Part shown: positions 1 to 64,000 of the stretch, one piece after another
How positions within the stretch are numbered: the first letter of the stretch is position 1
Layout: every line of letters starts with the position of its first letter
From: Exiguobacterium sp. s124
GTDB lineage: Bacteria > Bacillota > Bacilli > Exiguobacteriales > Exiguobacteriaceae
Length of the DNA stretch: 64,000 nt
Direction: 5' to 3'
Assembly (NCBI RefSeq): GCF_018617485.1
Contig: NZ_JACSKH010000001.1
Location: forward strand, 1,798,001 to 1,862,000
Program-made: the position numbers and the translations under genes
Notes under the pieces: model-generated
Told to the model about the DNA's origin: nothing
The model's database searches: none
What the model saw: the letters and a program-made list of their open reading frames with translations, nothing else

Positions 1-168
1 ATGAATCATTTGAATCAATTGCGTCTCGGTAATATGGTTCAATCGGATAAGTGTATCCCCTAACTTTTCACCGATGCGCTTTTGTTCGAGTGCCTCATCA
101 AGCTGGCTCTCCGTAATCAGCCTTGCCTCGATTAGCATCTCGCCGAGTCTTCGTTTCGTTCGTCTCAC
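1..168 (-). CDS. pilB: PilB/GspE-type pilus assembly ATPase, N-terminal part only
   Basis: Only the first 56 codons are present; the gene runs off the left edge. The visible protein begins MRRTKRRLGEMLIEARLITE and continues with the alternating pattern of the N-terminal domain of type II secretion/type IV pilus ATPases (an LGEMLIEA..IT..QLDEALE-like repeat followed by LGDTLI...IT). These ATPases power pilin polymerisation at the cytoplasmic face of the membrane. The GTG at 168 is the only start possible, because a TGA lies in frame just upstream; it follows the stop of the preceding small membrane gene by one base, so the genes are cotranscribed. Prepilin-like genes on the opposite strand from 1821 support a pilus role. 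The Walker motifs lie outside the window, so the assignment rests on the N-terminal domain and context. Confidence 0.72.
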   Translation of the reverse strand, partial: MRRTKRRLGEMLIEARLITESQLDEALEQKRIGEKLGDTLIRLNHITETQLIQMIH

Positions 169-169
169 G

Positions 170-454
170 TTACTTCACCATCCTTTGAGGAGCCTCCTCT
201 TGCTCGACTTCCCTCTCTTCGACGAAAGTACTAGCCGTCACTCCACCAATCAATATGACAACAAGTATGAGCCACGTCCACCATGCCTCGGTCAAATTCT
301 CCGTGATCATAAAGTAAATCCCAGCAGATAGAAGAGCCGTCCATAAACTGATAAGTAATTTCGTTTCACGCTTTTTCATCGATGGGACGGACAAGGCGAA
401 CAGCGTAAGCGTCGCCAATACCCAAAAGCCGAGTAAAATCATATAACCGATCAT
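170..454 (-). CDS. Small membrane protein in pilus operon
   Basis: A 94-residue protein of unknown function. It has three hydrophobic stretches (about residues 2-22, 32-50 and 60-76) and a charged C-terminal tail rich in Glu and Gln, so it is probably an integral membrane protein with three crossings. Its ATG overlaps the stop of the VanW-like gene by four bases (ATGA), and its stop is one base from the GTG of the PilB-like gene, so it is translationally coupled on both sides. I do not recognise a family; a pilus accessory role is inferred only from position. Confidence 0.6.
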   Translation of the reverse strand: MIGYMILLGFWVLATLTLFALSVPSMKKRETKLLISLWTALLSAGIYFMITENLTEAWWTWLILVVILIGGVTASTFVEEREVEQEEAPQRMVK

Positions 455-1662
455 CCGACCGCCTCCTGATCTGCAGGATATTCTTCAAAAACGGGTGGTT
501 CTTCGAAGTTGTCATCTAATTCATCGTCAAAAATCGGGTCTTCTTCCACCTCTTCATCCGGGAAAGTTGGAATGACCGGTTCGACCGGTTCAGGTGGCGG
601 AAGCGGTACCGAACTCTTCGTTACGATTTCCGGTGTCGGTGCATAAAAATCAAAGCCGAGCAACTCCATCGTTTCTCCTTCTTCCGTCACTTTGACGCGG
701 TAAAGTTTGCCTGACTGACCAGTTTGTCCGGACTGCGTGACAGATGAACTGCCTGAAGGAAGGGATGAAGAAAAACGGACGACTTTTTGATAAGGAACCG
801 ACGTCACCTCTTCCACTCGTGCCTCGTAAGCCGAATCAAACGGTTGACCGAGTAATTGGACGGTCACTGCATCTCCTTCATTCAAGACGAGAATGGCGTA
901 TGACGACTCCTCACGATTTTGCACCGCAAAGTTTGATCGGGCATCCACTTTCGTGTCGTATCCGAGTTCCATCCCAGAAGGAAGCGTCTCGTGTGGTACA
1001 CGTTCGAGAATGGCGAACGGCGTGGCAGCAAACATGCGATAGAACGAAGAACCGAGCGTCGTGAGTGCCTCAAAGTCTTCGCCGAATGATTTGAGGCTGA
1101 AGATATCCCCTGCTGCCATCTCGAATCCGTTCATTCGGTCGAGTGTCGACTGCATCGCCGGAGTCGGACTCACGGTAAATGAGGCTACGACTTCACTTTC
1201 CGCCGCGACTTGTTCTAAAGTGACCGTCGACTCGAGCATCGATGCCGCATCCATCAGTGCCGGTGCAATCATCGTCATCGTCACGGGTTGACCATCAAGA
1301 TATGGCTCGACTTTTGTTTCATCGATTGCAGCCAACAATGGATAATCTCCCGCCTCGGTGATGGAATCGAGCGTATTCGGCACATCGAATGTCACGACCT
1401 CTTTTCCAATCTCGATGATGGTTCCGTCCATCAAATTGACCGAAAACGGTAGCGTATTAAAATCTTTAATTGCGTTATCGAGGCGGACGTCAGCTTCTTC
1501 CTTCGTCATCTCGGAAACGTCTACACCGGCGACCGTTGTTTCTGTATATGTAGCGCTTGACTCGGCGGACGCATCTAAGTAATTGACGAGTCCGATTGTC
1601 GGCAATGTCACGAGTGCGACGAGTCCAATCAAAATGAAAAGATGCATCCCATACCGCTTCAT
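451..1662 (-). CDS. VanW-like exported/membrane-anchored protein
   Basis: 403 residues with an N-terminal signal anchor (about residues 7-28), so the bulk lies outside the cell. Residues about 40-160 resemble the peptidoglycan-binding-like region that precedes VanW domains (VAGVDVSEMTKEEA...). The centre (ERVPHETLPSGMELGYDTKV, then NFAVQNREESSYAILV) resembles a diverged VanW core, in which a conserved ERxxHS..G.DA pattern is usual. The C-terminal 60 residues are Pro/Glu/Asp-rich and low in complexity. VanW-like proteins occur near pilus genes in other Bacillales; the biochemical role is not settled. It is the first gene of a leftward operon reading into the small membrane gene and the PilB-like gene. 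Confidence 0.6.
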   Translation of the reverse strand: MKRYGMHLFILIGLVALVTLPTIGLVNYLDASAESSATYTETTVAGVDVSEMTKEEADVRLDNAIKDFNTLPFSVNLMDGTIIEIGKEVVTFDVPNTLDSITEAGDYPLLAAIDETKVEPYLDGQPVTMTMIAPALMDAASMLESTVTLEQVAAESEVVASFTVSPTPAMQSTLDRMNGFEMAAGDIFSLKSFGEDFEALTTLGSSFYRMFAATPFAILERVPHETLPSGMELGYDTKVDARSNFAVQNREESSYAILVLNEGDAVTVQLLGQPFDSAYEARVEEVTSVPYQKVVRFSSSLPSGSSSVTQSGQTGQSGKLYRVKVTEEGETMELLGFDFYAPTPEIVTKSSVPLPPPEPVEPVIPTFPDEEVEEDPIFDDELDDNFEEPPVFEEYPADQEAVG

Positions 1663-1703
1663 GTAAAAATCCCCCTATGTCTTATATGTCTACTATTCTA
1701 TGT

Positions 1704-1732
1704 ATCCGTTCAGTGTATAACTTTAGTATAAT
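1704..1732 (+). promoter_or_regulatory. Putative promoter of prepilin operon
   Basis: A perfect TATAAT at 1727-1732 lies about 90 bases before the first prepilin gene. The hexamer 17 bases upstream (ATCCGT) is a poor -35, so the call rests on the -10 box and on position between divergent operons. Confidence 0.35.
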
Positions 1733-1820
1733 ATGTCTTGTACAAAAAATAACAATTTATTCATTATTCCATACGTTATTTACCGATTGTTTCACTTTTT
1801 TTGAATAGGAGGTCAACGTT

Positions 1821-2270
1821 TTGTCGCATAACGAAAAAGGATTTACGCTCGTTGAAGTGCTCGTCTCGATTGTCGTCGTCTCCATCTTGGCAGGAGCCAT
1901 GATGAGTATCTTCTCGAAAAGTCTTCAAATTACCTCTTCTGATTTAGATCGAACGGTTGCAAATCAAATTGCGCAAAACACGTTACATACGATTGAACGT
2001 CGTTCGAAGGAAATCGACACCGCATTTTCCATTGATGCATTGAAGACAGATGTGAATGGCATATGTGATTTATGTTCGGCCACAATCAACGGTCGTGATT
2101 ATTCGATTGACATTGATTCTATTCAAACTTCTTCGAACGTCATGGACGTGACGATCATTGTCGACTCCGATACGTTGCTCCAACCAATCACATTGAAAGG
2201 AGTCGTGACCGATGCAAGTCTTCATGAAAAGTTCCCTGAAACGAGCAATCCAGAAGCTACAACGCTCTGA
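1821..2270 (+). CDS. Type IV prepilin-like protein (PilV/PulJ type)
   Basis: 149 residues. The start has the class III signal peptide pattern: a short charged leader ending in KG, then FTLVEVLVSIVVVSILAGAM, so a prepilin peptidase would cut between G7 and F8 and leave Glu at mature position 5. The rest is a small, mostly polar domain with a pair of cysteines (ICDLC, about residues 74-78), typical of minor pilins. The start is TTG at 1821, set by AGGAGG at 1807-1812. It opens a rightward operon of three pilin-like genes and overlaps the next gene by 59 bases. Whether it serves motility, adhesion or DNA uptake cannot be told from sequence. Confidence 0.75.
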   Translation: MSHNEKGFTLVEVLVSIVVVSILAGAMMSIFSKSLQITSSDLDRTVANQIAQNTLHTIERRSKEIDTAFSIDALKTDVNGICDLCSATINGRDYSIDIDSIQTSSNVMDVTIIVDSDTLLQPITLKGVVTDASLHEKFPETSNPEATTL

Positions 2271-2772
2271 AGAAGGTGTCACACTCGTCGAATTGTTATT
2301 GGCGCTTGTCATTTCCACCATCTTCGCCGGAATTATCATTACGGTGTTTTTATCTGGTACTCTCGGCTTTCGGTTAACCAATGATTCGAGTTCCCTTCGA
2401 GCCGAAGCGGACTATTTGATTGCTTCGGTCATGCAGGACTTAAACCAAACGAAATTTGATGCGATGACTGAAAGTAACGGGGTCTATACGTTTCACGTTT
2501 TAAACGATCCAAAAGTCTCGTCGAACGGGATTTTGTATCGTGAAAGTGGCTATCTCGATACCGGAAAAACGTTATCCGCTGCCTCATTCTCTTCTTCTAC
2601 GAATGATGTCGTCCTTCAATCAATGGACATTTCGATTGTGGACGGTACCGTTGAAGCAAGAAACAATCAGCCGACCTATTACAAATCCGGTCTCATTGAA
2701 TTGACGATTACACTATCTCCAGCCAATGACCCGTCTGAGACGAAGACGTTCACGAGCGCCATTCCATTCTGA
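2212..2772 (+). CDS. Type IV prepilin-like protein (minor pilin)
   Basis: 186 residues. After a 22-residue basic leader comes EEGVTLVELLLALVISTIFA, the type III prepilin signal, with cleavage expected after Gly and the conserved Glu at +5. The ATG at 2212 is preceded by AAAGGAG at 2196-2202, which lies inside the previous gene, so the two genes overlap in different frames by 59 bases and are probably translationally coupled. The mature part is polar with no recognised domain. It is probably a minor pilin or pseudopilin that primes or caps a filament built by the PilB-type ATPase encoded on the left. Confidence 0.72.
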   Translation: MQVFMKSSLKRAIQKLQRSEEGVTLVELLLALVISTIFAGIIITVFLSGTLGFRLTNDSSSLRAEADYLIASVMQDLNQTKFDAMTESNGVYTFHVLNDPKVSSNGILYRESGYLDTGKTLSAASFSSSTNDVVLQSMDISIVDGTVEARNNQPTYYKSGLIELTITLSPANDPSETKTFTSAIPF

Positions 2773-2788
2773 AAAGGAGTAAGTTCCT

Positions 2789-4429
2789 ATGAAGCAAGAT
2801 GAACGAGGTTATGTACTCATTCTCGTACTCGTGACAATGGCGGCATTAGCCGTCCTGTCACTCGCCGCCATCCAAGTCAACTTGGCGACGAACAAACAGA
2901 CCGTCATCCGTGTCGACGAGACACAACTGGATGCAGACGTCAAAAGTACGTTGAACCTACTGGTGGCAGACTTAAAGAAAACATTTCCGATTCACGACAA
3001 AGCGGATGTACCCGATTACATGAAATCTGAACAAGCCTTTCAAGACGAAATCACTTCGTTACTCGTCAGTCATCAACCATATACGGGGAACCAATTGTCA
3101 GGAGATAACGACGTCATCTATTCGATCGAGCGCTCTTCTGCAGATCGAACCGATGCACCGTTCACGACCGTACTCACGCTGACAGCAACGGGAACGACCG
3201 TCCCAAAAGCTGAGCAGCCGACCCAAACGACTACGTATACACAAGAAGTATATGTAACTGCCTTACCTTCTTTTTTGTATTACGTGCTCGGATCAGACGA
3301 GCAATTGACCGTCAATGGTCCACCTAAAATCACAGGAAACATCTTTGTTGGAAATCGCGAGGGCTCGACGGACGAATTGAATGTTCAACGGACTGCCTCC
3401 TACCAACTAGGTTCAACAAAGAAATCACTTGAAAATAGTTCGACGAGTCGATTTTATTTGGACGGCAAGATCGACTTAGGCCCTGGAGCGACTTGCAGTG
3501 GTTGCGACTTAAACGAATATTTCACGAGTGACACGACACCAGTCGCAGGAGAAAAACCTAAGATCGGCGAGATTGAATCTTCCTTCTCCCCATTCAATTT
3601 CGACTATTCGATTATTCAATACGTCAACCGCTTCCAATCCGGTACGAAACTAAGCTACGAAGATGCGCCTGGCACTTCCATTTTTAATAGTGGTCACATC
3701 ACGTCAATTTCAAGTCCTCCATATTTAGAGCAGCCCAACCTCGGATTGACGGAATATATCGACAAACAGCAGATTGATGCGATTGATTCTCTTAAAATCA
3801 TCTCATCACCCGTCGCCGCTTCGACCATTATTAGTGAATCGGTCGCGAGCTCTAACGTGCCACTCTTATTTGATGGTGACGTCATCATCGAAGCGGTACG
3901 TCCAATCACAATTAGTCGCCCACTTATTGTGAACGGGAACCTTACGATTCGAGGAAATGTCGCGTTCAATACGACCGTATATGCCTTAAAAGATGCCTTT
4001 ATCGACCGTGCCACAATTACAGGTGTCAGTCAGTCGCAAAACAGTTCCCTCGTCCTCTTGGCGAAAGGGAAAGTGCTATTGAATCGAATCAATGAATTTG
4101 AAGATACGACGACACCGCTTCAAGCATTTCTATATAGTGACTCAGAGGAGAAGAGTAAACTATATGCGGTTGGCTCGATCATCAATATTAAAGGTGGGCT
4201 CTATAGTCGTGGACCCTTGGAAATCAATACGTTCCGGGGAACGTTCCGTTCATTACCAGCCCAAAGTGCACAAGAAGCGTATTTCGCTCCTGGTAACCGA
4301 ACGCAATTGGACGATATCGAAAAATCACGCCTCATCATGACGTACAACGAAGGCGTGTTTGAACAAATCAATACGTTACCTGTTTCCAACCAGCTTCAAC
4401 TATTCACCGCACGTCCTATCAAACAATAA
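2789..4429 (+). CDS. Large PilX-like pilus-associated protein
   Basis: 546 residues. The N-terminus (MKQDERGYVLILVLVTMAAL) has a short charged leader, Arg-Gly-Tyr and a hydrophobic helix, as in PilX-type minor pilins where the canonical Phe and Glu are relaxed. The large external domain contains a four-Cys-like patch (TCSGCD, about residue 231) and, towards the C-terminus, short beta-rich repeats (IEAVRPITISRPLIVNG, LTIRGNVAFN) that look like a polymer-forming or beta-helical fold. It starts 17 bases after the minor pilin gene behind AAAAGGAG. It is the last gene before a bidirectional terminator. The role as a tip adhesin or assembly factor is inference. Confidence 0.62.
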   Translation: MKQDERGYVLILVLVTMAALAVLSLAAIQVNLATNKQTVIRVDETQLDADVKSTLNLLVADLKKTFPIHDKADVPDYMKSEQAFQDEITSLLVSHQPYTGNQLSGDNDVIYSIERSSADRTDAPFTTVLTLTATGTTVPKAEQPTQTTTYTQEVYVTALPSFLYYVLGSDEQLTVNGPPKITGNIFVGNREGSTDELNVQRTASYQLGSTKKSLENSSTSRFYLDGKIDLGPGATCSGCDLNEYFTSDTTPVAGEKPKIGEIESSFSPFNFDYSIIQYVNRFQSGTKLSYEDAPGTSIFNSGHITSISSPPYLEQPNLGLTEYIDKQQIDAIDSLKIISSPVAASTIISESVASSNVPLLFDGDVIIEAVRPITISRPLIVNGNLTIRGNVAFNTTVYALKDAFIDRATITGVSQSQNSSLVLLAKGKVLLNRINEFEDTTTPLQAFLYSDSEEKSKLYAVGSIINIKGGLYSRGPLEINTFRGTFRSLPAQSAQEAYFAPGNRTQLDDIEKSRLIMTYNEGVFEQINTLPVSNQLQLFTARPIKQ

Positions 4430-4433
4430 ACAT

Positions 4434-4470
4434 GAAAAAAGAAGCCGACATCAAATCGGCTTCTTTTTCG
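4434..4470. terminator. Bidirectional Rho-independent terminator
   Basis: GAAGCCGA and TCGGCTTC form a stem flanked by an A-run on the left and a T-run on the right, so it can stop transcription both from the prepilin operon and from the convergent exported-protein gene. Confidence 0.9.
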
Positions 4471-4475
4471 TATAC

Positions 4476-6017
4476 TTAGTAAAAATCACCAGCTGGTGTA
4501 TCGATACCAGGGTTTGGATCTGTCCCGTCTTTCACTTGAACGTAGAAATATTGAGAAATGGGCTCGGGGCCCCCACCATTCGGGAATGAGGCGCTGACAT
4601 CTTGTGTAACAAGTCCCACTTTCGCAAGTCCTGGTTTCAACAGTTTGAGTTCCCCTTGTTCGATCCTTAGCACATCTGTCCCTTCCAATACCGTCAATCC
4701 ATAGCCCGTGACGTTCGCTGTATCCGGATAGAAAGTGATTTGTTTTCCATACGAATATGGACTGTCACTCATGTAAAGGATGACGTTTGGCGTCGAAATC
4801 AACTGCGGGTATTCTTTGACGTCGATCAACGTGCGTTTCGATTGCCCTGGATAATCTGTAAGTTCACCAAGTATTGTCACGCCACCCTGACTCCCGTGTT
4901 CGGCACGAACCGTTGCAACGTTCACGCCAGTTTCAGAGACAGACAACGCAGTGGATGAGGACGTCCAGTCTACCTCTAATGGTCCACTCAATTTAGACCC
5001 GTCTAATTTCGTCTGGTCCAAGGTAATGGTCACAGATTGTTTGATGAGGGTACCTTCTGCATCTTGATATACCCATAGTTCGTTCGGTTTCGGATTCAAT
5101 GCGAGATCCGGCAACTTCACCATCACTTTTAAATTATTTGACTTCACAACATAACCATTCGGATACGTATATGTCGCTCGAATCAAAGTCTCTCCTACCA
5201 TTTTAGGGGTGATGGATACGGTTGTTCCATTTGACTGCAGACCGACAATCCCATTGTTGTCGCTTTCCCATTTCACCTGAGAAGAATCGATGGTGCCTGT
5301 GGCGTCTACATTCGTAGAAGCCCCTTCTCCTACATACAACGTCAACGTATTCGGAACGGTCAAAGTCGTTCCTTTTACCGTAACGATTTCAGGAGAAAAT
5401 GTTCCTGGACTGCCATTTATGTCACGATCATGCTTCGTCGTTCCTTTTCCAGAATGCTCCGCATAAAATGAATACGCATACTTACCTGTGTCAAATGTAA
5501 ATGTTCCAGGGGTTGTAGCGATTAAAGGAATGGAGAAATCAGAAGTTAGTGATTCGTTCTTCAGTACTTTGTTACATTTATTTTCGTTACTTCCATTCTT
5601 CTTCGCACATTCTAGCGAAAATTCTCCTGTTAACTCTCGTGTATTTTTATTGAAAGCAAAACCTTTAGGCAAATCTATATCATCAGGTACCGTAAACTCT
5701 TTAGGAATCTTCTCCACAATTTTCACATTCCATTGGATTAATTTATAAGAATTTAGACTAGGACCTTTCTGTCCATTTTTCTTAGGACCCTTCACTTGTG
5801 ACAGGATATTTTCTAAGTTTAAGGAATACGTCAACGTAAACGTTGATTGCACCCAATCTTCGTCTGGAGATATCGTCCGGGTGACTTCACCGTTGACCGG
5901 TAACGTGATCGCATCATCGTTGTTATTCGTAGCAAATGAAAAAGAATAAATGGAAAGGATGAATACTGTCGCAATCAATATGATCAGGCCGTACTTGGAT
6001 CTAGGATGCTTGAACAT
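4476..6017 (-). CDS. Exported protein with bacterial Ig-like (BIG2) domain
   Basis: 513 residues with a signal peptide or N-terminal anchor (about residues 9-29, ending near SFA). The mature protein is beta-rich. About residues 205-300 (VTVKGTTLTVPNTLTLYVGE ... VKWESDNNGIVGL ... GETLIRATY) match the BIG2/Ig-like fold seen in bacterial surface proteins. The tail is Pro/Gly/Asp-rich and has no LPXTG sorting signal or S-layer homology motifs, so the protein is either secreted or held by the N-terminal helix. It lies convergent to the prepilin operon and 74 bases after folC in the same direction. No enzymatic motif is visible; adhesion or envelope structure is a guess. Confidence 0.6.
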   Translation of the reverse strand: MFKHPRSKYGLIILIATVFILSIYSFSFATNNNDDAITLPVNGEVTRTISPDEDWVQSTFTLTYSLNLENILSQVKGPKKNGQKGPSLNSYKLIQWNVKIVEKIPKEFTVPDDIDLPKGFAFNKNTRELTGEFSLECAKKNGSNENKCNKVLKNESLTSDFSIPLIATTPGTFTFDTGKYAYSFYAEHSGKGTTKHDRDINGSPGTFSPEIVTVKGTTLTVPNTLTLYVGEGASTNVDATGTIDSSQVKWESDNNGIVGLQSNGTTVSITPKMVGETLIRATYTYPNGYVVKSNNLKVMVKLPDLALNPKPNELWVYQDAEGTLIKQSVTITLDQTKLDGSKLSGPLEVDWTSSSTALSVSETGVNVATVRAEHGSQGGVTILGELTDYPGQSKRTLIDVKEYPQLISTPNVILYMSDSPYSYGKQITFYPDTANVTGYGLTVLEGTDVLRIEQGELKLLKPGLAKVGLVTQDVSASFPNGGGPEPISQYFYVQVKDGTDPNPGIDTPAGDFY

Positions 6018-6091
6018 GGAAAGTCCTCCAGTCGGTTTGTCGTCACACTTCTTCAGTTAATTCATACCCTTTCCAATTCCATTTAACAAGT

Positions 6092-7306
6092 TCATTTTTT
6101 CAAACTTTGGAAATGAGTTCTTACTTCACTGATAAAATACAGTGATCCCGTCACAATCAACGTCCTGCTCGTCGGCGCTTCCATCCAATCGGTGAGCCAG
6201 CCTTTCCATTCGACGAAGCGTGCTCCGTCTTTTTCAAGCTGCTCTTTCGTTCTCGCACGTGGAAAGTCGAACGTCGTCTCATATACGTCACCAATCTCTT
6301 GAAGCGCATCAATCATCGTATCGCGGTCTTTGTCTTCTAAAATGGCTGTCAGCACCGTCACGTCTGTCTCGTGTTTGGCTTGCAGAACTAATGCCTCGAT
6401 CCCTTCCGGATTATGCGCCCCGTCCAAAATCACCCGTGGTCGTTTCGAGACAAGTTCATATCGTCCCGGATGTTGTGCCCGCTCAAGACCCGAACGAATC
6501 GCCTCTTCCGTCCAGCCAAGATGACGAGCTACCGCGACGGCACATGCCCCGTTATAAGCTTGATGATGACCCGTCAATCCGAGCACGACATGTGGCATTC
6601 CCTCATACGTCACGACTGTCTCAGCACCGTCCTCGACCTCTGTCACAAGCGTTCGTACATCATGAATGGAAGTACCTACGTCTTCCCCTTTTTGAAGCAA
6701 CAATCCGACCAACTCTTCCTCACTGATACTATGGAACATCGGCACGTCACGTTTCATGATGCCGAATTTTTCAAGCGCAATCTCTTCCAGCGTATCGCCA
6801 AGAATCCCTTGATGGTCATGTCCGATCGATGTCACCACCGTCGCGAGCGGATGTGCCAACACGTTCGTCGAATCCAGTCGTCCCCCGAGGCCGACTTCCC
6901 AAATGATCAAATCTGGGCGCGTGTCATCAAAATAGCACCATGCCATCATCGTCAATAGCTCAAATTCCGTCAACGTTTCCGGCGCCTTGTCCGCACACGC
7001 TTTGACTCGGTTCGCCACGTCGACGAGCGCATCTTCGTGAATCGGTTCCCCGTTCAACATGATCCGTTCCTCGAACTGAATAATATAAGGAGAGGTGAAC
7101 GCCCCGACGGATAAACCATTCTCCATCGCCATCGCCCGTAAAAACGCAACGGTCGACCCTTTTCCGTTCGTGCCCGCTACATGAATAGATGGACGTTCTT
7201 CTAACCTTAACTGCTCAATCATCCAGTTCATCCGCTCAAGACCTGGCTTGATCCCGAAGCGAAGCTGCCCACTTAACCAATCGAATACATCTTGTCTCGT
7301 CTTCAT
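6092..7306 (-). CDS. folC: Bifunctional folylpolyglutamate/dihydrofolate synthase
   Basis: FolC adds glutamate to dihydropteroate and to reduced folates in the cytosol, trapping folates in the cell. The Mur-ligase-type ATP loop (VAGTNGKGSTVAFLRAM) lies near residues 43-59, followed by the folate-binding segment TSPYIIQFEERI, then GLGGRLDSTN and the C-terminal domain with LDGAHNPEG. I chose the ATG at 7306 (404 residues) because AGGAG at 7315-7319 is eight bases before it; the GTG nine bases upstream overlaps that ribosome site. Length is normal. In B. subtilis folC directly follows valS; here selO, three tiny membrane genes and a lipoprotein gene separate them. Confidence 0.95.
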   Translation of the reverse strand: MKTRQDVFDWLSGQLRFGIKPGLERMNWMIEQLRLEERPSIHVAGTNGKGSTVAFLRAMAMENGLSVGAFTSPYIIQFEERIMLNGEPIHEDALVDVANRVKACADKAPETLTEFELLTMMAWCYFDDTRPDLIIWEVGLGGRLDSTNVLAHPLATVVTSIGHDHQGILGDTLEEIALEKFGIMKRDVPMFHSISEEELVGLLLQKGEDVGTSIHDVRTLVTEVEDGAETVVTYEGMPHVVLGLTGHHQAYNGACAVAVARHLGWTEEAIRSGLERAQHPGRYELVSKRPRVILDGAHNPEGIEALVLQAKHETDVTVLTAILEDKDRDTMIDALQEIGDVYETTFDFPRARTKEQLEKDGARFVEWKGWLTDWMEAPTSRTLIVTGSLYFISEVRTHFQSLKK

Positions 7307-7415
7307 CTTCCACACTCCTACTGTTTACACTTCTGTTTCATCTTATCAAAATTCACGACAGCCGTTATGGAAAACAGTCTGTGCTATACTCGAAGCGAAG
7401 AAGGAGGCATGCGCC

Positions 7416-8852
7416 ATGACAACTGACTGGAACTTCGAGGCGACGTACCTCGAACTACGTGACATCTTTTACGACCGTGGACCCATCCATCCGGTCGACA
7501 ATCCGACACTCGTCTTGTTTAACGATACATTAGCCGCTACACTCGGGCTTGATGCGCAAAGACTCAAACAAGATACCGATTTACTTGCCGGCAATCGTCA
7601 AACGGATACGTCGTTCTCTCAAGCCTACGCCGGACATCAATTCGGCAATTTGACGATGCTCGGGGACGGACGTGCCCTCATGCTCGGGGAACACGTGACG
7701 CGAGACGGGAAGCGTGTCGATGTCCAACTTAAGGGCTCAGGTCCGACGGAATACTCTAGAGGGGGCGACGGTCGGGCGGCACTCGGTCCGATGGTACGAG
7801 AGTTTATCATCAGCGAGGCGATGGACGCGCTCGGCATCCCGACGAATCGGGCACTCGCCGTCGTTCAGACGGGAGAAGCGATCATGCGACAAGGTCCGAA
7901 ACACGGGGCCATCCTGACCCGGGTCGCCTCGAGTCACTTGCGTGTCGGGACGTTCCAATTCGCGGCAGGTGCCGGCTCCATCGATGACGTCATCGCACTC
8001 ACGGAATTTGCGATCAAACGTCACGACCCTGACTTGGTCGATACACCCAATCGCTACGAACAGTTCCTCGGACGCGTCGTCGAAAGACAAGCGAGACTCA
8101 TCGCCAACTGGCAACTCGTCGGGTTCATTCATGGGGTGATGAATACGGACAATATGTTCATCAGTGGAGAAGGTCTCGATTACGGACCGTGCGCGTTCAT
8201 GGATACGTACCACCCGGAGACGGTCTTCAGCTCGATCGACCGGGAAGGACGATACGCCTACGGAAATCAACCGTACATCGGGTCTTGGAACCTTGCCCGA
8301 CTCGCAGAGACATTGCTGCCGCTCCTCGGTGAGACGAAAGAAGAGGCAGTCGATGTGGCGAACAAGCAACTCACCCGCTATACCGAGCTGTATAAAGAGG
8401 CATACTTTACCGGACTTGCACATAAGATCGGGCTATATGTCCGAAAAGACGTTGACGATGCGCTCGCGGATGAGTTACTCCGCTTGATGATGGAGACGGA
8501 GGCCGATTATACGAATACGTTCCGCGCGTTGACGCTCGGTGAAATCGAGTCGCTTCCATTCGCTACTCGAGATGATGGGAAGGCATGGCTCGACGCTTGG
8601 CAGAAACGCCTGAGCGAACAAGGTCTCCCGAATGAGGACGTGGGTCGAATCATGCGTCAATATAACCCGTCCGTTATTCCACGTAATCATCATGTTGAGA
8701 AAGCCATCCAAGCAGCAGAACGAGGCGACTTCGGTCCGACCGAAGCGCTACTCGAGATTTTGCGAGACCCTTATAACGACGACCAACCGTCTGAGTACGT
8801 ATCAGCAGGTCCACCGCGGACGTATCCATACCAGACATTTTGTGGCACATGA
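7416..8852 (+). CDS. selO: SelO/YdiU-family protein adenylyltransferase
   Basis: 478 residues of the SelO pseudokinase family, which transfers AMP to Ser, Thr or Tyr of target proteins and is linked to redox stress. Visible are YAGHQFG (residues 71-77), the lysine/nucleotide segment DVQLKGSGPTEYSRGGDGRA (102-121), and the metal-binding stretch GVMNTDNM with DYGPCAFMD downstream. The C-terminal FCGT keeps a cysteine near the end, as in other family members. The ATG at 7416 is set by AAGGAGG at 7401-7407; the longer upstream frame runs into folC and has no ribosome site. It is divergent from folC. Confidence 0.93.
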   Translation: MTTDWNFEATYLELRDIFYDRGPIHPVDNPTLVLFNDTLAATLGLDAQRLKQDTDLLAGNRQTDTSFSQAYAGHQFGNLTMLGDGRALMLGEHVTRDGKRVDVQLKGSGPTEYSRGGDGRAALGPMVREFIISEAMDALGIPTNRALAVVQTGEAIMRQGPKHGAILTRVASSHLRVGTFQFAAGAGSIDDVIALTEFAIKRHDPDLVDTPNRYEQFLGRVVERQARLIANWQLVGFIHGVMNTDNMFISGEGLDYGPCAFMDTYHPETVFSSIDREGRYAYGNQPYIGSWNLARLAETLLPLLGETKEEAVDVANKQLTRYTELYKEAYFTGLAHKIGLYVRKDVDDALADELLRLMMETEADYTNTFRALTLGEIESLPFATRDDGKAWLDAWQKRLSEQGLPNEDVGRIMRQYNPSVIPRNHHVEKAIQAAERGDFGPTEALLEILRDPYNDDQPSEYVSAGPPRTYPYQTFCGT

Positions 8853-8883
8853 ACCATTTCGCATTCGCGGAATGGTTTTTTTG
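8852..8883 (+). terminator. Terminator of selO
   Basis: AACCATT and AATGGTT form a stem around a GC-rich centre and are followed by seven T, directly after the selO stop. Confidence 0.8.
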
Positions 8884-8941
8884 AAACATTTTCCAATCTT
8901 CAAACGTAAGATAAGGTATCACAAAATGGAGGTACTTATAT

Positions 8942-9118
8942 ATGCGCTTACTCACCTCACTTGTCTCATTAGGGTTTGCTTGTTTGATTTCACTCGAACT
9001 TTGGCAAGCCCCATACTTAAGCAATATCGTCTGGGCGATGCCCGTCTTTTTCTTGAGCGTGTCGTTCGTCCAGTACATGAAACATCTGAATGAGTCGGAA
9101 TGGAGTGATACAAAATGA
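8942..9118 (+). CDS. Tiny membrane protein (58 residues)
   Basis: Starts MRLLTSLVSLGFACLISLEL with ATG at 8942, behind GGAGG about 11 bases upstream. Two hydrophobic stretches (about residues 3-18 and 27-45) suggest two membrane crossings; the tail is charged. Its TGA overlaps the ATG of the next gene (ATGA at 9115), so the frames are coupled. No family is recognised. The evidence for a real gene is the ribosome site, the clean four-base overlaps along the trio and the shared membrane character. Confidence 0.55.
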   Translation: MRLLTSLVSLGFACLISLELWQAPYLSNIVWAMPVFFLSVSFVQYMKHLNESEWSDTK

Positions 9119-9309
9119 AGTGGCTTATTCCGCTCATGATCCTCATCACCGCTTCAGCATCTTATGTAGTTTATAGTCTTTATTTAACTTTAGTCGGCCA
9201 ACCGATTCAGCCACATTTGACCGGTTTGGCAATCGGTGCACTCTTCACGTCTTCGTACTACGTCACAACAGGTCGCTTGCCATTTTGGAGTGAGGAGGAA
9301 GACGCGTGA
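9115..9309 (+). CDS. Tiny membrane protein (64 residues)
   Basis: Second gene of a coupled trio. It has two hydrophobic segments (about residues 3-26 and 36-50) and an acidic C-terminus (WSEEEDA). The ATG overlaps the previous stop by four bases, and its own TGA overlaps the next GTG. Function unknown. Confidence 0.6.
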   Translation: MKWLIPLMILITASASYVVYSLYLTLVGQPIQPHLTGLAIGALFTSSYYVTTGRLPFWSEEEDA

Positions 9310-9482
9310 GACACATCTATATCGCACTATTGTTCGTTGTTGGCGCCCTATATTTCACGTATATCGTTCACCTGTTTCGAATCGGTTTCACGACCCCACT
9401 GTATACTCAACTCCCGATGCTGGTGGGGATTGGAGTCATTAGCTGGTGGCTCGTCAACAAAACACCCGAACGTCGCACTTGA
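9306..9482 (+). CDS. Tiny membrane protein (58 residues)
   Basis: Starts with GTG at 9306 overlapping the previous stop (GTGA). It begins MRHIYIALLFVVGALYFTYI and has a second hydrophobic stretch about residues 37-50 ending in WWLVNK. The preceding GGAGGAAG is well placed. It is the last gene of the trio; the terminator hairpin overlaps its last codons. Function unknown; the three proteins may form one small membrane complex, which is inference from their coupling. Confidence 0.55.
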   Translation: MRHIYIALLFVVGALYFTYIVHLFRIGFTTPLYTQLPMLVGIGVISWWLVNKTPERRT

Positions 9483-9494
9483 CGCTCGGGTGTT
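9461..9494. terminator. Hairpin between convergent genes
   Basis: AACACCCGA and its complement TCGGGTGTT form a strong stem across the 3' end of the last tiny membrane gene, five bases from the stop of the convergent lipoprotein gene. A true T-run is missing on either side, so termination may be imperfect. Confidence 0.6.
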
Positions 9495-9498
9495 CGCA

Positions 9499-10254
9499 TT
9501 ATTCCGATTCGCGGAAAGGAAACGAGCCTGATGAAGGTTCGGGTAAAGAATCAACCAGCTTCAACAACTCCGCTTCCGAGACATTTCCTGTCACAATAAT
9601 GAGTTTACCTTGGGATAAGTAATATAAGCCGTTCCCGTATGCTTGCTCCATCACATATGGTTTTGGCTGATCCGACATCTCCCCTTCGATTTCAGTGAAA
9701 TCGTCCGTCGCAATGATACTGATGAGGCGTGTTTCATCGTATAACGTCCAAAGCGTCACGGGCCAATCGTTACCTGAATAGTCAGAGCTGATCACTTCCA
9801 TCTCTTTGACTGGAAAATCTAATCCATGAGTAGACGCACTGGACGTCTCCGGTATCCCGAAGCGTTGCATCCCGCGTTGCGCCCATCCCGTCTTACCATC
9901 ATGAATGAATACGCCAAACGGGTTTTCACGGTCAGGGACGGTCATCGCAACTAATCCGATTCCCCCGACCATCGTCTCCGTTAAAATGTGATCCTTCGAC
10001 AACCGTCCTGTCGAGCCGTCTTCATATTGTAGGGTGATTTGTGCCAAGACCGCGTCCGAGACCCGTTCTGTGCCTGATGGTACTTCAGCAATCATCGTCC
10101 CCGTCACTGCTACGTCGGGAAATTGCGATTCATCAGTCACTTCTACTTTCTCTACTTTTTCCACATCAATCGTCTCCACAGACTTCGTCTCTTTTGGAGT
10201 CATACACCCCGCTAGTCCCAAAACAAGAACACACAATACCCCGATTCGTCTCAT
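9499..10254 (-). CDS. Predicted lipoprotein of unknown function
   Basis: 251 residues with a lipoprotein signal: MRRIGVLCVLVLGLAGC, the lipobox LAGC with Cys17 as the acylated residue. The mature part starts with a Lys/Glu/Val-rich linker and then a beta-rich domain (about residues 45-240) that ends with a YYLSQGKLIIVTGNVSEAEL segment, a pattern seen in small Gram-positive lipoproteins that evaluate a residual over a predicted value. It would be anchored on the outer face of the membrane. It lies just after valS in the same direction but behind the valS terminator. I cannot assign a function. Confidence 0.6.
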   Translation of the reverse strand: MRRIGVLCVLVLGLAGCMTPKETKSVETIDVEKVEKVEVTDESQFPDVAVTGTMIAEVPSGTERVSDAVLAQITLQYEDGSTGRLSKDHILTETMVGGIGLVAMTVPDRENPFGVFIHDGKTGWAQRGMQRFGIPETSSASTHGLDFPVKEMEVISSDYSGNDWPVTLWTLYDETRLISIIATDDFTEIEGEMSDQPKPYVMEQAYGNGLYYLSQGKLIIVTGNVSEAELLKLVDSLPEPSSGSFPFRESE

Positions 10255-10302
10255 TTCATATCCCCTTTTCTACGTCCACATCTCCAAATTCTACCAAAAC
10301 AC

Positions 10303-10340
10303 AAAAAAACCTTCTCCAGAGAATAAATCTCTGAAGAAGG
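10303..10340 (-). terminator. Terminator of valS
   Basis: On the minus strand a stem made by CCTTCTTCAGAGA and TCTCTGGAGAAGG is followed by seven T. It lies eight bases after the valS stop. Confidence 0.9.
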
Positions 10341-10348
10341 TGAATGGC

Positions 10349-13000
10349 TTACTTACGCAACTCTTCCAAACGGGCGCGGACCGCGTCACGCTTGTCGAGG
10401 TAATCTTTTTCTTTTGCTTTCTCTTCGTCGATGACGTGAGCCGGTGCCTTGGCGATGAAGCCTTGGTTTCCGAGTTTCTTCTGCACGCGCTCGACTTCTT
10501 TCTCATACTTCGCCACTTCTTTTTCAAGACGCGCGATTTCTTCTTCGAAGTTGATGAGATCTGCGAGCGGGATGAAGAGCTCAGCACCCGTCATGATCGC
10601 TGACATCGACTTATCCGGAGCCGTGAGACCACGTCCGATTTCAAGCTCTGTCGCGTTCGTGAACTTGCCGATCGTCATTTCGTTCGCGCTCAAGTAACCT
10701 TGTGTCGCATCGTCGCTCGTCGAGATGAAGAGCTGAATCGGTTTTGACATCGGTGCATTCACTTCGGCACGGATGTTACGAACCGAGCGGATGACGTTCA
10801 TCACAGCTTCAAATGCTGGAACCGAGTCTGCGAAGTGAAGGTCGTCACGACGCGTCGGGTAGCTTGCACGAACGATTGAATCGCCTTCGTGCGGCAAGTG
10901 TTGCCAGATTTCCTCTGTGAGGAACGGCATGAACGGATGCATGAGACGCATGATCGAATCGAGCGTGTGCGCGAGGACCGAACGTGTCGTGTGCTTCGCT
11001 GCTTCGTCCTCACCGTAGAGCGTGAGTTTCGCCATCTCGATGTACCAGTTACAGAACTCTTCCCAGATGAAGTTGTACAGGTAACGACCTGCTTCACCGA
11101 ACTCGTACTTGTCGACGAGGCGTGTCACTTGGTCGATTGTATCGTTCAAGCGTGTCAAGATCCACTTGTCCGCAAGCGTCTTCTCGCCCGTGAGGTCGAT
11201 GTCTTCGACTTTGAGTCCGTCCATGTTCATGAGTGCGAAACGGCTTGCGTTCCAAATCTTGTTCGAGAAGTTCCATGTCGACTCGATCTTCTCCCAATAG
11301 AAACGAAGGTCGTTCCCTGGTGTCGAACCTGTGAGGAGGAACCAACGGAGGGAATCCGCTCCGTACTGGTCGATGACTTCCATCGGGTCAACGCCGTTAC
11401 CGAGAGATTTCGACATCTTGCGTCCTTCCGAGTCACGGATGAGACCGTGGATGAGAACATCGTTGAACGGTTGCTTCCCTGTGAACTCGAGTGATTGGAA
11501 AATCATACGTGATACCCAGAAGAAGATGATGTCATAACCTGTGACGAGTGCGCTCGTTGGGAAGTAACGGTTGAAGTCTGGTGCGTCCGTATCCGGCCAG
11601 CCCATCGTTGAGAACGGCCAGAGTGCTGACGAGAACCATGTGTCGAGAACGTCTTCGTCTTGTGTCCAGTTCCCACTGTCCGCTGGCGCCTCTTTCCCTA
11701 CATATACTTCTCCTGTCTCGTTATGGTACCAAGCCGGGATACGGTGGCCCCACCAAAGTTGACGGCTGATACACCAGTCGCGGATGTTTTCCATCCAACG
11801 GAGGTATGTGCCTTCGAAGCGCTCTGGGACAAAGTTGACTTTCGTGTCGTCGTTTCCTTGTGCTTCAAGTGCCGCTTTTGAGAGTGGCTCCATATCAACG
11901 AACCATTGTTTCGAAAGGTACGGCTCGATGACCGCGCCTGAACGTTCTGAATGTCCGACCGAGTGCGTGTGCGGCTCAATCTTCACGAGTGTGCCGTCCG
12001 CCTCTAGGTCTTTGACGAGTTGCTTCCGGCATTCGAAGCGGTCGAGCCCTTCGTACTTGCCAGCGTTCTCGTTCATCTTCCCGCCTTCGTCCATGACAAG
12101 GATGCGTGGAAGCTCGTGACGGTTTCCGATTTCAAAGTCGTTCGGGTCGTGGGCTGGCGTGATTTTCACGCAACCTGTACCGAACTCCATGTCGACGTAG
12201 TCGTCCGCAACAATCGGGATCTCACGGTTCATGACCGGAAGCATGATCGTCTTGCCGATGAGGTGCGCGTAACGCTCATCTTTCGGGTTCACGGCAACCG
12301 CTGTATCTCCGAGCATCGTCTCTGGACGTGTCGTTGCGATCTCGATGTGACCTGAGCCGTCAGCGAGTGGGTATTTCATGTGATAGAACGCACCCTCGAC
12401 TTCTTGGTAAATAACCTCGATATCCGAAACGGCCGTCTTTTGTGCCGGGTCCCAGTTGACGATGTATTCGCCGCGGTAGATCAAGCCTTTTTCATATAAA
12501 CGAACGAATACTTCTTGAACGGCTTTTGAGAGCCCTTCGTCGAGTGTGAAACGCTCACGTGAGTAGTCGAGGCCAAGACCAAGTTTTGACCATTGGTCGC
12601 GGATCGTCTTCGCGTACTCGTCTTTCCACTCCCACGTCTTCTCGAGGAACTTCTCACGTCCGAGGTCGTAGCGCATGATGCCTTCTTCACGGAGCTTTTG
12701 TTCGACTTTCGCTTGTGTCGCGATGCCGGCATGGTCCATCCCTGGGAGCCAGAGTACGTCATATCCTTGCATACGCTTGAGGCGTGTCAACAAGTCTTGG
12801 AGCGTCGTGTCCCAAGCGTGACCGAGGTGAAGTTTCCCCGTAACGTTCGGTGGCGGGATGACGATTGTGTACGGTTGTTTCGAATCGTCCTCGTCTGCTT
12901 TAAATACATCGTTTTCTAACCAGTAGTCGTACCATTTTGACTCCGTCGCACTAGGATCGTACTTTGTCGGCATGGTAATTTCATTTGTCTCATGGGCCAT
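10349..13000 (-). CDS. valS: Valyl-tRNA synthetase
   Basis: 883 residues, normal for bacterial ValRS, which charges tRNA-Val and edits misactivated threonine. The class I signatures are present: [13 protein letters not shown] near residues 49-61 and KMSKS in [15 protein letters not shown] near residue 530. The editing domain insert ([17 protein letters not shown]) and the C-terminal coiled coil ([20 protein letters not shown]) are also visible. The start [16 protein letters not shown] matches the family. Expression is under a T-box leader just upstream, so it should respond to uncharged tRNA-Val. It ends in its own terminator. Confidence 0.98.
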
Positions 13001-13029
13001 GTGTGGCGCCTCCTCTATATATTAATGAA

Positions 13030-13296
13030 CACAAAAACGGCTTCTCTCGTCCTATACGCTAAGGACGAAAGAAGCCGTGATCTTCCGCGGTACCACCTTA
13101 GTTCGCCAACAAATTGGCGCACTCAAAATCGAATAACGGTCGATGGACCGAACTTTCCTACTCCATTCAGAAAGTCAGCTCCGAGGCGACTTCCGCGTCC
13201 ATCCCTCGCAACCTTTCACCAAGCGGTCGCGTCTCTAAAAGGAATGAATGATGCGTACTACTCCTCATCAAAGCCATTCATCGTATCTGTTAGATA
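13030..13296 (-). promoter_or_regulatory. T-box riboswitch controlling valS
   Basis: The minus-strand leader carries the hallmark AAGGTGGTACCGCGG at about 13083-13097, followed by a GC-rich terminator stem (CGGCTTCTTTCGTCC pairing with GGACGAGAGAAGCCG) and T-run. Upstream is a stem I-like region with the GGTGAAAGGTTGCGAGG segment. A GTC triplet at 13188-13190, in AAGTCGCCTC, is the likely specifier codon and reads valine, matching the downstream gene. Uncharged tRNA-Val binding would favour the antiterminator. Confidence 0.92.
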
Positions 13297-13325
13297 ATTG
13301 TAGCGACAGAAACGTCAGCAGTCAA
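13297..13325 (-). promoter_or_regulatory. valS promoter
   Basis: TTGACT at 13325-13320 and TACAAT at 13302-13297 are separated by exactly 17 bases and lie immediately before the T-box leader. Confidence 0.88.
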
Positions 13326-13327
13326 GA

Positions 13328-14632
13328 TTAGAGCGAAAACTCTTCTTGAAGCTCTTTAAAAGTCGCTTCGACCGCTGCAATCGTCTTCTCGATATCCTCA
13401 TCCGTATGAGCCGTCGAGAGGAACAATCCTTCGAACTGTGACGGTGGCAAGAATACGCCGCGCGCAGCCATCTTCTGATAGTACGAACGGAACATCTCGA
13501 GGTTCGCTGATTTCGCTTTCTCGAAGTTCGTCACTTTCTCGTTCGTGAAGAAGAAACCGAACATCGAGCCGGCACGGTTCGTGTCGTGCGGGATGTTGTA
13601 TTTCTCACCGGCCTGCGTGAATCCTTCCGCGAGACGGTCTGCTTTACGCTCAAACTCCGCGTAGTGCTCAGGCTTCAGTTGCGAGAGTGTCGTGTAACCG
13701 GCAATCATCGCGAGCGGGTTACCCGAGAGCGTCCCTGCTTGATAGATCGGACCTTGCGGCGCAATCTGTTCCATGATTTCGCGTTTCCCGCCGTAAGCAC
13801 CGACCGGAAGTCCGCCGCCGATGACCTTACCGAGACACGTGAGGTCCGGCGTGACACCGAAGTACCCTTGGGCACAGTTGTATCCGACACGGAAGCCCGT
13901 CATGACCTCATCAAAGATAAGGAGCGCACCGTTTTGTTCCGTGATCTCACGAAGTCCTTCGAGGAACCCTGGTTGTGGTGGCACGAAGCCCATGTTTCCT
14001 GCGGCTGGTTCGACGATGACGCCGGCGAGATCGTCGCCGTATTTCTCAAAAGCAACTCGGACTGCGTCCAAGTCATTGTAAGGAACCGTGAGCGTATGGC
14101 TCGCGAGCTCTTTCGGCACACCTGGAGAGTCTGGGAGACCGAGTGTCGCCACACCAGATCCTGCTTTGATGAGAAGCGAGTCCCCGTGTCCGTGATAACA
14201 TCCTTCGAACTTCAAGATCTTCGTCTTCCCTGTATAGCCGCGTGCGAGGCGAAGTGCCGCCATCGTCGCTTCCGTACCCGAGTTGACCATGCGAACCATC
14301 TCGATCGATGGGACGCGGTCGATGACGAGTTCTGCCATCTTTGTCTCAAGCTCGGTCGGCGTCCCGAACGTCCAGCCTTTTTCAGCTTGTTCTTGAATCG
14401 CCTTCGTGACGACAGGGTCACGGTGACCGAGGATGAGCGGTCCCCATGAGAGGACGTAATCGATATACTCGTTGCCGTCGATGTCGTAGACGCGTGAACC
14501 TTCACCGCGTTCTGCGAAAATTGGCGTCATGCCGACCGATTTATAGGCACGGACCGGACTGTTGACACCGCCTGGCATGAGCGGGCGGGCTTGTTCGAAC
14601 GCTTCTTGTGAGCGCGTTTGGTTGTATGTCAT
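13328..14632 (-). CDS. hemL: Glutamate-1-semialdehyde 2,1-aminomutase
   Basis: 434 residues. HemL converts glutamate-1-semialdehyde to 5-aminolevulinate in the C5 heme pathway. It is a PLP class III aminotransferase: [19 protein letters not shown] binds the cofactor phosphate, [13 protein letters not shown] holds the conserved Asp, and the Schiff-base lysine lies in [11 protein letters not shown] near residue 270. The ATG overlaps the hemB stop by four bases. It is the last gene of the hem operon; the valS promoter starts right behind its stop, with no room for a terminator between them. In Bacillus, spore genes lie between hemL and valS; none is here. Confidence 0.97.
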
Positions 14633-15609
14633 GCGTAGTCTCCTTCCAAATAGCGACAGACGTCTTTTGCGAAATACGTGACGATGAGATCGGCACCGGC
14701 TCGTTTGAATCCGACCATCGTCTCCATGACGATGCGTTCTTCGTCGACCCAGTCATTGAGTGACGCGGCTTTGATCATCGCGTACTCTCCGCTCACGTTA
14801 TACGCCACGATCGGCATATCGAGTGAGTCGCGCATGTCACGGATGATGTCCATGAATGCGAGAGCCGGTTTGACAATCATGAAGTCGGCACCTTGCTCCA
14901 CGTCCGATTGAGACTCGCGGAACGCCTCGCGACGGTTCGCAGGATCCATCTGATACCCTTTACGGTCGCCTTCACCTGGAGCCGATTGGGCTGCGTCACG
15001 GAACGGTCCGTAATAAGCAGACGCATATTTGACCCCGTAGCTCATGATCGGGATATGACTGAATCCGTTTTGGTCGAGACCTTCACGGATGGCTGCGACG
15101 AATCCGTCCATCATCGAGCTCGGTGCGATAATATCGGCACCCGCTTGTGCTTGCGTGATCGCCGTCTGAACGTGAAGCGGAAGCGACGCATCGTTATCGA
15201 CGTCCCCATCCTTCACGAGGCCACAGTGACCAGTCGATGTGTATTCACAAAGGCACGTATCAGCGATGACCGTGAGCTGTGGCGCCCACTCTTTCACCTT
15301 ACGGATTGCTTCTTGGACGATGCCGTGGTCATGATACGCTTCACTGCCTTCTGGGTCTTTATGTTCCGGTACACCGAACAAGAGGACAGATTGAAGACCG
15401 AGGTCGACGATTTCTTTGATCTCTTCTTCGAGTCGGTCAAGCGAATAATTAAAGACGCCCGGCATCGAGCTGACTTCACGTTTAATGTTTGTCCCTTCAA
15501 TGATGAAGAGCGGGTAAATCAAATCTTCTTTCCGAACATGATTTTCACGTACGAGGGCACGCATCGACTTCGATGAGCGAAGACGACGGTGACGGTCAAA
15601 CTGGTTCAT
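14629..15609 (-). CDS. hemB: Delta-aminolevulinic acid dehydratase (porphobilinogen synthase)
   Basis: 326 residues from [20 protein letters not shown]. HemB condenses two 5-aminolevulinates into porphobilinogen. The zinc-ligand cysteines are seen in [15 protein letters not shown] (about residues 118-132), and the Schiff-base lysines lie in YGVKYAS and in [11 protein letters not shown] chose the ATG at 15609 because it follows AGGGGAGG and overlaps the hemD stop (ATGA); the longer open frame upstream lies inside hemD. Confidence 0.97.
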
Positions 15610-16271
15610 GAAAAATCCTCCCCTACACACTGTATTAATGCATCCATAGTATAACATTCTGGCACTCGTACCGGTAATGACGACACTTGTCGGATGGCAC
15701 GTTCGGTCACTTCGCCGATGGCATACCACGTCCCGTTGAAGCGGGACAAGTGTGGTGCGAGCGCCTCGACGGCCGACGGGCTCAAGACGAGCAGTGCCTT
15801 CACGGTTTCGAGTTGTTGCTGTTGCGCCGGTGTCAATGGCACCGAAATCGTCTCGTAGACGACCCAGTCCTCGACGTGAGAGAGCATCGTCATGTGCGAC
15901 GTGTTCGCCAAATTACCACGCGCGAACAAGACGGTCTCGTCAGGCGACACGACGTCACGCAACTGTTGAAAGAGCGCCTCGCCCGTATACGTCTCCGGCA
16001 TGAGCGAGACGATAAACCCTTCCGCTTCAAGCACCCGTTTCGTCTTCTCTCCGACAGCAGCGACTTTGACGTCACGCGTCAGATTCCGAAGCGCGGGTAC
16101 CGCGTTTTGACTCGTGACGACGAGCCAGTCGAATCGTTCCGCGGGCGGCGGTGCATGCGTCTCTCTCGTCTGAATGAGCGGGACATGATGAACGGAAAGA
16201 CCGCTCGCCTCGAGCATTGCCCGTTGCGAAGCGGTCATTCGTTTCGTTCCCGTGTACCAGACGTCACTCAT
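15606..16271 (-). CDS. hemD: Uroporphyrinogen-III synthase
   Basis: 222 residues from [20 protein letters not shown]. HemD closes hydroxymethylbilane with inversion of ring D. The family is poorly conserved; what supports it are the two-lobe pattern ([11 protein letters not shown] in lobe one, [14 protein letters not shown] in lobe two), the [15 protein letters not shown] segment, and its place between hemC and hemB. The ATG at 16271 overlaps the hemC stop; a 12-codon longer frame runs back into hemC and is less likely. Confidence 0.9.
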
Positions 16272-17181
16272 TGACCGAGGCGAGGATTTCACGCCCGCCA
16301 CGTCCAAGCAAGTCTTCTGCGACGTCTTGACCGAGCGCGACGCCGTCCGTTGACGTTTTCGTCACACGAAGCACTTCTTTCCCGTCCACTGACGCGATGA
16401 GGCCCGTGAGCGTCACTTCGTCACCTTCGACCGTCGCATAACCGCCAACCGGTACGTGACAGCTTCCTTCGATCGCTTTTAAGAAGGTCCGTTCCGCCGT
16501 CGCGGCTTTCGCCGTCACGTCATCATGCAACAACTGAAGTACGGCTGTCACTTCCGCATCGTCTTTACGGCTCTCGATGGCGAGTACACCCTGTCCGACA
16601 GCGGGAACCATGACATCTGGGTCAAGCGCTTCGAAGTCGACGCGGTCTGTCCAACCCATGCGTTCGAGCCCGGCTTTCGCGAGCAAGATGGCGTTGTAGT
16701 TCTCTGAGTCCAACTTCTTCAGACGCGTGTCGATGTTTCCACGGATCCATTGAATCTCAAGGTCAGGACGTGCCGCTAAAATTTGTGCCCCGCGACGGAG
16801 TGAGCTCGTACCGACGATCGAACCTTTCGGAAGTGTCTCGAACGTGTAGCCGTTCTCGCAGATGAGGACGTCACGTGCGTCGACACGTTTCGGCATACAG
16901 CTGATATAGAGTTCTTCCGGGAGTTCAGCCGGAACGTCTTTCATGCTGTGTACGGCGAAGTCAATATCCCCGTCGAGCATCTGTTGTTGAATCTCTTTGA
17001 CGAATAGACCTTTCCCACCGACTTTTGACAATTGCACGTCAACGATTTGGTCGCCTTTCGTCACGATTTCTTTAATCTCGAACTCGTTTTGTGCTCCGGC
17101 TTGTTTCAATTGCTCGATGACCCATTTCGTTTGAGTCATGGCGAGTTGGGAACGGCGTGAGCCGACGATAATTTTTCGCAT
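16264..17181 (-). CDS. hemC: Porphobilinogen deaminase (hydroxymethylbilane synthase)
   Basis: 305 residues from MRKIIVGSRRSQLAMTQTKW. HemC polymerises four porphobilinogens on a dipyrromethane cofactor. Conserved pieces are GSRRSQLA, HSMKDVP, IVGTSSLRRGAQ and the cofactor-binding cysteine in EGSCHVPVGGYA (near residue 235). The ATG at 17181 sits nine bases after AAGGAG; the upstream ATG at 17199 itself forms part of that ribosome site. A terminator-like hairpin lies between hemA and this gene. Confidence 0.97.
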   Translation of the reverse strand: MRKIIVGSRRSQLAMTQTKWVIEQLKQAGAQNEFEIKEIVTKGDQIVDVQLSKVGGKGLFVKEIQQQMLDGDIDFAVHSMKDVPAELPEELYISCMPKRVDARDVLICENGYTFETLPKGSIVGTSSLRRGAQILAARPDLEIQWIRGNIDTRLKKLDSENYNAILLAKAGLERMGWTDRVDFEALDPDVMVPAVGQGVLAIESRKDDAEVTAVLQLLHDDVTAKAATAERTFLKAIEGSCHVPVGGYATVEGDEVTLTGLIASVDGKEVLRVTKTSTDGVALGQDVAEDLLGRGGREILASVNE

Positions 17182-17201
17182 GTTGAGTCTCTCCTTCATA
17201 G

Positions 17202-17227
17202 AAAAAGGCGACAGACGTCGCCTTTTT
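17202..17227 (-). terminator. Terminator-like hairpin between hemA and hemC
   Basis: AAAAAGGCGAC and GTCGCCTTTTT form a perfect 11-bp stem with a 4-base loop, ending in a T-run on both strands. It lies in the 53-base gap where Bacillus has hemX, and could lower hemCDBL transcription relative to hemA. Confidence 0.75.
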
Positions 17228-17234
17228 AATCTTG

Positions 17235-18581
17235 TTAGCGCATCAATGCGCGAAGTGGTGCTTTGGCAGAAGTAGCATCCGTTTCTTCCACTTCGTCTAC
17301 CGGCTGTTCTGGTAACTCGACATCGAGTCCGAACGTCTCGACAAACTGGGCGATTCGAACGTTTGCGTCTGGCTGAGCCGCTGCGTCCTTAATATAGTCG
17401 ATTGGGTCGCGAAGCATTTGGTTGATGATCGACTTCATATGCTTCCCGATGACTTTCTTGTCGCGCGCCGACAAGTGGTCGAGCTTACGCTCTAGACTCG
17501 TCATCGTGTCTTCTTGAATATCAAGGGCACGCGCACGTAACTCATTCATAATCGGCACGACACCAAGCGTGACGAGCCATGATTGGAACTCTTGAATCGC
17601 TTCATCGATTTTCATCTCAATCTTCTCAGCCTCAACGAGACGAGCCTCGAGATTCTTGTTGACGATTCCATTCAAATCATCGACATCGAACAAGTGAACA
17701 CCCGGAAGTGTCGCGACCGCTGGATCGATATCTCGCGGCACAGCTATGTCAATGAGAAGGAGTGGACGTTCACGGCGCAATAGTTGAGCCGCTGCCACAT
17801 CGTCATATCCGATGACGGCGTCTTTTGCTCCGGTCGAACTGATTAAAATATCAGCATCTAGTAATCCACATGCGATTTCACGAATCGAATGGGCACGACC
17901 TTTGAACTTATCCGCAACGGCCTTCGCCTTGCTCTCCGTCCGGTTAAAGACAGCGATTTGCTTGGCTCCTGCCTCGAACAAGTTGAGTGTTGTCAATTCG
18001 CCCGTCTCTCCGGCTCCGACAACGACGACTTGTTTATCTTCGAGCTGTTGGTACATCTCTTGTGCAAGCGTCACGGCAGCCGAACTGACCGATACAGACA
18101 TTTCCCCAATTTGCGTGTCCGTATGGGCGCGCTTGGCGAGTGTGACCGCTTCTTTAAATAATTTGTTGAAGACCGTTCCTGTCGTTCCATGCTCTTGGGC
18201 ACGGAAGAAACTCGTCTTCACTTGACCTAAAATTTGTGTTTCCCCGATGATCATCGAGTCGAGGCCCGATGTGACACGGAACAAGTGGCGAATCGCCTCT
18301 TCCCCTTCTCGAATCGACAAGTATGGTGTGAACTGCTCCATCTCTAAGTTGAACCAGTTCGCCAAGAAACGTTTCGTGTAATAACGTCCAGTATGGAGTT
18401 GATCTGTCACGACGTACAGCTCCGTCCGGTTACACGTAGACAAAATAACCGACTCGAAAATGCTCTTCTCTTCGCGAAGTGCAATCATCGCATCCACGAT
18501 TTCTTGCTCCCCAAACGAGAACTGCTCCCGAATCGCGACAGGGGCTGTCTTGTTATTTAGTCCAACGACGACAATATGCAT
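17235..18581 (-). CDS. hemA: Glutamyl-tRNA reductase
   Basis: 448 residues. HemA reduces glutamyl-tRNA(Glu) with NADPH to glutamate-1-semialdehyde, the committed step of heme synthesis. The catalytic Cys50 lies in ILSTCNRTELY. GETQILGQVKTSF and the NADPH-binding GAGETGELT follow. The C-terminal dimerisation helix is present, with an acidic extra tail (PEQPVDEVEETDATSAKAP). Unlike in Bacillus, hemX does not follow; the next gene is hemC. Confidence 0.97.
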   Translation of the reverse strand: MHIVVVGLNNKTAPVAIREQFSFGEQEIVDAMIALREEKSIFESVILSTCNRTELYVVTDQLHTGRYYTKRFLANWFNLEMEQFTPYLSIREGEEAIRHLFRVTSGLDSMIIGETQILGQVKTSFFRAQEHGTTGTVFNKLFKEAVTLAKRAHTDTQIGEMSVSVSSAAVTLAQEMYQQLEDKQVVVVGAGETGELTTLNLFEAGAKQIAVFNRTESKAKAVADKFKGRAHSIREIACGLLDADILISSTGAKDAVIGYDDVAAAQLLRRERPLLLIDIAVPRDIDPAVATLPGVHLFDVDDLNGIVNKNLEARLVEAEKIEMKIDEAIQEFQSWLVTLGVVPIMNELRARALDIQEDTMTSLERKLDHLSARDKKVIGKHMKSIINQMLRDPIDYIKDAAAQPDANVRIAQFVETFGLDVELPEQPVDEVEETDATSAKAPLRALMR

Positions 18582-18642
18582 GTATCTCTTCCCCTCATCT
18601 AAAATCCACCGACGGTTCTTCTTTTTTCAATCTCTACCGTAC

Positions 18643-18670
18643 ATTATAACAGTTCTTATCTGGTAACTAT
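18643..18670 (-). promoter_or_regulatory. Putative hem operon promoter
   Basis: A perfect TATAAT on the minus strand (18648-18643) lies about 60 bases before hemA. The region 16-18 bases upstream offers only a weak -35 (TTATAG). Confidence 0.5.
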
Positions 18671-18716
18671 AATCTTCTGTTTGATTTTCCTGAAATAAAA
18701 TAAGAACTTTTTGTGA

Positions 18717-18752
18717 CAAAAAGAAGTAGAAATGGAGAAACCCCATTCCTAC
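18717..18752 (-). terminator. Terminator of AI-2E-family gene
   Basis: Minus-strand stem GTAGGAATGG / CCATTTCTAC with one or two mismatches, followed by a T-rich stretch, eight bases after the gene's stop. Confidence 0.7.
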
Positions 18753-18760
18753 CCTCTTCT

Positions 18761-19930
18761 TTATGAATTTGTCGAGTTCGGGTCCGTGATAATGGAGCTT
18801 TCCGTCTCTTCTTTGTCCAAATATTGTTCGCGTTCCTTTAGTTTATAGATGCGAACGATATTCTGGACAACCGTTTTGGCGACCGCATAGAACGGTACGG
18901 CGATGAGCATCCCGATAATCCCAGCCAAGTTCCCAGCCACGAGCAAGACGATGATGATCGTGAGCGGGTGGACTTTCAACGATTTTCCTTGAATGAGCGG
19001 TGAGATGACGTTCGACTCAATCTGTTGCACGATAATGATGACGACGATGACCCAAACAACTTTGATTGGATCTTGAATGAACGCCACGATGACAGCCGGG
19101 ACGGCACCTAAGAACGGTCCGACGTATGGGATGATGTTTGTCACCATCATGAAGAGCGCGAGCAAGATGGCGTAATCCACTCCGACGATCCAAAGACCGA
19201 TGAGCGACGTGATCCCAACGAAGAACGCGACGAGCAACTGTGCGTTGACGTAGCTGCGTACCGTCTCGTGCATGTCATGCAAGATGTGACGCGTCTCTTT
19301 CTCATAGCTCGATGGGAGCAATTTGACGATGGCGTCCGGGAGACGCTTCCCGTCGAGCAACATGTACAAAAGCATGAACGGGATGACGACGATCGTGATG
19401 ACCGCTGACGTCACGAATCCGACGACTTGACCGAATGACGATGCGATGTTTCCGAACAAATCGCCCAAATACGACGTGATGTTCGTCGTCAAGTTTCGGA
19501 ACATCTCATCATTTTGTGCCATGAAGCGTGACAAGAACTCATTTTGCATCAATGTATCACGGACAGCGAACGCCTGTTGTTGCAGTTCTTTCGCGATACT
19601 CGGCATCGCATTGATGAGCGACGTAACCTGCTCAGCAAGAACCGGACCGAGAATACTGAAGACGATGGTAAAGATCAGGACAAGACCAATCAATGTAATC
19701 GCGACGGCAAGCGGACGTTTCCCTTTCAAACGTTTTTCTAAAAAGTCGACAATCCCGACCAAGAAATAAAAGAACAGCCCGGCCACAATGAGTGGGACCG
19801 TGACGAGTGCCAAAATGACTTGAACCGGTTCAAACACGAATGAAATCTGTGTTCCGACCCAAATGACTAAAAAGATGGTCAGCGTCCAGAAGAGGGCGCG
19901 GTACCATTTACTTTCAAACATACGTTGCAT
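18761..19930 (-). CDS. AI-2E family transporter (UPF0118)
   Basis: 389 residues with about eight hydrophobic segments. The layout is typical of the family: two N-terminal helices (residues 12-65), a helix pair near 75-100, a soluble middle (ITSLINAMPSIAKELQQQA...), then five C-terminal helices with GIVGVDYAILLALFMMVTNI-like text and NIIPYVGPFLGAVPAV. Members export small solutes, and some act as Na+(Li+)/H+ antiporters; the autoinducer name should not be taken as function. The start may be 19930 or the ATG nine bases on; GAGGTGGAG precedes both. It sits between engB and hemA as a single gene with terminators on both sides. Confidence 0.85.
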   Translation of the reverse strand: MQRMFESKWYRALFWTLTIFLVIWVGTQISFVFEPVQVILALVTVPLIVAGLFFYFLVGIVDFLEKRLKGKRPLAVAITLIGLVLIFTIVFSILGPVLAEQVTSLINAMPSIAKELQQQAFAVRDTLMQNEFLSRFMAQNDEMFRNLTTNITSYLGDLFGNIASSFGQVVGFVTSAVITIVVIPFMLLYMLLDGKRLPDAIVKLLPSSYEKETRHILHDMHETVRSYVNAQLLVAFFVGITSLIGLWIVGVDYAILLALFMMVTNIIPYVGPFLGAVPAVIVAFIQDPIKVVWVIVVIIIVQQIESNVISPLIQGKSLKVHPLTIIIVLLVAGNLAGIIGMLIAVPFYAVAKTVVQNIVRIYKLKEREQYLDKEETESSIITDPNSTNS

Positions 19931-20005
19931 TTCTCCACCTCGTTTACGATTATGACTATGTACTAACTATGATTATACGATAATTACCCGCTTGCGGGAT
20001 GAGAA

Positions 20006-20034
20006 AAACAAAAAGGCGAAGGAATCCCTTCGCC
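20006..20034 (-). terminator. Terminator after engB
   Basis: Minus-strand GGCGAAGGGATTCCTTCGCC hairpin followed by TTTTTGTTTTT. Confidence 0.9.
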
Positions 20035-20040
20035 CATTCT

Positions 20041-20634
20041 TCATTCGCCCTCAGTGATGAGTGCATAAATTGCTTTCCATGCGTCGTCTTTTCCTTCCGC
20101 CGTCTCGGCTGAGAAGGCGACGAAACGATCTGACGGATCGAACTGAAGCTTGCGTTTCACTGCCGCCTCGTGCTTTTGACGCTGGCTCTTCTTGATCTTA
20201 TCGAGCTTCGTCGCTACCACGATGACAGGAATGTCATAATGCTTCAAGAAGTTATACATCGTCACATCGTCACCCGTCGGTTCATGACGGATATCGACGA
20301 GTAGTACGACGCCGCGAAGCGCCTCTTGGCTCGTCAAATATTGCTCCATCATGACGCCCCACTTCTCACGTTCCGTCTTCGATACTTTCGCATAACCGTA
20401 TCCTGGAACGTCAACGAACATGATTTCATCATTGATGTTGAAGAAGTTGAGGGTCTGAGTCTTTCCTGGTTTTGAAGACGTCCGTGCGAGCGCCTTCCGT
20501 TGGCAAATCTTATTGATGAACGACGATTTTCCGACGTTCGACCGTCCGGCAAGTGCCACTTCCGGCAACTCATGGACCGGATAATGGTCTGGCGCGACGG
20601 CACTCGTCACGAATTCTGCTTTGTTGATCTTCAT
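20041..20634 (-). CDS. engB: Ribosome biogenesis GTPase EngB/YsxC
   Basis: 197 residues. This essential TrmE-Era-EngA-like GTPase acts in assembly of the large ribosomal subunit. The GTPase boxes are G1 [11 protein letters not shown] (29-39), G3 [11 protein letters not shown]4 TKLDK and G5 AFSAETAEG. The ATG follows the lon stop directly and uses GGAGG located in the last lon codons, so translation is coupled. Synteny lon-ysxC-hem matches Bacillus. Confidence 0.97.
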
Positions 20635-22935
20635 TTAATTTCCTCCAAATGCTACATCTAGTACTTCATCGAGTGTCGTCACGGGAACGAACGTCAATTT
20701 CTCACGCACCGTCTCTTGAATGTCATCGATGTCTCGCTCATTATCTTTCGGAATGACGATGGTCGTCAACCCGGCCCGATGAGCAGCGAGCGCTTTTTCT
20801 TTCAATCCACCAATCGGCAAGACGCGTCCACGGAGCGTGATCTCGCCTGTCATCCCGACATCACGATGGACTTTTTTCCCAGTCAACGCGGAAATGAGTG
20901 CGGTCGCAATCGTAATTCCGGCCGATGGTCCATCTTTCGGGACAGCCCCTTCCGGAACGTGAATATGGATATCTTGTCGCTCATAGAACGTCGGGTCAAT
21001 TCCAAACCGTTCCGCATTCGCGCGGACATAGCTGTACGCCGTCTGTGCCGACTCCTGCATCACATCACCAAGTTTACCCGTCAACTGAAGTTTGCCTTTC
21101 CCTGGGGCGAGCGCAACTTCAATCGTGAGCGTGTCTCCACCGAACGCCGTGTAGGCGAGGCCCGTCACTGCACCGATCGAGTCTTCGGTCTCCCCTTTTC
21201 CGTAGCGATACTTCGGTTTTCCGAGATACGTGATGATGGCTTTTTTCGAAATCGTGACCCGTTTCTTCTCACCGATTGCGATTTGTTTCGCTGCTTTTCG
21301 GCAGAGCGAACCGATGACACGTTCTAAGTTCCGGACACCCGCCTCACGTGTGTAGCGGCGTACGACTTCGTAGAGCGCATCTTCTTTAATCGTCAACTGG
21401 CTCTTCTTCAATCCGTGCTCTTTCAACTGTTTCGGCACTAAATGACGCTTCGCAATCTCGACTTTCTCAAGCTCCGTATATCCACCGATTTGAATGAGTT
21501 CCATCCGGTCAAGGAGCGGTGCCGGGATTTGCGAGACATCGTTCGCTGTCGCGATAAAGAGGACGTTCGACAAGTCGAACGGTTCTTCGATGTAGTGGTC
21601 CGAGAACGAGACGTTTTGCTCCGGATCGAGCACTTCGAGCATCGCCGACGCCGGGTCTCCTCTAAAGTCAGAAGCCATCTTGTCGATCTCATCGAGTAAG
21701 AAGACCGGGTTTTTACTTTCTGCTTGCTTCAACCCACGGATGACACGACCTGGCATCGCGCCGATATACGTCCGGCGGTGACCACGAATTTCTGCCTCAT
21801 CACGCACTCCACCGAGCGAGACACGAACGAAGTGACGTTCAAGTGCCGATGCGATGGAACGGGCGAGCGACGTCTTCCCGACCCCTGGAGGTCCGGCAAG
21901 ACAGAGGATTGGTCCCCGAAGCGAGTTCGTCAACTGACGGACGGCCAAATATTCGAGGATTCGGTCTTTCACCGACTCCAAGCCGTAATGGTCATCGTCG
22001 AGGACGTCCGCCGCATGTTTCACATCGAGCTTGTCTTCTGTCTCAATGCCCCATGGAAGCGACGCGACCCAGTCGAGATAGTTACGGATGACCGCATACT
22101 CCGGTGACGTTTGTGGCACGACGTTCAATCGTTCGGCTTCACGCATGACGTTTTTCCGAGTCGTCTCTGGTAAGTCGAGCGCCTCTAACTTCTCACGAAG
22201 ACGGTTCGGTTCAGACTCTTGCGTCTGGTCACCAAGCTCTTGTTGAATCGTCTTCATCTGTTCGCGTAAGTAGTACTCGCGCTGTGACTGCTCGATTGAC
22301 TTCTTCGTCCGCTCGCGCATCTCTTGTTCGAGCTCGATCACTTCGACTTCATGGGCGATAATTTCAAGTAGCTCAAGTCCTCGTTTGACCGCATCCGCTT
22401 CTTCGAGCATCGCTTGGCGAAGTTCGACGTCGACATCTAGTTTCGACGTGATATAGTCTGTGAGCGATTCGAGTCGCTCGTACATCTCGAAACGACGACG
22501 TTCGTCCGGTGACATCCCTTTGATGTTCGCGACGAGTTTTCCGAACTGTTCTTTCAACAGACGGACGAGTGCCGTGCGTTCGACCTCTTCCCCTTCTACG
22601 AGTTCGACCGGTTCGATGTTTGCGAACCAACCTTCATCCGTCGATTCGACCGAATCGACGCGGACGCGCTCTTTCCCGACGATCCGAACCCGAATCGTCT
22701 CGTTCGACAATTCGCTCATCTTCGCGATGTGGACACGTGTTCCGATCGTGTACAAGTCTTCCGGTTCTGGCGACTCGTTCCCAGTTTCTTTTTGAGTCAC
22801 GACAATTAAATCTGTCTCATGCTCCTTTGCAGCAAGGAGCGCCCGAAGTGATAACGGGCGTCCGACATCGATTGTCACACCGATGAGCGGATATACGACG
22901 ACTCCTCGCAACGGAAGGATTGGTAATTTTTCCAT
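20635..22935 (-). CDS. lon: ATP-dependent protease Lon
   Basis: 766 residues. Lon degrades misfolded and regulatory proteins in the cytosol. It has the N-terminal substrate domain ([20 protein letters not shown]), a coiled region, the AAA+ module with GPPGVGKTS near residue 350 and LLDEIDKM, and the C-terminal Ser-Lys protease with PKDGPSAGI (catalytic Ser) near residue 675 and the Lys in [10 protein letters not shown]. The C-terminus is full length. Start supported by AGGAGG seven bases upstream. It lies after clpX, behind the clpX terminator. Confidence 0.98.
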
Positions 22936-22953
22936 CTACAACGCCTCCTGTGC

Positions 22954-22995
22954 AAAAAGGCCCAAAACTCGGATTGTGCCGAGTGTTTGAGCCTT
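22954..22995 (-). terminator. Terminator between clpX and lon
   Basis: On the minus strand AAGGCTCAAACACTCGG pairs with CCGAGTTTTGGGCCTT with two mismatches and is followed by TTTTTG. Confidence 0.85.
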
Positions 22996-23008
22996 CTTCG
23001 TTAACAAA

Positions 23009-24277
23009 TTATGCTGTCTCTTTGTTGTCCCCTGTCTGTTCGACAGTACCATCACGAAGGACGTATTTCGGACCGGCAAGACCCGTAATCGTTTCATCTG
23101 TGATGATGACTTTCTCGATATCGTCACGCGATGGGACGGTGAACATCACATCGAGCATCATTTCTTCGATAATCGAGCGGAGACCACGTGCGCCAGTCTT
23201 ACGTTTGATCGCAAGTTTGGCGATTTCGATCAATGCCTCGTCTGTGAACGTCAATTCGACATCGTCAAGCTCGAGCATTTTCTCGTACTGACGAACGAGT
23301 GCATTTTTCGGCTTCGTCAAGATTTCAACGAGCGCCTCCTCATCGAGTGTCGTAAGTGTCGCCATGACTGGCAAACGACCGATGAACTCTGGAATCAAAC
23401 CGAATTTTTGAAGGTCTTCAGGTAGTGCGCGAGCGAGCAAGTCTTCTTGCGTCAACTCACGGTTCTCTTGATCGTTTCCGAAACCGATGACTTTCTTCCC
23501 GATTCGGCGTTTGACGACCGATTCGATGCCGGCGAATGCGCCGCCGACGATGAAGAGAATGTTTGTCGTATCGATTTGGATGAATTCTTGATGCGGATGC
23601 TTACGTCCACCTTGTGGCGGTACGCTAGCTGTCGTGCCTTCAAGAATTTTAAGGAGTGCCTGCTGAACCCCTTCACCGGATACGTCGCGCGTAATCGATG
23701 GGTTTTCAGACTTACGAGCAATCTTATCGATCTCATCGATGTAGATGATTCCTTTTTCAGCCTTCTCGACATCGTAGTCAGCCGATTGGATCAATTTGAG
23801 CAAGATATTCTCAACGTCTTCACCGACATAACCCGCTTCTGTTAAGCTCGTCGCATCCGCGATTGCGAATGGGACGTTCAAGACGCGAGCCATTGTCTGG
23901 GCGAGAAGTGTTTTCCCGCTACCTGTTGGTCCAATCATGACGATGTTTGACTTCGCAAGTTCGACATCATCTGAACGACCGCCGGCGTTGATACGTTTAT
24001 AGTGGTTATAGACAGCTACTGAAAGCGCACGTTTCGCGCGGTCTTGTCCAATGACGTAGTCGTCTAGGATGTTACGAATCTCTTGTGGTTTTGGAATGTC
24101 TTTGAATTCGACTTCTTCCTCTACACCGAGCTCTTCCTCAACGATTTCATTGCAAAGTTCGATACATTCATCGCAAATGTATACGCCTGGTCCGGCGACT
24201 AACTTACGAACTTGTTCTTGCGATTTTCCGCAAAACGAGCACTTGAGTTGCCCCTTTTCCTCGTTAAATTTGAACAT
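23009..24277 (-). CDS. clpX: ATP-dependent Clp protease ATP-binding subunit ClpX
   Basis: 422 residues from [20 protein letters not shown]. ClpX unfolds substrates and feeds them to ClpP. The N-terminal zinc finger (CSFC ... CDEC), Walker [13 protein letters not shown], Walker [12 protein letters not shown] and the IGF loop used to dock ClpP (KVIGFGND) are all visible. The ATG at 24277 follows AAGGGGTG by eight bases; the 42-codon longer frame has no ribosome site. It lies between tig and lon, as in Bacillus, with no clpP in this window. Confidence 0.97.
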
Positions 24278-24445
24278 TCGATACACCCCTTCTGTGGTGA
24301 AAATGGATGTAAGTGCGATAAATCGCGATTTGTATTTTCTGGTGCGATGCACCGTGAAAAGACATTTTACATCTCTGCGTTGAAATAATTGTAGCATGAA
24401 CATATTGCGACTTCAAAGAATTACACATGCAAAGTGTTGTGACAG

Positions 24446-24474
24446 AAAAAAGGACGACCGCTAAGCAGTCGTCC
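24446..24474 (-). terminator. Terminator of tig
   Basis: Minus-strand GGACGACTGCTTAGCGGTCGTCC-like stem followed by six T. Confidence 0.92.
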
Positions 24475-24488
24475 CACTAAAAATCAAC

Positions 24489-25781
24489 TTACTTCGCTTT
24501 ACCGTTTTCAACGAGGATGTCGATCGCTTTACGGAATTTGAGGTCACCTTTAAGTGTCTCAAGACCGCCTTGTGGAGCGAGCATCGTACGGAGTTGGTCC
24601 GGTGCGATGTTGTAAAGTTTAGACATTTCTTCAAGCTCTTTCTCAGCATCTTCGTCAGATACTTCGATTGCTTCTTTGTCAGCGATTGCTTTCAAGACGA
24701 GACGAGCTTTTACGCGCTCTTCAGCTTGCTCTTTCATCTCTTCACGCATTGCTTCTTCAGAAGTACCAGTGAGTTCGAAGTACATGTTAAGGTCGATTCC
24801 TTGTGAAGATACACGTGAACCGAACTCTTGTACCATGCGGTCTACTTCTTGGTCAACGAGAACTTGTGGTACGTCGATTGTCGCGTTAGCAGTTGCCTGC
24901 TCAACGAGTTGGTCGCGCATTGTACCTTCAGCTTCTTGTTTCTTACCAGCTTCTAAACGCTCACGGATGCTCGCTTTCAACTCGTCGAGTGTTGAAACAG
25001 ACTCGTCGATGTCTTTTGCGAACTCATCGTCGAGTTCAGGAACTTGTTTTGTTTTAACTTCGTGAAGTTTGACTTTGAATGTCGCTGGTTTACCCGCTAA
25101 GTTTTCAGCGTGGTACTCTTCAGGGAATGTTACTTCAACGTCTTTTTCTTCACCAGCAGTCATGCCGATCATTTGCTCTTCGAATCCTGGGATGAATTGA
25201 CCAGAACCAATTTCGAGTGTGTAGTTCTCAGCTGTGCCGCCTTCGAACTGCTCACCGTCAGCGAAACCTGCGAAATCAAATACAGCTGTATCGCCGTTTT
25301 CGATTGCACCTTCTTTAACAGCGAGTTCTGCACCTTGCTGTTGAAGTGCTTCAAGTTCTGCTGTTACTTCGTCTTCTGTTACTTCAGTTGAAACAGCTTC
25401 GTACTCGAGGCCTTTGTATTCGCCAAGCTCAGCTTCTGGCTCAACCACGAATGTCACTTTGAAAGCGACTGGTTTGCCTTTCTCGAGCGTGCCGTCTACA
25501 TCGATGTTTTCGAGCGCGATTGGTTCGAAACCAGCTTCTTCAACCGCACCTTGGATTGTGTCGCGGTAGAGAATGTCGAGCGCATCTTGATAGAGTGCTT
25601 CTTCTCCATACATTTTGTTGAACATTGGGCGTGGCAATTTCCCTTTACGGAAGCCAGGCACGTTCAAGTCTTTGACGACTGTTTTAAATGCGGCGTCAAC
25701 TGCTTTATCAAAAGCTTCTGCAGGAGCTTCGTACGTGAGTACGCCTTGGCTACCTGATGTTTTTTCCCATTTTGCTGTCAT
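24489..25781 (-). CDS. tig: Trigger factor (ribosome-associated chaperone and prolyl isomerase)
   Basis: 430 residues from MTAKWEKTSGSQGVLTYEAP. The ribosome-docking signature is present as GFRKGKLPRPMF near residues 43-54, followed by the PPIase domain (GDTAVFDFAGFADGEQFEGG, about residues 160-180) and the helical C-terminal arms. It binds nascent chains at the ribosome exit. The ATG at 25781 follows TTGGAGGGAC; the 27 codons upstream in frame contain the leader and promoter and are not coding. Confidence 0.97.
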   Translation of the reverse strand: MTAKWEKTSGSQGVLTYEAPAEAFDKAVDAAFKTVVKDLNVPGFRKGKLPRPMFNKMYGEEALYQDALDILYRDTIQGAVEEAGFEPIALENIDVDGTLEKGKPVAFKVTFVVEPEAELGEYKGLEYEAVSTEVTEDEVTAELEALQQQGAELAVKEGAIENGDTAVFDFAGFADGEQFEGGTAENYTLEIGSGQFIPGFEEQMIGMTAGEEKDVEVTFPEEYHAENLAGKPATFKVKLHEVKTKQVPELDDEFAKDIDESVSTLDELKASIRERLEAGKKQEAEGTMRDQLVEQATANATIDVPQVLVDQEVDRMVQEFGSRVSSQGIDLNMYFELTGTSEEAMREEMKEQAEERVKARLVLKAIADKEAIEVSDEDAEKELEEMSKLYNIAPDQLRTMLAPQGGLETLKGDLKFRKAIDILVENGKAK

Positions 25782-25830
25782 GCTAAGTCCCTCCAACAAT
25801 TCGTTTATACCGTACAAAAATGTACAACAA

Positions 25831-25865
25831 TCCGTATTATAGCATAAATCCTCCGTAAGCACACA
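25831..25865 (-). promoter_or_regulatory. Putative tig promoter
   Basis: A minus-strand TATAAT (in GCTATAATACGG) lies about 60 bases before tig, followed by an AT-rich leader with a TTGTACATTTTTGTAC hairpin. The -35 is weak (TTGTGT at 19 bases). Confidence 0.5.
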
Positions 25866-25870
25866 AGGAT

Positions 25871-26782
25871 TTAGTCTAATAACGCCTGTGTGAAGCGCAG
25901 ATCCGCCTCTAAAATCGAAGCTGCCAAACCGTCGACTGCCTCGTCATGCAAAATCGCTTGTTTCGCCTGTACAAGCGCCTGTTCTACGTCCGCTTTTTCT
26001 GCCGGCACATACGGATAATGCGTATACATATAATTCATCAAGAGTTGCGTTCCGATCTCATCGCCCTCTACCGATTTTTGGAGCGATAAGACGGTTTTCT
26101 CCCACGTCTCGATGTGCGATGTCGCCTCCATTTGCGACATCTCATTCGTCGAATCTCCATCTGTCCATTTGATGACCGATAGTTCAACGAACGCTTTTTC
26201 TAACACGATCAGTTTGATCAGTTTCGGTCGGTTTGACACGAGTAGCTCATGGAGCACATTGTCGAGCACCGTATCGATATTGAAGTGAACATGTTGCAGC
26301 GCTTCGATTTGTTCCCCTGTACTGCCGCGCGTCAACGTCCGCTTCAATTTGGCGATTGCCGCCGGAAACTCGGTCATCTTCAACACTTGGAGCACCTGAT
26401 GTGCTTGCGTGTTGACCGTATCTTTTTTGTTTTGCCATTCGAGATACTGGTTGATCCAGTGCGCCGCTTCAAACGGTTGGTCCCGCATGATGTAATACTG
26501 TGCGATCTGTAATCCACCCGAAGCTGGTTCTTCTGCTTCTGCCATCTGAATGGCGACGAGTTCCTGCAACTTTTCGAGCGTTTCCGGGTCGTCCGGTTTT
26601 TCCATCGCACATTGGAAGATTTCCATGAAAATAAACGGGTCACCCGGAATCGCCTGATACCAATCCCATAAAATCGGTTCGATCCGCTGTCGTTCCCCAG
26701 AGGCATCCGCCTCTTGAATCATCTTATGCAGACGCGACCAATTCCCGGGGAACGGATACTCCTGATCCTTTTCCTTCTCCAT
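25871..26782 (-). CDS. YsoA-like helical repeat protein
   Basis: 303 residues, all-helical, acidic and without a signal peptide or membrane segment. Repeating 34-residue-like helix pairs (PGDPFIFMEIFQCAMEKPDD, QPFEAAHWINQYLEWQNKKD) suggest TPR-type repeats. In B. subtilis the TPR protein YsoA lies directly upstream of tig, and this gene has the same position and similar length. Such proteins usually bind partner proteins; the partner is unknown. The start is supported by GGGAGAGG-like purines before the ATG at 26782. Confidence 0.7.
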   Translation of the reverse strand: MEKEKDQEYPFPGNWSRLHKMIQEADASGERQRIEPILWDWYQAIPGDPFIFMEIFQCAMEKPDDPETLEKLQELVAIQMAEAEEPASGGLQIAQYYIMRDQPFEAAHWINQYLEWQNKKDTVNTQAHQVLQVLKMTEFPAAIAKLKRTLTRGSTGEQIEALQHVHFNIDTVLDNVLHELLVSNRPKLIKLIVLEKAFVELSVIKWTDGDSTNEMSQMEATSHIETWEKTVLSLQKSVEGDEIGTQLLMNYMYTHYPYVPAEKADVEQALVQAKQAILHDEAVDGLAASILEADLRFTQALLD

Positions 26783-26859
26783 CTTCCCTCACCCTCTCTT
26801 CCATTCCCTTTCATCTTCCGTTAGGACGCGATTCCTTGTCAATCGATTTCCTGGAAAAT

Positions 26860-26893
26860 GAAAAAAGAGACGTTCTCCGTAGAGAACATCTCT
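26860..26893 (-). terminator. Terminator of the tRNA-Arg unit
   Basis: Minus-strand AGAGATGTTCTCTACGGAGAACGTCTCT hairpin (one mismatch pair) followed by six T, 14 bases after the mature tRNA end. Confidence 0.9.
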
Positions 26894-26945
26894 ATTTTAA
26901 TGGAAGCGTCCCAAGAGGGATTCGAACCCCCGACCGACGGCTTAG

Positions 26946-27577
26946 CTTACCACCATGACTTTCGTCACCAACATCGTGTTGTTTGTAGTCTGGACTATAT
27001 CTTCACCGTTTCAGGTGCGACACGTGTAGTCTCTACGGAACCTCACGATAATCATCTGCAAAAAGAATATTTTGCTTTTGATTATTCTTTGGTGTTTTTA
27101 CCCTCAATGAAATAGATTTTTCAAAAAGATTCGGTTCAAAGTAATAACAGGTATCAGTCTGTGGACAATATACACAGTATACATCGATTTCATCTTTGTT
27201 TATAAACCGCGTCTGAACTCCACTCGCGGTACTATAGCTAGAACGAAACCGAACATTTAGAACCCCATTTGTGTTTAGTTCTCTGTACTTAACTTGAATC
27301 CGTTTAAACTGATTGTCTTTGTAAACAACTAAGTCAAACGGCGCATGTTCAGTTGCAGGGAACAAAATCATAAACCCTTTTTGATATAAATCTACTTGAG
27401 CCTTTAAAACACCTAAATCTCCCTTACTTTTTGTGTGATGATACATAAAACATCACTCCTTAAGAGATCGTAAGTTTCCTCGGTATTACCATCAGCATAA
27501 TCTGTTAAGGCTTCACCGATATAGTGTCGTCCACTTTATAGGTTTCTGTTTCCCTATAAAGGCTCCTATTTGTCTTG
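26946..27577 (-). other. Group I intron (632 nt) in tRNA-Arg(UCU)
   Basis: The minus-strand intron follows a U (5' exon ends CUU) and ends in G, as group I splicing requires. Core helices can be drawn: P2 CTTTATAGG/CCTATAAAG (plus-strand 27534-27561), P3 CGACAC/GTGTCG (27529-27524 with 27023-27018), P4 CGGT/ACCG (27518-27515 with 27484-27481), P5 GCC/GGT, P7 GACTA/TAGTC (27031-27027 with 26997-26993) and P8 CACC/GGTG (27017-27004). J8/7 plus P7 reads AAGATATAGTCC, the usual group I signature. P1 would pair GGCCUU with AGGAGCC, with one bulged A. The nuclease gene sits between P4-P6 and P7, so it lies in a peripheral loop and leaves the core whole. Confidence 0.93.
27033..27446 (-). CDS. Intron-encoded PD-(D/E)XK-type homing endonuclease
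   Basis: 137 residues, encoded inside the tRNA intron on the same strand, with AAGGAG nine bases before the ATG. The core reads PFDLVVYKDNQFKRIQVKYR: Asp38, then Gln51-x-Lys53 on the next strand, the D...(E/Q)xK pattern of the restriction-enzyme fold. The known tRNA-intron nuclease I-Ssp6803I (about 150 residues, from a cyanobacterial tRNA-fMet intron) has this fold, so a homing function by cutting intronless tRNA-Arg genes is likely. No LAGLIDADG, GIY-YIG or HNH motif is present. The stop codon ends two bases before intron helix P7. Confidence 0.8.
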   Translation of the reverse strand: MYHHTKSKGDLGVLKAQVDLYQKGFMILFPATEHAPFDLVVYKDNQFKRIQVKYRELNTNGVLNVRFRSSYSTASGVQTRFINKDEIDVYCVYCPQTDTCYYFEPNLFEKSISLRVKTPKNNQKQNILFADDYREVP

Positions 27578-27624
27578 AAGGCCGTTGCTCTATCCTGCTG
27601 AGCTATTGGGACATTGACATGAAA

Positions 27625-27653
27625 ACTATAATAGAAAAATGGTTTCCTGTCAA
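27625..27653 (-). promoter_or_regulatory. Promoter of split tRNA-Arg
   Basis: TTGACA (27653-27648) and TATAGT (27630-27625) with a 17-base spacer, about 13 bases before the tRNA 5' end. Confidence 0.9.
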
Positions 27654-27672
27654 TCAATTTCCCATTCGAAAC

Positions 27673-28185
27673 TCATAGTTTTCCTGAGATGTCTAAATCT
27701 TCAACGTGAGAACCGTCTTCTGAGCGATAAAAACGCACCGCCGCTTCCCTGTTTTCTAGGTCAAGAAGCGCATATGTTTTGTCCGCTCGTCCCCGTGGCA
27801 TACGGATCGAACCTGGGTTGATGTAGACGACTCCATCTTCGATCAAGGCACCCGCCACGTGCGAGTGACCGAACAAAACGACGTTCGCACCGACCTCTTC
27901 AGCCCGATATCGCAACCGATTCAAATCGAATTTGACGTCGTGATGGTGCCCATGGACGATGAGAATCGTACCTGCATCTGTCGTCTCGATCCGTTCGAGT
28001 GGAAGGTCTCCCCCAAAATCACAGTTCCCACGGACCGTTCGATACGGCAATAAATGTTCATCGACTAAAGCGAGTTGAGAGTCGCCGCAATGATAGGCGT
28101 CATCAATCTCTGTCTCGTGTCGCTCAAAAATCGTTGTCAATTCCTCGGTCAGACCATGACTATCACTCACTATTAGAAAACGCAT
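27673..28185 (-). CDS. ysnB: YfcE/YsnB-type metallophosphoesterase
   Basis: 170 residues from MRFLIVSDSHGLTEELTTIF. Calcineurin-like phosphoesterase motifs are all there: DSHG, CGDS, GNCD, VHGHHHD and GHSHVAG, which bind two metal ions. Family members cleave phosphodiesters in vitro; the physiological substrate is not known. The ATG at 28185 is preferred over the one nine bases upstream since AAGGA lies eight bases before it. It is the last gene of murI-rph-rdgB-ysnB, with the Bacillus order. Confidence 0.9.
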   Translation of the reverse strand: MRFLIVSDSHGLTEELTTIFERHETEIDDAYHCGDSQLALVDEHLLPYRTVRGNCDFGGDLPLERIETTDAGTILIVHGHHHDVKFDLNRLRYRAEEVGANVVLFGHSHVAGALIEDGVVYINPGSIRMPRGRADKTYALLDLENREAAVRFYRSEDGSHVEDLDISGKL

Positions 28186-28190
28186 AAGCT

Positions 28191-28781
28191 TCATCCTTTC
28201 ATGAATGGAATGATTTCTGCCTCCAGTTTTCGTAATGCTTGTCCACGGTGACTGACGACCGCTTTCTCTTCACGTTCTAGTTCGGCTGCCGTCTTGTGGA
28301 GCGATGGGACGATAAAGAGTGGATCGTACCCGAAACCGTTCTCGCCTCGTGGTGAGTAACCGATCGTCCCTTCAATCGTTCCACGAACGGTCAACGTTTC
28401 CTCGGTCGGTTTCGCCAGACAGAGCGCACAGACGAAACGCGCCGCGCGGTTCGTTTGCCCGTTCAACTTTTCAAGAAGAAGCGCATTGTTCGCCTCATCC
28501 GACTTCTCAGGACCGGCGAAGCGGGCCGAATACACCCCAGGGGCCCCGTCGAGTGCATCGACTTCAAGACCTGAGTCGTCCGCGAGTACGGCATGCCCGA
28601 AATAGGCGGCCGCTTCCGTCGCTTTCAACGCCGCATTTTCTTCAAATGTCGTCCCCGTCTCATCTGTTTCCGGTGCATCCGGATAGTCGAGCAACGATTT
28701 GACCTCGAATCCGAGCGGTGTCAACATCCCTTCCAGTTCTTTCACTTTTCCAGGATTGTGTGTCGCAATGATCAACTTCAT
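28191..28781 (-). CDS. rdgB: XTP/dITP diphosphatase (RdgB/HAM1 family)
   Basis: 196 residues from [20 protein letters not shown]. It hydrolyses non-canonical purine nucleotides such as dITP and XTP to keep them out of DNA. Signature pieces are [41 protein letters not shown]-like text, and [12 protein letters not shown]. The ATG overlaps the rph stop by four bases. The 12-codon upstream extension lies in rph. Confidence 0.96.
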
Positions 28782-29527
28782 AATGTCTCCTCCGAACGTT
28801 CTCCGACGTACCACCAAGAAGCACCGAGCGCCTCTTCAGCCGTCTTGAATAATGATTCGATTCCGTGTTGCGCGAGCGCGAGCATCTCGTTCATCTCTTG
28901 AAGGGTGAACGTCGCCTCTTCTCCTGTACCCTGTACCTCGACGAAACGACCGCTCGCCGTCATGACGACGTTCATATCGACCTCAGCCGCAGCGTCTTCC
29001 ATGTAGTCCAAGTCTAGGACAAGTTCATCGGTCCGTCCGACAGAGATTGCCGCAACACCTTCTTTGATTGGGGTGTCGTCGAGCTTCCCTTGACGAATCA
29101 AGCGGTCAACAGCGAGGACGAGGGCACAGAACCCACCGGTGATGGACGCCGTACGCGTACCACCGTCCGCTTGAATGACGTCACAGTCAATCCAGATCGT
29201 CCGCTCGCCGAGGCGCTCTAGGTCAACGACCGACCGGAGCGACCGCGCGATGAGACGTTGAATCTCCATCGTACGACCTGATTGTTTCCCACGTACCGAT
29301 TCCCGGACGGTCCGGTCACCGGTCGCACGTGGCAACATCGCATACTCGGCGTTGATCCAGCCTTGTTTCTTTCCGCGAAGGAAGTTCGGGACGCGCTCTT
29401 CGACAGTCGCCGTACAAATCACTTTCGTATCACCAATCGAAATGAGGACAGACCCTTCCGCATGTTTGTTCACATGAGGAACGATTTCTACCGTTCGTAG
29501 TTCATCAAAACGTCTTGTATCACGCAA
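28778..29527 (-). CDS. rph: Ribonuclease PH
   Basis: 249 residues. RNase PH is a phosphate-dependent exonuclease that trims tRNA 3' ends, which matters here since the tRNA in this window has no encoded CCA. Conserved text includes [62 protein letters not shown] and [10 protein letters not shown]. It overlaps the end of murI by eight bases. Bacillus gerM, found between murI and rph, is missing. Confidence 0.97.
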
Positions 29528-30323
29528 TGCCTGTCACCTCTACTTTCTCCGCATGGACCGGACGACCGAGCCATTCGCTCGCCAATCGGTCGAACAGTTC
29601 AATGTCACCCGTCGCATAAAAGGCATGGGATGGGACGGTATCTAATCCGTTCTCCAACTCTTGATAGTCAAGGATCGCTGCAACTTCGAGCGCCGTCTCG
29701 TCACCAGACGAAATCAGATGCACGTTCGGCCCGACCACGTCCTGGATGACGGGAGCGAGAATCGGATAATGCGTGCAACCGAGAATGAGCGTATCCATCT
29801 CAGAAGATTGTAGCGGCCGTAGCGTCTCCTCCACGATCTGGTGGACGCGGTCTCCTGACACTTCCCCGGCTTCGACGAGTGGGACGAATGGCGGGCAGGC
29901 GAGTGAGTACACATCGACCTCACCGGCTACATGGCGAAGTGCCTTCTCGTACGAACCACTTTCAATCGTCATCTTCGTGCCGATGACTCCGATATGTTTG
30001 TTGCGCGTGCCTTTGACGGCCGCACGGGCACCTGGGTCGATGACGCCGATGACCGGGATATCGAGGCGTTTCCGCGCCTCTTTCAAAACGACAGCCGTTG
30101 CTGTGTTACACGCGATGACAATCATTTTGACGTCTTTCTTCAATAGAAACTCAATGAGTTCCCATGTATAAGCTTCAATCTCATCGTGCGGACGCGGCCC
30201 ATAAGGACAGCGTTCCGTATCCCCGATATAGATGATTTCTTCTTTAGGGAGTTGGCGCATCAATTCTTTGACTACCGTCAACCCGCCGACTCCTGAATCG
30301 AGGACTCCAATCGCTCGTTTCAT
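29520..30323 (-). CDS. murI: Glutamate racemase
   Basis: 267 residues. It makes D-glutamate for peptidoglycan. The two catalytic cysteines lie in [10 protein letters not shown] (Cys72) and LGCTHYPIL (near 183), with the substrate-binding [16 protein letters not shown] at the N-terminus and GDTERCPYG. It leads the murI-rph-rdgB-ysnB run after the HPr terminator. A TAAGAT box about 30 bases upstream may be its promoter, with a poor -35. Confidence 0.97.
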
Positions 30324-30392
30324 TTTGCATCACTTCCATTCTCACCTATCTTACCAAAAAACATCGGACGGAAAAAGAAACGTTCCCATGAC

Positions 30393-30425
30393 AAAAAAAG
30401 ACGAGGTCGCCAGTGGCGCCTCGTC
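30393..30425 (-). terminator. Terminator of HPr gene
   Basis: Minus-strand GACGAGG / CCTCGTC stem extended by CGCCA/TGGCG pairing, followed by seven T. Confidence 0.9.
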
Positions 30426-30436
30426 CGTTACCCGAA

Positions 30437-30700
30437 TTACTGAGCAAGACCTTCGCTAGTGAGCATGTCAGAAAGCGTGTTGATCGCTTCTTCTGCATCT
30501 TCACCTTCAGCAGTGATCTTGATTGTAGAATCTTTTGCGATACCGAGTGAAAGTACACCCATGATCGACTTCAAGTTAACTGTTTTACCATTGTACTCGA
30601 GGTTGATGTCTGATTGGAACTTAGAAGCTGTGTTAACCAACTGAGTAGCTGGACGAGCGTGAATTCCTGAATCAGCAACGACTGTGAACGTTTTTTCCAT
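30437..30700 (-). CDS. ptsH: Phosphocarrier protein HPr
   Basis: 87 residues from [20 protein letters not shown]. His14 in SGIHARPAT is the PEP-dependent phosphorylation site, and Ser45 in LKSIMGV is the HPr kinase site used for CcpA-mediated catabolite control. The presence of the His makes it HPr and not the regulatory paralogue Crh, which lacks it. It stands alone, with no ptsI next to it, between a thioesterase and murI, and has its own terminator. The ATG at 30700 follows GAAGGGAG; the longer start includes that site. Confidence 0.95.
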
Positions 30701-30774
30701 GAGATGATGGTCTCCCTTCAAAATTCAATTCTACAGGCGAACCGGCAGAATATTTTTTGTTTGTGAACTCATTA

Positions 30775-31215
30775 TCAAATGATAGCGGATTCGCAAAAAT
30801 TCTGCAAGCGGTTTTTATATTCCGGAGTCCATTCCGTTGGACGACCTTCCTTCGTCAAATGAACGAGGCTTGTCCGTCCCGCGAATAGGAGTTGATCTCC
30901 GTCATATGCCCCGTAATGAATATCACATGAAGTGTTTCCGACCGTCAAGATATTGGCATGCACGGTCAGCTGTTGACGTGGCATGACTTGTCGAACATAG
31001 TCACATTGCGCATCGGCGACGACGACAAATCCGTCCTTTAAGGAGAATCCTGTCGCTTCTAACAATTCGATTCGCGCATCTTCGAAATAGATGAACGGAA
31101 TCGTATTGTTCATGTGACCATACGGGTCGCACTCCGAAAATCGGACTTTCACATCGAGCGCGACCCCTGCTTTGACACGTGTTTCCCAACCTGGCTCTCG
31201 AAAGTACTTGGTCAT
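30775..31215 (-). CDS. ysmA: 4HBT-fold acyl-CoA thioesterase, YsmA-like
   Basis: 146 residues with the hot-dog fold signature VRFSECDPYGHMNNTIPFIY (catalytic Asp in CDPYGHMNN) near residues 24-43 and a second conserved stretch CDYVRQVMPRQQLTV. Members hydrolyse acyl-CoA. It starts eight bases after sdhB, so it is the last gene of the sdh operon, as in Bacillus. There the spore regulator gerE follows; here HPr and murI do. Confidence 0.88.
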   Translation of the reverse strand: MTKYFREPGWETRVKAGVALDVKVRFSECDPYGHMNNTIPFIYFEDARIELLEATGFSLKDGFVVVADAQCDYVRQVMPRQQLTVHANILTVGNTSCDIHYGAYDGDQLLFAGRTSLVHLTKEGRPTEWTPEYKNRLQNFCESAII

Positions 31216-31223
31216 CGGCTCGC

Positions 31224-32024
31224 TTACGCCTCGACCGCAGAACCGGTGCGACCTTTGTCACTACCGAAGAACTGTTTGAACGAGTGAAGCGTCGTTTGAC
31301 GGTTCATCGAAGCGATAGACGTCGTGAGCGGGATGCCTTTCGGACAAACTTCGACACAGTTTTGTGCGTTTCCGCACTGCATGATCCCACCGTCTTCCAT
31401 GAGCGCTTCGAGGCGATCTTCCGCGTGGAAGGCACCTGTCGGATGCGAGTTGAAGAGACGGACTTGTGAGATAGCAGCTGGACCGATGAAATCTGATTTG
31501 TCGTTCACGTTCGGACACGCTTCAAGACAAACCCCACATGTCATACACTTCGAAAGTTCGTACGCCCACTGACGTTTGTTCTCAGGCATACGTGGTCCTG
31601 GACCAAGGTCATACGTTCCATCGATTGGAACCCATGCCTTCACTTTTTTCAACGCGTCGAACATGCGTTGACGGTCGACTTGAAGGTCACGGATAACCGG
31701 GAACGTCTTCATCGGCGCGAGGCGAATCGGTTGCTCGAGTTTATCGACGAGCGCTGTACACGACTGGCGTGGCTTCCCGTTGATGATCATCGAGCAGGCA
31801 CCACACACTTCCTCGAGACAGTTCATGTCCCAGTTGATCGGTGTCGTCTTGTCCCCGTTCGCATTGACCGGATTACGGCGGATTTCCATCAGTGCCGAGA
31901 TCACGTTCATGTTCGGACGGTACGGCACCGTGAATTCTTCTGTATACGTTGCTTGATCCGGTCCATCTTGACGTTCGATGATGAAGCGGATGTCTTTTTG
32001 TTCAGATTGCATCGGCGTCGTCAT
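31224..32024 (-). CDS. sdhB: Succinate dehydrogenase iron-sulfur subunit
   Basis: 266 residues. SdhB relays electrons from FAD in SdhA to the membrane quinone site through three clusters: [2Fe-2S] ligands in CLEEVCGACSMIINGK...C, then CMTCGVCLEACP and CGNAQNCVEVCPKG for [4Fe-4S] and [3Fe-4S]. The ATG overlaps the sdhA stop (ATGA). The C-terminus ends SDKGRTGSAVEA. Confidence 0.97.
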   Translation of the reverse strand: MTTPMQSEQKDIRFIIERQDGPDQATYTEEFTVPYRPNMNVISALMEIRRNPVNANGDKTTPINWDMNCLEEVCGACSMIINGKPRQSCTALVDKLEQPIRLAPMKTFPVIRDLQVDRQRMFDALKKVKAWVPIDGTYDLGPGPRMPENKRQWAYELSKCMTCGVCLEACPNVNDKSDFIGPAAISQVRLFNSHPTGAFHAEDRLEALMEDGGIMQCGNAQNCVEVCPKGIPLTTSIASMNRQTTLHSFKQFFGSDKGRTGSAVEA

Positions 32025-33778
32025 TTCGTCTTCGCCCCTTTCTTCGAGTAATCCCGTTTACGTGGCGGGATTAACGAAACATCGATGTCTTCATACGAGA
32101 TATCGACTTCCCCATTTTTGTAACGTGCCATCGTCGTCTTCATGAACTGCTCGTCATTACGTTCCGGGAATTCCGGTTTATAATGGGCACCACGACTCTC
32201 GTCCCGTTTGAGTGCGCCAAGTGTGATGACGCGTGCGAGGTCGAGCATGTGGTCGAGCTGTCGGATGAACGATGCCCCTTGGTTGCTCCAACGTGCCGTG
32301 TCCGTAGCTGAGATGTTATGGAAACGTTCACGCAATTCTTGGATTTTCTTGTCCGTCGCTTCGAGCTTGTCGTTATAACGAACGACCGTGACGTTGTCCG
32401 TCATGAGTTCACCGAGTTCACGGTGAATTTGATACGCATTCTCTGTCCCGTCCATCGCAAGGATGTTGTTGAAGCGTTCAATCTCTTCACGCTCGTTGAA
32501 GTTGAAGAGTGCTTCTGAGACGCTTTCTGTCGCTTGGTCGAGACCACGCATGTAGTTGACCGCCGCAGGCCCCGCTTCCATTCCGCCATGAACAGCTGAA
32601 AGAAGTGAGTTTGCGCCGAGACGGTTCGCACCGTGCATCGAATAGTCACATTCGCCGGCTGCAAAGAGTCCCGGGATGTTCGTCATTTGATCGTAATCGA
32701 CCCATAGTCCGCCCATCGAGTAGTGGACTGCCGGGAAGATTTTCATCGGTACTTTACGTGGATCGTCTCCTACGAACTTCTCATAGATTTCAAGGATTCC
32801 ACCGAGTTTGATGTCGAGTTCTTTCGAATCTTTATGAGACAAGTCGAGGTAGACCATGTTCTCGCCGTTGACGCCGAGCTTTTGGTTGACACAAACGTCG
32901 AAAATCTCACGTGTCGCGATGTCACGTGGTACAAGGTTTCCGTAAGCTGGATATTTCTCTTCGAGGAAGTACCATGGCTTCCCGTCTTTGTATGTCCAGA
33001 CACGTCCACCTTCCCCACGAGCCGATTCACTCATGAGACGGAGCTTGTCGTCCCCAGGAATCGCGGTCGGGTGAATTTGGATGAACTCCCCGTTCGCGTA
33101 GACAGCACCTTGGCGGTAAACCGCTGCCGCTGCTTGTCCTGTGTTGATGACCGAGTTTGTAGACTTACCGAAGATGACCCCTGGGCCACCTGTCGCTAAG
33201 ATCACCGCATCCGATGGGAACGCTTTAATTTCCATCGAGCGCAAATCCTGGCAGACCGCACCGCGGCAGATGCCTTCTTCATCGATGACGGCACGAAGGA
33301 ATTCCCATCCTTCATACTTCTCGACGAGACCTTGCGCTTCGTAACGGCGAACCTGCTCATCAAGTGCGTAAAGAAGTTGTTGTCCTGTTGTCGCTCCAGC
33401 ATATGCCGTACGGTGGTGAAGCGTTCCACCGAAACGACGGAAGTCTAAGAGACCCTCTGGCGTACGGTTGAACATAACCCCCATCCGGTCGAACATGTGG
33501 ATGATTTTTGGCGCATTTTCCGCCATCTTTTGTACAGGTGGTTGGTTGGCGAGGAAGTCGCCTCCGTAGACCGTGTCATCAAAGTGTTGCCAAGGAGAAT
33601 CACCTTCCCCTTTCGTGTTGACAGCCCCGTTAATCCCACCTTGGGCACAAACTGAATGTGAACGCTTGACCGGTACAAGCGAGAATAGTTTTACCGGAAC
33701 ACCCATCTCTGCCGACTTGATGGTCGCCATGAGTCCAGCTAGACCGCCACCGATGACGATCAAACTTTGATTTGCCAT
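32021..33778 (-). CDS. sdhA: Succinate dehydrogenase flavoprotein subunit
   Basis: 585 residues. FAD-binding GGGLAGLMA (10-18), the histidine that carries covalent FAD (His41 in KRSHSVCAQGGINGA), active-site HRTAYAGATTG and the substrate-binding SESARGEGGR are visible. It oxidises succinate to fumarate at the inner face of the membrane. It starts 16 bases after sdhC in the order sdhC-sdhA-sdhB-ysmA. Confidence 0.97.
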   Translation of the reverse strand: MANQSLIVIGGGLAGLMATIKSAEMGVPVKLFSLVPVKRSHSVCAQGGINGAVNTKGEGDSPWQHFDDTVYGGDFLANQPPVQKMAENAPKIIHMFDRMGVMFNRTPEGLLDFRRFGGTLHHRTAYAGATTGQQLLYALDEQVRRYEAQGLVEKYEGWEFLRAVIDEEGICRGAVCQDLRSMEIKAFPSDAVILATGGPGVIFGKSTNSVINTGQAAAAVYRQGAVYANGEFIQIHPTAIPGDDKLRLMSESARGEGGRVWTYKDGKPWYFLEEKYPAYGNLVPRDIATREIFDVCVNQKLGVNGENMVYLDLSHKDSKELDIKLGGILEIYEKFVGDDPRKVPMKIFPAVHYSMGGLWVDYDQMTNIPGLFAAGECDYSMHGANRLGANSLLSAVHGGMEAGPAAVNYMRGLDQATESVSEALFNFNEREEIERFNNILAMDGTENAYQIHRELGELMTDNVTVVRYNDKLEATDKKIQELRERFHNISATDTARWSNQGASFIRQLDHMLDLARVITLGALKRDESRGAHYKPEFPERNDEQFMKTTMARYKNGEVDISYEDIDVSLIPPRKRDYSKKGAKTK

Positions 33779-33794
33779 GTAAAATTCCCCCTAA

Positions 33795-34412
33795 TTACAA
33801 GATGCCTGCAAACGTCAAAATCGAACGGATGCCGACAAAAGATAGTGCCAAGAACACGACACCTGATACGTAGCTCATGAGACGTTGCGAACGAGGTGAC
33901 TGTGTGATTCCCCACGTGATCGAGAACGACCAAAGACCGTTCGCGAAGTGGAACGTAGCCGAAAGGATTCCGACTATGTAGAAGATCAACATGAGCGGAT
34001 TGTCGACGATGTTTTGCATCATCTCCGCATTGACTTCGACCCCGCGTAATTTCGCTAGACGCGTTTCCCAAACGTGCCACGCGATGAAGATCACGAGGAA
34101 GACTCCTGTGAAGCGTTGGAAGAGATACAACCAGTTGCGTGCGTATGAATAACGGTTCGAGTTGATCGACCCAAGAAACGCATAGTACACGCCGTACACT
34201 CCGTGGAAGATCATCGGCAATGCGATAATCGTCACTTCAAGGAAGTACAAGTACGGTAAGTTCTCCATGAATTTTGCTGCTTTGTTGAATGACTCCACCC
34301 CATCGACGATGTAGTAGTTGACCGACAAGTGAACGATCAAAAACAAACCGATTGGAATGACCCCAAGTAGCGAATGGACTTTACGACTGAAGTAGTCACG
34401 ATGCGCTGCCAT
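33795..34412 (-). CDS. sdhC: Succinate dehydrogenase cytochrome b558 subunit
   Basis: 205 residues with five hydrophobic helices (about residues 15-32, 60-77, 93-112, 135-155 and 178-198). Histidines inside the helices (LIVHLSVNYY, FHGVYGVYY, IAWHVWE, ATFHFANG) fit the di-heme b558 anchor of Gram-positive SdhCAB. It anchors SdhAB and reduces menaquinone. First gene of the operon; RBS AAAGGGGG just before the ATG. Confidence 0.93.
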   Translation of the reverse strand: MAAHRDYFSRKVHSLLGVIPIGLFLIVHLSVNYYIVDGVESFNKAAKFMENLPYLYFLEVTIIALPMIFHGVYGVYYAFLGSINSNRYSYARNWLYLFQRFTGVFLVIFIAWHVWETRLAKLRGVEVNAEMMQNIVDNPLMLIFYIVGILSATFHFANGLWSFSITWGITQSPRSQRLMSYVSGVVFLALSFVGIRSILTFAGIL

Positions 34413-34453
34413 TCTAGTTCCCCCTTTTCACGAGCATTGGCTCGTATTGTCAA

Positions 34454-34467
34454 TAAAAGCGTTTTCA
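34454..34467 (-). promoter_or_regulatory. cre-like site in sdh leader
   Basis: Minus-strand TGAAAACGCTTTTA matches the CcpA consensus TGWAARCGYTWNCW at 13 of 14 positions. It lies about 25-40 bases downstream of the expected sdhC transcription start, where bound CcpA would act as a roadblock. Confidence 0.55.
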
Positions 34468-34493
34468 AATGCAGATATAGCTTTCTGTCTCCT

Positions 34494-34522
34494 ATTCTAC
34501 TCTTGTGAAAATTGTATGACAA
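34494..34522 (-). promoter_or_regulatory. sdhCAB promoter
   Basis: TTGTCA (34522-34517) and TAGAAT (34499-34494), each five of six to consensus, with a 17-base spacer. The leader to sdhC is about 75 bases. Confidence 0.8.
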
Positions 34523-34568
34523 GACAACCTAACCGATTTGTGCCACATTCTTTTCAAAAATACAGGAT

Positions 34569-34595
34569 GACCAAATTCCGATTGGTCGTTATAAT
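34569..34595 (+). promoter_or_regulatory. yslB promoter with inverted repeat
   Basis: A perfect TATAAT at 34590-34595 is preceded directly by GACCAA-N7-TTGGTC (34569-34587), a 19-bp inverted repeat covering the spacer. It may be an operator; the -35 is poor. Confidence 0.5.
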
Positions 34596-34625
34596 GATAT
34601 AGAGAGATTGGAGTGATGGGATAGA

Positions 34626-35027
34626 ATGGAAACGATGAGCCAACCAATTTTCGCGATTGAACTTCTTCGCGACTATGTGTTGACGGACTTGCTTGGTGAA
34701 GATTACGCCCAAGTCATCTATTGGTCAGGAAAGCGGGTCGCCCGAAAATTCCCGACGATGTCTGACGATGAACTGACTGCATTCTTCGATGAGGCAGGTT
34801 GGGGAGCGTTGACGCTCAAAAAGGAACGTGGGAGTAAATTTACATACGAACTCACCCCACCACCTGCGACCCAAGCCAAAACGACAGGTTACTATCAGCT
34901 TGAAGCTGGATTTTTAGCCGAACAGATTGCAGGTCGTTTCCAGTGCGTCGCGGAAGGGTATGCCGATCCCGCCCGAAGAACTGTCCAAATCACCGTCCAA
35001 CTAGACCGGAAAGACGATTACGAATAA
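34626..35027 (+). CDS. yslB: YslB-family protein (DUF2507)
   Basis: 133 residues, soluble. It begins METMSQPIFAIELLRDYVLT and has the GEDYAQVIYWSGKRVARKFP segment and the GYYQLEAGFLAEQIA segment typical of YslB, a member of the V4R/small-molecule-binding-like fold group of unknown function. In B. subtilis yslB lies between uvrC and sdhC; here it lies in the same gap but on the opposite strand to both. TTGGAG is placed about 10 bases before the ATG. Confidence 0.82.
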   Translation: METMSQPIFAIELLRDYVLTDLLGEDYAQVIYWSGKRVARKFPTMSDDELTAFFDEAGWGALTLKKERGSKFTYELTPPPATQAKTTGYYQLEAGFLAEQIAGRFQCVAEGYADPARRTVQITVQLDRKDDYE

Positions 35028-35060
35028 GAGTCGATGCGTTTCGCATCGACTCTTATTTTT
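35023..35060. terminator. Bidirectional terminator
   Basis: AATAAGAGTCGATGCG pairs perfectly with CGCATCGACTCTTATT across a 3-base loop; T-runs exist on both sides. It overlaps the yslB stop and the stop of the convergent nucleotidyltransferase gene. Confidence 0.93.
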
Positions 35061-35829
35061 GTTTCTGCTGAAGTTGCTCGTTCATAAACCGACGTACGTC
35101 ATTGAGTTCGTTTTGATCAAACGTCACGTCTTCCCCTTTATAACCCTGAGCTGCCTTACGAACGACCGCTACAACATTTCCCGGAAAATGTCCGTTCTTT
35201 AACAACCAACCGAGTGTTTCCTGTTTTGAAAGAAGGACATGTTCTCGTTCATAAGCCAGACCGCGTATCAAGTTCAATGCGCTATAGATTGGATTTTTTT
35301 CAATCGTGTTGAGGCAATCGAGTGCATCTATTCGAATCGAATCAGAAAAATGAGCTGAATCAAATCCGCAGAGCAATTCATGAAGCGGTTGCCCTCGCCA
35401 AGTTATACCTCGCTCTAAAATCACTAGTACGTGAGCCGCCAAATCAGGATCGGTAAATCCTTGTTGCAACTCGGTACGCTCTTTCCTACTTGCCTCTTCG
35501 AAACGCGAGCGCCACCCTTCACTATAATGAAACTCAAAAGGACTCGGATGACACCAGTCTTCTAGCTGCGCCGTTGTCAGTATACTCAGTTCGAGCGGAT
35601 ATGGTTCGTTGGAGTATAAGAGACAACAGTCGATACATTTTTGCCGCTCCTCCCGAGTCAATGCGTTCGATACGACGAGCAACAAATCTACATCACTTCG
35701 TTTTGGATGAAAGCCACCCATCGCTAATGAACCATGAATGTATAGATGCTGAACGGTTGGTAGAAATTCATCAATCGCTTTCACAAATGAAGCAATTGTA
35801 TTCTCCACGTCTGTCGGAAGATGTCTCAT
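35053..35829 (-). CDS. Aminoglycoside-type nucleotidyltransferase (AadA/ANT-like)
   Basis: 258 residues. The nucleotidyltransferase signature is [20 protein letters not shown]: Gly33-Ser34 and the metal-binding Asp46 and Asp48. The C-terminal half ([20 protein letters not shown] ... [19 protein letters not shown] ... [10 protein letters not shown]) is the helical DUF4111 domain seen in streptomycin/spectinomycin adenylyltransferases. True resistance enzymes share this architecture, but chromosomal relatives need not give resistance. The ATG overlaps the uvrC stop by four bases, an unusual coupling to a repair gene. Confidence 0.75.
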
Positions 35830-37616
35830 TCATCCGTATCCTCATGCACATATTGAAGGACAGTCTCCGCCAGTTTTTCTGGTAGTCCCGCTTCTTTCAA
35901 TTGTTCAAGCGAGGCCAGACGAATCTGTTTCATCGACCCGAAATGACGGATGAGCTGTTGACGACGCTTCGGACCGACTCCCGGAATCTCATCTAAAATC
36001 GATTTCGTCATCTTCTTCGTGCGCAAGCTGCGGTGGAAAGTGATGGCGAAACGGTGGACCTCGTCTTGCATCCGCTGTAAAAGATAAAAGGCACTCGATC
36101 GTGGATGGAGTTCAACGACCGCACCATGTTCTCCGAACAACAGTTGACTCGTCCGATGTCGGTCATCCTTTTTGAGTGAGCCGACCGGCAAGTCGAGCCC
36201 GAACTCGTTTTGGATGACGTCGAGCGCCGCATTCAACTGCCCGATTCCCCCATCAATCAATAGGAGATCCGGTAACCGCTTGTCTTCCGTCAACAGGCGG
36301 CGGAACCGTCGCCGCACGACTTCGCGCATCGTCTCATAATCATCGGGTCCTTGGACGGTCCGAATCTTATATTTTCGATATTCTTTTTTAAGCGGCTTCC
36401 CGTCTTCAAAGACGACGAGCGCCGATACGGCGTCCGCTCCTTGGATGTTCGCGTTATCGATGATGTCAACGCGTGATAAATGCGGGATCCCGATGGCTTC
36501 CCCGAGTTCACGCATCGCGAGTAACGTCCGCTCTTCGTCCCGGGCGAGCAATTCGAACTTCTCGTTCAAGGCGATTGTCGCATTCTTCGTCGCCAAATCG
36601 AGTAGCTGTTTCTTTGCCCCACGTTTCGGTTGCATCACTCTCGTACCGATGGCGTCATTCAACAAGTCGAGCCGGACCGTCTCCGGTACGAGGATTTCTT
36701 TCGGCACGACGTTTTGTTCGTAGAACTGGACGATGAAACTTTCGAGCTCTTCCGAAGGCTCACCGTGCATCGGGAAGAGGGAGACGTCTCGCTCGATCAT
36801 TTTGCCGCCTCGCATATAAAAGACTTGAACGCACATCCAACCTCGGTCGAGTGTATAACCGAAAACGTCACGTGCCGTTGGGTCGGCCGTAATCATATTT
36901 TGTTTGTTCATGATCGATTCGACCGCTCGAATCTGGTCGCGTAGTTCCGCCGCCCGCTCGAATTGCATGTCTTCAGCGGCACGCCCCATCTCGACGTTCA
37001 ATTTCGCGAGCGTCTCAGCTGTCTCCCCATTCAAGAAGCGACGAATCTCATTGACGATCTCTTTTTGCGAATCCGTATCGACCGCCAGTTCACAAGGTCC
37101 TAGACATTGCCCGATGTGATAATAAAGACAAAGTTTCTTCGGCATCGGCTGACATTTCCGGAGCGGGTATAGCTTATCGAGCAGACGTTTCGTCTCGTTC
37201 GCCGCGTAAGCGTTAGGATACGGTCCGAAATAATGTCCGCCGTCTTTCTTCAGCTTACGTGTCGTCAAAAGTCGCGGATACGGTTCGTTCGTGATTTTGA
37301 TGTACGGATACGTCTTGTCATCTTTCAGGCGAATGTTGTATTTCGGGTCGTGCTTTTTGATGAGTGTCATCTCCAGGAGCAACGCCTCGAGTTCACTCGC
37401 TGTCACGATATACTCGAAGTCACGAATCTCCGCGACGAGGCGCATCGTCTTGATGTCGTGTGCTCCCGTAAAATAAGAGCGGACCCGATTCTTCAGATTT
37501 TTCGCCTTCCCTACATAGATGACCTCTCCATATTCGTTTTTATGCAAATAGCAGCCCGGCTCGTCCGGGAGCAGCGCTAATTTATGTTTAATGTGGTCGG
37601 TATGACTCAATTCCAT
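35826..37616 (-). CDS. uvrC: Excinuclease ABC subunit C
   Basis: 596 residues. UvrC makes both incisions in nucleotide excision repair. It has the GIY-YIG nuclease near the N-terminus ([20 protein letters not shown], about residues 20-39), the UvrB-binding UVR motif ([13 protein letters not shown], about residue 210), the RNase H-like domain and a C-terminal helix-hairpin-helix ([20 protein letters not shown]). In B. subtilis trxA precedes uvrC; here the Mrp operon and a reductase gene lie between them. Confidence 0.97.
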
Positions 37617-37686
37617 TCACCTCAGTTTAGCTTCCTCCTAGACGGGAAAAAGAGTGTGATATCTCGTCAGAGGAGGATTTTATATT

Positions 37687-39000
37687 ATGAAACGATACGA
37701 TGTCATCATTGTCGGTAGCGGGTCTGCCGCTAGCCAAGCCGCCACGATTTTACGTGACGCCGGTAAAGAAATCGCCATCATTGAAAATTGGACGTTCGGA
37801 GGAACGTGCCCCCAACGCGGATGTGACCCGAAAAAAATGCTCGCCGAAGGTGCCGAGCTACTTGCCCGGACCGAGCGCATGCGCGAGCTCGGCGTCGAAG
37901 GAAGCCTGTCACTCGATTGGCAGGCCTTTAAAAAGCGGATTGATGAATATCGCTTCTCGATTCCCACGTCAAAAACACAACATTGGAACGAGATGAACAT
38001 TGATTTATATCAGGGAGAACCTCACTTTATCGATGAGGATTCCATTGTCATCGAAGGTCACGAGCTATCGGCCCCTCAATTTTTGATTGCGACCGGTCAA
38101 ACGCCACGCCCTCTTGATATCCCAGGTGGCGATCAGGCCATCACGAGCGATGACGTTTTCGACCTCGACGCGTTACCGGAATCGATTCACATCGTCGGTG
38201 CCGGCTATATCGCCTTTGAATTCGCCCATATCTTTCGACGTTTCGGAAGTGACGTGACACTCCTCATCCGTTCACAGGCACTAAAAGCATTCGACCCGAA
38301 CGTCGTCCATCGACTCGTCGAGGAATCGAAGCGCATCGGCATCAGCGTCCGATACGACGTCGAGCCGACACGAATCGATGGGAACGTCTTAACGTTATCA
38401 GATGACTCTACCCTTGAAGGAGTTGTCCTTAACGCTACCGGACGAATTCCAAGCGTCGAACGACTCCACCTCGATGCAGCCGGGGTCAAGTCAGACCGTC
38501 AAGGCATCCATGTGAACGAATACCTACAGACGAGTAACCCCGCTGTTTATGCCGCCGGAGATGTCGCGTACAGTCCAAATCCTGCCCTCACCCCGTTCGC
38601 CGGTCAGGAAGGACGCCTCGCTGCGTTGAACATGCTTCACGGAAACACTCGGGTACTCCCCGAACGCCCGGCGCCGACAATCGTCTATGCGACCCCACCG
38701 ATTGCCAAAGTCGGTCTCACCGTGGAAGAGGCTGAGGCAGAAGGAATCGACTTCGACGTGAAAGAGACGGACATGTCACACTTCCTCACCTATTCACGGA
38801 TCAATGACGCGACCGCCTATTCGAAAGTATTGTTGAGTGAGGAAGGTCACGTCATCGGGGCACATTTGATTGGACACCATGCCCCAGAACTCATCAATCT
38901 GTTCTCTTTCATTATACAGAACAAACTGTCGCATCAACACGTGAAGCACTTAGAAGTCGCCTATCCGACCGCTGCTTCTGACCTGACTTACCTGATCTAA
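37687..39000 (+). CDS. FAD/NAD(P)-dependent disulfide oxidoreductase-like enzyme
   Basis: 437 residues of the glutathione/mercuric reductase class. FAD site VIIVGSGSAASQA (6-18), redox pair Cys41 and Cys46 in GGTCPQRGCDPKK, NAD(P) site IHIVGAGYIAFEFA (about 168-181) and second FAD site AVYAAGDVAY are present. At the C-terminus, where dimer partners supply a His-Glu dyad (HPT..E), this protein reads VAYPTAAS, so both dyad residues are replaced. The substrate is therefore uncertain. RBS AGAGGAGG precedes the ATG. Single gene between uvrC (divergent) and the Mrp operon (convergent). Confidence 0.85.
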   Translation: MKRYDVIIVGSGSAASQAATILRDAGKEIAIIENWTFGGTCPQRGCDPKKMLAEGAELLARTERMRELGVEGSLSLDWQAFKKRIDEYRFSIPTSKTQHWNEMNIDLYQGEPHFIDEDSIVIEGHELSAPQFLIATGQTPRPLDIPGGDQAITSDDVFDLDALPESIHIVGAGYIAFEFAHIFRRFGSDVTLLIRSQALKAFDPNVVHRLVEESKRIGISVRYDVEPTRIDGNVLTLSDDSTLEGVVLNATGRIPSVERLHLDAAGVKSDRQGIHVNEYLQTSNPAVYAAGDVAYSPNPALTPFAGQEGRLAALNMLHGNTRVLPERPAPTIVYATPPIAKVGLTVEEAEAEGIDFDVKETDMSHFLTYSRINDATAYSKVLLSEEGHVIGAHLIGHHAPELINLFSFIIQNKLSHQHVKHLEVAYPTAASDLTYLI

Positions 39001-39003
39001 ACA

Positions 39004-39043
39004 AAAGACGGGATTCGCACCGAGGCGAATCCCGTCTTTCTTT
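39004..39043. terminator. Bidirectional terminator
   Basis: AAAGACGGGATTCGC and GCGAATCCCGTCTTT form a perfect 15-bp stem between the reductase and mrpG, both of which end here. Confidence 0.93.
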
Positions 39044-39402
39044 CATTCGATCCCTTTATCCTTGTCTTCTTTCAATGCGTCTTGTAACGACTTCTCCCAA
39101 AGCGGGACCCCTTTCGCGTGCGCCGCACGTGAAATGAGGTGACCGCCAACTGGAGCCGTCAAGAGGACGAAGAAGAGACCGAGCAAGAGTCTTGCGTCAA
39201 ATACACGTTCATCGACATAGACGTGAAGCACGGCCGCAAAGAGGACGAACATGACACCGAGTGTCGCGCTCTTCGAGGCTGCGTGTGTTCTCGAATAAAT
39301 ATCTGGGAGACGGATGAGACCGATCGCGGCGACGACGGTGAAGAAGACGCCGATGATCGTGAAGATGCCGGTAATGAGATCAAAGATCATTGTCGCGGTC
39401 AT
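39043..39402 (-). CDS. mrpG: Mrp Na+/H+ antiporter subunit G
   Basis: 119 residues with three membrane helices (about 5-28, 42-62 and 65-88) and the conserved IGLIRLPDIYSRTHAASKSA loop that defines MnhG/MrpG. It is the last gene of the mrp operon and overlaps mrpF by 23 bases. Mrp complexes exchange Na+ for H+ and are needed for alkali and salt tolerance. The charged tail is longer than the core needs (LKEDKDKGIE). Confidence 0.95.
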   Translation of the reverse strand: MTATMIFDLITGIFTIIGVFFTVVAAIGLIRLPDIYSRTHAASKSATLGVMFVLFAAVLHVYVDERVFDARLLLGLFFVLLTAPVGGHLISRAAHAKGVPLWEKSLQDALKEDKDKGIE

Positions 39403-39679
39403 GTTGAATAATCTCTCCCCTCTCTAAGAATTTCGAGAACGCTACCGTTCCGATGAACGCCAAAATACTGAGTAGCAAGATGACTTCAAAATACAACGTC
39501 GTATCGAGCAGGATCGACAGCAACGCGACGACCGAGATGAGCGCGATCCCGATTGAGTCGAGCGCGATGACTCGGTCAGCCGTCGTCGGTCCTTTGACGA
39601 CGCGATACAACATCATCAACATCGCAAGCAAGAGAATGGCGAGCGAGATGTAGATGAGAATGTCTAGTAAATCCATCAC
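39380..39679 (-). CDS. mrpF: Mrp Na+/H+ antiporter subunit F
   Basis: 99 residues, three helices (about 4-26, 38-58 and 62-82). The conserved core RVVKGPTTADRVIALDSIGI, with Asp in the second helix region, identifies MrpF. It overlaps mrpE by four bases and mrpG by 23. Confidence 0.95.
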   Translation of the reverse strand: MMDLLDILIYISLAILLLAMLMMLYRVVKGPTTADRVIALDSIGIALISVVALLSILLDTTLYFEVILLLSILAFIGTVAFSKFLERGEIIQHDRDNDL

Positions 39680-40161
39680 TCTGTCGCCTCCTTAATGCTT
39701 GATTCAAAGTTATCATAAATATCTTTTCGTAATGCTTCCTTATCCGGCATGTTGAGTGCGTGGATATAGAGCACGGAATTGTCTTTCGACACCTGAACGA
39801 CGAGCGTTCCCGGTGTGAGCGTGATCAGCATCGAGAGCAAGCTGACTTGCCATCCTTTGTCGAGGGACGTGTCGTACCGGAAGATTCCCGGTTGAATCTT
39901 CAACTTTGGACTGAGGACGAGACGTAACACCTCGAAGTTCGCGAGGAACAGTTCCCGGATGAAGATGAGGAGCAGTTTGAACAGACGCCAGACGCGTGTG
40001 AAGTAAAAACTGCCGCCACTAGATTTAAAGAATCGGCGCATCATGAACAAGATGAGCAATCCGAGTAAATACCCGACGAAGAATCCGCTCGATGTGAACG
40101 ATCCCGTGAGGAACATCCAGATGAACGCCAAGAAAAAGTTAATCAATAGTTGATAAGCCAT
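39676..40161 (-). CDS. mrpE: Mrp Na+/H+ antiporter subunit E
   Basis: 161 residues: N-terminal hydrophobic pair (about 5-40), a third helix near 62-80 (FKLLLIFIRELFLANFEVLR) and a soluble C-terminal domain with the family text SLLSMLITLTPGTLVVQVS. Follows mrpD by seven bases. Confidence 0.93.
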   Translation of the reverse strand: MAYQLLINFFLAFIWMFLTGSFTSSGFFVGYLLGLLILFMMRRFFKSSGGSFYFTRVWRLFKLLLIFIRELFLANFEVLRLVLSPKLKIQPGIFRYDTSLDKGWQVSLLSMLITLTPGTLVVQVSKDNSVLYIHALNMPDKEALRKDIYDNFESSIKEATE

Positions 40162-40168
40162 CTGTATT

Positions 40169-41653
40169 TCACTCCTTTATCACGGCATCGATATAGATTT
40201 CTGGATTGACGAGCGGCTCGATCGCTTGTGTGATATACGGATGGATGGCTTCTGCCCCGAATCCGTATGCGACCGCAATGATGAGCAACAAGAAGACCGG
40301 CACAATCAGACGTTTCGTATATGGTACGAGCGGTCCGTCATACTCGCGCTTCGCTTCTCCCCAGAATCCGTTCAAGAAGATCTTCATGACCGAATAGAGG
40401 ACGAACAGACTCGACAAGAGAACGAGGAGTGGTCCGAACAGCTCTCCTTCGTCCATCCCACCTGAGACGATCAATAACTTCCCGAAGAATCCACTGAGTG
40501 GTGGAATCCCTGCGAGCGAGAGCGCTGCGACGAAGAATGTCCATCCGAACAACGGGAAGCGGGTGATGAGTCCACCCATATCGCGTAGTTGACCTGATTT
40601 GGTGATCCCAATCATCATCCCGACGAGCATGAAGAGGACCGCCTTGATGATCATATCGTGAATCAAGTAGTAGAGCGACCCTTCAAGGGACGTCTGCGTG
40701 TTGACGGAGATCCCGTACAAAATGACCCCGACCGCAATCATGATGTTGTAGATGATGATCAGCTTCACATCGTTATAGGCGATGGCACCTGTCATCCCGA
40801 TGAAGATGGTGAGGACAGCGAGCACCATGAGGAACGTCTGTAAAAACTCACCGTTTCCGTCAAAGAGCAACGTGTACGTTCGTAAAATCGAGTAGACCCC
40901 TACTTTCGTCAAGAGTGCCCCGAACATCGCGAGAATCGGAGTCGGTGCGACCACATACGCTCCAGGGAGCCAGTAATGAAGTGGGACGAGCGCCCCTTTC
41001 ATCCCGAAGACGATGACGAACATCACACCGATGACGGTGATGACATCCGGGTTGTCGACGAGTGGGATTTTCATTGCCAAGTCCGCTAAGTTGAGGGTAC
41101 CTGTGACGCCATAAAGCAAGGCGACCGACATGACGAAGAGTGCCGAGGCGATGATGTTCACGAGCAAGTACTTGATGGACTCTCGCAACTGGACGCCACG
41201 TCCACCGAGTACAATCAATACGTATGAGGACATCAAGAAGACCTCGAAGAAAACGAACAAGTTGAAAATATCACCTGTCGTGAAGGCACCGTTCACCCCG
41301 ACGAGCATGAAGAGCATCGAGATGTACAAGTAGTTGCCTTCATATGAATCTGAGAAGTAGTGAACGGCGAACCACACGATGAAGAACGTGAGGAGAGTCG
41401 ACGTCGTCACAAGTAGGGCTGACAACATATCCGATACGAGTGTGATCCCGAACGGTGCTTGCCAGTTCCCGAGGTTGAGGGTTTGAATCCCCTCCGTGGA
41501 GACCGTGTGCACGAGAAAGAGTGACACGATCGCCGTCATGGCTAAAGCTCCAAGAGCCATCCCACGCTGCAGCTGGACCCGTTTTGGCATGAACATCATG
41601 ATGATGGCCGCAAGCGCAGGAATGACGATTGGAAAGACCGGTAAGTTAATCAT
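40169..41653 (-). CDS. mrpD: Mrp Na+/H+ antiporter subunit D
   Basis: 494 residues, about 14 helices, homologous to the proton-pumping NuoL/M/N subunits of complex I. Conserved features include LMSSYVLIVLGG, the Lys in KGALVPLHYWLPGAYVVAPT, and IYNIMIAVGVILYG. It forms one of the two antiporter-like channels of the complex with MrpA. Overlaps mrpC by eight bases. Confidence 0.96.
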   Translation of the reverse strand: MINLPVFPIVIPALAAIIMMFMPKRVQLQRGMALGALAMTAIVSLFLVHTVSTEGIQTLNLGNWQAPFGITLVSDMLSALLVTTSTLLTFFIVWFAVHYFSDSYEGNYLYISMLFMLVGVNGAFTTGDIFNLFVFFEVFLMSSYVLIVLGGRGVQLRESIKYLLVNIIASALFVMSVALLYGVTGTLNLADLAMKIPLVDNPDVITVIGVMFVIVFGMKGALVPLHYWLPGAYVVAPTPILAMFGALLTKVGVYSILRTYTLLFDGNGEFLQTFLMVLAVLTIFIGMTGAIAYNDVKLIIIYNIMIAVGVILYGISVNTQTSLEGSLYYLIHDMIIKAVLFMLVGMMIGITKSGQLRDMGGLITRFPLFGWTFFVAALSLAGIPPLSGFFGKLLIVSGGMDEGELFGPLLVLLSSLFVLYSVMKIFLNGFWGEAKREYDGPLVPYTKRLIVPVFLLLIIAVAYGFGAEAIHPYITQAIEPLVNPEIYIDAVIKE

Positions 41654-41987
41654 ACGATTCTGTTCCTTTCATTTCTTCCATATTGTCCGTGCTGAGCTCC
41701 TGATACGTGCGGTAGGCAAGTACGAGGAAGAACGCCGTCACCCCGAAACTGATGACGATTGCCGTCAAGACGAGCGCTTGCGGTAACGGGTCTGTGAATT
41801 CAGTCACACCGTCGACGAGGACAGGGGCTGCCCCTGTCTTCAAACCTGCTGTCGTCAAGACAAGAAGGTGTGCCGCGTGACTGAACAAGGCTGTGCCAAT
41901 GATGATGCGTAACAAACTTCTTGAGAGAACAAGATAGACGGCACACATCGTCAGGACACCGATGATGATGCTAACGAAGATTTCCAT
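41646..41987 (-). CDS. mrpC: Mrp Na+/H+ antiporter subunit C
   Basis: 113 residues, NuoK-like with three helices. The segment GTALFSHAAHLLVLTTAG and DPLPQALVLTAIVISFGVTA are typical of MnhC/MrpC. Its start shares one base with the mrpB stop (TAATG). Confidence 0.96.
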   Translation of the reverse strand: MEIFVSIIIGVLTMCAVYLVLSRSLLRIIIGTALFSHAAHLLVLTTAGLKTGAAPVLVDGVTEFTDPLPQALVLTAIVISFGVTAFFLVLAYRTYQELSTDNMEEMKGTESYD

Positions 41988-42424
41988 TATTCACTCTCTC
42001 CAATCGTTTGTATAATCGTCAAGGTGATTCCGATGACTACGAGATAAACCCCTAAGTCGAACGCAATCGCCGTGTGAAGCGTCTGTTCGCCGAGAAGTGG
42101 TAAATCAAACTTCCCGTAAGCATGCGTCAAAAACGGACGGCCCAAGAATACCGAGTGAAGACCTGTTAAAAGTGCGATCAATAATCCCGTCGCCGTCATG
42201 AGACGGTAGTCGATCGGGAGAACGTTCGCGAGCGTCTTCGAATCAAATGCGAGTAGCAACAAGACGAGCGCCGCGGATGTCATCAATCCACCGATGAATC
42301 CTCCACCTGGTGAATAGTGACCGGCAAAGAACAAATCGATCGAGAAGATGACGATGATGAAGAAAATGATAATCGCGGCCGTCTGCAAAATGACGTCATT
42401 GACGCGTTTGCTGTTTTGCTTCAT
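41987..42424 (-). CDS. mrpB: Mrp Na+/H+ antiporter subunit B
   Basis: 145 residues from MKQNSKRVNDVILQTAAIII, four helices, with the conserved GHYSPGGGFIGGLMTSAALV segment. AAAGGAG nine bases before the ATG at 42424 decides the start over a GTG six bases upstream. It overlaps mrpA by 29 bases. Confidence 0.95.
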   Translation of the reverse strand: MKQNSKRVNDVILQTAAIIIFFIIVIFSIDLFFAGHYSPGGGFIGGLMTSAALVLLLLAFDSKTLANVLPIDYRLMTATGLLIALLTGLHSVFLGRPFLTHAYGKFDLPLLGEQTLHTAIAFDLGVYLVVIGITLTIIQTIGESE

Positions 42425-44837
42425 GTTCACCTTCTCCTTTCGTACGTCGTGTTGTTCTAAATTTAATCATCGTGTAGATCCCGAAAGCCGCAATTCCAAG
42501 AACGACGATTTCAAACAAAGTATCAAATCCACGGAAATCGACGAGGACGACGTTAACCATGTTTTTCCCTGCTGCAAGCTCATACACGTTCTCTTTGTAA
42601 TACTCCGAGATCGAGGTGAGCGATTTGTTCGTGAGCGCCATGAAGCTGAGTAGCGTCACGGTCGTCCCGACGAGAACGGCCACGATGGCATTCCCGACTT
42701 TGAAACGCATGCGTACTTCCTTCTTGCTGATGTCCGGCATGTGGTAGAACACGAGCAAGAACAAGGCGACCGATACCGTCTCGATGACGAGTTGGGTCAA
42801 TGCCAAGTCAGGTGCACCGAAGAAGACGAAGAACAATGCCACGCCATATCCGACGACCCCGAGTAGGATGATGGACGGGAGACGCGATTTCATAAAGAGA
42901 ATCGCGAGCGCACCGAGCATGACGACGGCACCAAGCACATATTCATATGGTGCGATCTCTGCCAAGTTCTCGAACGAGAATTGGTACATGTCGAACCACC
43001 AGATGCTAAAGAGCATCATGCCTGAGAGGAAGACGAAAATATAGATTAAATACGACCGGATGAATCCAGTCATGTAATTGTCTTTGAAGCGATATGCTGC
43101 TTTATTTGACCAGACGAGCGTACCATCGTACATCCCGTTGAGTGTCAAACGATGCGGGATCCGATTGTAGATCCCCATCCATTTGCCCATTTGCCAGAAC
43201 AACAGCGAACCGAGGAGAACGACCCCGATTGTCATGAAGAGCTCTGGCGTCAAACCGTGCCAGAAGTAAATGTGGACATCTACCTCTTGCCCTTGTGCGA
43301 CGAGTGTCGGGTAGATCGACTCGACCGCCGGTTTGATGAGCGAGTTCGACAATACGTTCGGGAAGAACCCGAGACCGACAACGAGAAGCGCGAGGATGGC
43401 TGGTGAAATCAACATGCCGATTGGCGCCTCATGCGGTTTCTTCGGCAATTGATCGAACTTCGCCTTGCCCATGAATGTCCGTGTGAACAGCATGATGCTG
43501 TAGATGAACGTGAACACACTTCCAACGAACGCAATGACCGGGAGTAAGATCCCAATCGTATCGAGCGCGAAGAAATCGGCCGAGAACACTTTCGTCGTCG
43601 CCTTCAAGAACATCTCTTTACTCAAGAAACCGTTAAATGGCGGTAGACCTGCCATCGAGAGCGAACCGATGACGGCAATCGTGAACGTGATTGGCATGAC
43701 AGTCATCAGACCGCCAAGCTTACGAATGTCACGTGTGCCCGTCTCATGGTCGACAATCCCGGCCATCATGAAGAGCGAGCCTTTGAACGTTGCGTGGTTA
43801 ATCAAATGGAAAATCGCTGCAATCGTCGCGACCATAAAGATGTTGTCATCCATTCCGTCATAGTGGAGCGCAGCCGCACCGAGACCGAGGAGTGACATAA
43901 TCAACCCGAGCTGACTGACTGTCGAGAACGCCAGGATTCCCTTCAGGTCGGTCTGCTTCACGGCATTGAACGAGCCCCAGAACATCGTGAACATCCCGAC
44001 TCCGGCAATCGTCCATAGCCATACCGATGACTCTTGGAATACCGGGCTCATACGGGCCACGAGGTAGAGACCCGCCTTGACCATCGTTGCCGAGTGGAGG
44101 TACGCACTGACCGGAGTCGGTGCCTCCATCGCGTCAGGCAACCAGATGTGGAACGGGAACTGCGCCGACTTCGTGAACGCCCCGAGCAAGATGAGAATCA
44201 TCGCGACGAGGAAGAATGGACTCTCAGCGATAACGTCAGAGTTTGCGATCATATCGCGAATACTGTACGAACCAATCATCGACTCGAGTAAGACAATCCC
44301 CCCGAGCATCGACAATCCACCGAATACGGTGAGAAGCATCGACTTCTGTGCGCCGTAGCGTGAGCGTTCTTTCTCATACCAGTAACCAATCAACAGGAAT
44401 GATGAAATCGATGTGAGCTCCCAGAACATATACATGACAATCATGTTGTCCGAGAGAACGACCCCGAGCATCGCACTCATGAACATCAAGAGATACACGT
44501 AGAAATGCCCGAGTGACTCTTTGTCCTTATTCAAATAGTAAATGGAATATAGGACAACGAGTGCGCCGATCCCCGTGATGAGGAGGGCGAACAATAGACT
44601 GAGTCCGTCGACGTATGCCGTGAAATTGATCCCGAGGGACGGCATCCACGCAATCGTCTCTGTCACGACGTCCCCTGCACTCGTGATCGGAATGAATCCG
44701 GCGAAGTAGGTGACGAGCACGACCGGTACGATCAGGACGAACCAACCTGTATGAATTTGTTTCATCCCCCGAAACAAGAACGGGATGAACGGTGCCGCGA
44801 GGAGCGGCAACAAAATAGCTAAATGTAACAGCGACAA
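42396..44837 (-). CDS. mrpA: Mrp Na+/H+ antiporter subunit A
   Basis: 813 residues with about 20 helices. The N-terminal two thirds are NuoL-like (MFWELTSISSFLLIGYWYEK, KSAQFPFHIWLPDAMEAPTP, LAFSTVSQLGLIMSLLGLG). The C-terminal third holds the MbhD/MbhE-like helices (FFGAPDLALTQLVIETVSVA, TLFEIVVLGIAAFGIYT). I start at TTG 44837 (MSLLHLAILLPLLAAPF), seven bases after GGAGG; the ATG further upstream gives an improbable leader. First gene of the mrpABCDEFG operon. Confidence 0.95.
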   Translation of the reverse strand: MSLLHLAILLPLLAAPFIPFLFRGMKQIHTGWFVLIVPVVLVTYFAGFIPITSAGDVVTETIAWMPSLGINFTAYVDGLSLLFALLITGIGALVVLYSIYYLNKDKESLGHFYVYLLMFMSAMLGVVLSDNMIVMYMFWELTSISSFLLIGYWYEKERSRYGAQKSMLLTVFGGLSMLGGIVLLESMIGSYSIRDMIANSDVIAESPFFLVAMILILLGAFTKSAQFPFHIWLPDAMEAPTPVSAYLHSATMVKAGLYLVARMSPVFQESSVWLWTIAGVGMFTMFWGSFNAVKQTDLKGILAFSTVSQLGLIMSLLGLGAAALHYDGMDDNIFMVATIAAIFHLINHATFKGSLFMMAGIVDHETGTRDIRKLGGLMTVMPITFTIAVIGSLSMAGLPPFNGFLSKEMFLKATTKVFSADFFALDTIGILLPVIAFVGSVFTFIYSIMLFTRTFMGKAKFDQLPKKPHEAPIGMLISPAILALLVVGLGFFPNVLSNSLIKPAVESIYPTLVAQGQEVDVHIYFWHGLTPELFMTIGVVLLGSLLFWQMGKWMGIYNRIPHRLTLNGMYDGTLVWSNKAAYRFKDNYMTGFIRSYLIYIFVFLSGMMLFSIWWFDMYQFSFENLAEIAPYEYVLGAVVMLGALAILFMKSRLPSIILLGVVGYGVALFFVFFGAPDLALTQLVIETVSVALFLLVFYHMPDISKKEVRMRFKVGNAIVAVLVGTTVTLLSFMALTNKSLTSISEYYKENVYELAAGKNMVNVVLVDFRGFDTLFEIVVLGIAAFGIYTMIKFRTTRRTKGEGEHEAKQQTRQ

Positions 44838-45148
44838 GAAAATTCCTCCTTCGAACAGAGTCGTACAATGGATTGAGCCGTAAAGTAAGGTCACTTGACT
44901 CCATCATGTCTTCCTCATGAGTATAGCGTAAATTTTCAGTCTGTTTCCATGATAAAAGCTTCCAGCTCGAGCGCCCCCTCGTTAAAATTCCGAATCTTTT
45001 AAATATGAAGGAAGCCGACGGAAATTCTTCAAAAAAAATTTTGAAATCAGACGATATGTATCGGATTTTTACGTACTTGAGGGTGTGCGGAATAACTTAA
45101 CCTATTCCCTACTTGCCTGTCCTTTTCCTTCTTTTCCGGTCGACAAAA
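44838..45148. other. Intergenic region upstream of mrpA
   Basis: About 310 AT-rich bases with no convincing gene. On the minus strand a TATACT at 44925-44920 is the best mrp -10, with a poor -35 (GGAAAC). A GAGGAAG sequence and short hairpins (TTCAAAATTTTTTTTGAA) are present. I see no known riboswitch. Confidence 0.4.
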
Positions 45149-45178
45149 CAAAAAAGCAGCCGATACAGGTCGGCTGCT
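45149..45178 (-). terminator. Terminator of trxA
   Basis: Minus-strand AGCAGCCGA / TCGGCTGCT stem with a 6-base loop, followed by TTTTTTG. Confidence 0.92.
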
Positions 45179-45184
45179 ACGCAA

Positions 45185-45499
45185 TTATTGTGCTGTTGCG
45201 ATAAACTCTTTCAATGCTTCTTTTGGTTGGAAGCCCATTGTTTTAGAAACAGGCTCGCCATCTTTGAACATCATGAGTGTCGGGATGCTTTGGATTTGGA
45301 AAGCACCTGCGACTTCAGGGTTTTCGTCAACGTCGAGTTTCACGATTTGGACTTGGTCGCCCATTTCTTGATCGAGTTCTTCGAGAACTGGCGCGATCAT
45401 GCGACATGGTCCACACCAAGTTGCCCAGAAATCAACGAGGACTACGCCCTCTTTTACATCTTGTTCAAACGATTGAGTCGTTGCGTGTTTAATAGCCAT
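45185..45499 (-). CDS. trxA: Thioredoxin
   Basis: 104 residues from [20 protein letters not shown]. The active site WCGPC (Cys29, Cys32) in [15 protein letters not shown] and the cis-Pro loop [11 protein letters not shown] are present. It reduces protein disulfides in the cytosol. ATG at 45499 follows GGGGAGG; the 20-codon longer frame is leader. It follows etfA by 107 bases that contain a TATACT box, so it may also have its own promoter. Confidence 0.97.
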
Positions 45500-45606
45500 T
45501 TGTAAAAACCTCCCCAATAAGATGAGAGAGCCCTGATACAGAACTCTCATGCAATTCATGTTCAGAGTATACCACGGAGGGTAACAACCCCAAAACGTTT
45601 TGCTTA

Positions 45607-46572
45607 TTAGCTATTGACGAGGTGCTTGCGGAACTCTTCTGTCAACATCGGAACGACATCGAACAAATCGCCGACGATGCCATAATCCGCCACGCTGAAG
45701 ATGTTCGCTTCTGGATCTTTGTTGATGGCGACGATGACCTTCGCGTTACTCATCCCTGCCAAGTGTTGAATCGCTCCAGAAATCCCGCATGCGATATAGA
45801 GGTCTGGTGTGACGACTTTACCGGTCTGTCCGATTTGAAGCGCATAGTCGCAATAGTCGGCGTCACATGCTCCACGTGAAGCACCGACCGCTCCTCCGAG
45901 AAGCTCTGCTAACTCTTCAAGTGGTTTGAAACCGTCTTCGCTCTTGACGCCACGTCCACCTGCGACGATGACTTTCGCCTCCGCCAAGTCGACTTTCCCA
46001 GTCGCCTTCCGAACGACTTCTTTGACGATCATCGCAAGGTCTTTCAATTCGACCGCTGGTGTTTCAACCGATACGCTCGCACCAGCTTGACGTGCAAGTG
46101 CGTCGATGTTGTTCGGACGGATCGTGAAGAACATGACAGAGTCTTTGAACTTCACTTTCTCGAACGCCTTCCCTGAGTAGATCGGACGAACGAATTCAGC
46201 GTCACGGCCAGTCCCTTCGATTGAGACGACGTCACTGATGAGTCCGGCATCGAGACGTGCCGCGAGTTTCGGTGCGATGTCTTTCCCGAGAGCTGTGTGC
46301 CCGAGAACGATCATGTCTGGACTTTCTTGCTCGATCAACTGACGGAGCACTTGCCCGTATCCGTCTGGCGTATAGTGTTTGAGGCGATCGTCTTCAACAA
46401 CGAGAACGCGGCTTGCGCCATACTCCCCGAGTTCTTGCGCGAGTGATTGCACGTGATCCCCAATCACAACTGCCGTCACATCGTCTGTCAATTGCTTCGC
46501 CGCAGCGATGGCTTCGAATGATACGTTACGTAACGCGCCTTCACGCGCTTCTGCGAGTACTAAAGCTTTCAT
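45607..46572 (-). CDS. etfA: Electron transfer flavoprotein, alpha subunit
   Basis: 321 residues. ETF takes electrons from acyl-CoA dehydrogenases. The C-terminal FAD domain has [45 protein letters not shown] and [13 protein letters not shown]. It starts 14 bases after etfB. The cluster is shared with fadR and lcfA, so it belongs to fatty-acid degradation. Confidence 0.97.
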
Positions 46573-46586
46573 CTATGATCTCCCCC

Positions 46587-47360
46587 TTAAATGACTTTCG
46601 CTTCCGTGCGAAGAAGTTGTACGAGCTCGCTCACTTGTGTCGACATGTCGCCTTCAAGGATACGCCCTGCTTTCTTCTCTTCTGGCAAGAATCGTTCGAT
46701 CGTCTCGATTTTCGCTTCGATTTCATCTTCATCGAGGTCGATGTCCATGAGTTCGAGTTCTTCGAGTGGTTTCTTCTTCGCTTTCATGATGCCTGGCAAG
46801 CTTGGGTAACGTGGCTCGTTCAACCCTTGCTGCGCCGTCACGAGAAGCGGGAGTGAGACTTCGATGACTTCCGTGTCCCCTTCAACGTCACGTGTGACCG
46901 TAGCCGTCGTGCCATCGATTTCAAGAGCTGTGATCGTCGTGACGTAGTTCATGTCGAGAAGTTCTGCGACACGTGGCGCGACTTGTCCGCTACCACCGTC
47001 GATCGCAACGTTCCCTGCGAAGATAAGGTCTGCGTCTTGTTCTTTCAAATATGTTGCGAGCACTTTTGAAATCGTGACGTGGTCCGCATCCTCCACATCG
47101 TCCTCGATCGAGATACGAACGGCTTTGTCCGCTCCCATCGCAAGCGCTGTACGCAATTCTTTATCCGCGTCTTCTGGTCCTACCGTGACAACCGTGACCT
47201 CTCCCCCGAGTGCGTCGCGTTTTTGAATCGCTTCTTCGACCGCATATTCGTCATACGGGTTGATGATGAACTCAGCGCCGTCTTCTTGAATTTCCCCATT
47301 CTCGAGCTGAATCGCTTCCTCAGTATCAAACGTACGTTTCAGCAAAACAAAAATATTCAT
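46587..47360 (-). CDS. etfB: Electron transfer flavoprotein, beta subunit
   Basis: 257 residues from MNIFVLLKRTFDTEEAIQLE. AMP-binding region with VTVGPEDADKELRTALAMGADKAV-like text, GNVAIDGGSGQVAPRVAELL and the recognition loop PRYPSLPGIMKAKKKP. Start at ATG 47360 behind GGGGG. A FadR-like palindrome lies about 40 bases upstream, so it may be transcribed and controlled separately from fadR. Confidence 0.97.
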   Translation of the reverse strand: MNIFVLLKRTFDTEEAIQLENGEIQEDGAEFIINPYDEYAVEEAIQKRDALGGEVTVVTVGPEDADKELRTALAMGADKAVRISIEDDVEDADHVTISKVLATYLKEQDADLIFAGNVAIDGGSGQVAPRVAELLDMNYVTTITALEIDGTTATVTRDVEGDTEVIEVSLPLLVTAQQGLNEPRYPSLPGIMKAKKKPLEELELMDIDLDEDEIEAKIETIERFLPEEKKAGRILEGDMSTQVSELVQLLRTEAKVI

Positions 47361-47397
47361 GGTTGATCCCCCTTTAGTCAATTCTTCCCATCATTCA

Positions 47398-47411
47398 TGA
47401 ATCAGCATTCA
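47398..47411. promoter_or_regulatory. FadR-like operator upstream of etfB
   Basis: TGAATCAGCATTCA: arms TGAAT and ATTCA with four bases between. It matches the core of the Bacillus FadR site TGAATGAATANTCATTCA apart from the centre. Located between fadR and etfB. Confidence 0.5.
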
Positions 47412-47439
47412 TTTTTTGAGCTAGTGATAGGGCTCACTG

Positions 47440-48018
47440 TTAAGTAAGCCCCTTCTTTAACATATGGTGTACAGATGGAAGCGTCGACATCAAGTCGTAC
47501 TTGAAGCCGCTCGCCATCCAGCTCGTCACAACCTCATCGATTGTGCCGAAGATCATCTGACGGGCGAGTCGATAGTCTAAATCCTTGTCGAACTCCCCTG
47601 TCTCGATTCCATGTTTGACGACGGAATCGATCAAATTCAAGTATGGCTTGAGTACTTCTCCGATTTTTTGGCGAAGCACCAAGTTTGACTGTCGCAATTC
47701 GATTTGCGTCACGACGGCAAGGTCGTAATCGGCCGACAGTTGTTTTAAATGTGATTCAATCAACTGATACAATTGATCCCCGGCTGTCGTCTCGTTCCCG
47801 ATTTGTTGTTTCGAGTAGTCGATGAACAGCCCCATCTTCGCTTGGAACAACTCGATCAAGAGATGCTCCTTGTTTTTGAAGTACAAATAGATCGTGCCGT
47901 CCGCGACACCCGCCTCTTTGGCGATGGCTGTCACCTTTGCACCGTGATAGCCATGATTGGCAATTACTTTGACCGCCGCATCAATGATTCGGTCACTTTT
48001 CGAAATATGATTTGTCAT
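47440..48018 (-). CDS. fadR: Fatty-acid degradation repressor FadR (TetR family)
   Basis: 192 residues from MTNHISKSDRIIDAAVKVIA. The helix-turn-helix is AKVTAIAKEAGVADGTIYLYFKNKE (split here: AKVTAIAKEAGV, then ADGTIYLYFKNKE), near residues 27-51. The C-terminal domain would bind long-chain acyl-CoA, which releases DNA in B. subtilis FadR. Start at ATG 48018, ten bases after AAGGAG; the upstream TTG touches that site. FadR-like palindromes before its own gene, before lcfA and before etfB support autoregulation and control of the cluster. Confidence 0.92.
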   Translation of the reverse strand: MTNHISKSDRIIDAAVKVIANHGYHGAKVTAIAKEAGVADGTIYLYFKNKEHLLIELFQAKMGLFIDYSKQQIGNETTAGDQLYQLIESHLKQLSADYDLAVVTQIELRQSNLVLRQKIGEVLKPYLNLIDSVVKHGIETGEFDKDLDYRLARQMIFGTIDEVVTSWMASGFKYDLMSTLPSVHHMLKKGLT

Positions 48019-48049
48019 TAACCCCAAGCTCCTTACCGCTGCAGAAAAA

Positions 48050-48067
48050 TGAATGATGGTTCATTCA
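48050..48067. promoter_or_regulatory. FadR operator at fadR promoter
   Basis: TGAATGA-TGGT-TCATTCA, a perfect 7-bp inverted repeat of 18 bp total, with the arms of the Bacillus FadR consensus. It begins where transcription from the fadR promoter should start. Confidence 0.82.
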
Positions 48068-48073
48068 TTTATT

Positions 48074-48101
48074 ATTCTATCATGCATACGCTTGGTGTCA
48101 A
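48074..48101 (-). promoter_or_regulatory. fadR promoter
   Basis: TTGACA (48101-48096) and TAGAAT (48079-48074) with a 16-base spacer. It overlaps the last codons of lcfA, giving fadR-etf a promoter within the operon. Confidence 0.82.
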
Positions 48102-49771
48102 CTGCTTTGTTTCACTTGTTTCGCCTTCTCTTCGTCGACGAGGACGCGGCGTAAAATCTTACCGACGAACGTCTTCGGCAACTCGTCACGGAACTCATAC
48201 AGCTTCGGCACTTTATACGCCGCGAGTTTCTCACGACAATGCTTGTCGAGCTCTTCTTCTGTCACGCTCGACCCGTCCCGAAGAACGATGAACGCTTTGA
48301 CCGTCTCACCACGATACGGGTCTGGGACACCGATACATACCGCTTCCTTGACGGCCGGATGTTCATAGAGCACTTCTTCGATCTCACGCGGATAGACGTT
48401 GAACCCACCTGCGATAATCATGTCTTTCTTACGGTCGACAATATAGAAGAAGCCGTCCTCGCCCATGTAACCGAGGTCACCTGTCGCGAGCCAACCATCT
48501 TTCAAGACGGCTGCCGTCTCCTCCGGTTTCTGCCAATAGCCTTTCATGACCTGCGGACCGCTCAGCATGATCTCGCCGATTTCCCCGATGTCCGCTTCCG
48601 TCTCTCCGTCTGCTTTTACTATTTTAGCAGAAGTATCCGAGAGTGGCGCACCGATCGAGCCAACGATTCGTTTATCCCACAAGAAGTTCGCATGTGTGAC
48701 CGGGGACGTCTCAGACAATCCATATCCTTCCACGATGCGACCGCCGGTGATCTTCTCAAATTCCTCTTGTACTTCAATCGGAAGTGGTGCCGAACCTGAG
48801 ATACACGCTTCAATCGAAGACAAGTCATACTTTTTCAGCTTCGGATTGTTCAAAATCCCAACATACATCGTCGGCGCGCCCGGGAAAAAGTGTGGCTTTT
48901 TCTTTTGAATCGTTTTCAGGACATCCGTCACTTCGAAACGTGGCACGAGGACGAGTTCATAGCCGTTCGTCACCCCGAAGTTTAGACAGCACGACATCCC
49001 GTAGACGTGGAAGAATGGAACGACACACAAGACGCGCTTCTCATCCCCGCGATTGTATTTATAGAATAAGTTCGTGATTTGGTCCGCATTCGCCGTCAAA
49101 TTGAAGTGAGTCAACATGACACCTTTCGGAAGTCCTGTCGTCCCCCCTGTATATTGAAGAACCGCGACGTCTTCTTTCGGGTCGATTTCGAGCGGTGTGA
49201 CCGGATTAAAGTCTTTGTAGTCTTTAAACGGCGTCGAGCCGGTCGTATCGATGACAATATTGTTCTCACGTTTCACTTTGATCGGGTACAGCTTGTTTTT
49301 CGGGAACGGTAAGTAGTCAGCGATACTCGTCGTAATCACGGTTTGAATCTCCGTCTTTTCACTGACGCGAAGCGTTTTCGGATAGAGCAAGTCGAGGGTG
49401 ATGACGATTTTGACGCCCGCATCCGTCACGAGATTTTCGAGCTCTCGTTCCGTATAGAGCGGGTTCGTCTGGACGACCGTTCCCCCTGCATAGAGCACGG
49501 CATAGAACGAAATGACGTATTGAGGACAGTTCGGAAGCATGAGGCTGACACGGTCTCCTTTTTCGAGACCTTTCGCTTGAAGCATCGTGGCGAGTCGACG
49601 TGCGGCGTCATCGATCTCCGCAAATGTCCACTCTTTCCCGATAAAGGAGACGGCCGTACGATTCGGATAATCCTTTGCTGCGCGAGACAATGCCTCATAG
49701 AGCGGCTTTACCTCGTAATCAATCGACTGGGGCATACCTTCTGGATAATCTTGTAACCACGGTTTGTTCAT
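48098..49771 (-). CDS. lcfA: Long-chain fatty acid-CoA ligase
   Basis: 557 residues from MNKPWLQDYPEGMPQSIDYE. It activates fatty acids with ATP and CoA. Adenylate-forming motifs: YTGGTTGLPKGVMLTH (AMP/P-loop), YGLSETSPVTHAN, GWLATGDLGYMGEDG and the catalytic Lys in KTFVGKILRRVLVDEE. Start at ATG 49771 behind AAGGAGG; the 10-codon longer frame covers the operator. First gene of lcfA-fadR-etfB-etfA-trxA. In Bacillus fadB lies between fadR and etfB; it is missing here. Confidence 0.96.
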   Translation of the reverse strand: MNKPWLQDYPEGMPQSIDYEVKPLYEALSRAAKDYPNRTAVSFIGKEWTFAEIDDAARRLATMLQAKGLEKGDRVSLMLPNCPQYVISFYAVLYAGGTVVQTNPLYTERELENLVTDAGVKIVITLDLLYPKTLRVSEKTEIQTVITTSIADYLPFPKNKLYPIKVKRENNIVIDTTGSTPFKDYKDFNPVTPLEIDPKEDVAVLQYTGGTTGLPKGVMLTHFNLTANADQITNLFYKYNRGDEKRVLCVVPFFHVYGMSCCLNFGVTNGYELVLVPRFEVTDVLKTIQKKKPHFFPGAPTMYVGILNNPKLKKYDLSSIEACISGSAPLPIEVQEEFEKITGGRIVEGYGLSETSPVTHANFLWDKRIVGSIGAPLSDTSAKIVKADGETEADIGEIGEIMLSGPQVMKGYWQKPEETAAVLKDGWLATGDLGYMGEDGFFYIVDRKKDMIIAGGFNVYPREIEEVLYEHPAVKEAVCIGVPDPYRGETVKAFIVLRDGSSVTEEELDKHCREKLAAYKVPKLYEFRDELPKTFVGKILRRVLVDEEKAKQVKQSS

Positions 49772-49789
49772 CGCTGTTCCTCCTTGGAA

Positions 49790-49805
49790 ATGAATACTCA
49801 TTCAG
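49790..49805. promoter_or_regulatory. FadR operator upstream of lcfA
   Basis: TGAATACTCATTCA (49791-49804) equals the last 14 positions of the Bacillus FadR consensus. It lies just downstream of the lcfA -10, before the ribosome site. Confidence 0.82.
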
Positions 49806-49813
49806 TTAACTCT

Positions 49814-49839
49814 ATTATAATGCTAAGAAAACGCTTTCA
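49814..49839 (-). promoter_or_regulatory. lcfA promoter overlapped by a CcpA cre site
   Basis: TATAAT (49819-49814) is the -10. TGAAAGCGTTTTCT (49839-49826) fits the cre consensus TGWAARCGYTWNCW at all 14 positions and covers the spacer and the -35 region, so CcpA should block RNA polymerase. The -35 itself is weak. Confidence 0.8.
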
Positions 49840-49873
49840 TCTACCCTTTACCCGATAATTTTCAGAAAATATC

Positions 49874-49906
49874 AAAAAAAGCGATTGGATTTGTCATCCA
49901 ATCGCT
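49874..49906 (-). terminator. Terminator of ytr-like operon
   Basis: Minus-strand AGCGATTGGAT / ATCCAATCGCT stem followed by seven T. Confidence 0.92.
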
Positions 49907-49907
49907 G

Positions 49908-50372
49908 TCATACCCGCCTAAAATAGGAATTATTCGAATTCAGCTGTTCAAGCTTCTGATTCATCAATTGTTGTAACTCATTTTCGTGACGAATGTTCGA
50001 GAAATTCGTTCCGAACCACGCCTCCATCTCTGGTCTAGAGAAGGCGTACGTCCGGTTCGGAAAGGCGAAGCGGACGATCTCAGCGTTCGGAATGAGCGTG
50101 AAGTAAGCAGCCGCATTCCGAATCGCCAGACGCTCTTGCTCCGCCCGTTCCATTCCTGGATCTTCATAACGGACGGTCAACCCATAAGGACGCTTCTTCG
50201 TCTGCAGCTCGACCGATTGATAGCATTCATGTAGCGGCAAGCTTCCGGCAATCCCGACGACGGCAGCATTGTCCCCGACTTTCGACCCTCTGTATTCAAA
50301 GGCGTCCGGTTCCGGATTCGTACAACCTGCCAGTGAGATGACGAGTACGAGCAACAGACAGAAGCGTTTCAC
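49908..50372 (-). CDS. DUF4825-like lipoprotein
   Basis: 154 residues. Lipoprotein signal MKRFCLLLVLVISLAGC with the lipobox LAGC (Cys17). The mature part has YRGSKVGDNAAVVGIAGSLP and LQTKKRPYGLTVRYED, the pattern of DUF4825 proteins of Bacilli, whose function is unknown. It starts 12 bases after the ABC permease gene and shares its operon and terminator, so it may be an extracytoplasmic partner of that transporter. Confidence 0.7.
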   Translation of the reverse strand: MKRFCLLLVLVISLAGCTNPEPDAFEYRGSKVGDNAAVVGIAGSLPLHECYQSVELQTKKRPYGLTVRYEDPGMERAEQERLAIRNAAAYFTLIPNAEIVRFAFPNRTYAFSRPEMEAWFGTNFSNIRHENELQQLMNQKLEQLNSNNSYFRRV

Positions 50373-50384
50373 GGATATTCCTCC

Positions 50385-51509
50385 TTACGATTTGAGTTTT
50401 AAGTTGAAGCGGTAGAGCAGGCGTTTTGCGAGTAGGTGTGCTAGGAAGGCACCAATCACAAAACCGACAACATACAACATCACGCTTTGCGGGTAAAAAA
50501 TGCCGGAGAAGAACACTCCGCCCAACATTGCGAAACAAATGATGATGACGATATGGATGAGCCACAACCAGTTCGAGAACATGAAGAAGCGACCGTTGTT
50601 CTCTTGGGGTGCTTCCTTGAACATCCATAACCCAAGACCAAATGTGAGGACGATAAAGGCAATCGAACTGGACAAACCGATCGTAAGGAATTCTGTCCAC
50701 TCTGAACGAGAATCAAAGATGGAATACATTCCTGTATTGACGATATTATTCAACGGTGACAGGATTCGCATCGGCACACTTTCAAATACCTCTTCAAAAA
50801 ATGTATATGAGAAATTTGGAGAAAAAGCTATGACTGACCCTTGAATGAGGGCTACAATCCCCATCGGGAAGACGAGTGCGACGAACGTCCAAACGACTTG
50901 TGAGATGGACTCTCCACCAAACGATCCCATCCACAGCGAGACCGAGAAAAATGAGATTCCCGACAAGAGTAAGAAAACAATCAATCCGAGCACTTTGACC
51001 TCATTGCCATCAAGTAGGAAGAAATAGTCAGAAAAACGGATGATGAGGAACATTAGCGCCCCCCCGACCAATGTCGCCACAGTAATACCGGCCGCACCAA
51101 TCACCCACTTCGATATGTAAAGCTGGGTACGGGTGTATGGCAACGACATCGAAAAGTCCGACATTTGGCTGTTTCGTTCACTTCCAATTAACACGGACGC
51201 CATGAGCGCACCGAAGATGACAAATAAGAAGATAACGACACCCATCGGGATGAGGGATTCGAGTCCACCGAGGTATCCGTAATCTGAATTACTATTGAAA
51301 AAGTCCTCGGTATTCATCGTCTCTACATCTTCTCGCAATATATCCGAATAGTTACTCGGATTCTCTTGCATGTCGCGAATCTGTTCCTCATACACCTGCA
51401 TTTGCGTCCACACCGGCACCGTGAAGGCGACGATACCTAAGAAGACAAGTAAGATCCAAAGCAACGACACTTGTTTCCAATCTTTCTTCAACAACACTTT
51501 AGACGGCAT
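50385..51509 (-). CDS. ABC-2 type transporter permease (Ytr-like)
   Basis: 374 residues with six to eight helices: one near residues 13-35, an extracellular loop of about 50 residues, a pair near 90-110 and 130-155, and further helices to the C-terminus, which ends in a Lys/Arg-rich tail. The NSQMSDFSMSLPYTRTQLYISKW segment (in two parts: NSQMSDFSMSLPYTR, TQLYISKW) is typical of ABC-2 permeases that work with YtrB-like ATPases. Overlaps the ATPase gene by 11 bases. Substrate unknown; relatives respond to cell-wall antibiotics. Confidence 0.8.
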   Translation of the reverse strand: MPSKVLLKKDWKQVSLLWILLVFLGIVAFTVPVWTQMQVYEEQIRDMQENPSNYSDILREDVETMNTEDFFNSNSDYGYLGGLESLIPMGVVIFLFVIFGALMASVLIGSERNSQMSDFSMSLPYTRTQLYISKWVIGAAGITVATLVGGALMFLIIRFSDYFFLLDGNEVKVLGLIVFLLLSGISFFSVSLWMGSFGGESISQVVWTFVALVFPMGIVALIQGSVIAFSPNFSYTFFEEVFESVPMRILSPLNNIVNTGMYSIFDSRSEWTEFLTIGLSSSIAFIVLTFGLGLWMFKEAPQENNGRFFMFSNWLWLIHIVIIICFAMLGGVFFSGIFYPQSVMLYVVGFVIGAFLAHLLAKRLLYRFNLKLKS

Positions 51510-52380
51510 GGGCTTCTCCTCCTAACTGGATACGGAATACGTCTTCGAGAGACATCGGGATCTCTTCGATGAGCGTCGGATTGTATGAATCGATGAACGC
51601 CTCGAGTTCTTCCGTGCGTTCTTTTGCCATGAACAACACGACACGTCCTGTCACGCTGATGATTTCGATATCTTTTCGTTCGAGCAACTCAACCGGGACA
51701 TGGTCGTTGAAGACAACTTGCCATTTGATGCTGAGGGCACGCGCTTCTTCGAGCGACATGATCGCTTTGACACGTCCGCTCTCGATCATGATGATGCGGT
51801 CGGCGATTCGTTCGAGCTCATGTAACTGGTGGCTCGAGACGATAATCGAACAGTTCCGCTTCTCGACTTGGGCGATCATCAGTTTCAACACGTCTGACTT
51901 GGCGACGACGTCTAAACCGTCCGTCGGTTCATCGAGCAGATAGTATTTCGCTTGGACGGCGAAAGCGAGCGATAACGTGACGAGCGCTTTCTGTCCTTTT
52001 GACAGTTGGCGAATCTTTTTGTTCTCAATGTTGTAACGCGTCAATGTCTCACGGAAGGCGGAGCGATTGAACGACGGGTAGATCGACTCATACAAGTCTG
52101 TCGCCTCGTTCACCGTATAATGTTTGAGCGCATCCGCCGAATCCGGTACAAAGATGACATCCCGCTTCAATCCAGCGTCTTTAAAGATACTTTTCGTTCC
52201 ATATAACACGTCACCCTGATCTGGGCGAATGATTCCGACCATCGTCCGGAGGAGTGTCGTCTTGCCGGCACCGTTACGTCCGACGAGCGCGATGATTTCT
52301 CCTGATTCGACGGTAAAGTCAATTCCGTCGAGAATCGTCTGACGGTCGATTTGTTTACTCAGTTGCTCAACTTTCAGCAT
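51499..52380 (-). CDS. ABC transporter ATP-binding protein (YtrB family)
   Basis: 293 residues. Walker A GRNGAGKTT (34-42), signature LSKGQKALVTLSLAFA (a diverged ABC motif with K in place of G after S), Walker B YYLLDEPTDGLD and the H-loop VSSHQLHELERI. The C-terminal 80 residues form an accessory domain. Overlaps the regulator gene by 14 bases, so it is translationally coupled to it. Confidence 0.92.
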   Translation of the reverse strand: MLKVEQLSKQIDRQTILDGIDFTVESGEIIALVGRNGAGKTTLLRTMVGIIRPDQGDVLYGTKSIFKDAGLKRDVIFVPDSADALKHYTVNEATDLYESIYPSFNRSAFRETLTRYNIENKKIRQLSKGQKALVTLSLAFAVQAKYYLLDEPTDGLDVVAKSDVLKLMIAQVEKRNCSIIVSSHQLHELERIADRIIMIESGRVKAIMSLEEARALSIKWQVVFNDHVPVELLERKDIEIISVTGRVVLFMAKERTEELEAFIDSYNPTLIEEIPMSLEDVFRIQLGGEAHAV

Positions 52381-52756
52381 TGGCTTCCCCTACTTTCTCA
52401 TATTCGGTCCGCAATACGTCGATGGCTTCTTCTAATGGCACATTCGCATAATGGCAATCAATCGCGATCTTTTTGATCGATGCGATGACCGGTTCTCTTG
52501 ATGCATCATCGTCTACCCAATCCTCAGAGACGAACGTGCCGCGCCCGCGTCGCATCTCGAGGAGTCCAAGTCGCTCCAGCTCCTGATACGCCTTACTGAC
52601 CGTGTTTGGATTGATGACGAGGTCGGTGGCGAGTTCGCGCACAGACATCACCTTGTCTCCCGGTCGCAAGATACCGCGGATGACGAGCTCTTTCGTTTGA
52701 TTGACGATTTGTTCATAAAGCGGTTCTGAACTCTTCATATCGATTTTGTATAACAT
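52367..52756 (-). CDS. GntR-family regulator, YtrA type
   Basis: 129 residues: a winged helix (EQIVNQTKELVIRGILRPGD, MSVRELATDLVINPNTVSKA, YQELERLGLLEMRRGRGTFV) and a short C-terminal dimerisation helix, the layout of the YtrA subfamily that lacks a large ligand domain. First gene of a four-gene operon with ATPase, permease and lipoprotein. A palindrome over its promoter suggests autorepression. Confidence 0.92.
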   Translation of the reverse strand: MLYKIDMKSSEPLYEQIVNQTKELVIRGILRPGDKVMSVRELATDLVINPNTVSKAYQELERLGLLEMRRGRGTFVSEDWVDDDASREPVIASIKKIAIDCHYANVPLEEAIDVLRTEYEKVGEANAES

Positions 52757-52792
52757 GGGTCACACCCTCTCATAGTCAATGTTACTCTTTAA

Positions 52793-52825
52793 GTGTATTA
52801 TATGTATTAGTACACGTAATTGCAA
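52793..52825 (-). promoter_or_regulatory. ytr-like promoter and operator
   Basis: TTGCAA (52825-52820) and TATAAT (52802-52797) with a 17-base spacer. A 23-bp inverted repeat with GTGTA and TACAC ends (52793-52815) covers the -10 and much of the spacer, the usual place for a YtrA-type repressor. Confidence 0.82.
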
Positions 52826-52942
52826 TAGTGTTTTGAGGGCACTTTCAGTTTACAGGGAAATGGAAATGATTTGAATAAGACTTTGGACCGAGGTTTATCC
52901 TCAATATATAAGGTACATTGGGAAAGAGGTGACGAATAATAA

Positions 52943-53092
52943 ATGAGCAACCATCAGAGTGAACTTATTATGAGTATTCGACATTTTCGAATGCATATAA
53001 TAAGTAAAGTGAGCGAGGCAGTACGTCAAAACTCAATTGCAGTAAACCACAAAAAAAGCCATTACCTAAGATCTGAACTGAACCCTGAATGA
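52943..53092 (+). CDS. Small open frame, doubtful
   Basis: 49 residues (MSNHQSELIMSIRHFRMHII...). AAAGAGGTG lies 11 bases upstream and a TTGGAC/TATATA pair lies before that. The last 13 codons are encoded by the left inverted repeat of the IS remnant, so it may be a gene cut off by that insertion or no gene at all. No homology recognised. Confidence 0.25.
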   Translation: MSNHQSELIMSIRHFRMHIISKVSEAVRQNSIAVNHKKSHYLRSELNPE

Positions 53093-53128
53093 TAGACACT
53101 TGATAGAAAGTGCTCATTCAGTTTTTTT
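53085..53128 (+). terminator. Rho-independent terminator-like hairpin
   Basis: CTGAATGA...TCATTCAG with inner CACTT/AAGTG pairing, followed by seven T. It lies just inside the left end of the IS remnant and could shield the element from outside transcription. Confidence 0.75.
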
Positions 53129-53317
53129 GCGTGCGAACGAATCGATATAATGAACCTATTCATTCAGGCGGGGGAACACATCAATGAGAAAAATCATCTT
53201 AAACGAACATTAGATCAGGCAGCTCAAGTGAAACCCGAACTTGGAGTCGATCTCGGACCGGTCGATCCAGTACGCGGGCGACTTTAAGGTACGGGATGTC
53301 CTTGAGAATCAGTAAGG

Positions 53318-53442
53318 AAAGAGTCCTTCTTCAGGCATCTAAAGACCATGTCGACCATCGACTATTACAATTGCGAACGAAAGCAATGGAACCTAAAAAG
53401 ATGACCCTGGAGCAATACCGGGGTCATCTGATCGCCACATAG
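53318..53442 (+). pseudogene. IS3-family transposase C-terminal fragment, frameshifted
   Basis: One frame reads KESFFRHLKTMSTIDYYNCE and then RKQWNLK; after one missing base in an A-run near 53396 the next frame reads KKMTLEQYRGHLIAT and stops. IS3-type integrases end in ESFFGHLK ... YYNNKR.QW.LK.MTP..YR.HL, so this is their C-terminus with an internal deletion between HLK and IDYYN and a frameshift. Upstream bases show only degraded traces. Confidence 0.72.
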
Positions 53443-53556
53443 AATTCGAGACACTTTTTATTAAACTGTCCGCAAAACAGGGCTCAGTTCAATCCTTAGG
53501 TAATGGGTTTTTTTAAATATTTTAGATCTATTGGTATTATGAGTAACATCATTTTT

Positions 53557-55779
53557 TTATTGTTCCTCTTTGTTTTGAGATGTAGATTCAAATGGTTCAA
53601 CATCTTTAATATACATACTTTTATACGATTTTAAATATAAAGGATAATCCTTTATTAATTTATTGCGAATAGGTTTGTATGAAAAAGTATGAACTTTTTT
53701 TATAGAATTTTCTAAATTATTGTCATCCATACGTGATAACATTTTTAAATAAAGTGAGTAAATTCTATTTAAATCTCTTAATTTATTGGACTTAAATGTG
53801 TTTGCCGTAAAATCACCTGCCTTCACTCTCTGCCAAGCAAATGTGGCTAACATTAGTCTCAACGCAAATTCATCATCAGAGATTTCTGTATTCATCCTCT
53901 CCTCCCATTTATCAAAGGTATTTTCATCATTTTTTCTAATTTTTTCATTACCCATCTTTTCATTAACTATGAAACAAATCATATGGTATTTACCATATGT
54001 ATAAATTTTATGAACGTGTTTTTTTAATGTTTCCATTTGTTCATCATTCAATCGTGAAAGTGAACTAACTAAGTCTCTAATAAGGCTTATTTTCGTTGAG
54101 AATTTATCATTTAATTTCATAGCAAAATTTACAGGAAGGTAATATGCTTTAAAAACATCTATGTAGCTTTCATTACTTTCGATGTCATTATATTTTTCTT
54201 TCTCTTTAAATATATCTTCTGATGCAAAATACAAATTTTCTATTTGATCGTTCTCTTGGTCGTCATCATTATTACTCGAAATTTCTAATAAAGAATTTTT
54301 AGATTTGGATCTAGCATCCCCTGGAGCTGAACCTAAAAATGCCTTTAGTACTCGAGACAAACTAACTAGATGATATTCATTATGAATTATGGATTCACGC
54401 TCACCTCTTCGAATAATTCTAAATAAAAATCTATTAACTTCTGTATTGTTTTCGTTATTTAACTTAAGAGAGTTGATCGCATTAACGAATCTAATAAAGT
54501 AAGCAATATCTTCATTAGTAATGGGTTTTTGTCTATTTAAAGCTAAAGAGATTCGAGAAACATCATTGTAATATTTCCCTCGTTGTGTTTCTGCATTTTT
54601 AGTCTCGCTAACTCCTTCGACCGTTTGAGACTCATTAATTTCTTCCTGATCCTTCACTTGATTAACTAGTTGTGAAGCATTGCCCTCTATGTCTTCCTTC
54701 ACTTCTTGATTTTCTATACCTACCTGAGAATTTAATTCATTCTCTTTATTGTTAACCATTTCTGTTTCAACAATTCTCAGTAATACTTCTGCTTTCTCTG
54801 ATCTAGCGTGCTTACTTTTTAGTTCATCAATTTCGATGTTATTCAAACCTTCTTTATACTCAGTATCAAAACTGTAAAATACTTCAGAAGCACTCGTTAT
54901 AGTTTGTGCTCCATTTACAACTGTAATTCTACTTGTTGACAAATTATTAATTGTTACTTTTTCTGGATGAAAAAATGAAATACCATCTTTGGGGACGATC
55001 AAAGTTATACCATTGTTTAGAAACCAAAAATCTTCAGGTTCATTTTTTATTGTATTTTGTATTGAAGCATCAACTTCGTTTTTATCTTCAATTTTTATTC
55101 TGAGATTACTCTCGAATAAGTCATCACCCATATCACCATAAATTTCGACAACATCTCTCAGTTTTGCAGTAATAATGTGACCTTTCAAATTACCATTTTT
55201 TACATTAATATAGTTTACTCTATTCGTAAAATTAATCGAATAGCTTTCATGTTTAGGAGTAATTACACTTGTAGTTATAATATTTATTTTTATTTTACTT
55301 TGAGCGCTTTTTTTACTTCTAAAATCCGTAAAAAAGCTTTCTTGAATTTCACTTTTATAATTTTCCATATATTTTTTTAGCTGAACCATTTCTTTTACAC
55401 TCTCAGCTAATAAGTAAAGAGTGATTTCTCTTTTCTCAATATCAGCTGCTTTTAACGTTGTATATCCCTCATCAAATATATTTGAAATTAAATATTCTTT
55501 AAACTCTGCTATTAATTGTTTATACATTTCATTAAGTTTTTTCGGTTCATTATACATATTCCTATAGATTCCGAATATGACTCTGTCATTAATTACAGGA
55601 GCCTCAACAAATTTTTCATCCAAAAATTTTATGTCAAATTCTGTTGTTCTCTCATCAAACAATGCCTCTAGTTTTACCGACGTTTCAGTTTGCTCTTCTA
55701 AAACCTCAACATTATGTTCTTTAAACAACCTATGAATTTTATTCGCGATAGGTACAAAATCAGTTAATGATTCTTTCAT
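53557..55779 (-). CDS. AIPR family (abortive infection) protein
   Basis: 740 residues, Lys/Asn/Glu-rich and from visibly AT-rich DNA. The AIPR signature is complete: LFESNLRIKIE (221-231), FWFLNNGITLIVPKDG (251-266) and SRITVVNGAQTITSA (283-297). AIPR is the domain of lactococcal AbiP-type abortive phage resistance proteins; its biochemical activity is not settled. An acidic, Gln/Asn/Glu-rich stretch of about 55 residues near 350-405 looks like a flexible insertion. The ATG overlaps the FRG gene stop by four bases, so the two form one unit. It probably senses or blocks phage together with the FRG protein. Confidence 0.85.
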   Translation of the reverse strand: MKESLTDFVPIANKIHRLFKEHNVEVLEEQTETSVKLEALFDERTTEFDIKFLDEKFVEAPVINDRVIFGIYRNMYNEPKKLNEMYKQLIAEFKEYLISNIFDEGYTTLKAADIEKREITLYLLAESVKEMVQLKKYMENYKSEIQESFFTDFRSKKSAQSKIKINIITTSVITPKHESYSINFTNRVNYINVKNGNLKGHIITAKLRDVVEIYGDMGDDLFESNLRIKIEDKNEVDASIQNTIKNEPEDFWFLNNGITLIVPKDGISFFHPEKVTINNLSTSRITVVNGAQTITSASEVFYSFDTEYKEGLNNIEIDELKSKHARSEKAEVLLRIVETEMVNNKENELNSQVGIENQEVKEDIEGNASQLVNQVKDQEEINESQTVEGVSETKNAETQRGKYYNDVSRISLALNRQKPITNEDIAYFIRFVNAINSLKLNNENNTEVNRFLFRIIRRGERESIIHNEYHLVSLSRVLKAFLGSAPGDARSKSKNSLLEISSNNDDDQENDQIENLYFASEDIFKEKEKYNDIESNESYIDVFKAYYLPVNFAMKLNDKFSTKISLIRDLVSSLSRLNDEQMETLKKHVHKIYTYGKYHMICFIVNEKMGNEKIRKNDENTFDKWEERMNTEISDDEFALRLMLATFAWQRVKAGDFTANTFKSNKLRDLNRIYSLYLKMLSRMDDNNLENSIKKVHTFSYKPIRNKLIKDYPLYLKSYKSMYIKDVEPFESTSQNKEEQ

Positions 55780-56936
55780 GCTCTTAACTTCCCTTCATTA
55801 ATATATTTTTCAAATTTAGACAAAGTAATCTTTTGGTTAGTGTCTTTGAATTTTGTGCCTAAGACTATAAACATAATTTGTTCATGAATTTTTTCGCTTC
55901 TTACTTTATAAGAGTTAATCAACTCTAAAATCGTTCTTGTCTCTTCTTGCCCAATATTTTCTTTTACTAAAATTAAATAAGAAGCATATATGTCTCTAGA
56001 TGAGCGAACTATGTAATGTTCATACGCTTTAATATCTTCAAAATAAGGTTCCATATTATTTAGGTCTTTATCCTGTCTATAATAAGTATAGAGGTCTTGT
56101 TTGAAACGTAATAAGTTTAAATAGAAACCGTTAAGCATGAATTCAAACTCCGATTTGTATGATGGCATTTCATTAACTATCTTTCTGATCCTTTGCTTTA
56201 TATCAAGAATTTGATTTTCAGGCTCAGGATAAATAAAACCTTGATGGATTCCAAATAAAGTTTTCAACTCTTCTCTTATGCTATTTTTATTTCGTCCATC
56301 GATTTTTATTATCACTTTGCTTATATTTTGAATAGGGAAAAACTCATTTCCTGGAAATAAGATAAACGCTCCTTGTTGCGCAATAATCCTTGAATTTTTT
56401 TTTGAATGATCGATTAATTTATGATTATAAATACTGATTGGCAGAGTATTATATTCCTGATTTTGGCATACGATATCTTCATATGTCTTGATTGCTGCGT
56501 CAGAACTTGTAGCAAAAATTTGTTCAGGAAAAAATATATGGACCACAGCCAAATCGTCTTCCTCATGATCTTTTTTCACTTTTTCCGTTGCAAAAAAAAG
56601 TGCTACTAACGCATTATAAGATACATCTAGCAATCGGCTTGGGAACCCTCCATGTTGAGCATCAATTGCTATTGAAAGATAATCTTTTTTCTTAGTAACA
56701 CCTTTTGAAATCATTTCTTCAAATAAGGTTTTTTCAAATAAAGGTATTTTATTTACGTCTTCATTTCTAAATATATTAGGGGCACATGATGTTTGCTCAT
56801 AATCCTTTTTTTCCCCTCTGTAAAGTATCAAAGGATCACTAAAAGGATATTTAATTTTGTATTCTTTAATTTTCTCGTTAACAAATTGGATATATTCGTG
56901 TACAGACTTAATCAGTGGTCTTTCCCCATTACTCAC
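55776..56936 (-). CDS. FRG-domain protein
   Basis: 386 residues. FRG domain signatures: LYRGEKKDYEQTSCAPNIFR (38-57), HGGFPSRLLDVSYNALVALF (95-114) and SRIIAQQGAFILFPGNEFF (182-200). In other FRG proteins these read FRG, QHYGLPTRLLDWT.NPLVAL and R...Q.G.F; the fold may be ADP-ribosyltransferase-like, which is not proven here. The C-terminal 120 residues are helical with many Tyr. GTG start at 56936 behind AGGGGG. It is the first gene of a coupled pair with AIPR and has the same AT-rich composition, unlike the flanking chromosome. Confidence 0.82.
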   Translation of the reverse strand: MSNGERPLIKSVHEYIQFVNEKIKEYKIKYPFSDPLILYRGEKKDYEQTSCAPNIFRNEDVNKIPLFEKTLFEEMISKGVTKKKDYLSIAIDAQHGGFPSRLLDVSYNALVALFFATEKVKKDHEEDDLAVVHIFFPEQIFATSSDAAIKTYEDIVCQNQEYNTLPISIYNHKLIDHSKKNSRIIAQQGAFILFPGNEFFPIQNISKVIIKIDGRNKNSIREELKTLFGIHQGFIYPEPENQILDIKQRIRKIVNEMPSYKSEFEFMLNGFYLNLLRFKQDLYTYYRQDKDLNNMEPYFEDIKAYEHYIVRSSRDIYASYLILVKENIGQEETRTILELINSYKVRSEKIHEQIMFIVLGTKFKDTNQKITLSKFEKYINEGKLRA

Positions 56937-57133
56937 TCTTTAACCCCCTGCATAATTTCTATTTTTTTACATGTTAGTATCCATATTATCAAATTCTTCA
57001 TACAACTTCTATATGAGTATTAATATGTGATTTTATTTATATCACGAAAAAACTGCATATTCACACTCTTTATTATCATAACCTTTCCATTATAGAGATT
57101 GTTTCACATTTTCCAATTATGCTACCTAAGGAA

Positions 57134-57164
57134 ACGACACATAATTTCGGTGTCGTCTTTTTTT
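57134..57164 (+). terminator. Orphan terminator
   Basis: ACGACAC and GTGTCGT stem followed by a C and seven T on the plus strand. No plus-strand gene ends before it inside the window for more than 3 kb, so it may be the leftover end of a gene removed when the AT-rich segment arrived. Confidence 0.75.
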
Positions 57165-57170
57165 GAGTGT

Positions 57171-57231
57171 TTGACTTTACACGCATTCAAAAACATTGTA
57201 TTGTTTGACAAGTCAACGATTGATAAGTCAA
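57171..57231 (+). promoter_or_regulatory. marR promoter with tandem inverted repeats
   Basis: Two near-identical imperfect palindromes, TTGACAAGTCAA (57205-57216) and TTGATAAGTCAA (57220-57231), lie 15 bases apart just before the marR ribosome site; TTGACT at 57171-57176 with TTGTAT at 57196-57201 (19-base spacer) may be the promoter. Likely operator for the adjacent MarR protein. Confidence 0.6.
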
Positions 57232-57250
57232 TTGAGAAAGGTGGGACGCA

Positions 57251-57661
57251 ATGGACCTACGTGAAATCAGCCGATTACTTTACCAAATCAAGTTGGCAGA
57301 ACAAAATGTCGCATCATCGTTCGAACGGGAAACAGGATTCAGCCTTACGCGCTACGAGATGCTACAAGTCGTCAAAGAACGAGGCGTTTGTTCGCAACGC
57401 GTGATTAAGGAAGAAATGAAAATCGACAATGCCGCCATCACCCGACATTTAAAAATCCTCGAAGAAAAAGGATATGTCGTCAGAGAGCGGAACGCGGAGA
57501 ACCATCGCGAGATGTTCGTCCGTGTGACAGAGAAAGCAGAGCAAGACCTAGGTCATTGCGAGCGAGACGAACAGACCAACCACCTCGTCTTAAAAGCCTT
57601 GTCCGCTGAAGAGATTCATCAATTATCCGGACTGCTTCAAAAATTGAACAGTCACACCTAA
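57251..57661 (+). CDS. MarR-family transcriptional regulator
   Basis: 136 residues with the winged helix (FSLTRYEMLQVVKERGVCSQ, RVIKEEMKIDNAAITRHLKI, LEEKGYVVRERNAENHRE). Cys46 or 47 in RGVCSQ precedes the recognition helix region and could sense thiol-reactive compounds. It opens an operon with a nitroreductase, an ABM-type monooxygenase and a DUF1304 protein, a set like the quinone-response genes under MhqR in B. subtilis; that parallel is inference. Confidence 0.88.
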   Translation: MDLREISRLLYQIKLAEQNVASSFERETGFSLTRYEMLQVVKERGVCSQRVIKEEMKIDNAAITRHLKILEEKGYVVRERNAENHREMFVRVTEKAEQDLGHCERDEQTNHLVLKALSAEEIHQLSGLLQKLNSHT

Positions 57662-57684
57662 ACAGAGAAAGAAGGAATTCACCA

Positions 57685-58323
57685 ATGGCAACTACATTCG
57701 AAAACAATACATTCAAAGACGTTATGTTCGGTCGTAAATCAATCCGTGTCTACGACGAGAACGTGAAAATCTCACAAGAAGAGATGCTCGAGATGATTCA
57801 GGAAGCAACAACTGCCCCATCATCGGTCAACATGCAGCCATGGCGCTTCGTCGTCGTCGAAAGCCCAGAAGCGAAAGAGACGCTCAAGCCGCTCATCAAA
57901 TTCAACACGCGTCAAAACGATTCGTCATCAGCGATGCTCCTTATCTTCGGTGACATGGAGTGCTACGAGTACGGCGAACAAATCTACGACCAAGCAGTCG
58001 CAGAAGGCAAAATGCCACAAGAAGTTCGTGACCAGCAACTCGGCGCGATCATCCCTTACTACAAAAACCTCTCGAAACAAGAGATGAACGACATCGTGAA
58101 AATCGATGCGAGTCTCGCAGCGATGCAATTCATGCTCACAGCACGTGCACACGGCTATGACACGAACCCAATCGGTGGTTTCGAGAAAGACCAGCTCGCA
58201 GAAACGTTTGGTCTCGACAAAGATCGTTACGTACCAGTCATGATCTTGTCTGTCGGGAAAGCGGCAGAAGAAGGTTACGCATCAGTCCGTCTTGACGCTC
58301 AAACAGTCACATCGTTCAAATAA
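57685..58323 (+). CDS. Nitroreductase-family FMN enzyme (MhqN/YdfN-like)
   Basis: 212 residues. FMN-binding pattern at the start (MFGRKSIRVYDENVKISQEE), APSSVNMQPWRFVVVES, and the C-terminal GYDTNPIGGFEKDQLAETFG. Enzymes of this group reduce quinones or nitro compounds with NAD(P)H. GAAAGAAGG lies before the ATG, 23 bases after marR. Codon use is highly biased, as expected for a gene that can be strongly expressed. Confidence 0.88.
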   Translation: MATTFENNTFKDVMFGRKSIRVYDENVKISQEEMLEMIQEATTAPSSVNMQPWRFVVVESPEAKETLKPLIKFNTRQNDSSSAMLLIFGDMECYEYGEQIYDQAVAEGKMPQEVRDQQLGAIIPYYKNLSKQEMNDIVKIDASLAAMQFMLTARAHGYDTNPIGGFEKDQLAETFGLDKDRYVPVMILSVGKAAEEGYASVRLDAQTVTSFK

Positions 58324-58350
58324 TTCAACACACAATCGGAGGAATCAACC

Positions 58351-58635
58351 ATGATCTTAGTCAACGCCACATTCGATATCCAAGCATCACAACGCGAGAA
58401 CTTCTTGCGTGACATCCAAGTCTTGATCGACTCATCAAAACAAGAAGCGGGCTGTGTCGGATATGACCTATACGAGTCAACGTCTGTCGAGAACCGTTTC
58501 GTCATGATCGAGAACTGGGAAGACCAAGCCGCTCTCGAGCAGCACAACCAAAACCCGGTCCTCATCAACTTCGCACAAAACGTGGCGAACTACGTGTCTG
58601 CGAAACCGGTCGTGCAAGTAGCAGCGGTCAACTAA
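58351..58635 (+). CDS. ABM-domain monooxygenase (putative quinol monooxygenase)
   Basis: 94 residues with the ABM ferredoxin-like fold: MILVNATFDIQASQRENFLR, EAGCVGYDLYES and FVMIENWEDQAALEQHNQNP. These cofactor-free enzymes act on quinols or related aromatics. It lies 27 bases after the nitroreductase, behind GGAGG, suggesting joint handling of quinone-like compounds. Confidence 0.85.
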   Translation: MILVNATFDIQASQRENFLRDIQVLIDSSKQEAGCVGYDLYESTSVENRFVMIENWEDQAALEQHNQNPVLINFAQNVANYVSAKPVVQVAAVN

Positions 58636-58636
58636 T

Positions 58637-58996
58637 ATGTCGACGCTCACCCTTGTGCTCGGGACGCTCGTCGCCATCGAGTTCTTTTATATTTTCTATT
58701 TAGAAACGATTGCGACGGCCTCTTCCTCGACGTCACGTGTCTTCCGCATGTCGAAAGACGAACTGACGAGAGACTCGGTATCGGTTTTGTTCAAAAATCA
58801 AGGCGTGTATAACGGATTGATCGGGGTCGGGCTCTTATACGGGCTATACGTCTCCCCCAATCCGTTCGAGATTGTCACCATGATGCTGACCTATATCATT
58901 CTCGTTGCCCTATATGGCAGTATCACGAGTGACAAGAAGATTATCCTGACACAAGGTGGGCTCGCCATCTTGACGTTGATCTCGATGGTGATGTGA
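58637..58996 (+). CDS. DUF1304-family membrane protein
   Basis: 119 residues, four helices (about 3-20, 56-72, 78-96 and 103-118). The conserved NQGVYNGLIGVGLLYGL and YGSITSDKKIILTQGGLAIL segments define the family, whose function is unknown. It starts one base after the monooxygenase stop and ends the operon. Confidence 0.85.
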   Translation: MSTLTLVLGTLVAIEFFYIFYLETIATASSSTSRVFRMSKDELTRDSVSVLFKNQGVYNGLIGVGLLYGLYVSPNPFEIVTMMLTYIILVALYGSITSDKKIILTQGGLAILTLISMVM

Positions 58997-59002
58997 TGAC
59001 AG

Positions 59003-59040
59003 AAAAAGCGTTCGACCTGAGAAAAGGTCGGACGCTTTTT
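59003..59040 (+). terminator. Terminator of marR operon
   Basis: AAAAAGCGTTCGACCT and AGGTCGGACGCTTTTT form a nearly perfect 16-bp stem ending in a T-run. Confidence 0.92.
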
Positions 59041-59060
59041 GTCATTTCAAATTCATCAAC

Positions 59061-59090
59061 AAAAAACCGCCCTGACCGAAGTCAGAGCGG
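59061..59090 (-). terminator. Terminator of polytopic membrane protein gene
   Basis: Minus-strand CCGCTCTGAC / GTCAGGGCGG stem with a TTCG loop followed by six T. Confidence 0.93.
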
Positions 59091-59100
59091 AATGGATGTC

Positions 59101-60639
59101 TTATAAGACAAAAATTGCTGCAGATACACCGACGACACCGACGAGCGCCATCGCATATACCGGCACACGTGGCATTTCGCCATTGTTGTCGAGTGCTTTC
59201 CCGAACATATAGAAGACGATCGGATGCACGAGGAAAGGCATCGAGAAGATGAGCGGGATAAGAAGCGATGCTTCCGTACCGAACATACCGCCTTGGACCG
59301 CTGCGAACAAGCCGAAGTGCGAGATTGCTGACGATTGTGCCATCGTCGTGTAATCAAAGGCAATCGTGCTGAACGTCAAGATGACGAGACCACCGAAGAC
59401 GGCCATCATCTGCCATCCGAACGAGAACTGCATAAGTGCTTTTACTTCTTTAAAGTCTTCTCCGTTCGCTGCACGTAAGTTTTTCAACGCGAGCGCCGTG
59501 AGCGCGAGACCGATCAAGACGATGATGGCTGTAGGCCAAATCCAGAGCGCACCGTTATCGGCACTGACTGCGAGGATTGAGAAGACGAAGATGTGTCCGA
59601 AGAACGGAATGTTGATCATGATTGGCGCACGTTTTGCCGCCACTTGACCGAAGTCCCCAGCCGTACACGCACCTGTGAGACCACTGTGTGAAAGTGAACC
59701 TGCCATACCTGGCGCGAGGTTACGGATATGACCCGTACGAGCGAACCACATGATGAGTGCGATTCCACCGAACATCCAGAACAATTGACCGAAGAAACCG
59801 TACACGAGAATCGAGTTCATGCCTTCGATGGCGAACGCATCACCGATTCGTGAACCACCGACCATGAAGTTGGCAGCCAAGACGACCGGAATTCCTGCGA
59901 AGAGAAGCGCGCGGACAGTCGGTCCATACGTCCAGTTGTGGAAGATGGCACCGAGCGCCGACGAGATCAACATCGCAAAGAAGATTTGCGGAAGTGCGAT
60001 AATCGGCTGAACTGCTGTCGCAATCAAGAACGAGACGAACAAGATGACAAGCAAGAGGACTGTCTCGATGACACCTTTTTGCATGTATACTTTCTTGTCC
60101 TGAATCTGTGCTTTATGGTCGATGAGTAAGAACGACACAGCGAGACCGAGGAGTGCGAGGATTGGGTAGTAAAGCGCAATCCCTTCTGCCGTACCTGGCT
60201 CGATTGCCATACGGAAGAACCCTTCCAAACCGACGAGCAAGAAGAAAGAACGAAGGATAAAGATGAACTGCGTACGTCCTGTTCCGAGGAACATTTCCTC
60301 TTTTGCAGGGACGACGATGTCCTCCATGTCGAGCTCTTGCTTGCTTAAGATTTTACGAAGTTCCTGTCCACCTACGAAGAACGAAACGACTAACGCGATG
60401 ATCGTCGTCCGTGACAAGAAGTCGACGAGCGGGAATTCAGGAAGACCCGGTGTCGCGATGCCGAGCTCGACCATACCGAACCCGAGACCGAGACCGAAGA
60501 TAACGATGACGAGGATCGGCGAGAAGCGCGTCCCAGCCACGACCATACGAGATAAAATGACCATCGGAATGATGAAGGCCATAAGCAACCAGAATTGGTT
60601 GATAAGTTGCATTTGAGATAATTGTTGTACAAGTTCCAT
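59101..60639 (-). CDS. Polytopic membrane protein, unassigned (transporter-like)
   Basis: 512 residues with about 13 hydrophobic helices spread evenly, glycine-rich at the helix ends. Notable loops are LVSFFVGGQELRKILSKQEL (about residue 90), AGSLSHSGLTGACTAGDFGQ (about residue 310) and FGTEASLLIPLIFSMPFLVH. The two halves look loosely repeated, as in secondary transporters, but I do not recognise the family and will not name a substrate. Single gene with its own terminator. Housekeeping-like composition, so it is not part of the AT-rich loci on either side. Confidence 0.6.
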   Translation of the reverse strand: MELVQQLSQMQLINQFWLLMAFIIPMVILSRMVVAGTRFSPILVIVIFGLGLGFGMVELGIATPGLPEFPLVDFLSRTTIIALVVSFFVGGQELRKILSKQELDMEDIVVPAKEEMFLGTGRTQFIFILRSFFLLVGLEGFFRMAIEPGTAEGIALYYPILALLGLAVSFLLIDHKAQIQDKKVYMQKGVIETVLLLVILFVSFLIATAVQPIIALPQIFFAMLISSALGAIFHNWTYGPTVRALLFAGIPVVLAANFMVGGSRIGDAFAIEGMNSILVYGFFGQLFWMFGGIALIMWFARTGHIRNLAPGMAGSLSHSGLTGACTAGDFGQVAAKRAPIMINIPFFGHIFVFSILAVSADNGALWIWPTAIIVLIGLALTALALKNLRAANGEDFKEVKALMQFSFGWQMMAVFGGLVILTFSTIAFDYTTMAQSSAISHFGLFAAVQGGMFGTEASLLIPLIFSMPFLVHPIVFYMFGKALDNNGEMPRVPVYAMALVGVVGVSAAIFVL

Positions 60640-60767
60640 TGACTAACCCCTAACATAATTTTTAGCACACAATATCGAAGTGTACAGGAATGAACATTGT
60701 GTGACAATAGGGTGTGATGTTTTGTAAACATTGAAAGCGGAACCAAGTGAAATTGGTCCCGCTTTCG

Positions 60768-61025
60768 TTAGTTATTGGATTGTCTGAGGCCCCAAATGCC
60801 TTTATTTCCTGTGGAATAAAAGAGATCTTCTTTTCCGGTAAAGCTCGCTGAATCGCTAGAATGAGCACGAATCTGTTTATTGACGTGCCCTTTCCAATCT
60901 TTATAACGATCGAGCTCGAGTTGATAGTACGATTTTTCGACATACGCATAAATGTCTTTCAAAGATGCCGTCCCACCGTGGTGTTGGAGGGCGAATTGGA
61001 TTTTGCGTAGTAATAGGCGTTTCAC
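60768..61025 (-). CDS. Small winged-helix protein with a restriction-type HARE-like fold
   Basis: 85 residues, starting at GTG 61025 (MKRLLLRKIQFALQHHGGTA), nine bases after AAGGAG; the ATG nine bases upstream touches that site. The sequence SLKDIYAYVEKSY ... WKGHVNKQIRAHSSDSASF ... DLFYSTGNKGIWGLR resembles winged-helix domains fused to HNH and other restriction nucleases (S.DS..F.G..DLF......G.WGLR). Here the nuclease part is missing. It is divergent from the DndD-like gene, so a role in that locus as regulator or DNA reader is possible but unproven. Confidence 0.65.
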   Translation of the reverse strand: MKRLLLRKIQFALQHHGGTASLKDIYAYVEKSYYQLELDRYKDWKGHVNKQIRAHSSDSASFTGKEDLFYSTGNKGIWGLRQSNN

Positions 61026-61099
61026 TTCTCTCATCTCCTTATGTAATATAAAAAGCAATTATGTATACCTAATTTATCCATACCCTTTCTAAAAAAGTT

Positions 61100-61130
61100 A
61101 CAGGTTTTTAGGTGTATTTCCTTTATAATA
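61100..61130 (+). promoter_or_regulatory. Putative dndD promoter
   Basis: TATAAT in CTTTATAATAGG about 50 bases before the start codon; upstream TTACAGGTTTTTAGG offers only a weak -35. Confidence 0.45.
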
Positions 61131-61176
61131 GGAATATAGACCTGAATATCTCATGTTTGGAAGAAAGGAAATCGAT

Positions 61177-63423
61177 ATGACTCAAAAGCGTTACTCAAGT
61201 GAATTAGAAATTTTAGAAGAAGTATCTTCTCATCATCAGTTATCACCTAGTCTCCTTCAAAATATTCTCACCACTTCAAAAGCTAATTATTATGGTGAAG
61301 CAACGTCTCCTACTAAACGCCAAAAAGAATTAGAAGAGGAACTGAAATATCTAATCAAAAAAGGGAACTCATTAACTCATTCCATATCATCCAATAAAAA
61401 ATCTGGGTTAAAACTAGTTCGTATTCAATTAAATAATTACAAAACATACTTAAATTCTCAAACAATTAACTTTGATACTCATACAGATGATAAAAACATC
61501 GTTCTCATCGGTGGTTTAAATGGCGCTGGAAAAACAACCATTTTAAAAGCAGTTCGTTACTTATTATATGGCAAGCGCGGCATGACCGATACGGAGTTTC
61601 AACAACAGTTTACAAATACGATTAACAATTCATTCTTCGAACAAGGTGGTCGTGAAGCTAGTGCCTCTCTCGTTTTTGAACCTGGTGACGGTCATCACTA
61701 CGAAATCAAAGTCGTTTGGCAATACAATAGTAAAAAACAAGTTGTATCTGAAAGCAAGACGTTCAGTAAGCGAACGATTGGTGCAGCTCGTCCAAAACGT
61801 AATGAACAGATTGGTTCACACAACGTGGATGATTTCAACCGCACCATTGATAAATTAATCCCATTTGAAGCTTCTCAATTCTTAATCTTTGATGGGGAAG
61901 AAATCAGACGCATTATTTCTTCTAGAAATTCTGCCGACTTTAAAGCGACAATCAGACGAATGAATGGAATGTCCTATTTCAATGAGTTAAAAGGTGACTT
62001 AGACAAAATCTATTCAAAGAAAGTCAACGAATTAGCCATTGCCCAAAAAAGTACCGAGTTGTTAAAATTCAACAAGAAAATAACTACACTCAAAGATCAA
62101 TTACATGAGCTTACAGAAAAACGAAATAAAGCCGAGAGTCGAGTATCAACATATAATAATCAACTTGACCACTATAAAAAACTTCGAAACGAGAAGCTCA
62201 TGCAGAACAATGAGTCGAGAGAACAATTCGTTTCATCCATGAGTTCTCTAAGAGCACAGCATACCCAAGTCTTGGAGCAAATTTCTAAGTTGTTTTTTGA
62301 GAAGGGGATTCCCTCATTTGCATCTAAAAAAATTGATGCTTTAAAAAAACGACTGACTATAGAACAACAATTTATATCTGACCAACAACGTGTGGAACAG
62401 ATTTTAGCACCTTATCAGCAATTTATGTCTAAACTACTCTCAGAGCCAATTGACCCACCTTTAACTAAAGAACAACTGCATCAGGTTGAGGAAATTGGTA
62501 AGAATATTTGGTTATCGAAGGAAAATTATAAAGCGTCTACCACTTCAGAAAATCAACAAATTTGGCACGACCTTTCGCCAAATGACCGTAGACTAATTAT
62601 GAATGTAGACGCATCTCGCACTAAGGAAATGATTATTGAACTGATTAAGAAAGAAAAGAATATTAAACATTCAATTGTTCAACTTCAGCAGAAAATTGAT
62701 TTAGCCCCTTCTGCAATCAGTGTTGATGAAGAAGATAAAAAAATTCAAGAAATTACTGAGGTGCTCGGTAAAACTAAGAGCATTTATCTCAACATTAAAA
62801 AGAAAGAACAAGAGTGTATTCAAGAAATTCGTTCTCTGGAATCAAAGCTAAAAGGAACAAAGTCTACTGCAACCAATGCAATCGACTTAGCCGATGATGT
62901 ACAGCTTTATGGAAAAATCAAAGAAGCAATTGATGAGTATTCAACAAAAGTACTAGATTGGAAAATTGATTTGATCAGTGAACAATTCGATCAGATGTTG
63001 AACAAACTTATGAGAAAACAAGATGAATTCGGTCGTGCTTTCGTTGATCGCCGTAAAATGATGATACGCATTGAAAATGAGCGCGGCGCTGAAATTTCAG
63101 TCGAAGAACGTTCAGCCGGTGAAATGCAAATTATCTCATCTGCATTTATTTGGGGAATGATTAAAGCAGCTGATTTAGATTTACCTATGATTATCGATAC
63201 GCCACTTGGTCGTTTAGACAGCTATCATCGCAATAATCTAGTCGAACATTTCTATAAACATCTCAGTAAACAAGTTGTGATCCTCTCAACTGATACGGAA
63301 ATCACTCCGGAATATGTAGAGTTGATGAAGGAATACACTTCAAAACAAATCATGTTGGATTATAACCAAAAAGAGAAATATACGCTTATTCGCGAAGGCT
63401 ATTTCGAATTAGTGAAAGGATAA
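61177..63423 (+). CDS. dndD: DndD-like SMC/Rad50-type ATPase (DNA sulfur modification)
   Basis: 748 residues from MTQKRYSSELEILEEVSSHH. Walker A is IGGLNGAGKTTILKA (111-125); FDGEEIRRI follows near residue 240; long coiled coils (about 255-600) come next; the ABC signature is RSAGEMQIIS, and Walker B PMIIDTPLGRLDSYHR lies near residue 675. This DTPLGRLDS.HR text is typical of DndD, the ATPase of phosphorothioate modification. The first 75 residues are an additional helical region (ELEILEEVSSHHQLSPSLLQ) not found in most DndD proteins. The ATG at 61177 follows AAAGGAAA; the ATG at 61153 has no ribosome site. dndC is not in the window. Confidence 0.8.
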   Translation: MTQKRYSSELEILEEVSSHHQLSPSLLQNILTTSKANYYGEATSPTKRQKELEEELKYLIKKGNSLTHSISSNKKSGLKLVRIQLNNYKTYLNSQTINFDTHTDDKNIVLIGGLNGAGKTTILKAVRYLLYGKRGMTDTEFQQQFTNTINNSFFEQGGREASASLVFEPGDGHHYEIKVVWQYNSKKQVVSESKTFSKRTIGAARPKRNEQIGSHNVDDFNRTIDKLIPFEASQFLIFDGEEIRRIISSRNSADFKATIRRMNGMSYFNELKGDLDKIYSKKVNELAIAQKSTELLKFNKKITTLKDQLHELTEKRNKAESRVSTYNNQLDHYKKLRNEKLMQNNESREQFVSSMSSLRAQHTQVLEQISKLFFEKGIPSFASKKIDALKKRLTIEQQFISDQQRVEQILAPYQQFMSKLLSEPIDPPLTKEQLHQVEEIGKNIWLSKENYKASTTSENQQIWHDLSPNDRRLIMNVDASRTKEMIIELIKKEKNIKHSIVQLQQKIDLAPSAISVDEEDKKIQEITEVLGKTKSIYLNIKKKEQECIQEIRSLESKLKGTKSTATNAIDLADDVQLYGKIKEAIDEYSTKVLDWKIDLISEQFDQMLNKLMRKQDEFGRAFVDRRKMMIRIENERGAEISVEERSAGEMQIISSAFIWGMIKAADLDLPMIIDTPLGRLDSYHRNNLVEHFYKHLSKQVVILSTDTEITPEYVELMKEYTSKQIMLDYNQKEKYTLIREGYFELVKG

Positions 63424-63427
63424 GATT

Positions 63428-63823
63428 ATGGATTCTAAAGGAATTAAATTGTCACAAGTAAGTAAGAATCGAATCGATACCATCATTGGGCACATCGAAC
63501 ATTACGTTCCAAAAGATACTAGACCATTTGTTATTAAATTAAGTTTGATGCACGGAATTGAAAATCATTCCATTTCATCTGAACTCCCTACCGAATTGAG
63601 TTCAAGTGCATGGGAAATGGGCTCAATCATCAATGGGAATGACTATTTACTCGCTAAACATCTCATTATCAACGAGCTCCAAAAAGAAATCGATGACGAG
63701 AAAATTATTCGAGATCATATGAAACGCTTTATTGAATTAGGTGTAAAAGACATTGCTTCGTTGCTCGAATCAGATGATGCAATCTTTGAAGAAGAATTTT
63801 TAATTAAACTTCTTTCCGTATAA
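63428..63823 (+). CDS. dndE: Small DndE-like protein
   Basis: 131 residues, four bases after the DndD-like gene, with AAAGGA seven bases before the ATG. It is helical and polar: GIKLSQVSKNRIDTIIGHIE, TRPFVIKLSLMHGIENH, then a charged C-terminal helix (FIELGVKDIASLLESDD). The N-terminal half resembles DndE (K.S....RI..I, then a hydrophobic SL helix), and dndE normally follows dndD. Similarity is modest, so an unrelated accessory protein is possible. Confidence 0.5.
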   Translation: MDSKGIKLSQVSKNRIDTIIGHIEHYVPKDTRPFVIKLSLMHGIENHSISSELPTELSSSAWEMGSIINGNDYLLAKHLIINELQKEIDDEKIIRDHMKRFIELGVKDIASLLESDDAIFEEEFLIKLLSV

Positions 63824-63848
63824 TCTCAGCGATTCCGCTGAGATTTTT
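63824..63848 (+). terminator. Terminator of dndD-dndE
   Basis: TCTCAGCG / CGCTGAGA stem with a 4-base loop followed by five T. Confidence 0.9.
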
Positions 63849-63906
63849 CTTACGAAAATTTCTATATTTTGTTGAGCTGTTCGCTTTTTTCATACGAACA
63901 CTTATG

Positions 63907-63935
63907 TTAGACTTTTTGTATAAAAACATTGTATT
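63907..63935 (+). promoter_or_regulatory. Promoter of the next dnd-type operon
   Basis: TTAGAC (63907-63912) and TGTATT (63930-63935) with a 17-base spacer. The palindrome begins at the edge of the -10. Confidence 0.6.
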
Positions 63936-63967
63936 TATTTAAAATTACGTACGTAATTTTAAATAAA
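63934..63967. promoter_or_regulatory. Perfect 34-bp palindrome over the leader
   Basis: Arms of 17 bases meet between 63950 and 63951; the centre reads ATTACGTACGTAAT, the flanks TTTATTTAAA and TTTAAATAAA. It starts in the -10 box and ends in the ribosome binding site (AAAGGAGG), so a dimeric repressor bound here would block initiation, and as RNA it would hide the ribosome site. Confidence 0.8.
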
Positions 63968-63979
63968 GGAGGACATCTT

Positions 63980-64000
63980 ATGGATCCTAATTTCAGCTAC
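63980..64000 (+). CDS. Start of next gene, possibly dndB (partial)
   Basis: ATG at 63980 behind AAAGGAGG gives MDPNFSY before the window ends. Known DndB proteins start with a short leader and FSY.FPAIRG-like text, and this gene follows dnd-type genes, so dndB is a reasonable guess, but seven residues cannot prove it. Confidence 0.4.

Follow-up and report, generated by a model that had tools for sequence, protein, structure and literature searches.

Introduction

Among the group I introns of tRNA genes, one is known to carry a PD-(D/E)XK endonuclease, I-Ssp6803I, the enzyme of the cyanobacterial tRNA-fMet intron; introns of the tRNA anticodon loop are labelled subgroup IC3. The locus described here resembles the Synechocystis tRNA-fMet system in being an anticodon-loop group I intron with a PD-(D/E)XK enzyme of similar predicted fold, but it differs in the tRNA and the phylum concerned, and the two endonucleases share 18–22% identity in structural alignments. 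Arginine tRNAs are also interrupted by group I introns in Alphaproteobacteria (Agrobacterium, Bartonella BbgpI), although there the anticodon is CCU and the host group is another. The closest precedent by anticodon is a set of putative group I introns already published in the tRNA-Arg-TCT of the Beggiatoa relatives Maribeggiatoa and Thiomargarita nelsonii (PMC4853749); these hosts are Gammaproteobacteria, however, the authors state that they did not determine which type the tRNA introns belong to, and the passages on these introns mention no endonuclease. In phages, collaborative homing has been described, in which a free-standing endonuclease cuts at the site of an intron (PMC3984707), and that review places all phage introns known at its time in protein-coding genes.

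Here we analyze a window of 64,000 nt (G000:C1:1798001-1862000) from a 2.82-Mb Exiguobacterium genome available as a draft assembly of 15 contigs. On sequence grounds, we consider it very probable that the window holds a functional tRNA-Arg(UCU) gene into which a mobile group I intron has been inserted.

Results

A tRNA-Arg(UCU) gene split within its anticodon

Run without introns, ARAGORN called no tRNA anywhere in the window, illustrating how a standard tRNA finder overlooks a split gene of this kind. With its intron option, the program placed a 632-nt intron behind nucleotide 35 of a tRNA-Arg(tct). Once joined, the exons (35 + 39 nt) fold as tRNA-Arg(tct) with the anticodon loop C-U-U|C-U-A-A, the insert lying between U34 and C35 (Table 1). 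This agrees to the base with the original prediction, made from the letters of the window, which had proposed the same exon lengths, insert and position and had named a tRNA-finder run on the joined exons as a check. The exons are perfect and match intact genes of the genus exactly, the 5′ exon recurring with the same sequence in four other split and two intact genes. Two clades of the genus differ by a compensatory change in the anticodon stem, and pairing is kept.

Table 1 Features of the split tRNA-Arg(UCU) gene and its intron, in window coordinates
Feature	Position	Strand	Basis
5′ exon of tRNA-Arg(UCU), 35 nt, last base anticodon U34	27578..27612	minus	ARAGORN with introns
Group I intron, 632 nt, endonuclease gene in P6 loop	26946..27577	minus	ARAGORN, structure alignment, covariance model
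Internal guide sequence UAGGAG; GAG with exon CUU forms P1 (U.G at splice site), UAG with CUA of the 3′ exon forms P10	27563..27568	minus	Read from sequence
P2 hairpin	27534..27561	minus	9 pairs, 420/423 cells paired, two-sided changes in 6 pairs
AAGGAG, ribosome-binding-site-like, 9 nt upstream of ATG	27456..27461	minus	Read from sequence
Gene of a putative PD-(D/E)XK homing endonuclease, starting with ATG, 137 codons, stop just before P7	27033..27446	minus	PF11645 E 1.6e-36
5′ arm of P6-extension stem, in endonuclease codons 12–14	27406..27413	minus	Inverted repeat; 8/8 pairs
3′ arm of P6-extension stem, in endonuclease codons 117–119	27091..27098	minus	Inverted repeat; 8/8 pairs
3′ half of core, P6 3′ strand to final G	26946..27045	minus	Covariance model without genus, 114.2 bits
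P7 5′ strand GACUA	27027..27031	minus	Invariant; partner 26993-26997
AAGAUAUAGUCC, J8/7 and P7 3′ strand (signature cited in the original prediction)	26992..27003	minus	Sequence, pattern, alignment
3′ exon of tRNA-Arg(UCU), 39 nt, first base anticodon C35	26907..26945	minus	ARAGORN with introns

AGA is used at 3.5 per 1000 codons and is present in 18 of the 44 window ORFs of 150 codons or more. The 45 tRNA hits of the assembly fall in 12 stretches, in which the arginine anticodons called by ARAGORN were CCG and ACG only, with no UCU gene beyond the split one, and a pattern for an intact UCU arm found no tRNA in the window genome (G000) or in three congeners assembled into two contigs each (G004, G006 and G009). 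Since no intact tRNA-Arg(UCU) was found in the draft assembly, AGA decoding probably depends on splicing of the split gene, as had been proposed for the case that it is the sole gene. The 45 tRNAs include no tRNA-Pro, so the draft assembly is incomplete for tRNAs and the lack of a second UCU gene is not proven. This incompleteness is what speaks for a dead split gene, with AGA read by another tRNA; against it stand the perfect exons, the compensatory stem change between the clades and the failure of the pattern, which does find an intact UCU gene in the intronless G001, to find one in any of these four genomes, and we regard such a dead gene as extremely improbable.

The insert has the core of a group I intron

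All elements from P1 to P10 can be assigned in the window intron. We aligned it with 47 named introns that had been gathered with a window-derived pattern fixing AAGATATAGTCC and GCTAAG (48 introns, 47 distinct rows). Over 59 pairs, 2720 of 2769 cells (98.2%) are paired, and two-sided changes occur in 19 of the 59, compared with 2–6 when the partners are slid and with none of 500 shuffles reaching as high a value. P1 is paired in 141/141 cells and P10 in 135/141, and the U34.G pair at the splice site is present in 47/47 rows. Pairing is likewise complete for P3 (282/282), P4 (235/235), P7 (235/235) and P8 (188/188) and reaches 178/188 for P6, the last pair of which is broken in 10/47 rows. P3 and P8 show slight covariation; P4 and P7 are paired and invariant, so that their support is conservation. 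Because the collecting pattern fixes AAGATATAGTCC and GCTAAG, selection accounts for part of the constancy seen in the P7 3′ strand, in the final G and on the exon side of P10, and the final G and exon CUA, which lie inside the pattern, are tested solely by the window and by the introns of the genus.

By structure, then, the insert is a group I intron, with the P3, P4, P6, P7 and P8 core present. The site and the complete core given by the original prediction both hold; what it overlooked is an intact homing endonuclease ORF in the P6 loop, which takes up about two thirds of the 632-nt insert.

The generic RNA model was less responsive. Rfam RF00028, which the original prediction had named as the Infernal check, gave no match in the window at its gathering threshold; searched on 851 nt, it scored 19.5 bits (gathering 50) with E 0.019. 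At E 0.01 over six loci, it matched two gene-less sister introns (32.1 and 31.6 bits) and none of the other four, the window among them. We count this failure as evidence against the group I reading; a tailored model that leaves out the genus does find the intron. For this covariance model of the intron 3′ half, we used 25 introns and left out 12 of the 37 that were at hand from other genera; double changes occur in 9 of its 23 pairs (0/500 shuffles). Its match, the sole window hit at E up to 10, has an E of 3.1e-22 (a rough value), and its end coincides with the predicted 3′ splice site (Table 1). The test is not fully independent, as the model introns had been gathered with the window-derived pattern.

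Within a sample of the phylum, the covariance model matched 3 of 398 genomes (the window genome, G053 and G687), one of them in another tRNA, and the element is rare in this sample. The match in G687 (L181 1318-1645), a member of another class of the phylum, is a possibly related intron-like insert scoring 59.5 bits; we read the joined loop of its tRNA as CUCAUAA (anticodon CAU), and ARAGORN calls it Leu caa.

The P6 loop encodes a putative PD-(D/E)XK homing endonuclease

The window protein matches PF11645 (PDDEXK_5) at 125.8 bits against a cut-off of 26.1, as do all seven sequences of the endonuclease alignment. A profile of these seven sequences searched against the PDB finds 2ost (I-Ssp6803I) at E 7.5e-7, where the window protein alone reaches E 0.16. 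From the same alignment, AlphaFold gave five models with pLDDT from 53 to 81, the best having pLDDT 81.1 and pTM 0.75. With this model, 2ost was the best match both in Foldseek (E 7.4e-9) and in VIA-align (Z 13.8, 131 residues aligned, 2.5 Å; next entry 10.0). D38, Q51 and K53 (window numbering) are invariant in the seven sequences and align to the D and Q-V-K of 2ost, residues that are catalytic in I-Ssp6803I. By profile and predicted fold, the window protein is thus a putative PD-(D/E)XK homing endonuclease of the PDDEXK_5 type, and the presence of its intact gene makes the insert a potentially mobile element.

Substitution rates show purifying selection on the endonuclease over the compared branches: dN between the window protein and three relatives is about 0.19–0.20 at a dS of 1.1–2.7, which is near saturation, and two of these relatives differ between themselves by a dN of 0.016 versus a dS of 0.215. 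No relative of the endonuclease was found in a plasmid collection at E 1e-3.

Part of the coding sequence appears to belong to the RNA structure as well. Two short runs of codons near the ends of the ORF (Table 1) form an 8-bp stem that prolongs the P6 domain. At least six of the eight pairs can be formed in 35/52 introns, a count biased upward by the choice of best-pairing anchors, and five introns have no anchor. The arms occupy homologous codons in the seven introns that are gene-bearing or partly deleted. At the third pair, the most variable position of the stem, five of these introns pair (U-A in the window, then A-U, G-C, C-G and A-U) and the other two do not (C/U, U/U). These few cases suggest that, in introns with the gene, codons of the endonuclease double as part of the P6 stem. 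A comparable stem is kept in many gene-less introns, indicating that the P6 domain can survive when the ORF body is deleted; the stem is absent in the shortest introns (209 and 226 nt).

Distribution of the intron and its endonuclease

Within the genus, the gene is split in 15 of 19 genomes and intact in four (G001, G002, G008 and G017). Only the window genome has the endonuclease (1/19); the other 14 introns are gene-less and 280–288 nt long. In a sample of the class, an intron-exon pattern matched 25 of 398 genomes and 9 of 145 genera, the genus accounting for 15 genomes and the remaining 379 genomes for 10, and the reversed pattern gave no match in the 398. A match to the endonuclease at E 1e-5 was present in 7 of the 398 class genomes. 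When the pattern AAGATATAGTCC...GCTAAGNCG was run over a collection of 84,980 species, it picked out 48 stretches, comprising 47 complete split tRNA-Arg(UCU) genes and one cut by the end of its locus. Ten stretches are from Exiguobacterium, three from gammaproteobacterial MAGs (one Arenicellales) and 35 from other genera such as Neobacillus, Priestia, Melghirimyces and Kroppenstedtia, whose class, Bacilli, was taken from the genus names (checked for Melghirimyces); the 47 complete named cases accordingly divide into 44 Bacilli and 3 Gammaproteobacteria. ARAGORN labelled several of the split genes Ser(gct), SeC or Glu, labels that we rejected, as 47/47 exon pairs read CTT|CTAAG, that is, UCU. 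The original prediction knew of no such intron in the tRNA-Arg(UCU) of Bacillales, an impression that the class sample and the named cases overturn.

Among the 47 named introns, 4 are longer than 600 nt. The ORF is intact in Bacillus sp. FJAT-14578 and Priestia abyssalis, and that of Paenactinomyces lacks an ATG at the usual place but has an upstream in-frame ATG giving 154 aa. Other copies have decayed: the Pullulanibacillus ORF is frameshifted, and those of Terrilactibacillus and Thermoactinomyces are internally deleted, with larger pieces remaining. Such decay, together with the 14 of 15 genus introns that lack the gene, would fit an intron that splices and is no longer mobile here, its endonuclease being a passenger that is yet to decay; indeed, with the gene in 1 of 19 genomes, mobility within the genus at present is no more than putative. 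The window ORF is nonetheless intact, has a ribosome-binding-site-like sequence, keeps the residues aligned to the D and Q-x-K of 2ost and evolves under purifying selection over the compared branches, and we consider a mere passenger rather unlikely.

Several further arrangements were noted. G152 contains, downstream of its split tRNA gene (L075 1350-2000), a second decayed copy of the endonuclease with the intron 3′ half and the tRNA 3′ exon. In both G152 and G053 (L076), a short element resembling an IS200/IS605-type miniature breaks up the endonuclease ORF. In G153, also of the class Bacilli, an intact tRNA-Arg(UCU) is followed by a decayed free-standing ORF of the endonuclease family (L077 1501-1791), a layout as in phages. 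The window itself also holds a T-box leader at 13058-13280 on the minus strand (139.1 bits).

Gain and loss within the genus

A tree of the flanking DNA (1.4 kb) scatters the four intronless genomes over four places, and the genome nearest to that of the window, G001 (flanks 92.0 and 94.1%), is intronless. The core of the window intron differs from the gene-less introns of G012, G013 and G016 by a single mismatch in 204 columns, and the nearest core outside the genus shows 11 mismatches. The P6 loop of the window intron is nevertheless of the endonuclease type, set in a core that is otherwise like that of its gene-less congeners. From this combination we infer a recent acquisition of the gene-bearing loop, which may have come together with the entire intron from an Exiguobacterium outside the sample.

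Alternatively, the endonuclease may never have been regained, the ancestor of the genus having had the gene and all other sampled lineages having lost it. The ORF remnants in several other introns demonstrate that losses happen, and the position of G000 and G001 within their clade is weakly supported. On the other hand, the gene-less P6 loops of both genus clades have, by eye, a common third hairpin unlike the ORF type, which suggests one old loss, and the window core is separated from its gene-less congeners by that one mismatch. We therefore regard uninterrupted inheritance of the gene as distinctly unlikely and continue with recent acquisition of the gene-bearing loop.

The closest viral relatives found lie near intact tRNA-Arg(UCU) genes

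Among 50,697 phage records, 25 matched the endonuclease at E 1e-3, the best being those of Synechococcus phage Sf-FR1 (53%) and Acinetobacter phage Herod (43%), and a scan of IMG/VR with two peptide patterns added three loci (54, 52 and 42%). A tRNA-Arg(UCU) gene lies 67 nt upstream of the ORF in Sf-FR1, 21 nt upstream in Herod and about 16 nt upstream at L158; at L157 it overlaps the 3′ end of the ORF, and at L159 it lies 422 nt upstream, with tRNA-Arg(CCG) and tRNA-Val between. At L155, one of these five loci, a tRNA-Val overlaps the ORF end. The anticodon at L158 was read by hand: ARAGORN proposed Pyl(cta), which we set aside, the 7-nt loop CTTCTAA reading as UCU. The five closest viral relatives found are thus all near an intact tRNA-Arg(UCU), four of them within about 70 bases; being akin to each other, they do not represent five independent events. 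No group I intron was detected at the five loci (L155–L159) at E 0.05. On the IMG/VR contig of L157 (1924-2520), the endonuclease and the whole tRNA-Arg(UCU) sit between the halves of another tRNA-like gene; these outer halves can be joined in many ways, many of which give a tRNA call of shifting identity, and we make no claim about them.

The Sf-FR1 protein matches 53 records, and from the 40 of these that were listed we picked 11 more distant relatives from different organisms. All 11 have a tRNA within the stretch and its 1-kb flanks, and in none is it Arg(UCU) by ARAGORN (0/11); in Enterococcus phage EFP01 it is Arg(UCG). At these loci (L160–L170, phages and haloviruses), PDDEXK_5-like genes lie near Gly, Asp, Asn, Ser, Ile, Tyr, Ala and other tRNAs, some overlapping or touching the tRNA end, under annotations that vary from Holliday junction resolvase and endonuclease VII to nuclease and hypothetical.

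In a midpoint-rooted tree, the Arg(UCU)-associated proteins, phage and intron-borne, form one clade (support 0.991), within which the four intron-borne enzymes form a subclade (support 0.998). The pattern fits a free-standing tRNA-specific endonuclease that would have joined an intron at its target.

Discussion

The features of this locus suggest two steps. The precursor would self-splice in a guanosine-initiated reaction, with P1 formed by exon CUU and intron GAG and P10 by intron UAG and exon CUA, which would restore the anticodon UCU, the reader of AGA. The PD-(D/E)XK enzyme of the intron would then cut intronless tRNA-Arg(UCU) genes at the anticodon region, a target suggested by the position of the intron, and repair of the break would copy the intron into the cut gene. 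The sequences themselves show an intact and conserved ORF, a conserved RNA structure, a site that is occupied or empty among relatives, ORF loss in others and an ORF-bearing P6 loop in a core like that of gene-less congeners.

The tree and the gene neighbourhoods suggest that the enzyme belongs to a lineage found near tRNA-Arg(UCU) genes in phages, so a possible origin of the mobile intron is the encounter of such a free-standing endonuclease with an intron at a shared target site. The likeness to collaborative homing lies in an endonuclease near its presumed intact target, with an intron in the same kind of gene elsewhere; the difference is that the target here would be a tRNA gene rather than a protein-coding gene, the kind in which that review places all phage introns known at its time (PMC3984707). 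Our broadest reading, which we hold tentatively and place a little short of an even chance, is that a phage family of free-standing PD-(D/E)XK endonucleases sits next to individual tRNA genes and is specific for them; that the branch tied to tRNA-Arg(UCU) moved into a group I intron located at that anticodon site; that the resulting mobile tRNA intron cycles through Bacilli by gain, gene loss, intron loss and re-invasion, a form of collaborative homing on a tRNA gene; and that, where the intron has the gene, its codons double as part of the P6 stem.

The kind of element is already known, since tRNA group I introns have been described, including putative ones in the tRNA-Arg-TCT of Beggiatoa relatives (PMC4853749). 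Searches of open-access papers brought up no tRNA-Arg(UCU) intron described from Bacilli. As far as these searches go, three things appear to be new: the occurrence of the element across Bacilli, its endonuclease-carrying form in tRNA-Arg(UCU), and the existence of phage relatives close to that tRNA.

For the bacteria themselves, reading of AGA would hang on one ribozyme reaction. The states seen comprise the empty site, the gene-less intron, the intron with its gene, the decayed gene and the phage endonuclease near an intact target. Together they open the origin of a mobile tRNA intron, and its life cycle, to direct test.
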